From NCBI GenBank assembly GCA_018058095.1, contig JAGPCO010000019.1:1-64000 (forward strand): a stretch of 64,000 bases of DNA. Direction: 5' to 3'. Below, piece after piece: positions 1 through 64,000 of the stretch. This DNA comes from Kofleriaceae bacterium (GTDB taxonomy: Bacteria; Myxococcota_A; Polyangia; Haliangiales; Haliangiaceae). A program made the position numbers and the translations under genes. Each line of letters opens with the position of its first letter. Position 1 is the stretch's first letter. The notes below the pieces were generated by a model, which was given only the letters and a program-made list of their open reading frames with translations, was not told where the DNA came from and made no database searches.

Positions 1-127
1 CTGCGACAACCAGACACCTGCACGACAACCGAAACCGAGGGACGGGCCTGTGCCGAATCGCCGCGAAAACGGCAAGAGGGCACGGGTCTGCGCTTGACCA
101 CTAGGCCACTACATAGTCGGGCACGGG

Positions 128-177
128 AGCAGGGCGCGAGAAACGCCGCTGCGCGGCGTTTCTCAGCACCCTGCTAG
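128..177. repeat. Inverted-repeat element R1 (CAGGNTGCTGA family)
   Basis: A near-perfect hairpin. The right arm read on the minus strand begins CTAGCAGGGTGCTGAGAAAC and pairs with the left arm at 128-148. The arms share AGCAGGG and GAGAAACGCCG around a short central loop. The same terminal sequence occurs at 3326, 6440 and 46437, so this is one copy of a dispersed family. CTAG is present only on the right side here. The rest of positions 1-235 holds no gene that I can support. Confidence 0.75.
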
Positions 178-235
178 AGCGTTGGCGGGCTCGCGCCGGG
201 CGCGGGCCGGGTAAAGCGGGTAGGATGGCGGCGCG

Positions 236-949
236 ATGAAGAAATGCCCCTTCTGCGCCGAGGAGATCCAGGACGAGGCCATCAAGTGCCGGTTCTGCGG
301 GTCGTACATGTCCGCCGCCCCGGGCGCGGCTGCCCCCGCAGGCGCGGGCGCCGCCGCCCCGGCCGCCGCCGCCCCGGCGCCGCAGCCGGTCGCGGCCGCG
401 CCGACCAAGGCCGGGCCGCCGTTCGCGCAGGCCAAGCCGGAGATCGTCGCCGCTGGCCGCAAGATGCTGTACGACGGCTCGCCGTCGTGGCGGGCCTACC
501 TCGGCTACTACGTGGTCGGCGTGCTGGGCGCGATCATCGTGCCGGTCATCTTCAACTGGATCGGCGCCAAGGTCGACGCCTCGACCTCGGGCCGCGTGCT
601 GTTCGTGCTCATCCCGCTGTCGCTGGCGGCCATCTACTTCGCCGGCCTGTACTTCTACCGGAAGTCGATCCGCCTGCGCGTGACCAACACCAACATCGAG
701 ACCGAGCGCGGCATCCTGTCGAAGAAGATCGACGTGCTCGAGCTGTGGCGCTGCCGCGACGTCCGCTACAAGCAGACGCTGATCGACCGCATGCTCGGCA
801 TCGCCCACATCGAGATCTTCACCACCGACGCGACCACGCCCAACATCGAGATGGTCGGCCTGCCAGCCTCGCGCGAGCTGTTCGAGAAGATCCGCGACGC
901 CATCGAGATCCAGCGTCAGTCGAAGAACGTCTACGGCGTCGTGTCGTAG
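236..949 (+). CDS. Zinc-ribbon, PH-like (bPH2/DUF304) membrane protein
   Basis: The 237-residue product opens with a zinc ribbon (C4, C7, C18, C21; two CPFC/CRFCG knuckles). An Ala/Pro-rich linker covers about residues 26-65. Two hydrophobic segments follow at about 88-108 and 119-141. The C-terminal 85 residues look like a bacterial PH domain of the YdbS/DUF304 type, with the typical 'V T N' turn after the second membrane segment and an I-x-T-E-R-G-I-L strand. The zinc ribbon plus PH arrangement is common in bacteria, but its role is not established; membrane-associated scaffolding is the usual guess. The ATG at 236 is the first start consistent with the intact ribbon. The gene stands alone, convergent with the TPR gene. 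Confidence 0.8.
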
Positions 950-979
950 CGGCCCACGTCGAGCGCCGCGCCGTCGGCG

Positions 980-2152
980 TCACAGCCGGCGCTTGAGCTC
1001 CTCGATCGCCTTCTTCACCCGCGGCCGCTCGCGGTCGTCCTTGGCGGCCAGCTGGAGGAACTTCTCGTAGGCGTCGATGGCCAGCTTGAACTTGCGGACG
1101 TGGGCATAGACCGCACCCAGGTAGTAGTAGTTCTGGCCGTTGCTGGGATCGTTGCGCAGCTGGGCGGTCAGCAGGACCTCGGCCTCGTCGTAGCGGTTGG
1201 CCTCCATCAGCACCATGGCCAGCTTGCCCGGGGCCTTGGGGTGCGGCGGCTTGAGGTCGACCGCGCGCCGGTACGCCGTCGCCGCCTGATCGATCTTCTT
1301 GTTGAGGCGCGAGATCTCGCCGTACGCGTACCAGAACGTCGAGTCATCGCCGCCGAACTCGACCGCCTTGGCCAGCGCGGCCTCGGCCTGCGCCGCCAGA
1401 TCCGCCTTGGCGGCCGGATCGCCCTGCTGGCTCAGCTTGTTGAACAGGATGCCGAGCTCGAAGTAGGCCCGCCCATCGGTCGGATCGATCTCGATGGCCT
1501 TGTCGAGGAACTGGCGCGACTCCTCGATCTCACCTTGCTCGCGCAGCGCCGCGCCGAGCAGCGCCGCGGCCCGGGCGTTCTCGGGCGCCTGCCGGGTCGC
1601 GCTGCGCAGGCGGAGCGAGGCCTCGTCGATGCGGTTCACCTTGAGCAGCGCCTCGCCCAGGGCCAGCAGCAGCTCCGGGCTCTTGCCGTCGATGGCGACC
1701 GCCCGCTGCAGCTCCTCGATACCCTCGTCGGCCCGGCCGAGCAGGAGCAGCGCCCGCCCGCGCAGGCCGTGACCGCGCGGGTTGGTGTCCTCGAGCTGGA
1801 CCAGCTGATCGGCCACGTCGAGGGCCTCGCGCGCCTGCCCGGCCGCCAGCAGCGCGCGTGCGTACAGCTCGAACCCGCGTGGGTCGGCGCTCTCGCTCTC
1901 GAAGAAGCCGCGCGCCAGCTGGACCGCACGGTCGAACCGAGCCGAGCTGATGAGGAAGTCGACGTGCTCCTGCAGCGTCCCGTACCGGGCCTTCTGCTGG
2001 TACGAGGTCTCGTACAGGCGATCGGCCTTCTCGACATCACCGGTCCGGGCGGCGTCACGCGCCTTGCCGAGGGTGATCGTGCTCTCGTTGCTGGTCTTCT
2101 TGGGCTTCTGGCTGCCGCCGCAGGCCAGCGCCGGCAGCACCAGCGCCAGCAT
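980..2152 (-). CDS. TPR-repeat lipoprotein
   Basis: About 390 residues. The start chosen (ATG at 2152) gives a short signal peptide, MLALVLPALAC, with lipid-anchored Cys at position 11. A longer upstream reading to 2248 adds only a basic, low-complexity lead. The mature part is a chain of tetratricopeptide repeats: paired helices with A-x-x-x-x-G/A spacing and repeated phrases such as GRADEGIEELQRAVAI and AYFELGILFNKL. TPR lipoproteins act as periplasmic protein-protein scaffolds, in outer-membrane assembly, motility or secretion. Nothing here tells which. It is transcribed away from the next plus-strand gene, leaving about 160 bp of shared upstream sequence. Confidence 0.8.
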   Translation of the reverse strand: MLALVLPALACGGSQKPKKTSNESTITLGKARDAARTGDVEKADRLYETSYQQKARYGTLQEHVDFLISSARFDRAVQLARGFFESESADPRGFELYARALLAAGQAREALDVADQLVQLEDTNPRGHGLRGRALLLLGRADEGIEELQRAVAIDGKSPELLLALGEALLKVNRIDEASLRLRSATRQAPENARAAALLGAALREQGEIEESRQFLDKAIEIDPTDGRAYFELGILFNKLSQQGDPAAKADLAAQAEAALAKAVEFGGDDSTFWYAYGEISRLNKKIDQAATAYRRAVDLKPPHPKAPGKLAMVLMEANRYDEAEVLLTAQLRNDPSNGQNYYYLGAVYAHVRKFKLAIDAYEKFLQLAAKDDRERPRVKKAIEELKRRL

Positions 2153-2312
2153 CAGGCTGCGGGCGCCACGCCGCCATCGGCCCAGGACCCCGGGGCGGGG
2201 GCGGTGTCGTGGCGAGGAGGCGGTGGGCACGAAAATAATCGTAGCCAATGTGCGCAGGCCACGCCACCCGCGCGGCCCGCGGCGGGCGATTGCGGTATCA
2301 TTACGCCTGCCG

Positions 2313-3329
2313 ATGGCGCGTATCCGAATCGTCGACGAGTGGGTCCGCAGCCCAGCCTCGCCGCCGACCCACTACCGGACCGTGATGGTGGTCGCGGAGA
2401 AGTGGGCCGAGCAGCGCGTGCTGATGCGGGCCTACGCCGAGTGCCGCGACCAGATCCGCCCGACCATCGTCCTGCACGGGGTCGAGCTGGCCATCGGCCC
2501 GGCTGGTATCGACGCCCACGGCCCCTGGGGCATCCACGTCATGCCGCCGAGCGACGGCCGGGCCCAGGAGCTGGCCGACCAGCTCGACGGGGCTGCCCGC
2601 CGGCTGGCCGGCTCCAAGGGCAACCCTCCCCGCCTGGCCGACGAGGAGAGCGCGTTCGACCGCAAGCCGACGCACAACTGGTCGCCCGGCACCCCGCGCG
2701 ACCTGGCCGAGCCGCTGGCGCCGACGATGGTGCCGGGCGGGCGCGACTGGCCGCCGACCAACGCCCCGTACCAGCCGCCGGTGGCGCACCTGCCGGCCGC
2801 CGCCAGCGCGGTCCCGGTCCGCGCTGCCGCCGCCGAGCTGGTCGGGTCCGGGCCGGCCATGCCGCCGGTGGTGGCGTCAGCGCCGGCCAACCCGAGCCTG
2901 CGCCGCACCCCGCTGCCGATGCGGCACGAGCCCCGAGCGCGCAAGCCGACCGGGCCGATGGCGCCGACCGGGGCCGGCTCGGGAGCCCTGAGCGGCGCCC
3001 GCACGGCCCTCGGCTACCAGTCGGGCGCCGGGGCGCAGTCGGCCGTGGTCCGGCTCGGCCTGTCGCCCGCCGTCTCGGCCCGCCTCGGGCGCCTGGTCGG
3101 CCAGGTCGTGCCGGCCGACTTCCAGGTCACCCACGCCGAGCGCAGCGTGCTCAACGCCATCGGCGAGCAGACTCAGCTGACCGCGCGCGCCATCGGCCAG
3201 ATGGTCGGCGTGACCGATCCGGTCGGCTGGATGGAGCAGCTCATCTCCAAGCTCGAGTCCTTCGGCATCGAGCTGATCGAGCCGGGCGACGCCCGCGGCG
3301 GCGAGCCGACCTACGTCATGCGGCGCTAG
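2313..3329 (+). CDS. Hypothetical protein with a winged-helix-like C-terminus
   Basis: 338 residues from the ATG at 2313; the frame is open further upstream but that part overlaps the TPR gene's 5' region and has a non-coding character. The N-terminal ~80 residues form a compact alpha/beta region (VMVVAEKWAEQR, VLHGVELAIGPAGI). A Pro/Ala-rich low-complexity stretch of about 150 residues follows. The last ~90 residues look helical (VTHAERSVLNAIGEQTQLTA, PVGWMEQLISKLESFG) and could be a winged-helix fold. I do not recognise a family. The final TAG stop codon is part of the CTAG that begins repeat R2. Confidence 0.6.
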   Translation: MARIRIVDEWVRSPASPPTHYRTVMVVAEKWAEQRVLMRAYAECRDQIRPTIVLHGVELAIGPAGIDAHGPWGIHVMPPSDGRAQELADQLDGAARRLAGSKGNPPRLADEESAFDRKPTHNWSPGTPRDLAEPLAPTMVPGGRDWPPTNAPYQPPVAHLPAAASAVPVRAAAAELVGSGPAMPPVVASAPANPSLRRTPLPMRHEPRARKPTGPMAPTGAGSGALSGARTALGYQSGAGAQSAVVRLGLSPAVSARLGRLVGQVVPADFQVTHAERSVLNAIGEQTQLTARAIGQMVGVTDPVGWMEQLISKLESFGIELIEPGDARGGEPTYVMRR

Positions 3330-3443
3330 CAGGCTGCTGAAAGACCCGTGCCGGCGGCATTTGCCGACGGGACGGGCTCCGTGTTTTCAGCAGGCTGCGA
3401 GATCAGAAATGACTAGCAGGATGCTTCTTCGGCATCCTGCTAG
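3326..3443. repeat. CTAG-bounded inverted-repeat element R2
   Basis: 118 bp with CTAG at both ends (3326-3329, 3440-3443). Inside the CTAGs the ends read CAGGCTGCTGAAAG on the left and CAGGATGCCGAAG inward from the right, an imperfect terminal inverted repeat. The right part is itself a perfect hairpin: a 13-bp stem at 3412-3424 and 3432-3444 with a 7-nt loop (TTCTTCG). A second copy of the CAGGCTGC end lies at 3390-3397. The left CTAG supplies the TAG stop of the preceding gene. As RNA the hairpin could also act as a terminator, although no U-tract follows. Confidence 0.8.
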
Positions 3444-3542
3444 TCCGGACCCGCCGCGGACGGCGAATCCGGACCGGCGACATCGCCTGTGGTCCTGGCG
3501 TCTGGCCTGTGGTACACGCGGTCGTTTCTCAAGGAAGGCCCC

Positions 3543-4925
3543 ATGCAGGTTCGCTTCGAAGACGTATCGCCGGTCGAGAAGAAGATGTTCGTCGAGATCC
3601 CGTGGGACACGGTCAGCGCCAAGCTGGGCGAGGCCTACCGCGATCTCGGCCGCGGCGTCGCCCTCAAGGGCTTCCGCAAGGGCAAGGTCCCGCGGCCGGT
3701 GCTCGAACAGGTCTACGGCGCCCGCATCCACTACGAGGTGGCGGTCGGCCTGGTCCGCGAGTCCTTCTTCCGCGCCACCACCGAGCACAAGATCGCCGCC
3801 GTGGCCGAGCCCCGGGTCGACTCCGGCGCCGAGATCAAGAAGGGCCAACCGTTCGCCTTCTCGGCCATCGTCGAGGTCCGCGGTGAGGTCGAGCCGAAGG
3901 ACTACCGCAGCCTGCCGATCGAGCGGCGCCGCCTCAAGGTCGGCGACGACGCCGTCGAGGCCGCCCTCAAGCAGCTGCAGCGCGAGCACACCGAGCTGGT
4001 CCCCCTCGAGGGCCGCGACGTGACCGCCGCCAGCGACGTGATCGCGGTCAACCTGACCGGCACGATCGGCGAGCACGCCATCAACCAGCCGCGCTTCGTC
4101 ATCGATCTCGATCCGGCCGAGAAGGAGCCGCTGCCCGGCCTGCGCGCCGCCCTGACCGGCATCCCGGTCGGCAGCAAGGAGCTGGCCATCAAGCTCGACG
4201 TCCCGGCCGACTTCGAGGACGAGAACCTGCGCGGTCGTCCGGCCACGCTGGTCGCGACGGTGCTCGAGGCGCGGGCCAAGGACGTGCCAGCCCTCGACGA
4301 CGAGTTCGCCAAGGACACCGGCAAGGGCGAGGATCTGGCCGGCCTGCGCGCCGCCGTGCGCAAGGACCTCGAGGAGCGCGAGACCCAGCAGATCCAGCGC
4401 GAGTGCCGCGAGCAGGCCCTGCGCGAGCTGGTCAAGCGCAACCAGGTCCCGGTCGCGGCCTCGCTGGTCGAGCGGGCGATCGAGGTGCAGTACAACCGCC
4501 TGCGCTCGATGCTCGGGATGAAGCCGGAGAAGAACGATCCGGGCCCGAACGACGAGCTGCGCGCCAAGATGCGGCCGGGTGCGGCTGACGAGGTCCGTGG
4601 CCAGCTGGTGCTGGAGGCGGTGGGTGAGCGCGAGAAGGTCGAGCTGCCCGACGCCGAGCTCGACGCGCACATCGCCGAGGTCGCGCGCAGCCGCAACACC
4701 ACGCCGCAGCGGGTCCGGGCCGAGTGGGCCAAGGACGGCCGCCTCGACAACACCGCGTTCCAGCTGCGCCAAAGCAAGGTGCTCGACTTCCTGGTCGGCG
4801 CCGCGGCGGTGACCGAGGTCGACGCCCTGACCAAGCCGGTCACCGGCGACGGCGGCACCGGCGAGCCGCTGGCGATGGCGCACGGCGAGGCCGGCCACGT
4901 GCACGGCCCCGACTGCGATCACTGA
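3543..4925 (+). CDS. tig: Trigger factor (ribosome-associated chaperone / prolyl isomerase)
   Basis: 460 residues. The N-terminal ribosome-binding domain carries the signature GFRKGKVPR at 43-51. The central FKBP-type prolyl isomerase domain covers about 155-245 (DVIAVNLTGTIG, IPVGSKELAIKLDVP). The C-terminal SurA-like helical arms follow (about 250-430). It binds nascent chains at the ribosome exit tunnel in the cytoplasm. The ATG at 3543 is preceded by a good ribosome site (GGAAGG, about 8 nt upstream), which favours it over the in-frame start 18 codons earlier. Oddity: the last 16 residues are rich in His, Asp and Cys (HGEAGHVHGPDCDH), resembling a metal-binding tail. clpP/clpX, its usual neighbours, are absent. 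Confidence 0.95.
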   Translation: MQVRFEDVSPVEKKMFVEIPWDTVSAKLGEAYRDLGRGVALKGFRKGKVPRPVLEQVYGARIHYEVAVGLVRESFFRATTEHKIAAVAEPRVDSGAEIKKGQPFAFSAIVEVRGEVEPKDYRSLPIERRRLKVGDDAVEAALKQLQREHTELVPLEGRDVTAASDVIAVNLTGTIGEHAINQPRFVIDLDPAEKEPLPGLRAALTGIPVGSKELAIKLDVPADFEDENLRGRPATLVATVLEARAKDVPALDDEFAKDTGKGEDLAGLRAAVRKDLEERETQQIQRECREQALRELVKRNQVPVAASLVERAIEVQYNRLRSMLGMKPEKNDPGPNDELRAKMRPGAADEVRGQLVLEAVGEREKVELPDAELDAHIAEVARSRNTTPQRVRAEWAKDGRLDNTAFQLRQSKVLDFLVGAAAVTEVDALTKPVTGDGGTGEPLAMAHGEAGHVHGPDCDH

Positions 4926-4944
4926 CAACCGCCGCGGGCGGTTG
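4926..4944. terminator. Hairpin between convergent genes
   Basis: A perfect 8-bp stem (CAACCGCC / GGCGGTTG) with a GCG loop starts one base after the tig stop codon. It faces the convergent HAD gene. No T-tract follows on either strand, so termination is inferred from position and stem strength only. Confidence 0.5.
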
Positions 4945-4968
4945 GCCCGTGCCCGTGCCCTGTGGTGC

Positions 4969-5640
4969 TCAGCGCCCTGCGGCGCGGCCGGCCAGCCAGC
5001 GCAGCAGCTCGTCGTCGACGGCCTCCAGGCTGTCGACGATGTGGTCGGCGCCGGCCTGGTCGTGCCCGGCGAAGTTGCCGGCCCGGACCGCGACCACCAG
5101 GCAGCCGGCGGCGCGCGCGGCGGCGATGCCGGCGACCGAGTCCTCGAACACCAGGCAGGCCGCCGGGTCGACCCCGAGCCCGCGCGCGGCCTGCTGGTAG
5201 CCGTCGGGCGCCGGCTTGGACCGCGCCACGTCCTCCGACGCCATCATGAGCGGGAACGCGTCGCCTAGCCCGATCAGCTCGAGCGCGTGGCTGGCCTCGC
5301 GGCGCGAGCTGCCGGTGACCAGGGCCCGGCGCGGGAACCGGCGCACCGTGGCCACCGCGCCTGGCAGCGGCGTCAGCCCGCCGTCCCCGAGCAGGCGCTC
5401 GCGGGCATCGGCGGTGGCCGCGGCCAGCTGCTCGACCGACCAGCGCAGGGCCGGGTAGCGCAGGCGCAGCCGCTCGTGGATGGCGACCCACGACCGGCCG
5501 ACGATGAACAGCTTGTCGTCGGCGTCGACCTCCACATCCTGACCAGCCGCCAGGGCGATGGCCATGGCGTCGGCGCTCTGGCGCTCGGTGTCGACCAGGG
5601 TGCCGTCGAGGTCGAACAGGACGGCCGCCGGCCAGCTCAT
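4969..5640 (-). CDS. HAD-family phosphatase / phosphoglucomutase-like hydrolase
   Basis: 223 residues of the haloacid dehalogenase superfamily, beta-phosphoglucomutase/GS1-like branch. Motif I is FDLDGTLVDTE (nucleophile D10, acid/base D12). A helical cap lies at about 17-85. Motif II is the TGSS region at about 112-115, and motif III/IV is FEDSVAGIAAARAAG. These enzymes hydrolyse or isomerise small phosphorylated sugars in the cytoplasm through an aspartyl-phosphate. Substrate cannot be read from the sequence. The start codon overlaps the stop of the upstream polysaccharide-export gene by 4 nt, so the two are translated from one message. That suggests a sugar-phosphate role in exopolysaccharide metabolism. 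Confidence 0.85.
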   Translation of the reverse strand: MSWPAAVLFDLDGTLVDTERQSADAMAIALAAGQDVEVDADDKLFIVGRSWVAIHERLRLRYPALRWSVEQLAAATADARERLLGDGGLTPLPGAVATVRRFPRRALVTGSSRREASHALELIGLGDAFPLMMASEDVARSKPAPDGYQQAARGLGVDPAACLVFEDSVAGIAAARAAGCLVVAVRAGNFAGHDQAGADHIVDSLEAVDDELLRWLAGRAAGR

Positions 5641-6257
5641 GGCACGAACAGCGCGTCGCCGGCGACCAGCACCAGGTTCATGTCGGGCCGCTCGCCGCTG
5701 GCGAGCAGGTCGTACGCCAGCGGGATGGCGCGGATCTTCCCGGTCTTGGGGTCGCGCCGCATCAGGGTGATCTCGTTGCGCTTGGCGAAGCGCGAGAAGC
5801 CGCCGGCGAGGGCGATGGCCTCGACCACCGTGACGTAGTAGGCCGAGTTGTAGACGCCAGCGCGCGACACCTCGCCGGCCAGGGTGAAGCGGTAGCTGTT
5901 GGCCTCGCGCACGGCGACGGTGATCTCCGAGCCCTGCAGCTTCACGAAGTCGGCCACCCGCTTCTTGATCTGGTCACGCAGCGAGCTCGGGGTCTCGCCG
6001 GCGGCGCGCAGGTCGCCGACCAGCGGCATGGTGATCGTGCCGTCGGGGCGGATGGTGGCGTCGGTCGACAGCCCGCCGTTCTCCCACACGTTGATGCTGA
6101 GCGCGTCGCCAACGCCGAGCACGTACTCGCTCTTGCGCGGATCCGGCTCCTTGGCGTAGTCGTACACCGGCGCCTTGACCGGGCACGCCGCCAGCAGCAC
6201 CACCACCGAGCACACTGCGATCGAGCGGAGCGGGTTCACGCCGTGAGTGTCCTGCAA
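5637..6257 (-). CDS. Polysaccharide export lipoprotein (Wza/BexD-like, short form)
   Basis: 206 residues with a lipoprotein signal (VVVLLAAC, Cys at 25 from the ATG at 6257). A GTG at 6239 would give a tighter signal peptide. A polysaccharide-export domain follows (YVLGVGDALSINVWENG, TIRPDGTITMPLVGDL), then an SLBB-type beta-grasp (FTLAGEVSRAGVY ... TVVEAIALAGGFSRFA). It is much shorter than E. coli Wza and lacks the C-terminal helix that forms the outer-membrane pore, as in many 200-residue export proteins. Role: outer-membrane-linked export of exopolysaccharide, with the Wzz-type proteins encoded 4 kb away on the other strand. Confidence 0.85.
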   Translation of the reverse strand: MQDTHGVNPLRSIAVCSVVVLLAACPVKAPVYDYAKEPDPRKSEYVLGVGDALSINVWENGGLSTDATIRPDGTITMPLVGDLRAAGETPSSLRDQIKKRVADFVKLQGSEITVAVREANSYRFTLAGEVSRAGVYNSAYYVTVVEAIALAGGFSRFAKRNEITLMRRDPKTGKIRAIPLAYDLLASGERPDMNLVLVAGDALFVP

Positions 6258-6300
6258 TCCCCGGCCTCGCGCAAATCGCGGCCGGGGCCATTCGCCCCGC

Positions 6301-6440
6301 CCTGTGCCCGTGCCCGTGCCCGGGCCTGGGCCTGTGTCTGGGCCTGTGTCTGGACCCGGCCCGACGGCTGGCTCGAACCTCGAGCCTCGAGCGGCTGACC
6401 CTGATCGGGCACGGGCACGGGCACGGGCACGGGCACGGGG
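6301..6440. repeat. Mirrored hexanucleotide arrays (GTGCCC x3 / GGGCAC x5)
   Basis: Three perfect GTGCCC units at 6304-6321 and five perfect GGGCAC units at 6407-6436 are reverse complements of each other, so the pair can fold into a long stem. Between them GGGCCTGTGTCT occurs twice. The array lies in the 226-bp gap between the export gene and the sugar transferase gene and abuts repeat R3. Single or double copies of the same hexamer appear near 115, 4945 and 19887. Confidence 0.8.
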
Positions 6441-6486
6441 CAGGATGACCGAGCAACGCCTGCGGCGTTTCTCGGCATCCTGCTAG
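6440..6486. repeat. Inverted-repeat element R3
   Basis: Hairpin of the R1/R2 family. The left arm is GCAGGATGACCGAGCAACGC, and the right arm read on the minus strand is CTAGCAGGATGCCGAGAAAC. They pair with two small interruptions around a short loop. CTAG is at the right end only (6483-6486), where it supplies the TAG stop of the minus-strand sugar transferase gene. The left side runs into the GGGCAC array. Confidence 0.75.
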
Positions 6487-7217
6487 CGGCCCTGGGCCAT
6501 CTTCAGCATCACCAGCGGCGTGCGGGCGATGATGCTGAGCTCGGTCCGCAGATAGCTGTGCAGGTCCTCGAGCGACGCGGTGTACGCCAGGTCGTACAGC
6601 AGCTTGATGCGCATGTCGTCGGCGAGCGAGCCGCGCGTCTCGTCGAGGTCGTACGGGTTCTGCAGGGTCGCGGCCAGCTTGGCGATGTCGCTGTCGGGCG
6701 GCGGCTCGCCGGTGTAGCCGAGCGAGATCTGGGCCAGCCCGGTGATGCCCGGCTTGACGTCGCGCATGCGCTCCTCGAACAGCGGGATGGCGTAGGCCAG
6801 GTGCTCGAGCAGCTCCGGCCGCTCCGGGCGCGGCCCGACCAGGCTCATCTCCCCACGCAGCACGTCCCAGAACTGCGGCAGCTCGTCGAGCCGGCTCTTG
6901 CGCAGGAAGCGGCCGATGCGGGTCACCCGCGGGTCGTCCTTGCCGGCGATGACCGCGCCGGTGCCGCGCTCGGCGTCGGTCTGCATGGTCCGAAACTTGT
7001 GCATCGTGAACTCGTGGAAGCGCATGCGGCGCACCCCGTTCTCGATGGTCACCGCGCGCAGGCTGCCGGCCCGCCGCTGCCGGTAGAAGATCGGACCGGG
7101 CGAGTCGACGTAGATCGCCGCGGCGATGACCGGCATCAGCGGCGCGGTCAGGGCGAGCCCGGTCAGCGAGCCGACGACGTCGAGCGCGCGCTTGGCCAGC
7201 CGCACGACGGGCAACAT
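6483..7217 (-). CDS. Initiating sugar-1-phosphate transferase (polyprenyl-phosphate hexose transferase)
   Basis: 244 residues of the bacterial sugar transferase family (WcaJ/WbaP C-terminal catalytic core). One N-terminal hydrophobic hairpin (about 15-35) is followed by [11 protein letters not shown], the catalytic [11 protein letters not shown] block, [24 protein letters not shown] and [10 protein letters not shown]. It transfers a hexose-1-phosphate to undecaprenyl phosphate at the inner membrane, the first step of exopolysaccharide repeat-unit synthesis. It lacks the large N-terminal membrane domain of WbaP-type proteins, so it is the short form. It is divergent from the RsbW-like gene and shares a 63-bp upstream region with it. 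Its stop codon lies in repeat R3. Confidence 0.9.
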
Positions 7218-7280
7218 GGGATCATCCTACCCTCGCGGTCCGCTAGAAGTCATCGACGCCAACCTGTATGATTGCGGGTG

Positions 7281-7793
7281 ATGAAGGGTGAGATGCGGGG
7301 CAGGCCCTCCATCCAGCTGACCGTGCCCGGCTCGCTCCGGTACCGGCAGGTGGCGGTGCGGGTCGTGGCCGAGGCCGCACGCATGGTCAGCGAGGGCACG
7401 TCCGAGCCCCCGGTCAACGGCGCCGACGGCTACGACCTGCGCAACCCGTTCGATTCAGCCTTCGTGTCGGCCTTCGCCGAGATCTTCAACAACATCGCCA
7501 TCCACGCCTACCAGCGCACCGCCACCGGCGCGATCGAGCTGATCATCACCATCGGCGAGGACTACCTCGAGGTCGAGATCCGCGACGACGGGGTGGCGTT
7601 CGATCTCGACGCCGTCGCCCCGCTCGCCCTCGACGAGCTGCACGAGGGTGGCATGGGCATCCACATCGCCCGCACCATGCTCGATGAGCTCCACTACGAG
7701 GCCGGCCCGCCCAACCTGTGGCGGCTGCGCAAGGCCCTCCCCGTTGCGTCCGCAAGCGACACGCCCTCTGGCTCGACCCTGACGATGAGCTGA
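7281..7793 (+). CDS. RsbW-type ATP-binding serine kinase / anti-sigma-like regulator
   Basis: 170 residues of the GHKL ATPase fold used by anti-sigma factors. N-box FAEIFNNIAIHAYQR, G1 box IRDDGVAFDLD and G2 box GGMGIHIAR are all present. I chose the ATG at 7281; a TTG at 7272 and a GTG at 7278 lie just upstream. The next gene encodes a STAS-domain protein 11 nt downstream, the standard partner-switch pairing in which the kinase phosphorylates a serine of the STAS partner. The rest of the run is exopolysaccharide synthesis, so the switch may gate that pathway; this is inferred from order only. Confidence 0.85.
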   Translation: MKGEMRGRPSIQLTVPGSLRYRQVAVRVVAEAARMVSEGTSEPPVNGADGYDLRNPFDSAFVSAFAEIFNNIAIHAYQRTATGAIELIITIGEDYLEVEIRDDGVAFDLDAVAPLALDELHEGGMGIHIARTMLDELHYEAGPPNLWRLRKALPVASASDTPSGSTLTMS

Positions 7794-7804
7794 AAGACCC
7801 CACC

Positions 7805-8113
7805 GTGGCCAACGACACCTTCGACATCCAGCGCGGCGCCGCCGAGACCCGGATCACCATCCGGCGCATGCTCGACATCAACACCGCTCCGGTCCTGGCC
7901 GAGCAGGTCGACAAGGTGCTGGCGACCAAACCAGGAAAGGTCGTCGTCGACCTGGCCGGCCTCGACCTCATCGACAGCTCCGGCGTCGCCGTGCTGGTCA
8001 AGCTGTACAAGGGCCTGCGTGGTCAGGGCGCCACCTTCCAGATCACCGGCGTGCGCGACCAGCCGCTGGCCATCTTCAAGCTCCTGCGCATGGACAAGGT
8101 CTTCGGGCTGTAG
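7805..8113 (+). CDS. STAS-domain anti-anti-sigma factor
   Basis: 102 residues, SpoIIAA/RsbV type. The core reads VVVDLAGLDLIDSSGVAVLVKL, and the DSSG motif holds the serine normally phosphorylated by the partner kinase. The GTG at 7805 is chosen because sequence before it has no STAS character. It sits between the RsbW-like gene and the glycosyltransferase gene on the same strand, with gaps of 11 and 17 nt. No sigma factor or PP2C phosphatase of the switch is encoded nearby. Confidence 0.85.
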   Translation: MANDTFDIQRGAAETRITIRRMLDINTAPVLAEQVDKVLATKPGKVVVDLAGLDLIDSSGVAVLVKLYKGLRGQGATFQITGVRDQPLAIFKLLRMDKVFGL

Positions 8114-8130
8114 GCCCGGGCCGCCCGCTC

Positions 8131-9312
8131 GTGCTGCGCGTCCTGGCGATCACCAAGATCTTCCCCAACCGGGCCGAGCCGCTGTCGGCCCCGTTCAACC
8201 GGCAGCAGTTCGCGGCCCTGGCCCGGCGCTGCCAGCTCGAGGTGCTGGCCACCATCCCCTGGTACCCGGGCGCCGGCCTGCTCGGCCGCTGGTCGAGCGC
8301 GGGCCGCCTGGCCAGCGTGCCGGCGGTCGACACCATCGACGGGGTCGCGGTGCGGCACCCGCGCACGCTGTTCATCCCGCGCACCGCCCAGGTGTTGTGG
8401 GGCCCGCTGTACGCGGCGTCGATCGCCCGGGCCGTGGCTCGCCACCGCGGCCAGGTCGACGTGGTGCTCGGCTCGTGGGCCTACCCCGACGGCTTCGCCG
8501 CGGTGGTGGCGGCACGCGCGCTCGGCGTCCCCGCGGTGGTCAAGCTGCACGGCTCGGACATCAACGTCATCGCGCAGCAGGCTGGACCGCGCCGGCTGGT
8601 CGGGTGGGCCCTGGCCCAGGCCCGACGGGTGGTCGCGGTCAGCCGACCGCTGGCCGAGGCCGCCATCGCGCTCGGCGCGGTCCCCGACCGGGTCGCGCTG
8701 GTCGGCAACGGGGTCGACCGCGAGCGGTTCCACCCGCGCGATCGCGCCGCCGCCCGGGCCGAGCTCGGCCTGCCCGCCGACGCGCCCATCGCGCTGTACG
8801 TCGGCAACCTCAAGCGCGACAAGGGCGTGCTCGACCTGGCCGCGGCCTTCGTCGAGGTCGCGGCGCGGATCCGGTCCGCGCGCCTGATCGTCGTCGGCGA
8901 CGGCCCGGCGCGCAGCGAGATGGCGGCGGCGCTGGCGCCGCTGGGGGACCGTGCCGCGCTGGTCGGCGCCCGGCCGCCGGCCGAGGTGGCGACCTGGATG
9001 GCGGCCGCTGACGTGGTCACGCTGGCGTCGTGGGCCGAGGGCACGCCCAACGTGGTGCTCGAGGCGCTGGCGTCAGGCCGCCGGGTCGTCGCCACCGCCG
9101 TCGGCGGCGTGCCAGATCTGTTGACCGCGCCGCTCCTGGGCACGCTGGCGCCGGCGCGGGACCCGGCCGCCTTCGCCGCCGCCCTGGCCGCCGCGCTGAC
9201 CACACCGTACGACCCGACCGAGGTCGCCGCGACCGGCGCCCGTGGCGGCTGGGACGCCAGCGCCGAGGCCCTGCTGGCGGTGCTCAACGCCGCCGCCGCC
9301 GACCCCGGCTGA
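8131..9312 (+). CDS. Glycosyltransferase, GT4 family (GT-B fold)
   Basis: 393 residues beginning with GTG (LRVLAITKIFPNRAEP). The N-terminal acceptor domain ends near 190. The C-terminal nucleotide-sugar domain carries LYVGNLKRDKGVLDL, IVVGDGPARSEM and the donor-binding E-x7-E block at SWAEGTPNVVLEALASG. It retains the anomeric configuration and works at the cytoplasmic face of the inner membrane, adding a sugar to the lipid-linked repeat unit. Donor and acceptor cannot be predicted. It lies in the middle of the exopolysaccharide run. Confidence 0.88.
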   Translation: MLRVLAITKIFPNRAEPLSAPFNRQQFAALARRCQLEVLATIPWYPGAGLLGRWSSAGRLASVPAVDTIDGVAVRHPRTLFIPRTAQVLWGPLYAASIARAVARHRGQVDVVLGSWAYPDGFAAVVAARALGVPAVVKLHGSDINVIAQQAGPRRLVGWALAQARRVVAVSRPLAEAAIALGAVPDRVALVGNGVDRERFHPRDRAAARAELGLPADAPIALYVGNLKRDKGVLDLAAAFVEVAARIRSARLIVVGDGPARSEMAAALAPLGDRAALVGARPPAEVATWMAAADVVTLASWAEGTPNVVLEALASGRRVVATAVGGVPDLLTAPLLGTLAPARDPAAFAAALAAALTTPYDPTEVAATGARGGWDASAEALLAVLNAAAADPG

Positions 9313-9360
9313 GCCCGGCCGGCCCGGCCGCGCCGGAGACGGCGTGGTACCGTCGCCGCC

Positions 9361-10488
9361 GTGGGTGCACCTGGTGACGGCCGCGCTGGCTCGGACACGA
9401 GCACCGAGGCCGACTGGCTGGCCAGCGAGCCGGGCCTGGTCCGCTCGATGGTGGTCGAGCTGCAGCGCATGAAGCGGCGGGCCAGGGCGCGCTGGCCGCT
9501 GGTGCTGGCGCTGGGGCTGGTGCTCGGCGCCGGCCTGACCTACCGCATGGGCAACAAGCCGCACCAGTACACGGCGCGCCTGGTGCTGGCCCTGTCGGAG
9601 GGGTCGGCGGCGCGGCGCAACTCGCCGCTGCCGGCGCGCGAGCTGCGCGACTACGTCTTCACCCGCCTGCTCCCGACCAGCAAGCTGCAGGCGCTGATCG
9701 AGGCGCGCAACCTGTTCCCGCTGCGCAAGACCCAGGGCGCCGAGTTCGGGCTGGCGTCGCTATACGACCTGATCGAGCTCGAGGTCTTCCGCAACTACTT
9801 CCTCGACGGCTTCCAGGAGGGCGCGCCACGCACGGCCCGCATCGAGCTGACGGTGCGAGCGACCGACGCCGCCTTCGCCTGGCGCACCGCGCTCGACCTC
9901 GAGGCCATCATCCAGGCCTCGATCGCCGAGGAGAACGTCCGCATCGCCGAGGCGATCTCGACCGAGACCGACTTCGCGGTCGACCAGGCCCGGCGTCGGC
10001 TGGTGACGCTGCAGGAGGAGGCCAGCCGGCTCGGCCAGGACGCCCAGGCCGCGCTCGAGGCCGGCGACGAGGGCCGGGCCGCCGTGCTGTCGCTCGAGGC
10101 GTTCACCGCCCGGACCCGGGTGCGGGAGGCCAACACCGCGGTCGGCGAGCTGACCCGGCAGCTCGAGGACGACCGCCTGGTCGGGGCCCTGGGCGAGGCC
10201 GGCCTCGGCCTCGGCGCCACGGTGGTGGCCGAGCGCAAGCCGGAGGAGGTGCCGGAGCGCCGCCTGCGCCAGGCCTTGCTGGCGGCCAGCCTGGTCGTGG
10301 CCATGATCCTGGTGTGCGCGGTGGCCATCGCCGTGTTCGACCCGCGCATCCACGAGGCCGACGACGTGACCCGCCTCGGCATCCCGGTCCTGGGTCACGT
10401 CCCGCCCTTCGCCGGGGACGGCGTCGGATCCCTGCGCGGCCGTGGCGTGCGGCGGGCACATGGTGCATGGTGGAAGCGATGGCTGTGA
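9361..10488 (+). CDS. Wzz-type chain-length / polysaccharide co-polymerase protein (first copy)
   Basis: 375 residues from a GTG start. Transmembrane segments are at about 43-60 (WPLVLALGLVLGAGLTY) and 303-325 (AALLAASLVVAMILVCAVA). The periplasmic part between them is helical and Glu/Ala/Arg-rich, with coiled-coil stretches around 200-270. This is the two-membrane-segment layout of polysaccharide co-polymerases that set chain length and couple to the export lipoprotein. The last 22 bp overlap the next gene. Similarity to classical Wzz is by architecture and context more than motif. Confidence 0.75.
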   Translation: MGAPGDGRAGSDTSTEADWLASEPGLVRSMVVELQRMKRRARARWPLVLALGLVLGAGLTYRMGNKPHQYTARLVLALSEGSAARRNSPLPARELRDYVFTRLLPTSKLQALIEARNLFPLRKTQGAEFGLASLYDLIELEVFRNYFLDGFQEGAPRTARIELTVRATDAAFAWRTALDLEAIIQASIAEENVRIAEAISTETDFAVDQARRRLVTLQEEASRLGQDAQAALEAGDEGRAAVLSLEAFTARTRVREANTAVGELTRQLEDDRLVGALGEAGLGLGATVVAERKPEEVPERRLRQALLAASLVVAMILVCAVAIAVFDPRIHEADDVTRLGIPVLGHVPPFAGDGVGSLRGRGVRRAHGAWWKRWL

Positions 10489-12070
10489 CCCGCGCGACGC
10501 CCCGCGACCGCCTCGAGCGCCTGGTCGACCTCGGCCGCAAGACCCTGCGCTACTGGTGGCTGGTGGCCGGCTTCCTCGTCCTCGGCGCCGGCCTGTCGGT
10601 GCTGTTCGCGGTCAGCCGGACCAACCAGTACAAGTCGTGGTCGGTCCTGTACTACCAGGAGCGCATCCAGACCTCGCTGCTGCAGGGCCGCGACCAGGCC
10701 GCGGTGCAGCGCAACATCGGCGAGCGCTACCGCGAGCTCCTGCTGGCCCACGGCCAGCTCAGCCAGATCGTGAACGACCCCGAGCTCAACGCCTTCAAGG
10801 ACGTCCTGGCCGAGGAGGGCACCGACGCCGCGGTCGAGGAGATGCGCCGCGCCGTCGAGTTCCAGATCCGCGGCGCCAACACCTTCCGCGTCTCGTACAC
10901 CGACCCCAACCGCGACCGCGCCAAGGCGGTGACCGAGAAGCTGGTCACGCTCCTCACCAAGAAGGAGGAGGACATCCGGCGCGACCAGGCCGAGGCCACG
11001 GCCAAGTTCGCCGAGGAGTCGTACGCCAAGGCGCAGGCGGTGCTGCGGGAGGCGCAGAGCAAGCTGTCGGGCTTCCTGGCCAAGCACCCGGAGTTCGCCC
11101 AGGACGCCATCGAGGGCTCGTCGGAGGGCGCCGCCATCCGCGCCAGCCAGCGCGCCGGCAGCCGGCCCAGCGCCGAGCCTGGCAACCCGCGCCTGCAGGC
11201 GCTCGAGCGCCAGCGCGCCCGCCTGCGTGCCCGCCTCGATGCGGCCGACAACCCGGGCGCGCCGCCGCCGCCGCGGACGCCGGCGCCGCCGACGCCGGAG
11301 CGCCTGGCCGCGCTGGCCCAGGTCGACGCCGTCAAGCGCGAGGTCGACGGCGCCGAGCGCACGCTCGAGGAGGCCGCCGCCAAGTACACCGACAAGCACC
11401 CGGCGGTGGTCAACGCGCGCGAGCAGGTCGCCGCCGCCAAGGAGCGCCTGCGCCGAGCCCAGGCCGCGGTCCCGGCCCAGCCGGCCGACCCCGAGGTGGC
11501 GATCGCCCCGGCCACGGCGGCCGATCGCGCCGCGATCGAGCGCGAGCTGGCCGCCATCGAGGGGCAGATCACCCAGGAGCGGCGGCGCAACCCGGCCACC
11601 ACCGCGCCGACGCCGGCCATCGACGAGAGCACCAGCCGCGTGGTCCAGCTCGAGACCGAGCAGGCCGACCTGCGCGGCGCGGTCGAGCAGGCGCGTGAGC
11701 GGGCCGAGGCCCTCGGGCAGAGCCTGTTCCGGGCCCAGATCGAGACCCAGCAGCAGATCGCCGAGCAGGGCTCGCGCCTCACCATCGTCGATCCGGCGTT
11801 CCGGCCGACCCGCCCGGTCGGCAAGGGCAAGCGGCTGGTGGTCATGGCCGGCGTTGCCCTGTTCGGCGCGCTCGGCCTGGCGCTCGCGCTCGGCCTGGCG
11901 CTCATCGACGACCGGCTGTACCGCCGCATCGAGATCGAGGAGCTGGAGCTGGCGCCGGTGCTGGCGGTCATCGGCCCGGTCGCGGCCGGCGCCCGCCGTG
12001 GTGGCCCCGGCGCCACGCCAGGCCGGGCCCGGCGCGCCTCGGCCGGGCCCGGCGCCGAGGGAGGACCGAC

Positions 12071-12074
<4 letters not shown>
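10467..12074 (+). CDS. Wzz-type chain-length determinant protein (second copy, long coiled coil)
   Basis: 535 residues from ATG 10467; ATG 10479 is an alternative, and both overlap the previous gene. The first transmembrane segment is at about 34-53 ([20 protein letters not shown]) and the second near 463-482 ([20 protein letters not shown]). A very long coiled-coil periplasmic arm holds PxxP-rich insertions at about 255-280. The end GRNPxR-like motif of Wzz appears as [13 protein letters not shown] just before the second segment. It overlaps the BY-kinase gene by 4 nt (GTGA). Both chain-length proteins and the ATPase probably act together at the inner membrane. Confidence 0.85.
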
Positions 12075-12994
<920 letters not shown>

Positions 12995-13024
12995 CGACGC
13001 CCGGCGCCGAGGCGGCGACCGCGC

Positions 13025-15886
13025 TCAGCGCGCGGTGCCGTCAAAGAACGCGCGGGCGCGGGTCAGGGCCCGCTGCCCGACCAGGCTACCGACCCGACGG
13101 CCGACCAGGTCGTCGGGCGTGATGTGGATGCCACCCCACAGGCGCGACTGCCCGGCCTGGTCGGCGGCGTCGAAGTAGGTGCCCCACTGCAGCTCGAAGG
13201 CCTGGCTCGGCCCGCGCTCGAACACCAGGTAGCTGGTGGCGGGGAAGGCGTGCCGGCCGAGCCCACCTGGGAAGAACGGCGTGCCGGTGATGCCGGCCAG
13301 CACCTCGGCCGCCGACCGGCTGAACGTGCTGTGGCCGGACACGAAGCCCGGGAAGGCCGGCGTCACGAAGTTGCGCCGCTGGTACGGCATCCACTCGGCG
13401 GCGCGGACCCAGCCGACGCCGCCGACCTCGAGCGCCCGGTTGCCGGGCTCGCCGCGCCAGGACACCGCGGCGACCTGGCCGACGTAGCGGCGCAGGTGGG
13501 CGTGGCGCTCGCCGCGCGCGCTGCTGGCCTCGGTGATCAGCTCGATCAGGCCCGGCTGCAGCGGCAGGCCGTCGGGGTGGTACGACGGCAGCTGGGGGTC
13601 GCTCGACTGCCCCAGCGTGGCCATGTACCGCACCCAGGAGATGGGTCGGCCACCCAGGGTGGCGCGCTTGAGCTCCCACGCGGCGATGGCCGCGTCGTGG
13701 GTGGCGCCGTTGAGGGCGAGGTACACCTTGACGTCCCACTCGAGCGGGTCGACCGGCGCGCCGGCCCCGAACAGGCGACGGGTGGTCAGCGGGTTGTCGG
13801 CGACCTGGTTGGCCAGCGTGTCCCAGTGCCCGGGCGGGGTCTCCGACTTCGGACCGTCGGCCCAGAACTCGGCCAGGACCCGGCTGAAGTCGGCCAGCTT
13901 GACCACGTTGGCGGCGTAGGCTTGCCCGGTGACCGGGTTGGTCGGGTGACCGGTGCCGTCGTCGGTGCCGAGCGGGCTGTTGCCGATCGCCCCCGGCGAG
14001 ATGTCGATCGTGTCGGCCAGCATCGGGTCGAGGCGTGACGAGCGATCGATCATGTCGGCCACGAACGGGACCAGGGCCGGCCCGAACACCGGGGCCGGCT
14101 CGAGGTCGTGGTACAGCGCGCCTGGGGCGGGCCGGACCATGGCGAACGGGGTGACCGCGCGCCAGTGCGCGCCGATGTAGCCCTGCGGGCCGGCGTCGAT
14201 CGGGATGCCGTTCTGGGTCTCGGCCTCGGCCAGGTTGAGCTGCTGCCAGACCGACGGCATGGCCAGCTCGGTGCCGCCGGCGTCGACCACCAGCGGGGTG
14301 TTGACCGGGGTCCAGCCGGTGGTGTCGGCGTAGTTCTCGGCCTCGTTGGCGCCGTCGCCGAGGCCAGCGGCGATGACCGCGGCGCCGACGCGGTTGCCCA
14401 GCGCGCGCGCGGTGGCGCCGACGGCGACGGTGTCGGCGGGGTCGTAGCCGAGCGCCTGCATCTGATCGGCGAAGCAGTGCTGCGACACGGCGAAGCCGAC
14501 CGCGATCGGATCGGCGTAGCGGTGCGACAGGATCCGGTAGGCCGCGTACGAGATGGCCTCGGCCCGGGCCGCGTCGACGTCGGTGGCGGTCAACTTCTCG
14601 GTGACGAACACGCCGTCCGCGCTGGGGTGGTAGGCCGCCCACGCGTCCCACATGGCCGCGGCCAGGTGGTAGAGGTTGCGCGCGTGCACCGGCGGGCGTG
14701 GGATGTCGCGCCGGATCGCGTTCAGGATCTGCTCGTTCCAGCGCCGGGCGACCGACGCGCCGTCCGGCGCCGGATCGACGGCGTCGGCCGGGCACTCGAC
14801 GCTCGCCGGCGGCGGCAGCGGCGGCTGGCGGAAGCGGGCGACGCTGGCCTTGCCGCGGTGGACGATGGCGCCGCGTGCGAGCGAGGTGTCGAGCACGTCG
14901 CCGCCGACCGCCCAGACCCCGCCGCTGGGATCGATCCAGCCGGCGTGGAACGACTGCAGCGTCGGCGTGTCGTCGAGATCGCTCACGCGCCAGCCCTCGG
15001 CGCCGCGCTCGAGCACGACGCCGCGCTGGCCGGTGGCGATGGCCTGGCCGTCGGGGCCGGCCGCCACGCCCTGGAGGAAGCCGACGCCGGTCGGGGCGAC
15101 CTGGCGCGGCGCGCCGTCACCCTCGAGCTCGAACAGGACCGAGCCCTCGGCGCCGAAGCCGACGATGTACGTGCGCTCGGGGTCGCCAGCGACGGTGAAC
15201 AGCGTCGCGCTGGTGCCGAGGTCGACCCGCTCGAACGCCGCGCCGGCGCGCGAACGCAGGGCCAGCCCGCGCGCGCCGACCATCCACACCGTGCCGGCGC
15301 CGTCGCCCCACACCTTGAACAGGCCCGGTGTGTTGCCGAACTCGTCGACCGGCAGGTCGGACGGCAGCTCGACCACCCCCCACGCGGTGCCGTCGTAGTG
15401 CCAGGCGAAGCCGTTGGCCGGGCCGACGCTGCCGACCGCGTACACGTCGGTCGGCGCCGCGCCCCACAGGCCGAACACGATGTGGCGTGACAGGCCGGGC
15501 GTGGCCATGCGCTCGAACTGCCCGCCCTGGTAACGCAGGATCGTCGACTTGGCGCCGGACAGGAAGACCGGGCCGCCCGCGAAGGCGTGGACCCACCAAA
15601 GGTGGGCGTGCTCGCCGGTCTCCAGCTCGTTCCAACGGGTGCCGTCGTAGTGCAGCACGAGCGGGCCCTCACCCTTGTCGGCCCCGACCGCCCACACGTC
15701 GTCGGCGCTGGTGCCGCCGATCGACAGCACCGCCTCGCGCAGGCGCTGGGCCGCGACCGTCTCGACCTCGACCGTCAGGTTGTCGCCACAGCCGGCCGCC
15801 AGCGCGACCGCCAGGCTGAGCGCGACCACCGCCCTGGAACGAGACCCTGCGTTGTCCTGTTGGCCTGGTCTGACTTGGCTCCCCAT
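13025..15886 (-). CDS. Lipoprotein with N-terminal propeller-like region and vanadium-haloperoxidase (PAP2) domain
   Basis: 953 residues from ATG 15886, with lipoprotein signal LAVALAAGC. About residues 40-330 repeat W-A-V-G-like blades ([30 protein letters not shown]), a beta-propeller-like region. The remaining ~600 residues match vanadium-dependent haloperoxidases and related PAP2 proteins. All three active-site motifs are present: K-x6-R-P (KRATLGGRP, about 740), the phosphate/vanadate-binding VSGHSTFS (about 850) and S-R-x5-H-x3-D ([12 protein letters not shown], about 915). Substrate could be halide plus peroxide, or phosphate esters. It would be anchored in the envelope. Open sequence upstream of 15886 belongs to the antisense of the next gene. 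Confidence 0.8.
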
Positions 15887-15984
15887 GGCCGGAGCTTGCC
15901 AAGAATCGACGCCGAGCGCGACGCTGCGCGCGGCCCACGTGCGCCAGCGCACGCCGCAGCAGATCGGGGGCGGAGCTCCCGACC

Positions 15985-17568
15985 TCAACGCGCCGGCGCG
16001 CAGCGCTCGAGCGCCGCGAACAGCGCGGCTCGCCCGGCCGCCCACCCTGCGGCGTCGCGCGGCCAGGTCGCGCGCTGGCCGCGCCGGACGTCGCCCAGGG
16101 CCCGCGGCACGACCTCGGCGGCGACGGCGTCCGCGGCGGCCCGGCCGGCGCACGCCGCCAGCGCCTCGAGCAGCGCCCGCTCGACCAGGCCCTGCCGCAG
16201 CACCAGCAACCGCACCGTCGGCGCGCAGCCCGTGCGCGGCTCCGGGCTCGGCACCGCCAGCACGCCGTCGAGGTTGCCGTGGTCGTCGCCGTCGTCGAAG
16301 CTGACCGCGTCGCCCGGCCGCGGCGCTGGCGGCCCGCCGAGCGGGTCCTCGCCGCGCCGGCGCCGGTTGTGCCGATCGTGCCAGTACAGAACGTCCCACA
16401 CGTACCAGACCGGGATCTGGTACCGCCAGCCGATCCAGCCCCAGGTCCGCAGGTCGGCGCCGCCGGCGTCGACGACCATCGATCCGGCCCACGGCGGCGT
16501 GCCGTTGTAGGTCCACACCGCGGCGCCCGGCGGGACGGCCGGCCCCGCCAGCGTCGGCACGAACGGCGAGATGTACAGGTCGACGCGATCGCCGTACTCG
16601 GCGCGCGGCCGGTCGGTCACCGCGTACAGGAAGCGGCCCGGACCTCCTCCGGCGGCGCGGACCCGGTCGGCCAGGGACCGCACCTCGGCCCACGCCACCG
16701 CGCCCTTGGGCTCGTCGATCGGGATGGCGAACGGGACCTGGCCGGTGCCAGCGGTGGCCTGGACCCACCACGCCACCGCGCGCTCGAGCTGATCCGGATC
16801 GCGCGGCAGCAGCACCGGCACGTACGGGAAGGCGGCCGCGCGCAGCGCCGCGCCGTCCTCGGCCCAGCTGGCCTCGGTCATCTCCGGGCTGGCCATCACG
16901 CCATGCCGCGCGAACATCCCGACGCAGGCTCGCTCGCCGTCGGCGTCGACCCCGTGCGCGCGCAGCTCGCGGCGGTCGTAGTAGCCCCAGGCCGTCGGCG
17001 CCGACCGCGGCACCACCGTCGCCGCCACCGTCAGCTCGATCGGCACCACGCGATCACCGACGGTGATCGCCAGCCGGGCCAGCCCCGGGGCGGCGCCCGG
17101 CTCGACCTCCAGCTCGAGCAGCAGCGGCCCGCTCAGCGCGGTCAGGTTCGCGCCAGCGCCAGGCGGCGACGGCTGCAGCGGCGGACCGACGACGTCCGGG
17201 TAGGCGCCGCGGCCGCGCCCGCCGCCGTACATCGTGGTCGAGCCCCGCGTCACCTCGACCGCGCCGAGCTGCGCCAGCTGGAGGTGGAGGCCCGGCGGGG
17301 CGGCCGCCAGGCTGACGTCGCGCCGGCCCCGGTACCACACGACCAGCGCCAGCGTCTCGCCGCGCGCGGCGCGGGCCCGCACGACCTGGCCATCGAACAC
17401 CGGCGAGGTCGCCGGCAGGCGGTCGCCCAGGCGCAGGCGCTGGTCGACGCCGACCACCACCAGGTCGGCCTCGGGCCCGGGCGGCGCGGTCCGACAGGCC
17501 GGGCTCGCGACCGCCGCCGCCAGCAGCGCGAGTACCGCTGCGCTCGGCGCGAGGTGAGGCGCGCGCAC
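15985..17568 (-). CDS. Envelope protein with DUF4091/GH123-like glycoside hydrolase domain
   Basis: 527 residues from GTG 17568, preceded by a strong ribosome site (GGTGAGG). The signal region LALLAAAVASPAC suggests a lipoprotein, though the lipobox is imperfect. The middle is beta-rich. The second half carries VPFAIPIDEPKGA, a run of aromatic residues and WGWIGWRYQIPVWYVWDVLYW, typical of DUF4091 proteins distantly related to glycoside hydrolase family 123. An acidic catalytic pair could be the Asp-Glu of IDEP. Activity on polysaccharide is plausible given the polysaccharide deacetylase gene 20 bp upstream. Confidence 0.65.
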   Translation of the reverse strand: MRAPHLAPSAAVLALLAAAVASPACRTAPPGPEADLVVVGVDQRLRLGDRLPATSPVFDGQVVRARAARGETLALVVWYRGRRDVSLAAAPPGLHLQLAQLGAVEVTRGSTTMYGGGRGRGAYPDVVGPPLQPSPPGAGANLTALSGPLLLELEVEPGAAPGLARLAITVGDRVVPIELTVAATVVPRSAPTAWGYYDRRELRAHGVDADGERACVGMFARHGVMASPEMTEASWAEDGAALRAAAFPYVPVLLPRDPDQLERAVAWWVQATAGTGQVPFAIPIDEPKGAVAWAEVRSLADRVRAAGGGPGRFLYAVTDRPRAEYGDRVDLYISPFVPTLAGPAVPPGAAVWTYNGTPPWAGSMVVDAGGADLRTWGWIGWRYQIPVWYVWDVLYWHDRHNRRRRGEDPLGGPPAPRPGDAVSFDDGDDHGNLDGVLAVPSPEPRTGCAPTVRLLVLRQGLVERALLEALAACAGRAAADAVAAEVVPRALGDVRRGQRATWPRDAAGWAAGRAALFAALERCAPAR

Positions 17569-17588
17569 CGCCTCACCCCCGCGCCTGG

Positions 17589-18245
17589 TCAAGCCTCGAC
17601 CAGGTCGGCCATCGTGACCAGCTCGAACCCGGCCGCGCGCAGGTTGTCGATGATCGCCGGCAGCGCGGCCAGCGTGGCCGGCTGGTGCTCGTGCAGCAGG
17701 ATGACGTCGCCGGCGACGACCCGGTCGGGGCGGCACCGCGCCACCACCGCGGTCGGATCAGTGGCGGCGTAGTCCATCGCGTCGACCGACCACAGCGCGG
17801 TGACGTAGCCGCGCCGGGCCAGGTGCGCCAGGACCCGCGGGCTGACGGCGCCATACGGCGGCCGGACCCAGGGGGTGCCGGTGCCCTGGCCGCCGATCGC
17901 CGCCTCGGTCATCACCAGCTGGCGATCGAGCTCGGCCGCGCTGAGCGCGGGGAACCGCGTGTGGTCGTAGCCGTGGCTGGCGACCTGATGGCCGCCGGCG
18001 CGGTAGGCGCGGACCAGGTCCGGCCGGGCGCTCGACAGGTCACCCATGATGAAGAAGGTGGCCGGCACCTCGTGACGGTCGAGCAGCTCGAGGTACGCCG
18101 GAGTCAGGTCATCGGGCCCATCGTCGAACGTGAGCGCGACCCGCGGCGGCCCCGCGCGCGAAGCCCGGACCCGCGTCACCACCCCGGGCAGGGCCCCCAG
18201 CACGCGGGTCTTGAGCCGCGACAGCGGCGCCGGGCGGCCGGGCAT
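17589..18245 (-). CDS. Polysaccharide deacetylase (NodB/CE4 domain)
   Basis: 218 residues from ATG 18245 (a TTG at 18281 would add 12 residues). The NodB motifs are in order: ALTFDDGPDD (catalytic base and metal Asp), ASHGYDHTRFP (metal-binding H-x3-H) and WVRPPYGAVSPRV. VDAMDYAATDPTAV and ILLHEHQPATL follow. CE4 enzymes remove N- or O-acetyl groups from polysaccharides with a divalent metal. No signal peptide is obvious, so it may act on a lipid-linked intermediate or leave by another route. It is divergent from the glycosyltransferase gene with only about 35 bp between starts. Confidence 0.9.
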   Translation of the reverse strand: MPGRPAPLSRLKTRVLGALPGVVTRVRASRAGPPRVALTFDDGPDDLTPAYLELLDRHEVPATFFIMGDLSSARPDLVRAYRAGGHQVASHGYDHTRFPALSAAELDRQLVMTEAAIGGQGTGTPWVRPPYGAVSPRVLAHLARRGYVTALWSVDAMDYAATDPTAVVARCRPDRVVAGDVILLHEHQPATLAALPAIIDNLRAAGFELVTMADLVEA

Positions 18246-18280
18246 CGGCTCGAATGTCGACGAGGAGGCCGGCAGGGTCA

Positions 18281-19555
<1,275 letters not shown>

Positions 19556-19560
19556 CCGCC

Positions 19561-20268
19561 ATGCACCCAACCCACGTCGCACCCGGCTCGACCGGCGCAC
19601 CGCCCGACCGCACCCTGTACGCCGAGGCCGGCTGGATCAGCCCCTGGGTCTTCCACGCCCTGGTCGCGCTCGAGGAGAAGCAGCTGCCGTACCGGCTCGA
19701 GGTGCTGCCGCTGCCGCTCCCACCCGCCGCGCGCGACGGGCTCGAGGCCGCGGCGGTCCTCGGCAAGGTGCCGGTCCTGGTCGACGGGCCGCTCGCCTTC
19801 TCGGAGTCGCTGGCGATCTCCGAGTACCTGGCCGAGCGGTACCCGACACCTGACCACCCCCGCATCTTCCCGGCCGACCTCGGGCACCGTGCCCGTGCGC
19901 GCCAGGTCATGTCGTGGCTGCGCACCGACCTGCACGCGCTACGCGAGGCCCGGCCGACCACGGCGGTGTTCGGCCCGCCGGTGGCCACCCCGCTGTCACC
20001 GGCGGCGATGGCCGACGCCAGCACGCTGATCCGGGTCGCGCAGCGTGTGCTGGCCGAGCGCCCGGCCGACGCCGGGTTCTGCATCGCCGACGCCGACCTG
20101 GCGCTGGCCGTCATGCGGCTGGTGCGCAGCGGCGATCCGGTGCCGGCCGACGTGCGCGGGTTCGCCGAGGCGGTGTGGGCCCGGCCGTCGGTCCAGGTGT
20201 TCCTGCGCCTGCGCGCCCAGGCCGAGGCCGCCGCCGGCCGGCCAGGGTCGACAGCGCCGCCGGGATGA
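19561..20268 (+). CDS. yfcF: Glutathione S-transferase, YfcF-like
   Basis: 235 residues. The N-terminal thioredoxin-like domain is SPWVFHALVALEEKQLPYRL ... KVPVLVDGPLAFSESLAISEYL, with the ES pair for glutathione binding. The helical domain reads RARARQVMSWLRTDL, EARPTTAVF and CIADADLALAVMRLV, which I recognise from E. coli YfcF almost phrase for phrase. YfcF-type enzymes have glutathione transferase/peroxidase activity and contribute to oxidative stress defence in the cytoplasm. It probably shares a message with the preceding glycosyltransferase, and the fusion enzyme gene starts 16 nt downstream. Confidence 0.85.
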   Translation: MHPTHVAPGSTGAPPDRTLYAEAGWISPWVFHALVALEEKQLPYRLEVLPLPLPPAARDGLEAAAVLGKVPVLVDGPLAFSESLAISEYLAERYPTPDHPRIFPADLGHRARARQVMSWLRTDLHALREARPTTAVFGPPVATPLSPAAMADASTLIRVAQRVLAERPADAGFCIADADLALAVMRLVRSGDPVPADVRGFAEAVWARPSVQVFLRLRAQAEAAAGRPGSTAPPG

Positions 20269-20284
20269 CCCAGGATGGTCGGGC

Positions 20285-22333
<2,049 letters not shown>

Positions 22334-22432
22334 GAGTCCGACTCCGCAACGACTCCGGCGAAGCGGGGAGTCTGGGTCACGGTCCAGGGTGAAGAACACC
22401 CCTCAGGGTCCGCACGTCCAGGCCCGGGCGGA

Positions 22433-22505
22433 CTGCTGTGGGCAGGCGCTGCCCCTCTCCACGCCCGTCTCCACCCGCGCCACGCCCTGCGCCTGTCCAC
22501 AGCAG
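22433..22505. repeat. 17-bp stem-loop inside the 381-bp element
   Basis: Arms 22433-22449 (CTGCTGTGGGCAGGCGC) and 22489-22505 are reverse complements except for one G-T pair, separated by 39 bp. This is a strong inverted repeat, possibly the end pair of a nested older insertion. Confidence 0.75.
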
Positions 22506-22569
22506 GAGGCTTCAGCCGACGCCCGGGCCGGTCCACGCCGCACACCCCCGCCGGCGTCTGCACCCCTCG

Positions 22570-22620
22570 TTGTTCAAGCACAGACATCCCTGACACTTCT
22601 GCCCACGGACATCCCTGACA
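22570..22620 (-). mobile_element. Remnant insertion-sequence end with duplicated TGTCAGGGATGTC motif
   Basis: Read on the minus strand from 22620, the sequence starts TGTCAGGGATGTCCGTGG. About 25 bp later comes GTGTCAGGGATGTCTGTGCT, then TGAACA. A TG terminus with repeated TGTCAGGGATGTC-type blocks is typical of IS21/IS481-group ends (family knowledge; not verified by search). No transposase remains. The first base abuts exactly the point where the 90-bp repeat copies at 22621-22710 and 63724-63813 stop matching. Confidence 0.5.
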
Positions 22621-22710
22621 CTCCACGCGCGCGATGACGGTGCCCCGCCTCGACGAGGCCTGAGCGAGTCCGGCTTTCGCGGCGCCCAGAATACGGGGTC
22701 GGACTCCTAG
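22621..22710 (-). repeat. 90-bp dispersed repeat, copy 1
   Basis: Read on the minus strand it starts CTAGGAGTCCGACCCCG and ends GCGCGCGTGGAG. By eye it differs from 63724-63813 at about six of 90 positions. The two copies are in opposite orientation, 41 kb apart. Confidence 0.85.
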
Positions 22711-22819
22711 CGCCGAACGCGTGCGGTCGGCACCTACATGGTGGGGCGCGCCACGCCGCCGATGACGGGCCGCCTCCACCCGGTTGGTGGTCCGGGGGAT
22801 CCGGCCCTATCATGGGGCG

Positions 22820-24136
22820 ATGAAGTACGCCCTGGCCCTGGTCCTGCTCGCCGCCTGTGGCGAGGTCGACGCCACGCTCCCCGACGCCGGCCCGCCGCGT
22901 GACGGGACCGGCACCGGCGCCGACGGCGCCCCCGACGCCGCGCCCGCCCCGGTCAGCGTGACGGTGTGGACCGACGACGGCACCGAGCTGCCGGTGCCAG
23001 GCGCGACGGTGGTGTTCGTCGACGCCGATGGCACGGTCACCCGCACCACCACCGACAGCGCCGGCGTCGTCACCGCGCTGGTCGGCCCGGGCAGCAGCGT
23101 GACCGTGGTCCGGCTCAGCCCTGGGGGCGGCGCCGAGCTGACCACCACGCTCGGCGTCATGCCCGGCGACCAGCTCCGCTACGGACGGCGCGCCAACCGC
23201 TTCGACTACGGGCCGACGCTCAGCTCGACCCCCTTGGGGTGGGGCCCGCCCCCGGGCTCGAGCGCCTACCAGCAGGTCTTCACCGGGTGCGGCAGCGCGT
23301 TCGTCATCGGCGGCACCACCACCGCCACCCTCGACGTCGGCGCCCGGTGCGGCACCAGCGCGCGTGACCTGATCCTGGTCTCGTACGACACCAACGGGCT
23401 CCCGGCGTGGTTCCAGCACGAGCCGAACTTCACGCCCGGCGCGCCGTACACCTTCGCCGGGCCGTGGCAGTCCTCGGTGTCGGGCACGGTCGGCCTGGTC
23501 AACCTGCCGACCAACGTGAGCAGCGGCAACGGCCGCCTCGACCAGGTCGTGCGCGGCATCCCGGCCAGCAACACCTACTACGGCGTCACCACCGGCGGCC
23601 CGACCGCCGCCGCCACCTTCACCCTGCCCAACCTGCCGGCGTCGCAGCTGGCCCACAACTTCCGCCTGTACCGCGACAGCTTCGGTCAGGTCGAGATCCT
23701 GACCACCACCGGCTTCTCGACCCAGCTCTCGCTCGACGTCGGCGCGGCGATGCTGCCGTGGCTGATCCAGCCGACGCTCGACCCGGCCACCCGCCGGCTG
23801 GCCTGGACCGACGAGGGCCCCGGCCAGCCCGACATGATCGTGCTCGACGCCAGCTACTACCGAGCGCAGGCGTTCTACCGCTGGACGGTGTTCGCCCCGG
23901 GCACGCTCGGCGTGACCAACCTGCAGCTGCCCGACCTGCCGCCCGAGGTCGGCGACCTCGAGCCGCTGGCTGGCGACACCGGCAATGGCAACGTTCGCTA
24001 CTTCCGCTTCGTCGGCGGCAACTGGGACTCGGTGCGCGGCGAGGCCGACCTGCAGGTCGACCCATACAACTTCGACTTCTCGTCGCAGCCGGACCTGACC
24101 CAGATCACCGCCAGCGGGTTCATCCTCAAGGGCTGA
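22820..24136 (+). CDS. Secreted lipoprotein of unknown function
   Basis: 438 residues from ATG 22820, with signal MKYALALVLLAAC (lipid Cys at 13). An Asp/Pro/Ala-rich linker leads to a beta-rich domain that resembles a carboxypeptidase-regulatory-like fold: VPGATVVFVDADGTVTRTTTDSAGVVTALVG. The remainder is beta-rich with many aromatic residues and no motif that I recognise. Lipoproteins of this layout are numerous in myxobacteria. It would sit in the outer membrane or periplasm. It is convergent with the CBS-like gene, 10 bp apart. Confidence 0.75.
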   Translation: MKYALALVLLAACGEVDATLPDAGPPRDGTGTGADGAPDAAPAPVSVTVWTDDGTELPVPGATVVFVDADGTVTRTTTDSAGVVTALVGPGSSVTVVRLSPGGGAELTTTLGVMPGDQLRYGRRANRFDYGPTLSSTPLGWGPPPGSSAYQQVFTGCGSAFVIGGTTTATLDVGARCGTSARDLILVSYDTNGLPAWFQHEPNFTPGAPYTFAGPWQSSVSGTVGLVNLPTNVSSGNGRLDQVVRGIPASNTYYGVTTGGPTAAATFTLPNLPASQLAHNFRLYRDSFGQVEILTTTGFSTQLSLDVGAAMLPWLIQPTLDPATRRLAWTDEGPGQPDMIVLDASYYRAQAFYRWTVFAPGTLGVTNLQLPDLPPEVGDLEPLAGDTGNGNVRYFRFVGGNWDSVRGEADLQVDPYNFDFSSQPDLTQITASGFILKG

Positions 24137-24146
24137 GCCAGCAGCC

Positions 24147-25087
<941 letters not shown>

Positions 25088-25091
<4 letters not shown>

Positions 25092-26218
25092 ACGTCCTCG
25101 TCGGCGTCGGTCAGGTGCCAGCGGGTGACGTCGGTGACCTCGGCGGCGGCCGCCGCGGGCAAGGATGGGCCGGCGGCGACGACGATGGCGCGCCCACCGC
25201 CGCGGGCGATGAAGCCGCGGGTCGCCAGCGCGGTCGCCAGCCAGGGCTGGCCGAGGTAGCGGATCGACAGCGAGCGGGCGCCGCGCCGGTAGGCCGCCGC
25301 GGGCAGGCGGTCGAGCAGGCCGAGCACCCCGGCCCGAGTCCCGAACAGGTCGCGCAGGTGGAGGTGGCCGTCGACCATCTCGACCACTGCGTAGGCCACC
25401 GGCGCGCCGCCGGCGCGCTGGCACGCCAGCACCAGCGTGCATCCCGGGCGGGCGAAGAAGCGCCAGGCCAGGAACCGCGCGGTGCGGGTCGCCACCACCG
25501 GGTAGTCGACCCGGGCCCGGGCCCACACGTGATCGATCCGCTCGTCGACGTCGGCGCCCCAGCGCAGCGCGAGCTGGCGGGTGGCGCCGACCACGGCCCC
25601 GGCCTGGCGACCGAGCGCGAGCACATCGAGCCCGGCGGCGGCGAGCGCGCGCCCGGCCGGCTGGCGCAGCACCCACGTGGTGGCCGGGCGCAGGCCGACC
25701 GGGACCCGGGCCAGCTCGGCGTCGCCGACCCGGTCCAGGTAGTCGGCGTGGCGCAGGACCCGGACGTGGCGCTCGATGGTGCCCAGCCGACGGTAGCCGG
25801 CGCGGGCGAACACGCCCTCGGCCAGCTTGTTGGGGAAGCCGTAGGCCAGGGCGTGCTCGGCCAGCGCACACGCCTTGCCCTCACGCACCAGCGCCAGGGC
25901 CGGCGCGACCGAGCGATGGGCTCGATCGACCGCCAGATCGGCCATGAGCGCCGCCCGCACCGCGGCACCCGCGACCTCGAACCGACGCACGCCGACGCCG
26001 GCGGTGCCGACCACCGCCGGGCCACCGTCATCGCCGTCGCCCCCGCGCGCGAGCAGCATCAGCACGGTCGTCGCGGGCTCGGGCGCGTCCCGGTAGAGCC
26101 ACGCGAACTTCGCCGCCGCCGTGGACTCGAGCGTGAGGTTGTCGGCCCACACCCGGCACAGCTCGGCCTCGACCTCGACCGGCCGCCGCCGCTCGACCTG
26201 GTAGCTCACGGTCGACAT
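25088..26218 (-). CDS. GNAT-like acyltransferase
   Basis: 376 residues from ATG 26218, chosen for the AGGAG seven bases upstream. The start is VSYQVERRRPVEVEAELCRVWADNL. It has features of an acyl-CoA N-acyltransferase fold: a central strand-helix with VVGTAGVGVRRF, an R-x-x-x-x-A-like cofactor turn, and a second lobe ending in ARSLSIRYLGQPWLATAL. No exact family is recognised; proteins of this size often carry two GNAT lobes, for example in polysaccharide or lipopeptide biosynthesis. It is coupled by a 4-nt overlap to the CBS-like gene. The lipoprotein gene upstream ends 8 bp before its start, so the three may form one transcript. Confidence 0.6.
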
Positions 26219-26226
26219 CTGGGCTC

Positions 26227-27126
26227 CTACCATTGCTCCGGCGCGCCGCGGGCGGCGAGCTGGGCCGGTTGGTCTGGGCTGCGCCGGCGGAACCGGCCGA
26301 CCCGGACCCAGTAGCGACCACCCCGACGCAGCGTCCAGCGCTCGTCGGCCTGACGCAGATCGTGACCGCCGTAGCTCGGCCGCTCGCCCGGCAAGGTCAG
26401 GATGGCGACCGGCGCGTCGCCCAGCTCGTCGGCGATCTTCCAGCCGTCGCCCGGGAACCGGGCCAGCCCGACCACGGTGAAGGTGATGAAGCCGTCGTCC
26501 TTGCCCTGGCTGACCGGCCGCGCCCCGGCGGGCGGGTCGCCCTTGCCGACGACCAAGCCGGGCGGCGCCAGCGCGTCGCTCGTCGCCGGCGCCGGCGCGG
26601 CTGGCAGCTCGGTCATCGCCTCGCCCTTCCAGTACCAGCGCCGGGTCAGATCGAGCGCCCACGCCCCGCCCAGCGCCACGCGCGCGCCTGGTCGAGCGCG
26701 GCCGAGGCCGCTGGCGCGGATGGCCAGCGCCCCGGCGCCCTCGGTGTCGTCGACGAGCCAGCGGAAGGCGAGGCCCGGCTCGGCGTCGGCGCCCGAGCCG
26801 GCGCCGGTGACGGCGGCCTGGGGCACCGCCTCACCGACGAGGCCGTACACCACGCCGCGCTGGCCCCGACGGGCGAGGTACTGGGCCCGGTCGATCACCG
26901 CCTGCCAGGCCGGGATGGCGCCGAGCTCGAAGATGGGGTCGGGCGCGAGCGGGGCGGCCGCGTCCGCCGGGGCCACCGGCGGCGCGCCGTCGACCCTGCG
27001 GGCCCCAGCCGCGCCACCATCCGTACGCGCGGGCGCGGCCCCGCCATCGCCAGGCCGGGCGTCGCGTCCACCCTGGCAGGCCGACAGGATCACGGCGACG
27101 ACCGCCAGCTGCAGCGCCGGCGTCAC
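26227..27126 (-). CDS. Lipoprotein of unknown function
   Basis: 299 residues from GTG 27126, which overlaps the stop of the methionine sulfoxide reductase gene by 4 nt. Lipoprotein signal LAVVAVILSAC (Cys 17). A 50-residue Ala/Asp/Pro linker precedes a beta-rich domain (PGARVALGGAWALDLTRRWYWKG, DDGFITFTVVGLARFPGDG). No catalytic motif is visible. Membership in the four-gene minus-strand run 27614-24147 is its only functional clue. Confidence 0.65.
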   Translation of the reverse strand: MTPALQLAVVAVILSACQGGRDARPGDGGAAPARTDGGAAGARRVDGAPPVAPADAAAPLAPDPIFELGAIPAWQAVIDRAQYLARRGQRGVVYGLVGEAVPQAAVTGAGSGADAEPGLAFRWLVDDTEGAGALAIRASGLGRARPGARVALGGAWALDLTRRWYWKGEAMTELPAAPAPATSDALAPPGLVVGKGDPPAGARPVSQGKDDGFITFTVVGLARFPGDGWKIADELGDAPVAILTLPGERPSYGGHDLRQADERWTLRRGGRYWVRVGRFRRRSPDQPAQLAARGAPEQW

Positions 27127-27614
27127 CAGCGCAGCTCCGCCAGCACCTCGGCCACCGCGGTCAGGCCGCTGGCGTCGTCCTGATCGAACGCGGCCAGCGC
27201 GTAGCTGTCGACGTCGATCACGCCGACCACCGCGCCGGCGCGGACGATGGGCACCACGATCTCCGAGCGCGACCCGGCATCACACGCGATGTGGCCGGGG
27301 AACTGGTCGACGTCGGGCACGACCAGCACCCGGCGCTCGGCCGCCGCCGTGCCGCACACGCCGCGGCCCCAGGCGATGCGAACACACGCGACCTTGCCCT
27401 GGAACGGCCCGAGCACGAGCTCGGCACCGACGGTGCGATAGATGCCCAGCCACGACGCCTGCGGCACGCACTCCCGGACCGCCGCCACCGCGTTGGCCAG
27501 GTTGGCGACCAGGTCCGGTTCGCCCTCGAGCAGGGCGCGCAGCTGGGGCAACAGCGCGTGGTAGCGCCCCGGCTTGTCGAGCGCACCGTCGGCGGGAAGC
27601 TCGATCGACTGCAC
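27123..27614 (-). CDS. msrC: Free methionine-(R)-sulfoxide reductase (fRMsr, GAF domain)
   Basis: 163 residues from GTG 27614; open frame upstream of it overlaps the divergent gene and is not GAF-like. The whole protein is one GAF domain with the fRMsr signature: LGIYRTVGAELVLGPFQGK, GRGVCG, QFPGHIACDA and SEIVVPI. The three catalytic/resolving cysteines are at 77, 87 and 111. Their spacing is identical to E. coli C84/C94/C118. It reduces free Met-R-sulfoxide in the cytoplasm using thioredoxin. It is the first gene of a likely minus-strand operon with a lipoprotein, a GNAT-like protein and a CBS-like enzyme, giving a sulfur-amino-acid flavour. Confidence 0.93.
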   Translation of the reverse strand: MQSIELPADGALDKPGRYHALLPQLRALLEGEPDLVANLANAVAAVRECVPQASWLGIYRTVGAELVLGPFQGKVACVRIAWGRGVCGTAAAERRVLVVPDVDQFPGHIACDAGSRSEIVVPIVRAGAVVGVIDVDSYALAAFDQDDASGLTAVAEVLAELRW

Positions 27615-27684
27615 CGGGCGACTGTACGCGATTTCGGCGAGGCCGGCCGCCCGGGGCCCAGGGACGCTGCTATACGATCGGGTC

Positions 27685-28344
27685 ATGGCCCTCCCCCTCC
27701 GCGCCGCGCTTCGCTCCGCTGGTCGCTTCGCGATCAAGAACCCGGGCACCATGTTCAACATGGCGCGCCACGCGCTCGGCCTGCGCATCGCCGTCCCGCT
27801 CGACTCGCTGCGCTGGCTCATCGCCAACACCCCGCCCAGCAAGAAGGCGCCGCAGGACGTCTCGATCACCTCGCGCCCGCCGGCCATCGCCGTGGGCGCG
27901 ACCATCGACCTCATGGGCACCACGGTGCGGGCTTCGTCCGCCATCCGCATCGATCAGATCCTGGTCGGCTCGGATTCGCTCAAGATCGCGCTCAAGCTGT
28001 CCAACGTGGAGATGAAGGTGCTCGGGGAGTCGCTGACCCCGGTCGCCGGCCTGCTCAAGTCGGGCGCGCTCGACCTGTCCAAGCCGGGCAACCTGGTCAA
28101 GTTCATGCCGAAGAAGCCGGAGATCCTGGTCGAGGCCCATGACGACGTCATCGTCATCGACCTCATGAAGAACCCCAAGATCGCCGCCAACGACAAGGTC
28201 CGGCGCATCCTCGACACGCTGACCCCGGTGGTCAACGTGTCGGGCCTGTCGACCGAGGGCGACTTCCTGATCATCCAGATGCGGGCCACGCCGTTCGGCC
28301 TGCCGCGCGCCCTCGGCGCCGCCCGCGCGCTGACCGCGGGCTGA
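27685..28344 (+). CDS. Conserved-looking hypothetical protein
   Basis: 219 residues from ATG 27685. No signal peptide or membrane segment is clear. The body alternates strands and helices (DVSITSRPPAIAVGATIDLMG, DSLKIALKLSNVEMKVLG, EILVEAHDDVIVIDLMKNPKI, LSTEGDFLIIQMRAT). This could be a lipid-binding or SRPBCC/BPI-like beta fold, similar in feel to DUF2993 proteins, but I cannot assign it. It is divergent from msrC and 10 bp upstream of the dus gene, with which it may be cotranscribed. Confidence 0.6.
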   Translation: MALPLRAALRSAGRFAIKNPGTMFNMARHALGLRIAVPLDSLRWLIANTPPSKKAPQDVSITSRPPAIAVGATIDLMGTTVRASSAIRIDQILVGSDSLKIALKLSNVEMKVLGESLTPVAGLLKSGALDLSKPGNLVKFMPKKPEILVEAHDDVIVIDLMKNPKIAANDKVRRILDTLTPVVNVSGLSTEGDFLIIQMRATPFGLPRALGAARALTAG

Positions 28345-28354
28345 TCGACGCGGT

Positions 28355-29365
28355 GTGGCCCGGCCTGCGGTTGGCGTGGCGACGCGAGCGCCGGTGAGCG
28401 GGCCGGACCAGGTCGCCGCGCTGCTGGCGGCGGCGCCGGTGGTGCTGGCGCCGATGGAGGACGTGACCGACGCCGGCTTCCGCGCGCTCTGCCGGGACGC
28501 CGGCGCCCGGGTCTGCGTGACCGAGTTCGTGCGCGCCGAGGAGCTCGTCGCCGGCGCGCGCCGGGCCGCACGCAAGATCCACCTCGGCGCCGACGACCAG
28601 CCGACCGCCATCCAGATCTACGGCAGCAACCCGGCGCTGCTGATGCAGGCGGCCGCGGCGGCGGCGGCGGCCGGCCCGGCCTTCATCGACGTCAACTGCG
28701 GTTGCTGGGTGCCGCGGGTGGTGCGCGGTGGCGCCGGCGCGGCCTGGCTGCGTGATCCGGCGGCGATGGTGGCGATGGCGGCCCAGGTCGTGCGCGCGAC
28801 CAGCCTGCCGGTCACGGTCAAGACCCGCATCGGCTGGGGCCCGGCCGCGCCGGGAGGGCCGGGCCTGCCCATCGTCGAGCTGGCGCGTCGGCTCGAGGAC
28901 GTCGGCGTGGCCGGCCTGACCATCCACTGCCGCCTGGCCACCGCGGGTCACAGCGGCGCCGCCGACTGGAGCTGGGCCCAGCGCGCACGCGAGGCGGTTC
29001 GCCTGCCGGTGGTGGTCAACGGCGACGTCGCGACGGGCCCCGACGTGGTGCGGGCGCTGGCCGAGACCGGCTGCGCCGGCGTGATGATCGGCCGCGCCGC
29101 CATCAGCCACCCGTGGGTGTTCCGGGAGGCGACCGCGCTCCTCACCACCGGCCAGGCCGCACCGCCGCCCAGCACCGACGAGCGGCGCGCCGCCTACCGC
29201 CGGCTGCTGGCCTGGCACGTCGGTCAGCGCGGCCCGAAGTTCGGCGTCACCGTGACGCGCCGCCACGCCGGCTTGCTCGGGCCGATGCTGACCCCGGCGG
29301 TGCGCGCCGCCCTGATGGCAGCGACAGCCCCGGCCGAGGTCGAGGCCATCGTCGCGTCGGCGTGA
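28355..29365 (+). CDS. tRNA-dihydrouridine synthase (Dus family)
   Basis: 336 residues from GTG 28355 (GTG 28394 is an alternative). FMN-dependent TIM barrel: LAPMEDVTDAGFR, TEFVRAEEL, AIQIYGSNPALL, DVNCGC, TVKTRIGWG, IHCRLATAG, PVVVNGDVAT and GVMIGRAAISHPW. It reduces specific uridines of tRNA to dihydrouridine with NADPH. One oddity: the catalytic block is N-C-G-C-W-V-P rather than N-x-G-C-P, so Trp replaces the usual proline and the proline is displaced by two. The catalytic cysteine itself is kept. Which uridine is modified cannot be told. Confidence 0.9.
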   Translation: MARPAVGVATRAPVSGPDQVAALLAAAPVVLAPMEDVTDAGFRALCRDAGARVCVTEFVRAEELVAGARRAARKIHLGADDQPTAIQIYGSNPALLMQAAAAAAAAGPAFIDVNCGCWVPRVVRGGAGAAWLRDPAAMVAMAAQVVRATSLPVTVKTRIGWGPAAPGGPGLPIVELARRLEDVGVAGLTIHCRLATAGHSGAADWSWAQRAREAVRLPVVVNGDVATGPDVVRALAETGCAGVMIGRAAISHPWVFREATALLTTGQAAPPPSTDERRAAYRRLLAWHVGQRGPKFGVTVTRRHAGLLGPMLTPAVRAALMAATAPAEVEAIVASA

Positions 29366-29432
29366 GGCCCGGTCGAGCGCCCCGTGCCCCGCCCACCCGG
29401 CCGGTTCTGGTACCGTGGGCGCGGAGGTGGCG

Positions 29433-30167
29433 ATGAGCGAGTTCAAGATCGGACGGGCCCTCGGGCTGAGCTTTCGCGCGTGGGGACGTAACCTGGTGCC
29501 GTTCACGGTGCTGGCGCTGGTGCTGTACGCCGCGCCGGTGGTGTGGATCCTCACCACCGACCTGAGCAAGGCCACCAGCGTCGACGACCTGGCCAACCGC
29601 GCCTTCGTCTACCCGATCTACGCGTTGACGCTCGGCGCCACGATGATCTCGCCGCTCCTGACCTACCGAGTGGTCCAGGATCTCAACGGCCAGCGCGTCG
29701 CGATGTCGACCAGCCTCAAGTACGGCCTGCGCGGCATCCTGCCGGCGATCATCCTCGCCGTGGTGGTCAACGTCCTGGGCCTCATCCCGATGGGCGGCAT
29801 CATCGCCTCGGTCATCACCTGCATCTGGTTCGTCGCCGCCCCGGCGGCCGTGGCCGAGCGGCTCGGCCCGATCCCGGCGCTGGTCCGCAGCGCCGCGCTG
29901 ACCAGCGGCCGTCGCTGGGGCATCTTCGGCCTCAACTTCCTGATCGGGCTGGTGGCGGTGATCCTGATGGTGGCCTGGCTGGTGCCGATGATCTCCGAGG
30001 GCTCGGGCGACCTCGAGGGCTCGATGCGCACCGGCGGCCTGGTCCTGATCGGCGTCCTCGGCCTGTTCCAGCTGTTCTCCGGCATCGTCGCCGCCGTCAG
30101 CTACGCCCTGTTGCGCCAGGACAAGGACGGCATCTCGCACGAGGAGCTGGCCCGGGTCTTCGAGTAG
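29433..30167 (+). CDS. Polytopic membrane protein of unknown function
   Basis: 244 residues from ATG 29433, with a strong GGAGG site just upstream. Five to six hydrophobic segments: about 22-44, 62-82, 106-128, 130-150, 168-192 and 205-228. The amphipathic start (IGRALGLSFRAWGRNLVPFTVLAL) and the repeated helix-loop pattern recall the membrane domain of YciC-type or glycerophosphodiesterase-associated proteins. No catalytic residues are seen. It is convergent with the P5C dehydrogenase gene. Confidence 0.7.
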   Translation: MSEFKIGRALGLSFRAWGRNLVPFTVLALVLYAAPVVWILTTDLSKATSVDDLANRAFVYPIYALTLGATMISPLLTYRVVQDLNGQRVAMSTSLKYGLRGILPAIILAVVVNVLGLIPMGGIIASVITCIWFVAAPAAVAERLGPIPALVRSAALTSGRRWGIFGLNFLIGLVAVILMVAWLVPMISEGSGDLEGSMRTGGLVLIGVLGLFQLFSGIVAAVSYALLRQDKDGISHEELARVFE

Positions 30168-30188
30168 CCCCGGGCCAGGCCCCGCACC

Positions 30189-31820
<1,632 letters not shown>

Positions 31821-31890
31821 GCCTGGCGTTTACCACGGCCGCGCCGGCGCCCGCTTCCCTTGCGTCGGCGGCCGTGCCACACCATGGGCC

Positions 31891-32538
31891 ATGGCGAAGA
31901 TCGCGATCCTCGGGTCTGGACAGGTCGGCGACGCGCTGGCCAAGGGATTCCTCGGCAAGGGCCACGACGTCATGCGCGGCTCGCGCGAGCCGGCCAAGCT
32001 GGCGGCGTGGAAGGACCAGGCCGGCGCCCGCGCCAGCGTCGGCGACTTCGCCCAGGCCGCGGCCTGGGCCGAGCTCGTCGTGCTGGCGGTCAAGGGCACG
32101 GCGGCCGAGGCGGCGATCGCGCTGGCCGGGCCGGCCAACCTGGCCGGCAAGGTGGTGATCGACGCCACCAACCCCATCGCCGAGGCCGCGCCGCGCGACG
32201 GCGTGCTGCAGTTCTTCACCGGCCCGAACGACTCGCTGATGGAGCGGCTGCAGGCCCAGGCCCCGGCCGCCCGCTTCGTCAAGGCGTTCTCGTGCGTCGG
32301 CAACGCGCTGATGGTCGACCCCGACTTCGGCGGCACGCGCCCGACCATGTTCATCTGCGGCAACGATGCCGCCGCCAAGGCGACGGTGACCGAGGTGCTG
32401 ACCAGCTTCGGCTGGGACAGCGAGGACCTCGGCACGGTCACCGCGGCGCGGGCGATCGAGCCGCTGTGTATCCTGTGGTGTATCCCCGGCCTCCTGCACA
32501 AGCGCTGGAACCACGCCTTCAAGCTGCTCACGAAGTGA
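31891..32538 (+). CDS. NADPH-dependent F420 reductase-like NAD(P)-binding protein
   Basis: 215 residues. It begins with a Rossmann fold (KIAILGSGQVGDALAKGFLGKGHDV) followed by RGSREPAK. That SRxP turn favours NADP phosphate binding, as in NADP:F420 oxidoreductases and related 'DUF NAD-binding' reductases. VVIDATNPI and ARFVKAFSCVGNALMVDP are typical of this family (COG2085). In organisms lacking F420 these proteins reduce unknown substrates. Stop and next start are 2 nt apart, so it is likely cotranscribed with fdhD. Confidence 0.8.
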   Translation: MAKIAILGSGQVGDALAKGFLGKGHDVMRGSREPAKLAAWKDQAGARASVGDFAQAAAWAELVVLAVKGTAAEAAIALAGPANLAGKVVIDATNPIAEAAPRDGVLQFFTGPNDSLMERLQAQAPAARFVKAFSCVGNALMVDPDFGGTRPTMFICGNDAAAKATVTEVLTSFGWDSEDLGTVTAARAIEPLCILWCIPGLLHKRWNHAFKLLTK

Positions 32539-32540
32539 CC

Positions 32541-33356
32541 ATGGCGCCGCCTGCCAGCACCGGGCCAGGCGACCTCGACCTGGCCCTCGTCGCCGGCCAG
32601 CGGCGCCAGCTCGACCTCGAGCGGATCGTCGACGGCGAGCGCGCCGGCGTGACCGACCTGGTCGTGGTCGAGGCGGCGCTCACCATCCGGGCCCGGGGTC
32701 GCGCGGTCGCCACCGTGATGCGCACGCCCGGGCACGACCTCGAGCTGGTGCGCGGCCTGCTCCACGCCGAGGGGGTGGCGACCGGCCCCGGCGGCGTGCG
32801 CGCGCCGACCGGGCAGGCCGACGTGGTCGAGGTCGACGCCGACCCGGCCGCGTTCGCGCCGCGAGCGACCATCGCCTCGGCCGCGTGTGGGGTGTGCGGG
32901 CGCGAGGCCATCGCCGACCTCGAGCAGCGCGCGCGCGACGTGCGCTCGGGCCTGATCGTGCCGGCCGCGTTCATCGCCGAGCTGCCGGCCCGGATCCGCG
33001 CCGCCCAGGCCGTGTTCGCCGACACCGGCGGCCTGCACGCGGCGGCGCTGGTCGCCGCCAGCGGCGAGCTGCTGGTGCTGCGCGAGGACGTCGGCCGCCA
33101 CAACGCGGTCGACAAGGTCGCCGGCTGGGCCCTGCACCACGGCGTCGACGCCGGCCAGTGCGTGTTGTTCTTGTCGGGCCGGCTCGGCTTCGAGCTGGTG
33201 CAGAAGGCGGTCATGCTCGGCGTGCCGGTCGTCGCCGCCGTCGGCGCGCCGACCACCCTGGCCATCACCATCGCCGAGCGGTTCCTGGTCGCCGCCTGCG
33301 GCTTCGTGCGCGACGGCCGGATGAACCTGTACAGCCACGCCTGGCGCATCGCCTGA
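32541..33356 (+). CDS. fdhD: FdhD sulfurtransferase for formate dehydrogenase
   Basis: 271 residues. The CGVCG motif (C116 and C119) carries the persulfide relayed from IscS to the Mo-bis-PGD cofactor of formate dehydrogenase. DTGGLHAAAL, REDVGRHNAVDKV and LSGRLGFELVQKAVMLGVPVV are the standard FdhD blocks. It acts in the cytoplasm in maturation of molybdenum or tungsten formate dehydrogenases. No dehydrogenase subunit gene is in this window. A GTG at 32535 overlapping the previous stop is a possible alternative start. It is convergent with the propeller lipoprotein gene. Confidence 0.93.
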   Translation: MAPPASTGPGDLDLALVAGQRRQLDLERIVDGERAGVTDLVVVEAALTIRARGRAVATVMRTPGHDLELVRGLLHAEGVATGPGGVRAPTGQADVVEVDADPAAFAPRATIASAACGVCGREAIADLEQRARDVRSGLIVPAAFIAELPARIRAAQAVFADTGGLHAAALVAASGELLVLREDVGRHNAVDKVAGWALHHGVDAGQCVLFLSGRLGFELVQKAVMLGVPVVAAVGAPTTLAITIAERFLVAACGFVRDGRMNLYSHAWRIA

Positions 33357-33374
33357 GCGCGTGCGCGCGATCGG

Positions 33375-34526
33375 TCAGCGAACCGCCACGATCTCCCCTG
33401 CGTGGGTGGCGATGACCACCCAGCCGGCCGCGGTGCGCGCCGGCGACGCGAAGGCGGCGGCGCCGAGCGCGACCTGCCAGCGCGCCGCCCCGGTGGCGGC
33501 GTCCCAGGCGCGCAGGGTGCCATCGTGGCTGCCGTGCACGACCAGGCCACCGACGATCAGCGGGCTCGACGCCACGTCGCCGCCGGTGCGGGCGCGCCAG
33601 CGCTCGGCGCCGGTCGCCCCCGCAAGGGCGCTCAGGCCGTCGCCGTCGTCGCCGACGAAGAACGTGTCGCCGCCGGGCTCGGACGCCGGGGTCGACACCA
33701 CCCAGCCGGGACGCCCCTGCTCCCAGCGCCGGGCCCCGGTGGTGAGGTCGAAGGCGTGGACGTGGCCGTCGTTGCTGCCGAGCACGACCAGGTCGCTGGT
33801 CACGGTCACCCCGCTGTCGTTGTCGGCGCCGGGGCTGGTCACCGCCCGCCAGCGCACCCGGCCGTCGCGATCGACCCGCGTCACGCCGCCGTCGCGGCTG
33901 GCCACCACCACGCCGCCGCCGGGCACGAGGCCGGGCGCGCCGTAGCAGCGGTCGCCAACGAGGTGATCGACGACGACCGCGCCGGTGCCGGCGTCGACCG
34001 CCACCAGGTGATCGCCGGCGCACAGCCAGGCCCGCGCGCCGTCGGCGCGGGCGGCGCCGGCGCTGCGCATGGCGACGAAGCGGCGCGGGCCGCGCCAGCG
34101 CTCGGCCAGCGTGACCGCGTCGAGGCCGACCAGGCCCAGGCCCGGCGCGGCCAGCACCAGCACGTCGCCGACCAGCGCCGGCGTCGCCCATAGAGCGACC
34201 GCCCCGCCGCCAGCGCGGGTGAGCGTGCGCCGGCGCCGTGCGGTGCCGCGCGCGGCGTCGAGCAGCACCACCTCGCCGGCGCGGGAGACCACGACCACCG
34301 CGCCGTCCGCCGTGACCAGCGGCGAGGCGTCGACGCGGGCGCCGACCGACGCTCGCCACACCACGTCGCCGCGCGGGGCCGGGCCGATCGCCGCGCTGTC
34401 GGCGCCGGGCCCGCCCAGGTGCGGCCAGGGGGGCGCGACCAGCGCGCGCGGCGGCGCGGTGCCGACGGGCGGCGCGCGGCACGCCACCAGCGCGATGAGC
34501 CCAAATGCGAAGGAGAGCCGTCGCAC
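33375..34526 (-). CDS. PQQ-type beta-propeller lipoprotein
   Basis: 383 residues from GTG 34526, with lipoprotein signal LSFAFGLIALVAC. Repeated blades carry the PQQ/BamB-like pattern: V-V-L-D-x-x-x-G-x-x-R/W (LLDAARGTARRR, AFDLTTGARRWEQG, ALAGATGAERWRARTG, AWDAATGAARWQVALG). It is predicted to be an outer-membrane-anchored propeller of about seven blades. BamB-like assembly roles or quinoprotein roles are possible, but no PQQ ligands can be assigned. The upstream gene stops 8 bp before its start, so the two are cotranscribed. Confidence 0.78.
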   Translation of the reverse strand: MRRLSFAFGLIALVACRAPPVGTAPPRALVAPPWPHLGGPGADSAAIGPAPRGDVVWRASVGARVDASPLVTADGAVVVVSRAGEVVLLDAARGTARRRRTLTRAGGGAVALWATPALVGDVLVLAAPGLGLVGLDAVTLAERWRGPRRFVAMRSAGAARADGARAWLCAGDHLVAVDAGTGAVVVDHLVGDRCYGAPGLVPGGGVVVASRDGGVTRVDRDGRVRWRAVTSPGADNDSGVTVTSDLVVLGSNDGHVHAFDLTTGARRWEQGRPGWVVSTPASEPGGDTFFVGDDGDGLSALAGATGAERWRARTGGDVASSPLIVGGLVVHGSHDGTLRAWDAATGAARWQVALGAAAFASPARTAAGWVVIATHAGEIVAVR

Positions 34527-34534
34527 CAAGGGCG

Positions 34535-35857
34535 CTACGTGCGGGTGAAGGTCAGACTCTCGCCCTGGGCCAACCCTCCCTTGATCCACAGCAGGACGGA
34601 TCGCGCTCCCGCCTGGCTCAGCTCCTGCCGGAGGTAGTCGAGCCCCTCCTGCAGTGGCGTGGCGCCGCGCGTCACGGTGAGCGCCGGCGCTGGCAGCGCC
34701 GGATCGACGGCCAGCTCGACCGCGAACGCGCCAAGGCGACCGAAGGGCGTGATCGTCTGCGACGACGGGGACACGAGGTCGACGTAGAGCCAACCATTGT
34801 CGGGGGTCCAGCTCGCGTTGTCGACGGAAGGAGGGTCGGCGAGGAGCTCGGCGACCCGAGTGCAGTCGGCGCCGGCGGCCACGGCCAGCGCGGACTGGCC
34901 GCTGACCATGCCCGGCGCGCCGGCGGCGTAGGTCACCATCGTGGCCAGATCCGTGGTCAGGGCGATCGAGCGTGCGGTGCCGTTGTCGCCCTCGAACAGG
35001 TTGAGGCGCCCAGGGTGGTCCTGCGGGCGGATGCCGACCGCGCCGACCGTTCCGCGCGTGCACCCCACCTCGCCCGCCGGCAGATCGGCCCGGCCTACGC
35101 TCGCAGGCATCACCACATCTTGCCCTCCAGGGTGGGTCCAGTGGGTGAACGCCGCGCGGTCGAGCGCCACGTACGAGGTGACGATCCCGGGGTCCGTGGG
35201 ATCGAACCCGCAGGTCGTATCGCAGTTCGTATTCGGATCCGGTGCCCCCACCGTCAGCTCGTCTTGCCGAAGGATGCGTCCATCCGGCAGGAAGCGGAGG
35301 ACGGTGGTGCCACCGATCGGCTCCCCCGCGAAGCAGGGGTACAACTCGTCTCCTGCCCACTCGGTGCGTACTTCGGCGACGACTGGGCCCGCCGAAAGCA
35401 CCGTCAGGCTCGACGGCTGAACAGCGGCCTCATCGTTCGGGGCGTACGCCGCAGTGCCGAGCGGGAAGAAGGCCTGGCCCAGGCCGTTCTCGAGCTGACA
35501 CTCCTGGGCTGGGTTGTCGGCCGGGCTCTGATCACGGCCGTCGTTGATGAAGAGGAGGTCGGACGAGGCGCCGACCACCAGCGACGATGGGTAGCGCGGC
35601 ACGCGATTCATCGGGTGGTTGGCGTAGGTGACGGTGAGGCCAGGCGCGACGACCCGGATCGCCGCAGCCGGCGCCACGTCGCCGATCGGCACGACGCAGC
35701 CTTGTCCGTTGACCACGCCCACCCCGTCGCTGGGCGGCCCACATGCCGGTGGAGCGTCGGCCCCCCCAGCCGGCGCGTCGATGCCGGCGCCGGCCCGGGG
35801 CGGGATGTCGAGGCAGGCGGCCGCCAGCAGCGGGGCGAGCAGGCACAGGCGGCGCAT
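34535..35857 (-). CDS. Large lipoprotein of unknown function
   Basis: 440 residues with signal MRRLCLLAPLLAAAC. A Pro/Ala/Gly linker with scattered cysteines (PPACGPPSDG, QGCVVPIGD) is followed by a beta-rich domain. Further cysteine pairs, CDTTCGFDP and GCTRG, suggest disulfides in an envelope protein. I recognise no family. Its base composition is slightly less GC-rich around 35200-35520 than its neighbours. It sits directly upstream of the propeller lipoprotein gene in the same run. Confidence 0.65.
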   Translation of the reverse strand: MRRLCLLAPLLAAACLDIPPRAGAGIDAPAGGADAPPACGPPSDGVGVVNGQGCVVPIGDVAPAAAIRVVAPGLTVTYANHPMNRVPRYPSSLVVGASSDLLFINDGRDQSPADNPAQECQLENGLGQAFFPLGTAAYAPNDEAAVQPSSLTVLSAGPVVAEVRTEWAGDELYPCFAGEPIGGTTVLRFLPDGRILRQDELTVGAPDPNTNCDTTCGFDPTDPGIVTSYVALDRAAFTHWTHPGGQDVVMPASVGRADLPAGEVGCTRGTVGAVGIRPQDHPGRLNLFEGDNGTARSIALTTDLATMVTYAAGAPGMVSGQSALAVAAGADCTRVAELLADPPSVDNASWTPDNGWLYVDLVSPSSQTITPFGRLGAFAVELAVDPALPAPALTVTRGATPLQEGLDYLRQELSQAGARSVLLWIKGGLAQGESLTFTRT

Positions 35858-35881
35858 CGGCCGCCAGTCTACCAGCCGGCG

Positions 35882-36355
35882 CTAGAAACCGGTGAAGGTC
35901 GCCGCCCCGTACAGCTCGATGTGTACGGTGACGTCGACCGGGGCCGCGCCCTGGTTGGCGATGAGCACGAACCAGTCGGCCTGCGCGCTCGGCACGAAGT
36001 CGTAGTTGACCGACATCACGCCGGTCTCCTCGACGACGACCTGGGTGCTGCCGTTCGCGTGCCCGTGCATGTTCCAGCCGAACGCGGCCGGGGCGGTGAG
36101 GCGGATCACGGCGCGGTCGGCCGGGCCGGCGGTGATCTCACCTTCGACCAGGCCGCCGACGCCGATGGTCTGGACCGAGTCGTGCACCATCGCCGCCATG
36201 GCGTCGGGGGTGGCCGGGTTGGCGTCGATGGCGGCCGGGCCAGCGTCGGGTTCGGGGCACTCGCCATGGCAGTGCTCGTCGTCACAGGCAGCGGTCAGGG
36301 CGAGGGCCAGGACGGCGAGGGTGGTGCAGAGCGCAGCGGGACAGATCCGGGTCAT
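35882..36355 (-). CDS. Small His/Cys-containing lipoprotein
   Basis: 157 residues from ATG 36355. Signal VLALALTAAC is followed by DDEHCHGECPEPDAG, a short Cys/His cluster right after the lipid anchor. The domain is beta-sandwich-like (TAPAAFGWNMHGHANGSTQVVVEE, VNYDFVPSAQADWFVLIANQG). The HGHANG motif and aromatic strands suggest a cupredoxin-like or metal-contacting fold; this is only a suggestion. It lies between the outer-membrane-like protein gene and the large lipoprotein gene in a minus-strand run. Confidence 0.6.
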   Translation of the reverse strand: MTRICPAALCTTLAVLALALTAACDDEHCHGECPEPDAGPAAIDANPATPDAMAAMVHDSVQTIGVGGLVEGEITAGPADRAVIRLTAPAAFGWNMHGHANGSTQVVVEETGVMSVNYDFVPSAQADWFVLIANQGAAPVDVTVHIELYGAATFTGF

Positions 36356-36440
36356 GGGAAGGACTCCAGCAGCACGGGGCTGCGAACGAAGAGTGGTGGG
36401 ACGGTGGGCGAATCGGTCGGGGACGGGGAGCGCGGGCTGC

Positions 36441-37277
36441 TCACGGCAACCGCACGCTGCCCTGGAGGACGACGCGGGTGTTGTAGGGGTCACCGGCCAG
36501 GCCGAGCTGGGCCGCGGCGCGCAGCTGCCACGCCCCGAACCAGGCGGTCGCGCCGACGCCGGCGGCCGCGCGCCGCACGCCGTCGCCGATGGGCTCGGAC
36601 ATGGCGGCCGACAGCTCGGGCGCCAGCGTCGGGGTCACGGCGTAGGCCGCGGCCACGCCGCCGGTCAGCTCGGTCCGATTCATCGGCGCGACGACGTTGA
36701 CCATGTGCTCGTGGCCGGTCCCGGTCAGGGCGGCCCCGAACGTGACCGTGCCGGTCACCCGCAGGGTGTGCCCGGCGGCGGCGACCATGCCCGGCATGGC
36801 CATGATGTGGCCCATGCCAAAGCCGTGGTGGTGGTCGCCGGTCGGCACGCTGGCGCTGGCGACCGCGGTGAGGTCGACGCCGCCGACCCGGGCCAGCCGA
36901 GCGCTGGCGGCGAGGACGGCGTCCCCCAGCCCGGTCCGGGTGTCGCCGAGCGCGAGGCGGAACACCGGCAGCGACGCCTCGGCCGCCAGCCGGCGCCAGC
37001 GCACCGCCAGGCGCGGGCTCAGGCCGGTGTACGAGCCGCCGGCGATCTGCGCGGTCTCGACACCGAGACCGGCGGCGTAGCTGATCGCGGGTGCAGGTGG
37101 CGGCACCACCGGGGTCGAGGTGCCCGCGCTCGACTGCTCCTTGACCTCCGGCTTGGGCGCGGGGGCCGCGGGCGCCAGGCCATGGTCGTGGCACAGCTGG
37201 GCCAGCGCCGGGCTGGCGATCGCGGTCACGGCCAGGCCGGCGACCAGGCCGGCCGCGCGGCGTGAACGCGCCCTCAC
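36441..37277 (-). CDS. Putative outer-membrane beta-barrel protein with His/Met-rich segments
   Basis: 278 residues from GTG 37277, overlapping the cytochrome gene's stop by 4 nt. A cleavable signal peptide ends ...ASPALAQ. The mature start CHDHGLAPAAPAPK is followed by amphipathic strands of alternating small and hydrophobic residues and a final strand VVLQGSVRLP, consistent with a small barrel. A His/Met-rich loop (TGDHHHGFGMGHIMAMPGM) and GTGHEHMVN suggest copper or another soft metal. Function inferred only. Confidence 0.6.
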   Translation of the reverse strand: MRARSRRAAGLVAGLAVTAIASPALAQLCHDHGLAPAAPAPKPEVKEQSSAGTSTPVVPPPAPAISYAAGLGVETAQIAGGSYTGLSPRLAVRWRRLAAEASLPVFRLALGDTRTGLGDAVLAASARLARVGGVDLTAVASASVPTGDHHHGFGMGHIMAMPGMVAAAGHTLRVTGTVTFGAALTGTGHEHMVNVVAPMNRTELTGGVAAAYAVTPTLAPELSAAMSEPIGDGVRRAAAGVGATAWFGAWQLRAAAQLGLAGDPYNTRVVLQGSVRLP

Positions 37278-37708
37278 GGCGCCCCACACGCCAGCCACTC
37301 GGCCAGCTGCTGGCGCTCGGCCAGCGTCGGGATGTCTCCATCGGGCGGCATCGACTCGTTGGTCGCGGCCGGCCCCGAGCCGGTGGTCTGGTCGATGTGC
37401 TCGCGCACGGCGCGGATGTTGTCGATCAGGTCGAAGTCGTGGAACGACGGCGCGCCGTTGCGGGCCTCGCCGGTCAGGGTCGAGGCGTGGCACCGCGTGC
37501 AGTACGCGGCCATGAACGGCTGGCCGAAGTTGGCGTAGGTCAGGGTCGACGGGGTCGGACAGGTCGCCTCGGTCACGGGGCCGAACAGTGGCGGCTCGCT
37601 GCAGCAGCCACCCCCTTCGTCACCGTGACCCATGGTGAACGGGAGCAAGAAGAGGAGCGAGAACGCGGCGCGGCGCAGCGCCACGCGAGCAGGACGGGAC
37701 ATCGCCAT
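37274..37708 (-). CDS. Monohaem c-type cytochrome-like protein
   Basis: 144 residues from ATG 37708. A signal peptide (AAFSLLFLLPFTMG) is followed by GGGCC. One haem-binding motif, YCTRCH, is in the context FMAAYCTRCHASTLTGEARNGAPSFHDFDL. An axial Met ligand may be in ESMPPDGDIPTL. The PPDG-x-x-P-T-x-x-E-R-x-x-L-x-x-WLACG ending is typical of cytochrome c domains of surface/periplasmic proteins. Two extra N-terminal cysteines could form a lipid anchor or bind metal. Overlap with the barrel gene indicates an electron-transfer or redox role at the outer membrane. Confidence 0.8.
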   Translation of the reverse strand: MAMSRPARVALRRAAFSLLFLLPFTMGHGDEGGGCCSEPPLFGPVTEATCPTPSTLTYANFGQPFMAAYCTRCHASTLTGEARNGAPSFHDFDLIDNIRAVREHIDQTTGSGPAATNESMPPDGDIPTLAERQQLAEWLACGAP

Positions 37709-37835
37709 GATGCAGGACTCCAGCGTCCGGTCGACCGGACACACACGTGGGGACAGGGCACGTCACGGCCGTTGCCGACCGCTGACGCGACGCGTGAACG
37801 ACCGGGGCGCCGACGGCCCCGGCCTGACCTGTCCG

Positions 37836-38213
37836 CTAGCGCGGAGGTGGTGGCTCGGGCCCGCGTGGCCCGGTCTGGAGTGGTGGCGGTGGGGTGGTGG
37901 TGACCACGGCGACCGGGCGCACCGGGGTGGCCACCGTCGGGGCGTGGGCCAGGATGGTCGGGCTCACCGCGGCCGGGGCCAGCACCATCCCGTTGACCCC
38001 GCACTTGCCGAGCACCGGCCGATCGCCGTCGTGGTCGTCGTCACCGTGGGCCTGATCGGCCGTGGGGCAGTCGGGGCAACCGCAGCGGTGGTCGCTGGCG
38101 TGTGGGCCGCAGCAACAGGAGGTCGTGCCGTAGGTGAGCCCGGCCGCCGCGAAACGCACGGACCCGGCCATCAAGATGATGGCGGCGGCGATGAGGGCGA
38201 CGACCCGTGGCAC
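37836..38213 (-). CDS. Small Cys/His/Asp-rich secreted protein
   Basis: 125 residues from GTG 38213. A hydrophobic leader (VVALIAAAIILMAGSV) is followed by a Cys cluster (SCCCGPHASDHRCGCPDCP) and an acidic His segment (HGDDDHDGDR). The tail is Pro-rich (TTTPPPPLQ). The pattern suggests metal binding in the periplasm. I do not recognise a family. It is probably the first gene of the minus-strand surface-protein run, 127 bp upstream of the cytochrome gene. Confidence 0.55.
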   Translation of the reverse strand: MPRVVALIAAAIILMAGSVRFAAAGLTYGTTSCCCGPHASDHRCGCPDCPTADQAHGDDDHDGDRPVLGKCGVNGMVLAPAAVSPTILAHAPTVATPVRPVAVVTTTPPPPLQTGPRGPEPPPPR

Positions 38214-38367
38214 GTCCGCAGTCTACGCCAGGCTGGGCCCGGGCCAAGCCCCTGCGTTGACGCACCCCCTGGCAGGTTTTTCGCACCCTGCCGCCCGCAC
38301 GCCTCGCCGTGTGCTCAGGTGGGCCGGCCTGGGCCCCGCCGCCACGCCGGTGTTGTAGGCTGCGGCC

Positions 38368-39669
38368 GTGTTTCCCGGCAGCAAAGATCGGGTGTTCCGC
38401 GATCCGGTCCACGGCCTCATCGAGTTCCGCGGCGCCCGCCGCCCGCTGGCCGACCTGCTCGACACCCGGGCCCTGCAGCGCCTCCGCCTCATCCGGCAGA
38501 TGGGCTGGGCCCCCATGGTCTACCCGGGCGCCGAGCACTCGCGGTTCGGCCACGCCCTCGGCGCGTACCACGTCGCCACCCGGGTGGTCGACCAGCTCCG
38601 GCTCGAGCCCGAGGTCGGCCGCCACGTGCTGGTCGCGGCCATGCTGCACGACATCGGCCACGGCCCGTTCTCGCACGCGTGGGAGCACGTCTTCGGCGGC
38701 AGCGATCACGAGGCGTGGGGTGGCCGCATCGTCGCCGAGGACGACGAGCTGGCCAGCGCGCTCGAGGCGCTCGAGCCCGGCCTGGGCGCGACGCTCGCTC
38801 GCTTCTGGGGCAAGACCTACCGGCCGCACTTCGCGCGCAAGCTGGTGTCGTCGCAGCTCGACGTCGACCGTCTCGACTACCTCCTGCGCGACGGCCATTA
38901 CTCCGGCGCCGGCTACGCCACCTACGACCTCGACTGGATCATCCACGCCCTGCAGATCGAGCGGGTCCGCGACGGCGACGACGACCCGGCCGACCTGGTG
39001 GTCGACTACCGGCGCGGCATGTACGCGGTCGAGCAGTACCTGTTCGCGCGCTCGTACATGTACGCGCAGGTCTATCACCACAAGACGGTGCGGGCGGCCG
39101 AGTGGTTGTTCATCAAGACCATGGAGCGCTTCGCCGCCCTGGCCCGCACCGGCGACGAGCCGCCCGGGCTCGAGATCGCGGCGCGGATGGCGCGCGGCGG
39201 CCCGGTCTCGGTGACCGACTTCCTGGCCCTGCACGACGCCAAGCTGGTGGCCGCGCTCGAGCGCTGGGCCGGGCTCGACGGGCCGGCGGCCGAGGACCCG
39301 GTCCTGCGCGACCTGGCGACCCGCCTGGTCCGGCGCCGCCTGTTCAAGACCCTCGAGCTGGGCGACGATCCGCGGGTGGCCGAGCGGCTGGCCCCGCAGG
39401 CGCTGGACATCGCCGAGCGTCACTTCGGCGCGGCCGGTCGCTACTACGTCCAGGTCGATACCGCGCAGCAGAGCGGCGCCGGCGGTGGCGACGAGCTGCA
39501 CGTGGTCGATCACCCGCGCTATGGCACCGTCACCCTCAGCCGGCTGCTGCAGGACATGCCCATCGGCCACCCGATGGCGGCGGTGCGCCTGATCGCCGCG
39601 CCCGAGCTGCTGGGCGAGCTGCGCCCACTGGCCGACGCTGCCCTGCCCCGTCCACGCGGCCGACGCTGA
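38368..39669 (+). CDS. HD-domain phosphohydrolase (COG1078 type)
   Basis: 433 residues from GTG 38368. Metal-dependent HD fold: [15 protein letters not shown] start, [13 protein letters not shown] (first His, H62), [14 protein letters not shown] (HD pair 94-95) and [20 protein letters not shown]. This pattern is that of HD superfamily phosphohydrolases of COG1078, related to SAMHD1/dGTPases, some of which hydrolyse dNTPs. Substrate unknown. Cytoplasmic. It is monocistronic, divergent from the Cys-rich gene and convergent with the ASH-domain lipoprotein. Confidence 0.88.
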
Positions 39670-39699
39670 GCGCGGCCTGGCCGGCGCGCCGCGCGCTCA
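39668..39699. terminator. Hairpin between convergent genes
   Basis: GAGCGCGG at 39668-39675 pairs with the complementary CCGCGCGCTC at 39689-39698, apart from a two-base bulge, spanning the gap between two convergent genes and overlapping both stop codons. No T-tract. Bidirectional termination is inferred. Confidence 0.35.
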
Positions 39700-41118
39700 G
39701 AACGGGTCGCCGCCAGCGATGCCGTCGAGGACCAAGCTGGCGCCGGCGCCGCAGTCGCCGCTGGCGCCGAGCGGCACGGTGAGCCCGTCGAGCACGATCG
39801 ACGTCATGCCGACCGGCGCCAGCGACACCGACAGCTCCTGGGTCCGGCCCGCCGCCAGGGTGAAGATGGCCGGCGTGATACGCAGGCCCGCGAACGGCAG
39901 CGCCGGGGTGGCCACGCTGGCGGCGGTGGTGCCAGCGTTGTCCATCCGCACGCCGAGGATGCCGATGCTCCCGATCGGGACCGTGCCGAAGTCGAGGGCG
40001 CTGGGGGTGAGGCTCAGGTGCGGCGCCAGCAGCCGGCGTGACAGGGCGACCTGCTTGGGGACGATCGTCATGCCGATGGTGACGTCGACCAGCAGGGTGG
40101 CGTCCTCGTCCTTGAGCGGCAGCGGCAGCGTGGTCGGCATGGCCAGGTGCGGCACGGTCACCGTGACCACGCCGCCGGCCGGGATGGCTGCCGCCGACAG
40201 GCTGGGCGGACCGAACCGCGCCGCGTCCGGGCCGACGATCCGGGCCGCCAGCGCCACCGGCGCGCCGACGTTGTTGGTCAGCGTCACGGTCTTGGACGTC
40301 GCGGCCGCGCCGCAGCCCGCGCCTTCGAAGGTGAGCGTGGTCTGGTCGAGCAGTACGCCGCTGGCGTCGCCCACGCCCTGCAGGGCGACCGCGGTCGGCG
40401 CCCGCGCGCACAGCACCCCGACGTAGTCCAGGCCGAGCTGGCCGGCGGCCTCCTCGGCCGCGGTCGGCGCGAAGGCGACGCCGACCACCTCCTCGGCCCC
40501 GGGCGCGATCAGGATGGAGCCGGCCGCGGCCAGCTGGAACGGTCCCGACGGGATGGTCGCCACCACCTCGATGTCGCGGTTGCCGTCGTTGCGCAGCACC
40601 AGCACCTCGTCACCACGCTGGCCGACGGTCTGATCGCCGAAGTCGACCACCGTGCGATCGGCCAGGACCAGCGCCCCGGTCGAGACCAGGCTGACCGGCA
40701 CCTCGATCAGCTGCTGCGCCGAGGCGACGACGATCGAGGCGTCGATCGCGCCGGGGCGGCGGTCGAGCGCAGGGCGGACCTCGAGCTCGATGACCTGGCC
40801 GGGGCTGACCATCGCCGTGGCCGGCGTCACCGTCAGGTCCCCGCTGGTGGGGTAGGCCCGCATGGCGACCGTGGCCATCCCGAAGTTGCCGACGCTGATC
40901 GGCAGCGCCGGCGTGGCGCCGCAGGCGACGTCGCCGAAATCGAGCCCCGCGGTCTGCACCGCGAGCCCGGCCGGGTCGACGCAGGTGTGCCCGACCGGAT
41001 CACACACCGTCCCGCCCGGGCACACCCGCCCGTCGCTGCAGGTGACGACCCGGGTCTCGATGCAGGCCCCGGTCAGGCTCAGCGCGGCACAGATCGCGCC
41101 GAGGCGATGCCCACTCAT
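39697..41118 (-). CDS. Choice-of-anchor (ASH/HYDIN-like) repeat lipoprotein
   Basis: 473 residues from ATG 41118 (a GTG two codons upstream is possible). The signal ends LSLTGAC. A short Cys-rich knot follows (VTCSDGRVCPGGTVCDPVGHTCV), a motif frequent in myxobacterial surface proteins. Three to four immunoglobulin-like ASH domains follow: repeated A-x-L-D-F-G-D/T-V openings (GLDFGDVACG, TVVDFGDQTVGQ, ALDFGTVPIGS) and strands such as VTVTVPHLAM. These domains mediate surface protein contacts. No enzyme motif is present. Confidence 0.8.
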   Translation of the reverse strand: MSGHRLGAICAALSLTGACIETRVVTCSDGRVCPGGTVCDPVGHTCVDPAGLAVQTAGLDFGDVACGATPALPISVGNFGMATVAMRAYPTSGDLTVTPATAMVSPGQVIELEVRPALDRRPGAIDASIVVASAQQLIEVPVSLVSTGALVLADRTVVDFGDQTVGQRGDEVLVLRNDGNRDIEVVATIPSGPFQLAAAGSILIAPGAEEVVGVAFAPTAAEEAAGQLGLDYVGVLCARAPTAVALQGVGDASGVLLDQTTLTFEGAGCGAAATSKTVTLTNNVGAPVALAARIVGPDAARFGPPSLSAAAIPAGGVVTVTVPHLAMPTTLPLPLKDEDATLLVDVTIGMTIVPKQVALSRRLLAPHLSLTPSALDFGTVPIGSIGILGVRMDNAGTTAASVATPALPFAGLRITPAIFTLAAGRTQELSVSLAPVGMTSIVLDGLTVPLGASGDCGAGASLVLDGIAGGDPF

Positions 41119-41163
41119 GAGCACCAGGGTACCACCGGGCCTCGTCCCGGCGGGTCGGAAGCG

Positions 41164-41613
41164 TCAGCGCGCGCCGGCCCGCCGGTGCTGCACCACCATG
41201 CCGACCAGCATGGCGGCGACGAAGACCAGCGCGCTGGTCGAGGCCACGCCGCCGACCATCGCCGGGCCGGGGCAGTAGCCAACCAGGCCCCAGCCGACGC
41301 CGAACAGCGCGGCGCCGCCCAGCAGCGAGCGATCGAGGTCGCGCCGGGTCGGGAGCTGCAGCGGCGCCAGCGCCCGCGCCGGCGCGCCGACGATCCAGCG
41401 GAAGGCGAGCGTGTACACACCGACCGCGCTGGCCATGACCAGCGCCAGGTACGGCCGCCATCCGCCGCCGAGGTCGAGGAACGCCAGCACGTTGCCGGGG
41501 TCGGTCAGGCCCGAGACGACCAGCCCGGCCGCGAACAGCCCGCCGGCCATGGCCGCGGTCAACCAGCGAGCGACTGGCCAGCCGGCCATGGCCCGCGCGA
41601 CCTGCAGGCTCAC
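41164..41613 (-). CDS. YeeE/YedE-type transporter half (second)
   Basis: 149 residues from GTG 41613, overlapping the upstream stop by 4 nt. Four membrane segments. The YeeE/YedE signature of the second half is TDPGNVLAFLDL and FGVGWGLVGYCPGPAMVGG, the latter with the conserved cysteine in GYCPGP. YeeE/YedE proteins import thiosulfate or other sulfur species through a chain of conserved cysteines. Here, as in many proteobacteria, the protein is split into two ~140-residue halves encoded by adjacent overlapping genes. Placement beside persulfide dioxygenase, rhodanese and a FisR-like regulator supports sulfur transport. Confidence 0.87.
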   Translation of the reverse strand: MSLQVARAMAGWPVARWLTAAMAGGLFAAGLVVSGLTDPGNVLAFLDLGGGWRPYLALVMASAVGVYTLAFRWIVGAPARALAPLQLPTRRDLDRSLLGGAALFGVGWGLVGYCPGPAMVGGVASTSALVFVAAMLVGMVVQHRRAGAR

Positions 41614-42023
41614 GGCGCCCCCAGCAGGGACGCGGTCAGGCCGCCGGTGGTCATGAAGGTCGCGACCGCGGCGAGTGAGCGCGGCGAGGCCCGGCCGATG
41701 CCACACACGCCGTGGCCGCTGGTGCAGCCGCTGCCGAGCCGGGTGCCGTACCCGACCAGCAGCCCGGCCAGGACGACCAGCGGCAACGCGCGCGGCGATC
41801 CGGCCATCGCCGCCGGCGTCAGCGCCGTGAACACCAGCCCGACCGCGATGAGGCCGACGACGAAGGCCACCCGCCAGCTGCGATCGGGCGTCGACGGGGT
41901 GAGCAGGCCGCCGACGATGCCGCTGATGCCGGCGACGCGACCATGGGTGAAGAGCAACGCCGCGCCGCCGGCGCCGATGAGGGCGCCGCCGACGAGCGAA
42001 TCCACGAGAGCCGAGTCGAACAT
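41610..42023 (-). CDS. YeeE/YedE-type transporter half (first)
   Basis: 137 residues from ATG 42023. It opens LVGGALIGAGGAALLFTHGRVAGISGIVGG. It ends with the conserved GYGTRLGSGCTSGHGVCGIGR, whose cysteines line the sulfur path in the family. Three to four membrane segments. The open frame upstream of 42023 runs antisense through the TauE gene and is not coding. A near-consensus sigma-54 promoter lies 15 bp upstream of the start, leaving almost no leader. It overlaps the second half by 4 nt. Confidence 0.88.
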   Translation of the reverse strand: MFDSALVDSLVGGALIGAGGAALLFTHGRVAGISGIVGGLLTPSTPDRSWRVAFVVGLIAVGLVFTALTPAAMAGSPRALPLVVLAGLLVGYGTRLGSGCTSGHGVCGIGRASPRSLAAVATFMTTGGLTASLLGAP

Positions 42024-42037
42024 GATGTGGCCGGCCG

Positions 42038-42053
42038 AGCACACCTCGTGCCA
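42038..42053 (-). promoter_or_regulatory. Candidate sigma-54 (-24/-12) promoter for the YeeE/YedE genes
   Basis: On the minus strand the sequence is TGGCACGAGGTGTGCT, against the consensus TGGCACG-N4-TTGCW. GG and GC are at the required spacing and only one conserved base differs. The -12 C (42039) is 16 bases from the ATG, predicting a leader of about four bases. Confidence 0.65.
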
Positions 42054-42226
42054 GCGAGATCGCGCAGCGGGTGCGGGCCTGACGGGACCAGCGCGCACCG
42101 GCCTGAAGCGCTGCGTAGCGATCGGCGTTGCGCACCGGGTTTCAGCCCGTTGCGACGCACGGCCGGCGCAACCCGCGCGCCGATGGCCCACGACGACGAC
42201 GGCGCCGCAGCCCGGCGCGCGCGCGA

Positions 42227-42242
42227 TGGCATCGTTGTTGAA
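42227..42242 (+). promoter_or_regulatory. Weak candidate sigma-54 promoter for the TauE-like gene
   Basis: TGGCATCGTTGTTGAA: the -24 half is identical over eight bases to that of the dioxygenase promoter. The -12 element has A where GC is required, so it would be weak or non-functional. Distance to the ATG at 42255 is the same as for the other two sites. Confidence 0.35.
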
Positions 42243-42254
42243 GGTGCGCCCACC

Positions 42255-42995
42255 ATGATCGTCCTCGTGCTCGCGCTGTCCCTGCTGATCGGCATCTCGC
42301 TCGGCCTGCTCGGGGGCGGCGGTTCGATCCTCACCGTGCCCATCCTCACCGGCGTGGCCGGCTTCGCCGACAAGCCGGCGATCGCCGCCTCGCTGTTCGT
42401 CGTCGGCACCACCAGCGCGGTCGCGGTGATCCAGCACGCCCGGGCCGGCCGGGTCCGCTGGCGCACCGGCCTCTTGTTCGGCGGCGCCGGCATGATCGGC
42501 GCGTACCTGGGCGGGCGGGTCGCCAAGTTCATCCCGGCTCAGGTCCTCATGCTGATGTTCGCGGCGATGATGCTGGTCACCGCCATCGCCATGCTGCGCG
42601 GCCGGCGCGAGCACGCGCCGCGCGCCGGCGACCTGCCGGTCGGCAAGGTCCTGCTCGAGGGCGCGGTGGTCGGCGCGGTGACCGGCATCGTCGGCGCCGG
42701 CGGCGGCTTCCTGGTCGTCCCGGCGTTGGTCCTCCTCGGCGGCCTGCCGATGCAGGCGGCGGTCGGCACCTCGCTGCTGGTCATCGCCATGAAGTCGTAC
42801 GCCGGCCTGGCCGGCCACCTGGCGCACGTGTCGATCGACTGGAGCGTGACCCTGGCGGTGACCGGGGTGGCCGTGGTCGGCAGCCTGCTCGGGGCCCGGC
42901 TGGTCACGCGGGTCCGGCCCGAGGTGCTGCGGCGCGGCTTTGGCTGGTTCGTCATCGTCATGGCCATCTACATCCTGGCCCGGCAGATCGCGTAA
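42255..42995 (+). CDS. TauE/SafE-family sulfite/sulfur-compound exporter
   Basis: 246 residues with seven to eight membrane segments in two similar halves. The first half has LGLLGGGGSILTVPILTGVAGFADKPA and the second has VTGIVGAGGGFLVVPALVLLGGLPMQAAVGTSLLVIAMKS. These are the duplicated TauE/SafE signatures. Members export sulfite, sulfoacetate and related anions. It is directly upstream of the FisR-like gene (9 bp), so the two are likely one transcript. It would remove sulfite produced by the persulfide dioxygenase encoded downstream. Confidence 0.88.
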   Translation: MIVLVLALSLLIGISLGLLGGGGSILTVPILTGVAGFADKPAIAASLFVVGTTSAVAVIQHARAGRVRWRTGLLFGGAGMIGAYLGGRVAKFIPAQVLMLMFAAMMLVTAIAMLRGRREHAPRAGDLPVGKVLLEGAVVGAVTGIVGAGGGFLVVPALVLLGGLPMQAAVGTSLLVIAMKSYAGLAGHLAHVSIDWSVTLAVTGVAVVGSLLGARLVTRVRPEVLRRGFGWFVIVMAIYILARQIA

Positions 42996-43004
42996 GGTCC
43001 GGCC

Positions 43005-44351
<1,347 letters not shown>

Positions 44352-44359
44352 CGCCGGCG

Positions 44360-44408
44360 GTGAAACACCGAACACGGCGTTCGACCCCGGCGTTTCACGG
44401 CGTTTCAC
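44360..44408. promoter_or_regulatory. Candidate activator binding sites (GTGAAAC / GTTTCAC repeats)
   Basis: GTGAAACACCG at 44360-44370 is the reverse complement, bar one base, of CGGCGTTTCAC, which occurs twice in tandem (44388-44398 and 44398-44408). These sites lie about 70-120 bp upstream of the predicted sigma-54 promoter, the normal range for enhancer-like sites. They begin right after the fisR stop codon. Confidence 0.5.
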
Positions 44409-44466
44409 TCGTTTCCAGAAGCGCCTGTTGTCCCTACCATTTCAACACGTTGACCTGCGGAAACAC

Positions 44467-44482
44467 TGGCATCGGACATGCA
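44467..44482 (+). promoter_or_regulatory. Candidate sigma-54 (-24/-12) promoter for the persulfide dioxygenase operon
   Basis: TGGCATCGGACATGCA: invariant GG and GC at the correct spacing, TGCA matching the -12 element. The -12 C (44481) is 15 bases from the ATG at 44496. The site rules out the upstream ATG at 44478 as the translation start if this promoter is used. Confidence 0.65.
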
Positions 44483-44495
44483 CTATGGGTGGTCC

Positions 44496-45218
44496 ATGAT
44501 CCTCCGTCAGCTGTTTGACCCGGAGTCGTCGACCTACACCTACCTGGTCGCCGACCCCGCCACCCGGAAGGCGGCGCTGATCGACTCGGTGCGCGAGCAC
44601 GTCGAACGCGACCTCACGCTCCTGCGCCAGCTCGACCTGACCCTGGTCGCCATCCTCGAGACCCACGTCCACGCCGATCACGTCACCGCCGCCGGCCTCC
44701 TGCGCGACCGCACCGGCGCGCGCAGCTACGCCAGCGCCGCCGGCGCGCCCTGTGTGGACCAGGCCCTGGCCGATGGTGACGTGGTCGCGGTCGGCGCGCT
44801 CGCGCTGCACGCGCGCGCCACGCCGGGCCACACCGATGACGGCATGTGCTTCGTGCTGGAGCAGGACGGCCGGGCCAGCGCGGTCTTCACCGGCGACACC
44901 CTGCTGGTGCGCGGGTGCGGCCGCACCGACTTCCAGAACGGCGACGCCGGCGCGTTGTGGGACTCGATCACCGGCGTGTTGTTCGCGCTGCCCGAGGCCA
45001 CGACCGTGTACCCGGGCCACGACTACAAGGGCCACACCGTCACCTCGATCGGCGAGGAGCGGCGCTGGAACCCACGCCTGGCCGGCAAGAGCCGGGACGA
45101 GTTCATCCAGCTCATGAGCCAGCTCCAGCTGGCGCCACCGAAGAAGCTGGCCGAGTCGGTGCCGGCCAACCGCGCGTGTGGCCAGGCCGCCACCCTCACC
45201 CCAGGAGCCGTCTCGTGA
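44496..45218 (+). CDS. ETHE1-type persulfide dioxygenase (metallo-beta-lactamase fold)
   Basis: 240 residues from ATG 44496, giving the standard start MILRQLFDPESSTYTYLVAD. Metal motif HVHADH (57-62), ATPGHTDDGM, VFTGDTLLVRGCGRTDF and VYPGHDYKG match ETHE1/PDO and the two-histidine, one-aspartate iron site. It oxidises glutathione persulfide to sulfite and glutathione in the cytoplasm. GGTGG lies four bases upstream. The stop overlaps the rhodanese start by 4 nt. The FisR-like activator upstream, the sulfite exporter and the thiosulfate-type transporter complete a sulfide/sulfane-sulfur handling set. Confidence 0.93.
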   Translation: MILRQLFDPESSTYTYLVADPATRKAALIDSVREHVERDLTLLRQLDLTLVAILETHVHADHVTAAGLLRDRTGARSYASAAGAPCVDQALADGDVVAVGALALHARATPGHTDDGMCFVLEQDGRASAVFTGDTLLVRGCGRTDFQNGDAGALWDSITGVLFALPEATTVYPGHDYKGHTVTSIGEERRWNPRLAGKSRDEFIQLMSQLQLAPPKKLAESVPANRACGQAATLTPGAVS

Positions 45219-45613
45219 CCACCTCGACCACCAAGGCCACCCCTCCCACCTCGACCGCCGTGGCCTCGCCCTTCTCCGCCGGCGTGGCCTGCCCCGGTGG
45301 TTACCGCGACATCACCCCGGCCCAGGCCGCGGCGGCACGCGGGCTCGTCCGCATGATCGACGTGCGCGAGACCGACGAGCTGACCGGCGAGCTCGGCCAC
45401 ATCGACGGCATCGAGCACGTCCCGCTGGCGACGGTGCCGACCGCCGCCGCGAGCTGGCCGCGCGACGCCGACCTCATCCTGGTCTGTCGCTCGGGCGGCC
45501 GCTCGGGCCGCGCCGCCGAAGCGCTGGCGAAGATGGGCTTCACCCGCCTCATGAACATGGCCGGCGGCATGATCGCCTACAACGCGGCCACGCTGCCCGG
45601 CATCCGCCGGTGA
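45215..45613 (+). CDS. Single-domain rhodanese
   Basis: 132 residues from GTG 45215. Residues 1-27 are a Thr/Pro/Ser-rich lead without clear signal character. The rhodanese domain runs RDITPAQAAAARGL, MIDVRETDELTGELGHIDGIEHVPLA, with catalytic C91 in LVCRSGGRSGRAA. It transfers sulfane sulfur, for example from thiosulfate to glutathione, making or using the persulfide handled by the dioxygenase. The ELTGELGHIDG phrase is typical of rhodaneses paired with ETHE1 proteins. The genes overlap by 4 nt. Confidence 0.92.
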   Translation: MTTSTTKATPPTSTAVASPFSAGVACPGGYRDITPAQAAAARGLVRMIDVRETDELTGELGHIDGIEHVPLATVPTAAASWPRDADLILVCRSGGRSGRAAEALAKMGFTRLMNMAGGMIAYNAATLPGIRR

Positions 45614-45698
45614 GGCTCGCCCTCGCCACCCACCCGCCGTCGCTCGCCGTGGCCTTGGCCCGGCCCTCGTCCCCGCCAACCCTGCCAGGAGGTCCGTG

Positions 45699-45878
45699 AT
45701 GTGTCGTCGAATCGAATGCTCCAGCTGCCACCGCCCCACCTACGCCGGCTGCGGCGCCCACATCGAGCAGGTGCTGGGCGACGTCCCGCCCGACGCCCGC
45801 TGCAAGTGCCGTGAGACCGGCGCCAGCAAGGGCGGCAGCGGCGGCGGCGGCTGGCTCGGCAAGCTGCTCGGCAAGTAG
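45699..45878 (+). CDS. Six-cysteine mini-protein
   Basis: 59 residues from ATG 45699, with a perfect AGGAGGT ribosome site ending five bases before it. Cysteines are at 2, 7, 10, 18, 35 and 37 (MCRRIECSSC, YAGCGAH, RCKCRE), a zinc- or iron-sulfur-binding pattern. The tail is Gly/Ser/Lys-rich and ends WLGKLLGK. I recognise this as a small protein type found in many bacteria, often without an assigned function. Presence in the persulfide operon suggests a sulfur-binding or metal-binding accessory. An in-frame GTG lies one codon upstream. Confidence 0.8.
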   Translation: MCRRIECSSCHRPTYAGCGAHIEQVLGDVPPDARCKCRETGASKGGSGGGGWLGKLLGK

Positions 45879-45880
45879 CC

Positions 45881-45970
45881 ATGCTCGACGTGCTGGCGAT
45901 GTTCGCGTTCCTGGGCTTGTGGCTGGCGCTGCAGGTGTGGATCCTGCCGCGGCTCGGGGTCCCCACGTGA
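45881..45970 (+). CDS. 29-residue membrane mini-protein ending at a possibly recoded TGA
   Basis: MLDVLAMFAFLGLWLALQVW continues ILPRLGVPT and meets TGA at 45968-45970. One transmembrane helix; all third codon positions are G or C. It starts 2 nt after the previous stop. If the TGA is read through, 22 more codons follow, ending in Gly-Cys at TGA 46037-46039, which overlaps the ATG of the next gene. A hairpin with a GGTC loop lies 19 nt after the TGA (see separate entry). Whether the product is 29 residues or a 52-residue selenoprotein cannot be decided from sequence alone. Codons after the TGA are slightly less GC-biased than before it. Confidence 0.6.
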   Translation: MLDVLAMFAFLGLWLALQVWILPRLGVPT

Positions 45971-45982
45971 AGCGTGCCCTCA

Positions 45983-46000
45983 CCGCGCCGGTCGGCGCGG
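45983..46000 (+). promoter_or_regulatory. Selenocysteine-insertion-like hairpin (bSECIS candidate)
   Basis: A perfect 7-bp stem CCGCGCC/GGCGCGG encloses the loop GGTC, starting 12 nt after an in-frame TGA so that the loop is 19 nt from it. The E. coli fdhF element also has a GGUC loop about 18 nt from its UGA. The bulged U of the E. coli stem is absent. In such GC-rich DNA a short hairpin can arise by chance. Confidence 0.4.
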
Positions 46001-46038
46001 ACCGATGACGACGCTGGCCCCGGCCGGAAAGGCTGCTG

Positions 46039-46431
46039 ATGTCGACCTTCGCCATGACCCGCACCCTCACGCTGGGCTTCGACGAGGCCATGCTCCGCGT
46101 GCCCGAAGCCCTCAAGGCCGAGGGCTTCGGCGTGCTGACGGAGATCGACCTCCAGGCCACGCTCAAGGCCAAGCTCGGCGTCGACTTCCGGCGCTACCGC
46201 ATCCTCGGCGCGTGTAACCCGCCGTTCGCGCACCAGGCGCTGTCGACCGACCTCGCGGTCGGCGTGCTCATGCCGTGTAACGTGGTCGTGTACGAGGGCG
46301 ACGACGGCAAGGCCGTGGTCACCGCGATCGATCCGATGCAGACGATGGCGGCGGTCGGCGTGCCCGGCCTCGCCCCGCTCGCGGCCAGCGTGCGCGACAA
46401 GCTGGTGCGGGCGCTCGACCGCCTCGGCTGA
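46039..46431 (+). CDS. DUF302 protein
   Basis: 130 residues from ATG 46039, with GGAAAGG about six bases upstream. DUF302 pattern: MTRTLTLGFDEAMLRVPEALKAEGFGVLTEIDLQATLKAKLGVDFRRYRILGACNPPFAHQAL, then VGVLMPCNVVVYE and a terminal helix. The two conserved cysteine sites (GACNPP, MPCN) suggest thiol or metal chemistry. The domain often occurs with sulfur-oxidation and heavy-metal genes, but no reaction is established. It is the last gene of the persulfide operon; repeat R4 follows six bases after the stop. Confidence 0.88.
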   Translation: MSTFAMTRTLTLGFDEAMLRVPEALKAEGFGVLTEIDLQATLKAKLGVDFRRYRILGACNPPFAHQALSTDLAVGVLMPCNVVVYEGDDGKAVVTAIDPMQTMAAVGVPGLAPLAASVRDKLVRALDRLG

Positions 46432-46436
46432 CGCGG

Positions 46437-46495
46437 CTAGCAGGCCGCTGAAATTCGAAAATGCCTGGCAGGATGCCTCTTCAGCATCCTGCTAG
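46437..46495. repeat. CTAG-bounded inverted-repeat element R4
   Basis: 59 bp with CTAG at both ends (46437-46440, 46492-46495). Inside, the ends are CAGGCCGCTGAA and, inward from the right, CAGGATGCTGAA: 10 of 12 identical as terminal inverted repeats. The right half also folds alone (GCAGGATGC / GCATCCTGC). It makes up nearly all of the 73-bp gap between DUF302 and the next lipoprotein gene. Confidence 0.8.
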
Positions 46496-46504
46496 GCTGC
46501 GCCC

Positions 46505-46918
46505 ATGCGCATGCGCTCGCTCTCGTGCAGCCTGGGACTCGTGCTCGCGTCGGCGTGTGGTGGCGGCCCGCCGGTGTATCAGCCGCCGCCGACCGACCCC
46601 GACGTGGCGCGCGACGTGTCGATGCTGTGCGCGGCGCCGACCCGCGCCAGCGCCGATCCCGCGTTCGGATCGTCCGCGCCCGACGAGGTGATCGACCGCC
46701 ACCTGACCGACGGCCTGCGCTCGGCCAAGGTCAAGGCCACGGTCGCCGGCTGGGTCGGCGGCAAGGGCACGACCGAGCGGCTGCGCGAGCTCGACGCGCT
46801 CATCCACGAGGTCGACTTCACGTCGAAGTGTCGGCTGGTCGCGGTGTGGTCGGGCGAGGAGACGTTCGAGGCGCCCGAGATCCCCGAGGGTGAGGCGCCG
46901 CCGCAGGCAAGCCCGTGA
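46505..46918 (+). CDS. Small lipoprotein of unknown function
   Basis: 137 residues. Signal CSLGLVLASAC is followed by GGGPPVYQPPPTDPDVARDV. The small helical domain has two cysteines (MLCAAP, SKCRLVAVW), probably a disulfide, and an acidic C-terminal tail. I recognise no family. Its start lies only 9 bp from repeat R4, so its promoter or ribosome site must lie in or beyond the repeat. Confidence 0.6.
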   Translation: MRMRSLSCSLGLVLASACGGGPPVYQPPPTDPDVARDVSMLCAAPTRASADPAFGSSAPDEVIDRHLTDGLRSAKVKATVAGWVGGKGTTERLRELDALIHEVDFTSKCRLVAVWSGEETFEAPEIPEGEAPPQASP

Positions 46919-47023
46919 CCCGGTCACCCGGGTAGCCAGCGCCAGCGGTCACCACCGCGGCGCCCCGTCCCGGCCGGCTAACCCCGCGCCAGGCCAGGGG
47001 GCGCGACCGCACCGGCCTGGCGC

Positions 47024-49303
47024 GTGGCTTGCTCCACCCGGGGTGTGGCCCGCCGCACCCTGTGCATCCTCGCCGCCGCTGGCGCCGCCGCCGGCGTGAG
47101 CGACGGCGTGCGCCCGCTCGCCAGCGGCGCTGGCCTCGCCCCGGTCAGCGCGCCGGCGCTGGCACCGGCCCGGGTGGTGCTGCGCTTGGACGGCCTGACC
47201 GTGACCCAGCCGACCTACCAGGGCCTCGACGTGATCGGGGCCCGCCACGCCGAGCGCCGCGATCGGGCCGGACGGCTGCGCTGGCGCACCGGCCCGGCGC
47301 CGACGAGCACCGCGGCCTGGCGCGACCTGACGCCGACGCCGACGCTGTCCGCCCAGGCCGCTCTCGCCGCGGCGTTCCCCGCGGCCGGCGCACCCGCGGT
47401 GTCCCCGTCGAGCCGGCTGGTCGTCCTGGCCGAGCCGGACCAGCCGGCCCGCCTGGCCTGGCAGGTCGGCCACGCGGACGCGGACGCCCTGACCTCGCGC
47501 CGCGCCTTCGTCGACGCCCACACCGGCGAGGTGGTGCGGCGCGACGAGCTGACCCGGGCCGCGCGCGCGCACCGGGCCCGGGTCTACCCGGTCAGCCCGA
47601 CGGTGGGCCCGCTGACCGAGGTGTCCTTCGACGATCTGCCCGCCGGCGCGACCACCCTGGCCGACGCCGAGGTCGCGGTGCTCGGCTGCATCGACGATCG
47701 CGGCTGTCGCCCGGTCCGCACCCTGCTGGGCGAGCGCCGGGTCCACCACTGCGCGCTGACCGCGACGGCGCGCACTGGCGCCGCCGGCGACTTCCTCGCC
47801 ATCCGCCCGCCCGCCGACGACACCGCGGTCGACGACGCCTTCGCCGAGGTGCAGGCCTACCACCACGTCAAGACCGCGCTGGCCGCGTTCCGGCGCTGGT
47901 CGGGTGACCCGGGGTTCACGCTGGCCCGGCCGCTCACGGTCCTGGTCAACTACCGCCCGCCCAACCTCGACACGATGGCGTCGGCCTGCACCGGCGACCG
48001 GGCCAGCCCGGCCTCGCGCCTGGTCGTCGAGGACAACGCGTACTTCTGGCCGGCGGCCGAGGTCGGCCCGGTCGGCGTCGGTGATCGCATCGTGATGCAC
48101 CAGGGCGAGCGGGTCGACTGGGCCTACGACGGCGAGGTCGTCTATCACGAGGCGACCCACGCGCTCATGCACAGCCTGACCGAGCTGCGCTGGTCGAAGC
48201 TGGGCCGGCGCGGGCTCGATCCCAGCCCGGGCGGGTTACACGAGGGCTTCTCCGACTACCTGGCCGCGGCCATCACCGGCAACCCCGACCTGGCCTCGTA
48301 CGCCGGCTCGACCGAGGACGGGCCGACCCCGCTCGGCAGCCTGGGCGACGAGATCCGATGCGACCAGGTCCTGACCGGCGAGGAGCACGACGAGTCGCAC
48401 CCGTGGTCGTCGGCGCTGTGGGCGCTGCGGCGGTCGCTGCGCTCGGCCGCCCGGCGCGAGGCGCTCGACGCCGCCGTGTTCCGGGTCATCGCCGCGCTGC
48501 CGGCCGACGCCGACATGGCGCAGGCGACCGCGCTGGTGCTGGCCGAGTTCGAGGTGGCGATGGAGGAGTACCTGGCCGACGCCGGCGGTGGCGCCGACGA
48601 CGCGCGTATCACCGCGGCGATGGTGGCGGCGGCGCCGGGGATCTTCGCCGCGCGGGGCCTGCCCGGCTGCGGCGACCGCGTGTTGCCGATCCGGCCCGGC
48701 CAGGACAAGGCGTCGCTGTACGTGCGCGGACCGACCACGTGGGCCAGCCCGGTCGGTCCGGGCGAGCTGTTGCCGGCGTCGATGCAGTTCGCGTTGCAGG
48801 TGCGCAGCGCGACCGCGGCCATCAAGCTGGAGGCCGACGAGTCGTACCCGCTGGTGACCGAGCTGCGCCCGGACGGCTGGCCGACCGAGCCCGACCTGGT
48901 CGCGCTGGTGCGCCCGGCCTCGCCCATCACCTGGAGCTGGAGCGGGGCCGGGGCCAGCCGACGCGGCCGTCACGACGCCGCGCTCGAGGTGCCGGTCCAC
49001 GTCGCCCGCACCGGCGCGCGCGCGCTCGAGGTCGTGATCGAGGGCGACTTCGCGCCCGGGACCTACCACGTGCAGCTGGCCAACCGCGGCGCCGACTGGG
49101 GCCTCGACGGCGTGCGCCTGCTCGTCGCCGACGACGCCGGGGCGTTCGGGGACGGCAAGACCGACGACGGCGGCGGCAGCGACGACGGCACGGCCGGCTG
49201 CGCCACCACCCGGTCCGGGCGCGCCGGGCTGCTGCTGGTCCTGGCCGCCGGCCTGGTCGGCGCGCGCCGCCGCAAACGCGTCAGCGACCACGCGCGCCCG
49301 TGA
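47024..49303 (+). CDS. Secreted gluzincin metalloprotease (fungalysin/M36-like) with MYXO-CTERM-type tail
   Basis: 759 residues from GTG 47024 (GTG 47045 gives a tighter signal peptide). A FTP/PepSY-like propeptide region covers about 50-190 (RLAWQVGHADADALTSRRAFVDAHTGEVVRRDEL). The catalytic zinc site is VVYHEATHALMHSL near residue 375, and the third ligand Glu is in GLHEGFSDYLAA. The C-terminus is a sorting tail: Gly/Asp-rich segment, a Cys (TAGCATT), hydrophobic helix GLLLVLAAGLVGA and RRRKR. Such MYXO-CTERM tails target proteins to the cell surface in Myxococcota. Likely role: extracellular proteolysis. Confidence 0.85.
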   Translation: MACSTRGVARRTLCILAAAGAAAGVSDGVRPLASGAGLAPVSAPALAPARVVLRLDGLTVTQPTYQGLDVIGARHAERRDRAGRLRWRTGPAPTSTAAWRDLTPTPTLSAQAALAAAFPAAGAPAVSPSSRLVVLAEPDQPARLAWQVGHADADALTSRRAFVDAHTGEVVRRDELTRAARAHRARVYPVSPTVGPLTEVSFDDLPAGATTLADAEVAVLGCIDDRGCRPVRTLLGERRVHHCALTATARTGAAGDFLAIRPPADDTAVDDAFAEVQAYHHVKTALAAFRRWSGDPGFTLARPLTVLVNYRPPNLDTMASACTGDRASPASRLVVEDNAYFWPAAEVGPVGVGDRIVMHQGERVDWAYDGEVVYHEATHALMHSLTELRWSKLGRRGLDPSPGGLHEGFSDYLAAAITGNPDLASYAGSTEDGPTPLGSLGDEIRCDQVLTGEEHDESHPWSSALWALRRSLRSAARREALDAAVFRVIAALPADADMAQATALVLAEFEVAMEEYLADAGGGADDARITAAMVAAAPGIFAARGLPGCGDRVLPIRPGQDKASLYVRGPTTWASPVGPGELLPASMQFALQVRSATAAIKLEADESYPLVTELRPDGWPTEPDLVALVRPASPITWSWSGAGASRRGRHDAALEVPVHVARTGARALEVVIEGDFAPGTYHVQLANRGADWGLDGVRLLVADDAGAFGDGKTDDGGGSDDGTAGCATTRSGRAGLLLVLAAGLVGARRRKRVSDHARP

Positions 49304-49338
49304 TAAGGTCCGCGGCGAATCTCGCCGTGGAGGGCCCC

Positions 49339-50091
49339 GTGCGCTTGCTCATCTCGTCCGTGCTGTCGACCTCGTGCCTGCTGGCCACCCTGACCGCGTG
49401 TGGCAACGCCGAGAAGGAAGGCGCCGCCGCCGCCGAGGCCGAGGCCGCGGCCGAGCAGAAGGCCAAGGAGGCGCGTGGCCTGGTCGCCGCCAAGGTCGCC
49501 ACCCCGGTCGAGGGCGACCGCAAGCTCAGCTGCAACCAGCTGATCGACGTGGCCCAGTTCCAGGCCGCGCTCGGCGAGGTCGAGCCGCTCGAGGTCAAGG
49601 ACGCCAGCGCCGGCGACGCCGAGGCGTCGGGCTCGTGCTCGCTGCTGCGCGGCGGCAAGCGCCTGACCATGGACGAGCAGGAGGCGGCGCTCAAGAAGGG
49701 CGGCCGTCGCATGGGTGTCGTTGCCGGCGAGGAGCTGTGCAACATCTCGGCCTACTGCTGGACCCTCGAGAGCGAGGAGAGCAACAAGAAGTGGTGCGCG
49801 GCCAAGGGCTTCCGCGAGGACGAGGGCATGGGCAGCACGGCCTGCCTGCAGGTCGTGGCCGAGGGCGCGATCGACAAGTACGCCTTCCGCTTCTTCGACA
49901 AGGACACCAAGTGCGCGTTCCGGGTCCGGGGCGGCCCGCGCCAGGCCGACAACGAGGCGATCACTCGCTGCGCCAAGGCGGCGCGGGACCTGATCGGACC
50001 GAGCCACATCGCCAAGGGCGCCCCCGACGTGAGCGCGCCGGCGCCGGCCGCGGGCTCGGGCGACGGCTCGGCGGCTGGGTCCGGAACCTGA
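49339..50091 (+). CDS. Lipoprotein of unknown function
   Basis: 250 residues from GTG 49339, with GGAGG just upstream. Signal VLSTSCLLATLTAC. An Ala/Glu/Lys helical stretch (EAEAAAEQKAKEARG) precedes a globular part with paired cysteines (LSCNQLID, GSCSLLRG, EELCNISAYC, KKWCAAKG, TACLQVV, TKCAFRV) suggesting several disulfides. The C-terminus is Gly/Ser/Ala-rich. I do not recognise a family. It starts 36 bp after the metalloprotease gene. Confidence 0.7.
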   Translation: MRLLISSVLSTSCLLATLTACGNAEKEGAAAAEAEAAAEQKAKEARGLVAAKVATPVEGDRKLSCNQLIDVAQFQAALGEVEPLEVKDASAGDAEASGSCSLLRGGKRLTMDEQEAALKKGGRRMGVVAGEELCNISAYCWTLESEESNKKWCAAKGFREDEGMGSTACLQVVAEGAIDKYAFRFFDKDTKCAFRVRGGPRQADNEAITRCAKAARDLIGPSHIAKGAPDVSAPAPAAGSGDGSAAGSGT

Positions 50092-50375
50092 ACGCCATCC
50101 ACCTGCGACCGTTGCGTCCGCGGCCGACCGCACGTGATCGCGCACGCGTTTCGACGTGACCAGGACCGCCGCGGGCGGCGGGATCAGCCACCACCGGGCC
50201 GATTTTTTTGCCGGGCCGAACTGGCAAGGATTCCACTACTTGAGCTAGGTTCTGCCCGCTGTCGAGGTTCGTGAATCAACCAGGTGTAAGCCACCAGCAC
50301 GAGCGCCGTTAGCACGTCGGCGGGAACAGGCGTCGGTTCGCCTGACCTGCAAGAACCGTTAGAGAGGAGCAATCG

Positions 50376-50618
50376 ATGTCTTTCCTGCGTATTGGTTTCG
50401 TTGCGATGGGTCTGCTTGCGTTCACGGCTTGCGGCGGCAAGAAGGGTGGCGATGCCACCACTCCGGCGCCGACCGACACCGCCAACCCGTGCGGCGGCGG
50501 CGAGACCGCTCCGGCCGACGGCTCGGGCGGCGAGGCTGCCAACCCGTGCGGCGGCGGCGAGGCTGCCAACCCGTGCGGCGGCGGCGAGGCTGCCAACCCG
50601 TGCGGCGGCGGTCAGTAA
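50376..50618 (+). CDS. Small repeat lipoprotein (NPCGGGEAA repeats)
   Basis: 80 residues with a strong AGAGAGGAG ribosome site. Signal FVAMGLLAFTAC is followed by GGKKGG and then four NPCGGG units, the last three identical nine-residue repeats NPCGGGEAA. Each repeat carries one cysteine. The protein resembles short repetitive lipoproteins of myxobacteria. A role as a flexible surface spacer or thiol-rich coat is conceivable but unsupported. The 284-bp region upstream contains a run of seven T (around 50202) and no other gene. Confidence 0.75.
   Translation: MSFLRIGFVAMGLLAFTACGGKKGGDATTPAPTDTANPCGGGETAPADGSGGEAANPCGGGEAANPCGGGEAANPCGGGQ
50529..50609 (+). repeat. Three perfect 27-bp tandem repeats
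   Basis: Units at 50529-50555, 50556-50582 and 50583-50609 are identical base for base and encode the NPCGGGEAA repeats. A diverged unit precedes them. Identity at synonymous positions points to recent slippage expansion. Confidence 0.9.
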
Positions 50619-50668
50619 GCTGACCCTGCGCCCGTCCCCACTCACGTGGGGGTCAGGTGCGGCGTGAC

Positions 50669-50694
50669 GGCCGGTTCGCGACAGCGAGCCGGCC
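50669..50694 (+). terminator. Intrinsic terminator candidate after the repeat lipoprotein gene
   Basis: An 11-bp stem GGCCGGTTCGC / GCGAGCCGGCC with one G-U pair and loop GACA is followed by GCTTCGCTTTTCGG. The T-tract is short, but this is the best terminator-like structure in the window. Confidence 0.6.
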
Positions 50695-50747
50695 GCTTCG
50701 CTTTTCGGGCCCGGCTGAGGGACCGGGAATCAGGGTACGCTGGCGGC

Positions 50748-50968
50748 ATGACCCGCACGTTCGCGCTGATCACCGTCGTCGCCACCCTGCTCGTCGCCGC
50801 GTGTGCGGGCAGCAAGGCTCCCACCACCACGCCCACCCCGGCCGGCGAGGGCGAGGAGCGCAAGGCCGCGCCCGAGGAGGCGCCTGGTGGTGGCGCTGGC
50901 CCGCACGACGAGATGCCGCCCGACGGCACCCAGGCCGATCCGTGTGACGGTGGCGAGGTCGCGCCGAA

Positions 50969-50972
<4 letters not shown>
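50748..50972 (+). CDS. Small lipoprotein
   Basis: 74 residues. Signal LITVVATLLVAAC is followed by AGSKAPTTTPTPAGEGEE and a tail with DPCDGGEVAPN, which echoes the NPCGGGE unit of the neighbouring repeat lipoprotein; the two are probably related. The TAG stop is shared as palindromic CTAG with the convergent boxB stop. Confidence 0.65.
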
Positions 50973-52378
<1,406 letters not shown>

Positions 52379-52389
52379 GGTGGGTGCTC

Positions 52390-54069
<1,680 letters not shown>

Positions 54070-54101
54070 CCGCTCTCTATATAAAGGAGTGGCGGCGCCG
54101 G

Positions 54102-54119
54102 CAAGCAGTTTACTGCTTG
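54102..54119. promoter_or_regulatory. Palindromic operator candidate between boxC and boxR
   Basis: CAAGCAGT-TT-ACTGCTTG is a perfect 8-bp inverted repeat with a 2-bp spacer, about 33 bp upstream of the boxC start. On the minus strand it overlaps a possible -35 (TTGCCG) for boxC, whose possible -10 is TATATA near 54078-54083. Placement suits repression by the divergently encoded regulator. Confidence 0.6.
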
Positions 54120-54146
54120 TCCCGCAAACCTTGCATGCACTATAAG
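54117..54146 (+). promoter_or_regulatory. Sigma-70-type promoter candidate for boxR
   Basis: TTGTCC (54117-54122), 18-bp spacer, TATAAG (54141-54146). Transcription would start at about 54152-54153, on the GTG start codon itself, predicting a leaderless message. The spacer contains the palindrome TGCATGCA. Confidence 0.45.
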
Positions 54147-54152
54147 TCATGA

Positions 54153-54899
54153 GTGGCTGCACCTGCTTCGCCAGGCCTGCTGGAGGCGCTCGGGCGGGTG
54201 GTCCGTGCCAGCCGGGGCCGGCTCGCCTGGTCACGCCGGGAGCTGGCCGAGCGGGCCGGCCTGTCCGAGCGGTTTCTGGCCCAGGTCGAGCAGGGCGTCG
54301 GCAACATCTCGCTGATCCGGCTGGCGGCGCTGGCGCAGGCGCTCGGCCAGACCACGGCCGGGCTGATCGCGGCGGCCGAGCCAGGTGACCTGCGGCCGCT
54401 GGCACTGCTCGGGGTTCGCGGCGCCGGCAAGTCGACCATCGGCCACGCGGTCGCCACCGCCGTCGGCGCCCGCTTCGTCGAGGTCGACCAGCACATCGAG
54501 GCCGCGGCCGGCCTGTCGCTGGCCGAGATCTTCGAGCTGCACGGCGAGGCGTATTACCGCCGGCTCGAGCAGGACGCGCTGCGCCAGCTGCTGGCCGAGC
54601 GGGATGGCGCCCGCCTGGTCATCGCCACCGGTGGCTCCATCGTCACCGACCCGACCAACTTCACCTGGCTGCGCGAGCGCTGCACCACCGTGTGGCTGCG
54701 GGCGTCGACCGTCGATCACTGGAACCGGGTGGTCGACCAGGGCGACCAGCGGCCCATGGCCGAGAACCCTCATGCCTTCGCCGAGCTCGAGGCGCTGATG
54801 GCCACGCGCACGCCGCTGTACGCCCAGGCCGATCACGTCGTCGACACCGCGCGCGAGGGCCTGCCCGGCGCGATCGCCGCGGTGCGCGCGCTGCTGTAG
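54153..54899 (+). CDS. boxR: BoxR/BzdR-type repressor: XRE helix-turn-helix fused to shikimate-kinase-like domain
   Basis: 248 residues from GTG 54153. The N-terminal Cro/CI-type HTH covers about 8-72 (SRRELAERAGLSERFLAQVEQGVGNISLIRLAALAQAL). From about 82 a shikimate-kinase-like P-loop domain follows (LLGVRGAGKST, K93; FVEVDQHIEAAAGLSLAEIF; ATGGSIV). This fusion is characteristic of regulators of aerobic and anaerobic benzoyl-CoA pathways, where benzoyl-CoA binding to the kinase-like domain relieves repression. It is somewhat shorter than the ~300-residue models. Divergent orientation from boxC supports regulation of boxCB. Confidence 0.93.
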   Translation: MAAPASPGLLEALGRVVRASRGRLAWSRRELAERAGLSERFLAQVEQGVGNISLIRLAALAQALGQTTAGLIAAAEPGDLRPLALLGVRGAGKSTIGHAVATAVGARFVEVDQHIEAAAGLSLAEIFELHGEAYYRRLEQDALRQLLAERDGARLVIATGGSIVTDPTNFTWLRERCTTVWLRASTVDHWNRVVDQGDQRPMAENPHAFAELEALMATRTPLYAQADHVVDTAREGLPGAIAAVRALL

Positions 54900-54908
54900 G
54901 CCGAGCGG

Positions 54909-56729
54909 TCAGGCGCTGGCCGCGGCCGGGATGGCGCGCTCGAGCTCGCTGCGCATGCGCTGCACGTCGAACGGCTTCTGCAGGAAGGCCATGGCGCCCT
55001 CGGCCAGGCAGCGCTGGACCTCGCCCTGGTCGGCGTAGCCCGAGACCAGGATCACCGGCAACCTGGGCTGCAGGCTGCGCAGCTGGCGGAAGCCGGCCGC
55101 GCCGCCGATCCCCGGCATCTGCATGTCGAGGATGACGGCGTCGATGCCGCCGGGCCGGGCCCGGGCCAGCTCGATGCCCTCCTCGGCGCGTTCGGCCACC
55201 AGCACGGCGCAGCCCTGCCCGCGCACCAGCCGCTGCATGAAGCTGCGCACCAGCGGATCGTCGTCGATGATCAGCACCGTGCCCTTGGTCGGGGTGCGGA
55301 CGATCGGGCCAGAGCCGGCCGAGGCCATCAGCACGGCCGGCCGGGCCGCGGTGGTGGCGCGCGGCAGCCACACCGTCATGGTCGTGCCGCGCCCGACCTC
55401 CGACGCCACGTCGATCGCGCCGGCGTGGGCGGTCACGGTCCCGTACACCATCGACAGCCCGAGGCCGGTGCCCTTGCCGAGCGGCTTGGTGGTGAAGAAC
55501 GGCTCGAACAGGCGGGCCCGGGTCTCCTCGTCGATGCCGTGCCCGGTGTCGGTGACGGCGATGCGGACCATGGTCCCGGCGCCGAGGCGGAGCCGATCGG
55601 CCGCGTCGTCGCTCAGCTCGGCGGTGTCGACCTCCAGCGTCAGCGCGCCCTGCCCGGCCATGGCGTCGATGGCGTTGAGGCACAGGTTCATCACCGCGTG
55701 GGTCAGCTGTGACCGGTCACCCTCGACCTTGCAGCCGAGGGCCCGGCGCGACTCGATCTCGACGCCGCGCGGCGCGGTCCGCTGCAGCAGCTTGACCACG
55801 TCGTGGACGACCTCGGCGGCGTCGAACACCTCGCGCGTGTAGCTGCCGCGGCGCGAGAACCCGAGCAGGTTCCGGGTCAGGTCGGCGCCGCGGTCACACG
55901 AGGCGACGATGGCCGCCAGGTCCTCGTGCATCACCTCGGGGGCGTCGGGCAGCATGACCTCGGCCAGGCCGCGGATGGCGGCGATGACGTTGTTGACATC
56001 GTGCGCCACCCCGCCGGCCAGCCGGCCGACCGCCTCCATCTTCTGCGACTGCAGGAAGCTCTCGCGCAAGAGCTCGCGCTCGGCCTCGGCCCGCCGCCGC
56101 TCGTCGAGCTCGGCCGCCAGCCGCGCCGCCGCGACGTCGGACTCGGCCGCCATCTGGCGCCGCGTCACCAGCAGCGAGCGCACCCAGGTGGCGTACCGGC
56201 GATAGCCGGCGAACGACACGAACGCGAACGCCGCGGCGGCGCAGATGGCGACGAAGCCATCGCGACCGATGCTGCCTTCGGCCAGGAGCCAACCGCCGAC
56301 CAGCACCGTCGATGTCGCCCCCAACAACAGGGGCGGCAGGTCGACGTGCAGCGAGCCGGCCGAGACCAGCGAGATCATGATGGCGTACAGCGCCGCCTCG
56401 CGACCGGCGGCGACCAGCCCGGCGGCGGCGGCCAGGTGCACCATCCACAGCGCGGCCGAGACGACCTCGAACTGCCGGCTGGTCCAGCGCGCGACCGGGA
56501 CAGAGATCGCCGCGACCGCACCCACCAGCACCAGGGCCAGCAGGAGCAGGGAGCCCTGCACCATCCCCGGTCCGTCGATCCACGACAGGGTGCCGATGAG
56601 GGTGGCCGAGGCAGCGAAGCCGACCGCGGCAAAGCGCAGGCGCTGGCCCGGGCCGGTCGGGCTGAAGCGCTGGTCATCGGTGGTCGGCCGAGATGAGGTC
56701 GGAGGTGCGGCGGCGCCCTGGCCCATCAA
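54909..56729 (-). CDS. Hybrid sensor histidine kinase with C-terminal receiver (second of a tandem pair)
   Basis: 606 residues from ATG 56729, overlapping the upstream kinase stop by 4 nt. Five to six membrane segments lie at about 33-190. A coiled-coil linker follows, then the dimerisation/phosphoacceptor motif GGVAHDVNNVI. HATPase blocks are NLCLNAIDAM, VTDTGHGID and GKGTGLGLSMVYG. The receiver domain ends the protein: IIDDDPLVRSF acidic pocket, phospho-Asp in VILDMQMPG, LVSGY and FLQKPF. It is an inner-membrane sensor with no recognisable ligand domain. A closely similar kinase is encoded immediately upstream. Confidence 0.9.
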   Translation of the reverse strand: MMGQGAAAPPTSSRPTTDDQRFSPTGPGQRLRFAAVGFAASATLIGTLSWIDGPGMVQGSLLLLALVLVGAVAAISVPVARWTSRQFEVVSAALWMVHLAAAAGLVAAGREAALYAIMISLVSAGSLHVDLPPLLLGATSTVLVGGWLLAEGSIGRDGFVAICAAAAFAFVSFAGYRRYATWVRSLLVTRRQMAAESDVAAARLAAELDERRRAEAERELLRESFLQSQKMEAVGRLAGGVAHDVNNVIAAIRGLAEVMLPDAPEVMHEDLAAIVASCDRGADLTRNLLGFSRRGSYTREVFDAAEVVHDVVKLLQRTAPRGVEIESRRALGCKVEGDRSQLTHAVMNLCLNAIDAMAGQGALTLEVDTAELSDDAADRLRLGAGTMVRIAVTDTGHGIDEETRARLFEPFFTTKPLGKGTGLGLSMVYGTVTAHAGAIDVASEVGRGTTMTVWLPRATTAARPAVLMASAGSGPIVRTPTKGTVLIIDDDPLVRSFMQRLVRGQGCAVLVAERAEEGIELARARPGGIDAVILDMQMPGIGGAAGFRQLRSLQPRLPVILVSGYADQGEVQRCLAEGAMAFLQKPFDVQRMRSELERAIPAAASA

Positions 56730-58522
56730 GACGCCTCGCTCTGGGTGATGGCCTGGTCGAGCGCGCTGCGCAGCAGCTGCACGTCGAACGGCTTCTGCAA
56801 GAAGGTCATCGCCCCCTCCGACAGGCAGCGCTGGACGTCGCGTTGCTCGGCGTAGCCCGACACCAGGATGACCGGCATGGTCGGCTGCAGCGCGTGCAGG
56901 ACGCGGAAGCCCTCGGCCCCGCCCATGCCCGGCATCTGCATGTCGAGGATCACGGCGGCGATCGCGCCGGGGCGGGCCTTGGCCAGCTCGACCCCTTCCT
57001 CGGCCCGCTCGGCCACGAGCACGTCGCAGCCCTGCCCGCGCACCAACCGCTGCATGAAGCTGCGCACCAGCGGATCGTCATCGATGATCAGCACCGTGCC
57101 CTTGCGCCCGGCGCCGCCGGTCGGGATCGGCCCCGACCCGGCCGAGGCCATGACCACGGCCGGCAGCGCCTCGGTCATCACCCGCGGCAGCCACACCGTC
57201 ATCGTCGTGCCCTGGCCCGGCGCCGAGTCGACCTCGATGCCTCCGCCGTGGGCCTTGACCGTCGCCTGCACCATCGACAGGCCGAGTCCGGTGCCCTTGC
57301 CGAGCGCCTTGGTGGTGAAGAACGGCTCGAACAGGCGGGCCAGGGTCGCCGGGTCCATGCCGGAGCCGGTGTCACGGACCACGATCCGCACCGCCTCACC
57401 CGTCGACATCGCCAGCCGCTCGGCCCGGGCGGGGTCGAGCGTGGCCGGCCCGACCTCGAGGGTGAGCTGGCCATGTTGCCCCATCGCGTCGATGGCGTTG
57501 ATGCACAGGTTGAGGAGGGCGTGGGTCAGCTGCGACTTGTCGCCCTCGACCCTGGCGCCGATGGTCCGGCTCGACTCCAGCGCGATGCCGCGCGGCGCGG
57601 TGCGGCCGAGCAGGCGGGCCACGTCGCCAATGACCTCGGCCGCGTCGAACACCTCGTGCGTCGACGGGCCGCGCCGCGAGAAGCCGAGCAGGTTCTTGGT
57701 CAGGTCGGCGCCGCGATCACACGACTGGATGATGGAGCCGAGGTCCTCGTGCAGCTCGGCCGGCGCCTCCGGCAACATCACCTCGGCCAGGCCGCGGATG
57801 GCGGCGATGACGTTGTTGACGTCGTGCGCCACCCCGCCGGCCAGCCGGCCGACCGCCTCCATCTTCTGCGACTGCAGGAAGCTCTCGCGCAGGAGCTCGC
57901 GCTCGGCCTCGGCTCGGTGCCGCTCGTCGAGCTCCGCCGCCAGGCGGGCCTGGGCGGCGATGGCCTCGGCGTGCAGGCGCTGCTGGTCGCGCAGCAGGTC
58001 GGTGACCCGCCGGGTGTACAGCCGGAACCCGAGGAAGGCCATCACCGCGACCGAGACCGCACCGATGATCGGCAGCACGGCGTCGCCGTGGAGCTGCCCG
58101 GCCGCCACCATCACCCCGACCGCGACACACACCACGACGACCCCCGCGACCAGAGGCGCGAGCATGACCTGGACGCCGGCGCCGGCGATGAGCTCGAGGC
58201 ACAGGCCGAAGATGGCGGTGGTGCTACCGGCCGCCGACTCGGCGAAGAGGGCGCCGATCTGCGCCATCCACATCGCCGTGCACCAGAGGGTGAAGGACCG
58301 GATGCTCCACTGCGTCGTGGCGCGGGTCAGGCCGACTACCGCCAGCGCGACGACCACCAGGTGGAAGGCGAGCCCGGCCCAGAGGACCTCGGCGCGCCCA
58401 AGGAGCAGGAGCGCGATCGGGATCGCCGTCGACGCACCTCCGAACCCGAGCGCCCCAAAGCGCACGCGCACCCGCAACGCGTCGGCGTTGTGGAGGGCGG
58501 CATGGAGCGAGGGGTCGTGCAT
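56726..58522 (-). CDS. Hybrid sensor histidine kinase with C-terminal receiver (first of a tandem pair)
   Basis: 598 residues from ATG 58522; an earlier ATG would add 35 non-hydrophobic residues. Same plan as the downstream copy: membrane region at about 25-180, coiled coil, GGVAHDVNNVI, NLCINAIDAM, VRDTGSGMD, GKGTGLGLSMVQA, then receiver IIDDDPLVRSF, VILDMQMPG and FLQKPF. The kinase and receiver parts are highly alike in the two proteins, while the membrane regions differ clearly. They therefore probably sense different cues. The 230 bp upstream (58523-58752), between its start and the ligA stop, hold no gene. Confidence 0.9.
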   Translation of the reverse strand: MHDPSLHAALHNADALRVRVRFGALGFGGASTAIPIALLLLGRAEVLWAGLAFHLVVVALAVVGLTRATTQWSIRSFTLWCTAMWMAQIGALFAESAAGSTTAIFGLCLELIAGAGVQVMLAPLVAGVVVVCVAVGVMVAAGQLHGDAVLPIIGAVSVAVMAFLGFRLYTRRVTDLLRDQQRLHAEAIAAQARLAAELDERHRAEAERELLRESFLQSQKMEAVGRLAGGVAHDVNNVIAAIRGLAEVMLPEAPAELHEDLGSIIQSCDRGADLTKNLLGFSRRGPSTHEVFDAAEVIGDVARLLGRTAPRGIALESSRTIGARVEGDKSQLTHALLNLCINAIDAMGQHGQLTLEVGPATLDPARAERLAMSTGEAVRIVVRDTGSGMDPATLARLFEPFFTTKALGKGTGLGLSMVQATVKAHGGGIEVDSAPGQGTTMTVWLPRVMTEALPAVVMASAGSGPIPTGGAGRKGTVLIIDDDPLVRSFMQRLVRGQGCDVLVAERAEEGVELAKARPGAIAAVILDMQMPGMGGAEGFRVLHALQPTMPVILVSGYAEQRDVQRCLSEGAMTFLQKPFDVQLLRSALDQAITQSEAS

Positions 58523-58752
58523 CAAGACCAGGCTGAGGCAAATGCGATGGGAAATACACGAAAAACGGCGACAGATCTCCTGCCTACGTTGTCGCTGGTG
58601 GAGGCCCTCCTGCGTCGACGTCGGCACGACGCCGCAGCGGATCGACCACGCAGCGGTGATCCAGTTCCTCGACCAAGACCGTCGCAGATCGAGCGGGTGC
58701 GGCGAGGTGTCGCGGACACTGCCGGCAGGACAGGCGCAGGACCGTCGTGGCG

Positions 58753-60831
<2,079 letters not shown>

Positions 60832-60843
60832 CTACGGTCGGGC

Positions 60844-61548
60844 ATGTCCGACGCGCCCGCCCCGCCCGCCACCAGCCTGGTCGCGCTGCGCGACCGGCGC
60901 GAGCAGGTCATCGCCCAGCTGACCGACGCCTTCGGCCAGGGCGAGTTCGAGGTCGAGGAGCTCGAGCGTCGGCTCGACCTGGCCCACGCCGCCAGCTCGC
61001 TGGCCGAGCTGACCCCGCTGGTGGCCGACCTGGCGGCACCCGCGACCACCACCGCGCTGGTCCCCGCCTCGGCCGCTGCGGTCGAGCGCGCCGATCGCCC
61101 GGCCAAGAAGCGCTTCATCGCCATCATGAGCGGCGTGGTGCGCAAGGGCCGGTGGACCGTGCCGCGCAAGATGCAGCTGGTCGCGCTCATGGGCGGCGCC
61201 GAGCTCGACTTCCGTGAGGCCGAGTTCGGCGCCGGTGTGACCGAGCTGCACGTGACCTGCCTGATGGGCGGCGCCGAGATCACCGTGCCGCCCTGGCTCG
61301 CAGTCGAGAGCGACGCCACCGCCATCATGGGCGGCTTCGAGGGCATGGACCGCGGTCGAGGCACGCCCGACCCCGACCGGCCGCTGCTGCGCATCACCGG
61401 GCTGGTGATCATGGGGGGCGTCGAGATCACCACGCGTATGCCGGGCGAGACCCGGCGCGAGGCGCGCAAGCGCGAGAAGCAGGAGGCCAAGGCGCTCGGC
61501 GGTGGTCGTGGCGCCGGGCGCGTGTTGCCGCCAGGATCCGGCTCGTGA
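60844..61548 (+). CDS. DUF1707/LiaF-like membrane-stress-type protein
   Basis: 234 residues from ATG 60844. The N-terminal part is a DUF1707-like SHOCT-type segment (RREQVIAQLTDAFGQGEFEVEELERRLDLAHAASSLAELTPLVADL). The C-terminal half has the LiaF-type 'MGG' strands: VALMGGAELDFREAEF, CLMGGAEITVPPWL, AIMGGFEGM and IMGGVEITT, a small beta-helix. No membrane segment is present, unlike LiaF. Homologues are linked to cell-envelope stress sensing, but no function is proven. It overlaps the aldo/keto reductase gene by 4 nt. Confidence 0.83.
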   Translation: MSDAPAPPATSLVALRDRREQVIAQLTDAFGQGEFEVEELERRLDLAHAASSLAELTPLVADLAAPATTTALVPASAAAVERADRPAKKRFIAIMSGVVRKGRWTVPRKMQLVALMGGAELDFREAEFGAGVTELHVTCLMGGAEITVPPWLAVESDATAIMGGFEGMDRGRGTPDPDRPLLRITGLVIMGGVEITTRMPGETRREARKREKQEAKALGGGRGAGRVLPPGSGS

Positions 61549-62639
61549 GCGGCGGCCCGCTGATCGGCCCCGGACCGCGCCCACCGGGCGGCCCGCGCCA
61601 GCTCGGGCGCACCGGCCGCACGGTCGAGCCGATCGCCTTCGGCACGTCCGGCGTCGGCGGTGACCGCTTCCGCGGGGTCGAGCCGCGCGACGCCCAGCGC
61701 GCGTTGTGCCACGCGCTCGAGCACGGCGTCGACCTGGTCGACACCGCGCTGCGCTACGGCCGCGGCCAGAGCGAGCAGCTGGTCGGCGAGGCGGTGCGCG
61801 AGCTGCGCGCGCGCGACCGGGTCGTGGTCGCGACCAAGGTGCCGCCGGCCGACGACGTCTTCCCGGCCGCGGCCAACCGCCTGGGCGCGGCGTTCGCGCC
61901 GGCCTACCTGCAGGCCCAGGTCGAGCAGTCGCTGCGCAACCTCAAGCTCGAGGTGATCCCGCTGTGCCAGCTGCACGTGTGGCGCGACGCCTGGCTCGAC
62001 GACGGCGGCTGGCCCGAGCTGCGCGCGACCATGGTCCGCCTGGTGAGCGAGGGCAAGGTGCTGCACTGGGGCGTGTCGGCCAACCACGGCAGCGTCGACG
62101 ACTGCGTGCGGGTGATGGCCGATCCGCTGGTGACCACGGCGCAGCTGGTGTGGAACCTGTTCGACCGCCGGGCCGAGCCGGCGCTGGCCGCGGCCGCCCA
62201 GCACGGCGTGGCGGTGCTGGCCCGGTGTGTGCTCGACGAGGGCGCGCTGGGTGGCCAGCTCGGCGCCGGCGCCCGCTTCCCGATCGACGACTTCCGCACC
62301 GCGTACTTCGCGCCGCCGCGGCTGGACGAGCTGGCGCTGCGCCTGGCCGCGCTGTGCGAGTTCGTGACCGAGACGCCGCCGGCGGCGTCGTCGACGCCGG
62401 AGGCGACCGACCTGGCGGCGCGCGCGGCCCGGGCCCGGCACGAGCCCGAGGTGCGCGCGGTCGACGAGCTGGCCATCCGCTTCGCGCTGTCGCCGCCGGC
62501 GGTCGTCGCCGCGGTCATCGGCATGCGGACGCGGGCCAGCGTCGACCGCAACCTGCGCCTGCGCGGCGCCGCGCCGCTGTCGTCGACGCTGCTGAGCCAG
62601 CTGGCCAGCCACGCCTGGGACAAGGACTGGACGCGGTGA
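61545..62639 (+). CDS. Aldo/keto reductase
   Basis: 364 residues from GTG 61545. TIM-barrel AKR: LGRTGRTVEPIAFGTSGVGGDRF, the catalytic Asp and Tyr in DLVDTALRYGRG, Lys in VVVATKV, and His in CQLHVWRD. The ending AIRFALSPPAVVAAVIGMRTRASVDRNL gives the NADPH-binding loop. It reduces carbonyls with NADPH in the cytoplasm; substrate unknown. A 4-nt overlap links it to both neighbours in a three-gene operon. Confidence 0.88.
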   Translation: MSGGPLIGPGPRPPGGPRQLGRTGRTVEPIAFGTSGVGGDRFRGVEPRDAQRALCHALEHGVDLVDTALRYGRGQSEQLVGEAVRELRARDRVVVATKVPPADDVFPAAANRLGAAFAPAYLQAQVEQSLRNLKLEVIPLCQLHVWRDAWLDDGGWPELRATMVRLVSEGKVLHWGVSANHGSVDDCVRVMADPLVTTAQLVWNLFDRRAEPALAAAAQHGVAVLARCVLDEGALGGQLGAGARFPIDDFRTAYFAPPRLDELALRLAALCEFVTETPPAASSTPEATDLAARAARARHEPEVRAVDELAIRFALSPPAVVAAVIGMRTRASVDRNLRLRGAAPLSSTLLSQLASHAWDKDWTR

Positions 62640-63727
62640 GCTCCGGCGACGGCGCCCGCCGCGGCCGCGGCGCCCTGTCCAACCCGACCGGACGGTTCGA
62701 GCCGACCCGGCGCGAGGGGTTCGCCGATGGCTGGGCCCAGGCCGACCCGGCGCTCGCCGACGACGGTGAGCTGCCGCGGCTGCCGACGGTGGTCACGACC
62801 GAGCACGCGCGCTCGATCATCAGCCGCAACGACTCGCCCGACGTGCCGTTCGACCAGTCGGCCAACCCGTACCGCGGCTGCGAGCACGGCTGCGTGTACT
62901 GCTTCGCCCGGCCCAGCCACGGCTACCTCGGGCTGTCGTCGGGCCTCGACTTCGAGACCCACATCGTCAGCAAGCCCGACGCGGCCCGCCTGCTGCGGGC
63001 CGAGCTGAGCCGCCCGAGCTATCGCTGCCAGGTGCTGGCGATGGGCACCAACACCGACCCGTACCAGCCGGTCGAGCGCGACCTCGGCCTGACCCGCGCC
63101 ATCCTCGAGGTGTGCCTGGAGTTCGCCCAGCCGGTCTCGATCGTCACCAAGAGCGCGGCCATCACCCGCGACGTCGACCTGCTGGCGGCGCTGGCCGCGC
63201 GCAACCTGGCCTCGGTCTACCTGTCGATCACCACGCTCGACGCCGGCCTGGCCGCCACGCTCGAGCCACGGGCGGCCCGGCCGCACCGGCGCCTGGCCAC
63301 CCTGCGCCAGCTGGCCGACGCCGGCGTGCCGGTCGGCGTGTTGTCGTCGCCTATGATCCCGGCCCTCAACGACCACGAGCTCGAGGCCATCCTCGAGGCC
63401 GCGCGTGATCATGGCGCGCGCGCCGCCGGCTACACCCTGCTGCGCCTGCCGCACGACGTGAAGGTGCTGTTCACCGAGTGGCTGCACGCCCACGTGCCCG
63501 ACCGGGCCGAGCGAGTCCTGGCTCGCCTGCGCGACGCCTACGGCGGCGCGCTGTACGACAGCGCGGTCGGCGTGCGCGGCGTCGGCCGCGGTCCGGTCGC
63601 CGACCTCATCAACCAGCGCTTCGCCCTGGCCTGCCGCCGGCTCGGCCTCGGCGACGAGCGGGTCGCGCTCGACACCACCCAGTTCCGCCCCCCGCCGCGG
63701 CCCGGCCAGCTCCCGCTGTTTCGCTAG
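62636..63727 (+). CDS. Radical SAM protein (PA0069 / Rv2578c, spore-photoproduct-lyase-like family)
   Basis: 363 residues from GTG 62636, overlapping the previous stop by 4 nt. The iron-sulfur motif is C82-x3-C86-x2-C89 (RGCEHGCVYCFARPSHGYLG). Other blocks are VLAMGTNTDPYQPVER, VSIVTKSAAITRDVDLLAAL, YLSITTLDAGLAATLEPRAA and VLSSPMIPALNDHELEAIL. The family is annotated as radical SAM of the PA0069 type, distantly similar to SplB, and has no defined reaction. The TAG stop codon is the CTAG that starts the repeat at 63724. Confidence 0.9.
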   Translation: MSSGDGARRGRGALSNPTGRFEPTRREGFADGWAQADPALADDGELPRLPTVVTTEHARSIISRNDSPDVPFDQSANPYRGCEHGCVYCFARPSHGYLGLSSGLDFETHIVSKPDAARLLRAELSRPSYRCQVLAMGTNTDPYQPVERDLGLTRAILEVCLEFAQPVSIVTKSAAITRDVDLLAALAARNLASVYLSITTLDAGLAATLEPRAARPHRRLATLRQLADAGVPVGVLSSPMIPALNDHELEAILEAARDHGARAAGYTLLRLPHDVKVLFTEWLHAHVPDRAERVLARLRDAYGGALYDSAVGVRGVGRGPVADLINQRFALACRRLGLGDERVALDTTQFRPPPRPGQLPLFR

Positions 63728-63813
63728 GAGTCCGACCCCGAATTCTGGGCGCCGCGACGGCCGGACTCGGTCAGGCCTCATCGCGGCGGGGCACCGTCAT
63801 CGCGCGCGTGGAG
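63724..63813 (+). repeat. 90-bp dispersed repeat, copy 2
   Basis: Begins CTAGGAGTCCGACCCCG and ends GCGCGCGTGGAG. It matches 22621-22710 in reverse orientation with about six differences. It lacks the IS-end-like sequence seen beside copy 1. The radical SAM gene stops inside its first four bases. Downstream, to 64000, no second repeat end is visible before the window stops. Confidence 0.85.
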
Positions 63814-64000
63814 GGCGTGGAGTGCGGCGGTCCAGCAGCTCGGCCGGGTCGATCGGCCCGCCAGCGCGGAGCCAGCCCTCACGCGCGAGCCAGGTCTTCG
63901 GGGCGCTCAACGGGGAGCCCGCGGGAGGCGGCGACCCGTCGATGACCCAGACACCCGACTTCGTCGGGTGCCATCGACTCGACGACCAGCGGTCGGGCTC
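63797..64000 (-). CDS. Possible C-terminal part of a gene running off the window
   Basis: On the minus strand one frame is open from the window edge to TGA at 63797-63799, 67 codons, with almost all third positions G or C as in neighbouring genes. It reads HPTKSGVWVIDGSPPPAGSP, then TWLAREGWLRAGGPIDPAELL. The last ~6 codons lie inside the 90-bp repeat, so the native C-terminus may have been replaced by the repeat. No family is recognised. A second frame of the same strand is also open for a shorter distance, so this call is tentative. Confidence 0.35.
   Translation of the reverse strand, partial: EPDRWSSSRWHPTKSGVWVIDGSPPPAGSPLSAPKTWLAREGWLRAGGPIDPAELLDRRTPRPPRAR

Follow-up and report, generated by a model that had tools for sequence, protein, structure and literature searches.

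The window, by which we mean the whole stretch of 64,000 nucleotides analysed here, belongs to contig C162 of a draft Kofleriaceae genome (7,565,629 bases or 7.57 Mb, 227 contigs). It holds two copies of one repeated element: a short copy that begins at the stop codon of an upstream gene, and the right end of a full-length copy at the window's edge. The features are as follows, in window coordinates.

20045..22333, plus strand: upstream ORF with GFO/IDH/MocA and NAD-epimerase domains; start uncertain; its stop is the TAG of the element-border CTAG
22330..22710, plus strand: non-autonomous copy of the CTAG/Y1-transposase family, 381 bp, from repeats, genome matches and alignment to the full-length copy
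22330..22346, plus strand: left terminal repeat, CTAGGAGTCCGACTCCG; the upstream ORF stops at its TAG (22331-22333)
22355..22573, plus strand: what survives of the hairpin region at the left end; 90% identity to positions 197-413 of the 1357-bp copy
22433..22505, plus strand: inverted repeat inside the parental hairpin region, with arms 22433-22449 and 22489-22505
22574..22620, plus strand: remnant of an IS481/IS3-type insertion-sequence end, 47 bp, with a doubled GACATCCCTGACACT motif that extends to 22622
22621..22710, plus strand: right-end block; the full-length copy on contig C29 has the same right end at 90 of 90 bases
22694..22710, minus strand: right terminal repeat, CTAG-terminated (CTAG at 22707-22710), from repeat comparison
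61664..63727, plus strand: Radical_SAM-domain open frame of uncertain start, ending in a stop TAG (63725-63727) inside the CTAG border of the second copy
63724..64000, minus strand: right end of a full-length copy, which extends past the window to about contig position 65075
63800..64000, minus strand: C-terminal part of tnpA of this second copy (whole gene C162:63800-64612)

The terminal repeats of the short copy (22330-22346 and 22694-22710) are 17 bp long with one mismatch and have CTAG flanks on either side, as a first-pass annotation of this DNA had described; the family's element ends have the sequence CTAGGAGTCCGAC. The internal stem that it had pointed out (22433-22449/22489-22505; 17 bp, 94% complementary) and the duplicated motif resembling an insertion-sequence end (22579-22597/22604-22622; 95% identity between the units) were also present, as was a 90-bp block common to both window copies, in which 22621-22710 and 63724-63813 agree at 84 of 90 bases when one of them is inverted. 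Alignment to the full-length copy covered positions 1-29, 197-413 and 1268-1357 of the latter. One hairpin arm (positions ~30-196 of the 1357-bp copy) is absent from the window copy, the tnpA gene is missing, and the 47 bases between blocks 197-413 and 1268-1357 (22574-22620) are foreign to the full-length copy. As in a MITE, the ends are kept, the transposase gene is gone and a gene-bearing parent resides in the same genome. Rfam models at gathering scores gave no match within the window.

Allowing up to 3 mismatches, the 43-mer 22580-22622 occurs at one other site, inside the copy on contig C9, where it adjoins a frame with an rve_3 domain (2.9e-17). This frame, a transposase fragment, matched transposase models of IS481 and IS3 with scores under the cut-offs. 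Given the missing parts and the 43-mer beside the rve_3 frame, we read 22330-22710 as a non-autonomous derivative that bears a scar left by a second insertion sequence. The earlier idea of nested structures, formed by repeated insertion into an older repeat, thus stands for the single foreign 47-bp remnant but not for the stem-loop, which is part of the long hairpin region common to longer copies, nor for the 90-bp block, which likewise belongs to the parent element. The object at 22330-22710 is an ordinary deleted transposon copy; its family is unusual and testable. A sequence resembling the insertion-sequence end motif was also seen in another genome (G051, locus L188), directly upstream (from about 926) of homology to a RAYT-like gene or transposase.

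The first-pass annotation had taken the element to be non-autonomous, with longer transposase-encoding relatives, and had held that a lack of further copies would make it a local inverted duplication. Further copies proved numerous. Across the whole genome the end motif (up to 2 mismatches) was found at 39 + 24 = 63 sites, compared with 3 + 3 = 6 for the reversed control, and the 381-bp query, with 40 of its 253 first-look candidates scored, matched at least 92 times at E ≤ 0.01, a recurrence far beyond chance. The longer relatives exist as well. Our reference full-length copy (C29:31247-32603, 1357 bp) contains a 272-aa ORF (L061:1013-1831), and a transposase search of 56 genomes returned at least 45 own-genome matches that were 75-100% identical (45 of 91 candidates scored), some of them being two pieces of one copy divided between contigs. 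Relatives of the transposase were found in 30 of the 55 other genomes, with no more than 47% identity among the matches listed. A search with the end motif containing one N position (up to 1 mismatch) gave 53 matches in the own genome and 0-2 per genome in the 55 others (reversed control 0-5), and in 15 same-genus genomes the motif was not found above control level. Since the end motif is abundant only in its own genome and stays at control level elsewhere, the family has expanded in its own lineage.

Wider searches added little. One of 34 matches from a pattern search of a contig collection that possibly does not include the own genome encodes a relative (38% identity), plasmids searched at E ≤ 1e-5 gave none, and solved structures searched by sequence gave no relevant match. 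Five older own-genome copies (C14:3285, C70, C133, C147 and C114:12874; 75-83% protein identity) had no intact terminal repeat in their printed borders; CTAG occurs near one border in three of the five (C133 right, C147 right, C114 left; loci L133, L134 right and L135 left). We discarded CTAG borders as a general rule of relatives, as no clear common CTAG border was seen by eye at the homology edges of 14 G051 and 3 G022 loci. We also discarded CACCCGGCGAAGCCGGGTG as a genome-wide REP: its one match in 464 kb (up to 4 substitutions) is located inside the element.

The 272-aa protein matched Pfam Y1_Tnp with 25.5 bits, above the cut-off of 23, and the NCBIfam equivalog for REP-associated tyrosine transposases (REP_Tyr_transpos) with 31.7 bits, below the cut-off of 80. 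Y1_Tnp was the only Pfam match at E ≤ 1, with no C-terminal helix-turn-helix. The sequence has the HUH motif as HLH, and in YVLFN a tyrosine with an asparagine at +4. In TnpA-REP, N119 sits at +4 from the catalytic tyrosine. A figure legend names N119 as an essential residue of TnpA-REP (PMC6006769). The main family contains 14 intact Y1 ORFs. A set of 16 intact ORFs, retained by a length filter from 21 found and including two older copies, gave a dN/dS of 0.225 (mean dN 0.059, mean dS 0.260), and in 14 copies identity was 95.9, 96.3 and 85.6% at codon positions 1, 2 and 3; tnpA is under purifying selection. The genome also contains a second Y1 transposase family of ~350 aa (L233:1306-2358, L230, L232, L235, L236; copies 93-96% identical in DNA) with no CTAG borders; in L233 a repeated AAAAGGTCGTGAAGACGTGAACAGGGG-type sequence precedes the gene.

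Upstream of tnpA, positions 23-378 of the full-length copy (L061:570-925) fold as one hairpin of ~350 nt, with -133.2 kcal/mol compared with -91.1 +/- 4.25 for 100 shuffles (z -9.9). Identity among 24 of 27 candidate copies (three shorter ones were excluded) was 98.5% in the outer arms, 96.1% in the inner arms, 82.1% in the stretches between arms and 88.1% in the apex, so that the outer arms are better conserved than the third codon positions of tnpA (85.6%). Covariation was uninformative since the arms barely vary, with a double change in 3 of 106 pairs only. Because the arms are conserved above tnpA itself, sequence conservation points to a cis-acting role of the hairpin, which may lie in transposition or in tnpA control. 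The last 60 nt of the element ends folded no better than shuffles (z-scores -0.29 to 1.06), and any terminal hairpin is weak.

To describe the borders independently of CTAG, element ends were defined by their inner sequence; the fetched loci contained 61 such core-defined ends (38 left, 23 right). CTAG lies near 53 of them, and 8 have none within 30 bases outside. At two of the 53 (L011 and L139) CTAG is present and the terminal repeat itself is missing. The three bases following CTAG at the 53 ends were GAG in 34, CAG in 10 and one of seven other triplets in 9; a CTAG that stays constant beside variable terminal bases of the element itself fits a target or cleavage site. Among the 42 ends that do not touch the other repeat family introduced below, G precedes CTAG at 34, compared with 40 of 110 outward background readings (p 7e-7).

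Some copies of the element adjoin the CTAG of another palindromic repeat family: at several ends, sequence such as CAGCATCCTG lies directly against CTAG. This is the end of a different family, which has CTAG at its ends at many sites without the element, so that at these junctions CTAG most likely predates the element. The second family (REP2; CTAGCAGG(N)TGCTGAA...CAGCAGCCTGCTAG) consists of units of 31 bp and of composites about 120 bp long, with 245 pattern matches in the own genome, 31 in genome G023 and 35 in G046; no enzyme that would mobilise it was found. Within the window it occurs at 174, 3326-3444, 6483 and 46437-46496, where the sites at 3326 and 6483 double as the stops of coding-like frames. 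REP2 is unlikely to be a non-autonomous partner of the Y1 transposase, as G023 has its 31 REP2 matches and no transposase relative (E ≤ 1e-8). Three junctions (L032, L045 and L157:13386) have a doubled CTAGCTAG, as if a CTAG-bearing element had been joined beside an existing CTAG. One point against the insertion reading is that comparison of the window locus with 15 same-genus genomes gave no empty site; homology ends near the gene end, at 71-80% DNA identity. Insertion at CTAG is well supported.

Both window copies share their border CTAG with the stop codon of a neighbouring gene, and we quantified this coincidence for the family. As background, 400 kb (L151-L170) contained 98 CTAG sites compared with 278 expected, an approximately threefold depletion, and 29 of 97 tested sites (14 of 54 without the second repeat family) ended a coding-like frame (minimum 60 codons, GC3 ≥ 0.85, GC3 > GC1 > GC2, GC2 ≤ 0.7). 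Searching with the end motif itself gave a different set, also of 61 ends, of which 49 have an intact TAG; it is a coding stop at 25 of these 49. The background proportion was 29 of 194 readings (Fisher 4e-7), or 14 of 108 in the alternative background set (Fisher 9e-7). Core-defined ends with CTAG coincide with a stop in 24 of 53 cases, as do two further ends whose border is slightly displaced (the right ends of C69 and C218). Each insertion contributes two ends, so that a share of about one half is close to the most that could be reached.

In seven copies (C29, C14, C9, C1, C218 and two on C162) both ends are readable and a single contig spans both flanks; all seven, a set chosen after the pattern had been noticed, adjoin a stop on one side. 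At its right end C1 has CTTG. C27 was excluded for its rearranged left end and a right end reading CTGG; a stop lies at its outer left end as well. It is one of nine unscorable interior copies with an end lost or rearranged (C27, C36, C104, C125, C186, C189, C199, C213, C227), of which C104, C125, C186 and C189 have surviving ends that are not at stops. The proportion of 7 of 7 exceeds that of non-repeat background CTAG sites (14 of 54; Fisher 2.7e-4). In the GCTAGC context 4 of 8 background sites are already stops, and the comparison with these gave p = 0.05; the stop-codon bias is thus partly explained by sequence context.

Of 37 core-defined ends not scored as stops, 20 have a coding-like gene that ends towards the element within 200 bases. 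A Pfam scan of ten adjoining ORFs gave eight with a domain above cut-off, one just below and one with no domain. An HflX-like GTPase precedes the C213 copy; of its 15 same-genus orthologues, 14 reach residue 291 or beyond of its last 300 and stop no more than 14 residues further on; for an M16 peptidase before a C67 end, 12 of 15 orthologues reach residue 296 or beyond and then stop within 18 residues. Of 12 orthologue loci of the window gene, 11 align up to a point no more than 42 bases from its stop, and their tails differ in length. Since same-genus orthologues stop close by, the alignments in the three cases tested indicate that the element sits at the native gene end and that the gene has not been truncated.

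We consider it highly probable that 22330-22710 is an internally deleted copy of a ~1.36-kb RAYT-like transposon of the Y1/HUH type that inserts at CTAG. The full-length layout is CTAG, inverted terminal repeat, an imperfect palindrome of ~350 nt, tnpA (266-273 aa), inverted terminal repeat and CTAG. The transposase would cut single-stranded DNA at CTAG, a site that may be selected when the foot of the end repeat pairs with it through its TAG, much as the GTAG guide of TnpA-REP contributes to the selection of CT, and joining of the element to a target CTAG would leave CTAG on both sides. The element would land at gene ends with the stop codon staying intact, because CTAG is rare in a genome of 74% GC and a considerable part of its sites are TAG stops or ends of the other CTAG-tagged repeat. 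In the REP systems described, selection of the cleavage site involves the GTAG foot; altering it changed the cleavage site in a Marinomonas system, and a CTAG foot lowered cleavage in a Stenotrophomonas system (PMC8266576). As CTAG holds both CT and TAG and is self-complementary, one word could serve as guide, cleavage site and target. We put forward only tentatively, as somewhat less likely than its converse, the stronger proposal of a self-moving RAYT-type element in which CTAG has all three functions, which homes to TAG stops and spares genes, and which would be a living form of the RAYT/REP ancestor.

For the stop codons taken by themselves, there is about an even chance that the coincidence reflects survival and not targeting: the element would insert at any CTAG, insertions within genes would be lost, and stops would form a large share of the harmless sites. 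Such a process is compatible with the rest of the explanation above and is in keeping with the depletion of CTAG (98 sites vs 278 expected, 29 of 97 being stops) and with the stops at 4 of 8 GCTAGC sites, while the 7 of 7 scorable copies, set against 14 of 54 non-repeat sites (Fisher 2.7e-4), may speak for more than survival. The remaining alternatives concern the mover itself. IS630-type elements duplicate TA within CTAG, and an element moved by a DDE transposase of such a family, with the Y1 gene as a passenger, would likewise show CTAG borders and inverted repeats. We regard this as improbable in view of the 14 intact main-family Y1 ORFs and the dN/dS of 0.23 in the set of 16, and because the rve_3 fragment of the C9 copy is the only DDE-type piece among the copies read. 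Slightly less probable again is a domesticated RAYT with ordinary REP repeats and no self-movement. The protein is indeed RAYT-like and the repeats have TAG at their foot, but many gene-bearing copies have distinct flanks, which also speaks against segmental duplication including flanks, and the family is not above control level in the 15 same-genus genomes. Only two copies lie within the window, as would be expected of a local inverted duplication or a chance repeat; the many copies beyond it (at least 92 matches, 63 ends vs 6 in the control, at least 45 transposase matches) make this reading negligible. The deleted copy of a CTAG-inserting Y1 transposon is our preferred explanation.

Several known systems resemble the element in part. 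IS630-type MITEs have a CTAG context, inverted repeats and a DDE transposase; the first two are shared by the element, and the copies read have no DDE transposase beyond the rve_3 fragment. With IS200/IS605 the element shares the Y1 HUH catalytic type and a short target word; it differs from the members described as lacking terminal inverted repeats (PMC2817692) by its 17-bp inverted repeats with CTAG on both sides. Like RAYT/TnpA-REP with GTAG REPs or REPINs, as these are described (PMC2817692, PMC8266576), it has a Y1/HUH enzyme and a TAG-ending tetranucleotide at the foot of its end repeats. In RAYT/TnpA-REP (class 2), GTAG- or GTGG-headed REPs flank the gene, whereas the ends here carry CTAG. 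A 2010 study (PMC2817692) observed no multiple copies or changed locations of RAYT genes; relative to its account, the gene here is multi-copy, under purifying selection and placed between inverted repeats. GTAG REP ends are reported to often supply the TAG stop to flanking ORFs (PMC3733652), and the stop-codon association is therefore not new in kind.

The element also resembles TIRYT/TIRtron elements, described as RAYT-like Y1 genes bounded by inverted repeats and not by GTAG REPs, as here; some of those repeats are partly self-complementary and some TIRs form repeat families (PMC3733652). By that description, CTAG borders, insertion at CTAG and stop codons, and the conserved 350-nt hairpin set the present element apart. 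The TIRYT motif GGGGWSAS, which only some TIRYTs are said to carry (PMC3733652), is one position off GGGGTCGG of our element, and 20 of 26 TIRYTs are assigned to subclass 2.1 with a C-terminal helix-turn-helix, a domain that Pfam did not find in the present transposase. Among the open-licence papers searched we recognised none on CTAG-bordered elements of comparable kind.

RAYTs have been discussed as tamed transposases that spread REP repeats and were not seen to move themselves, and a multi-copy RAYT-like element touches on how REPs reach gene ends. With its defined ends, target and conserved hairpin, such an element opens excision, pairing of the guide and choice of the target to direct tests. 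It further suggests a way in which, where a genome is GC-rich, a target of only a few bases can direct insertions to the ends of genes.
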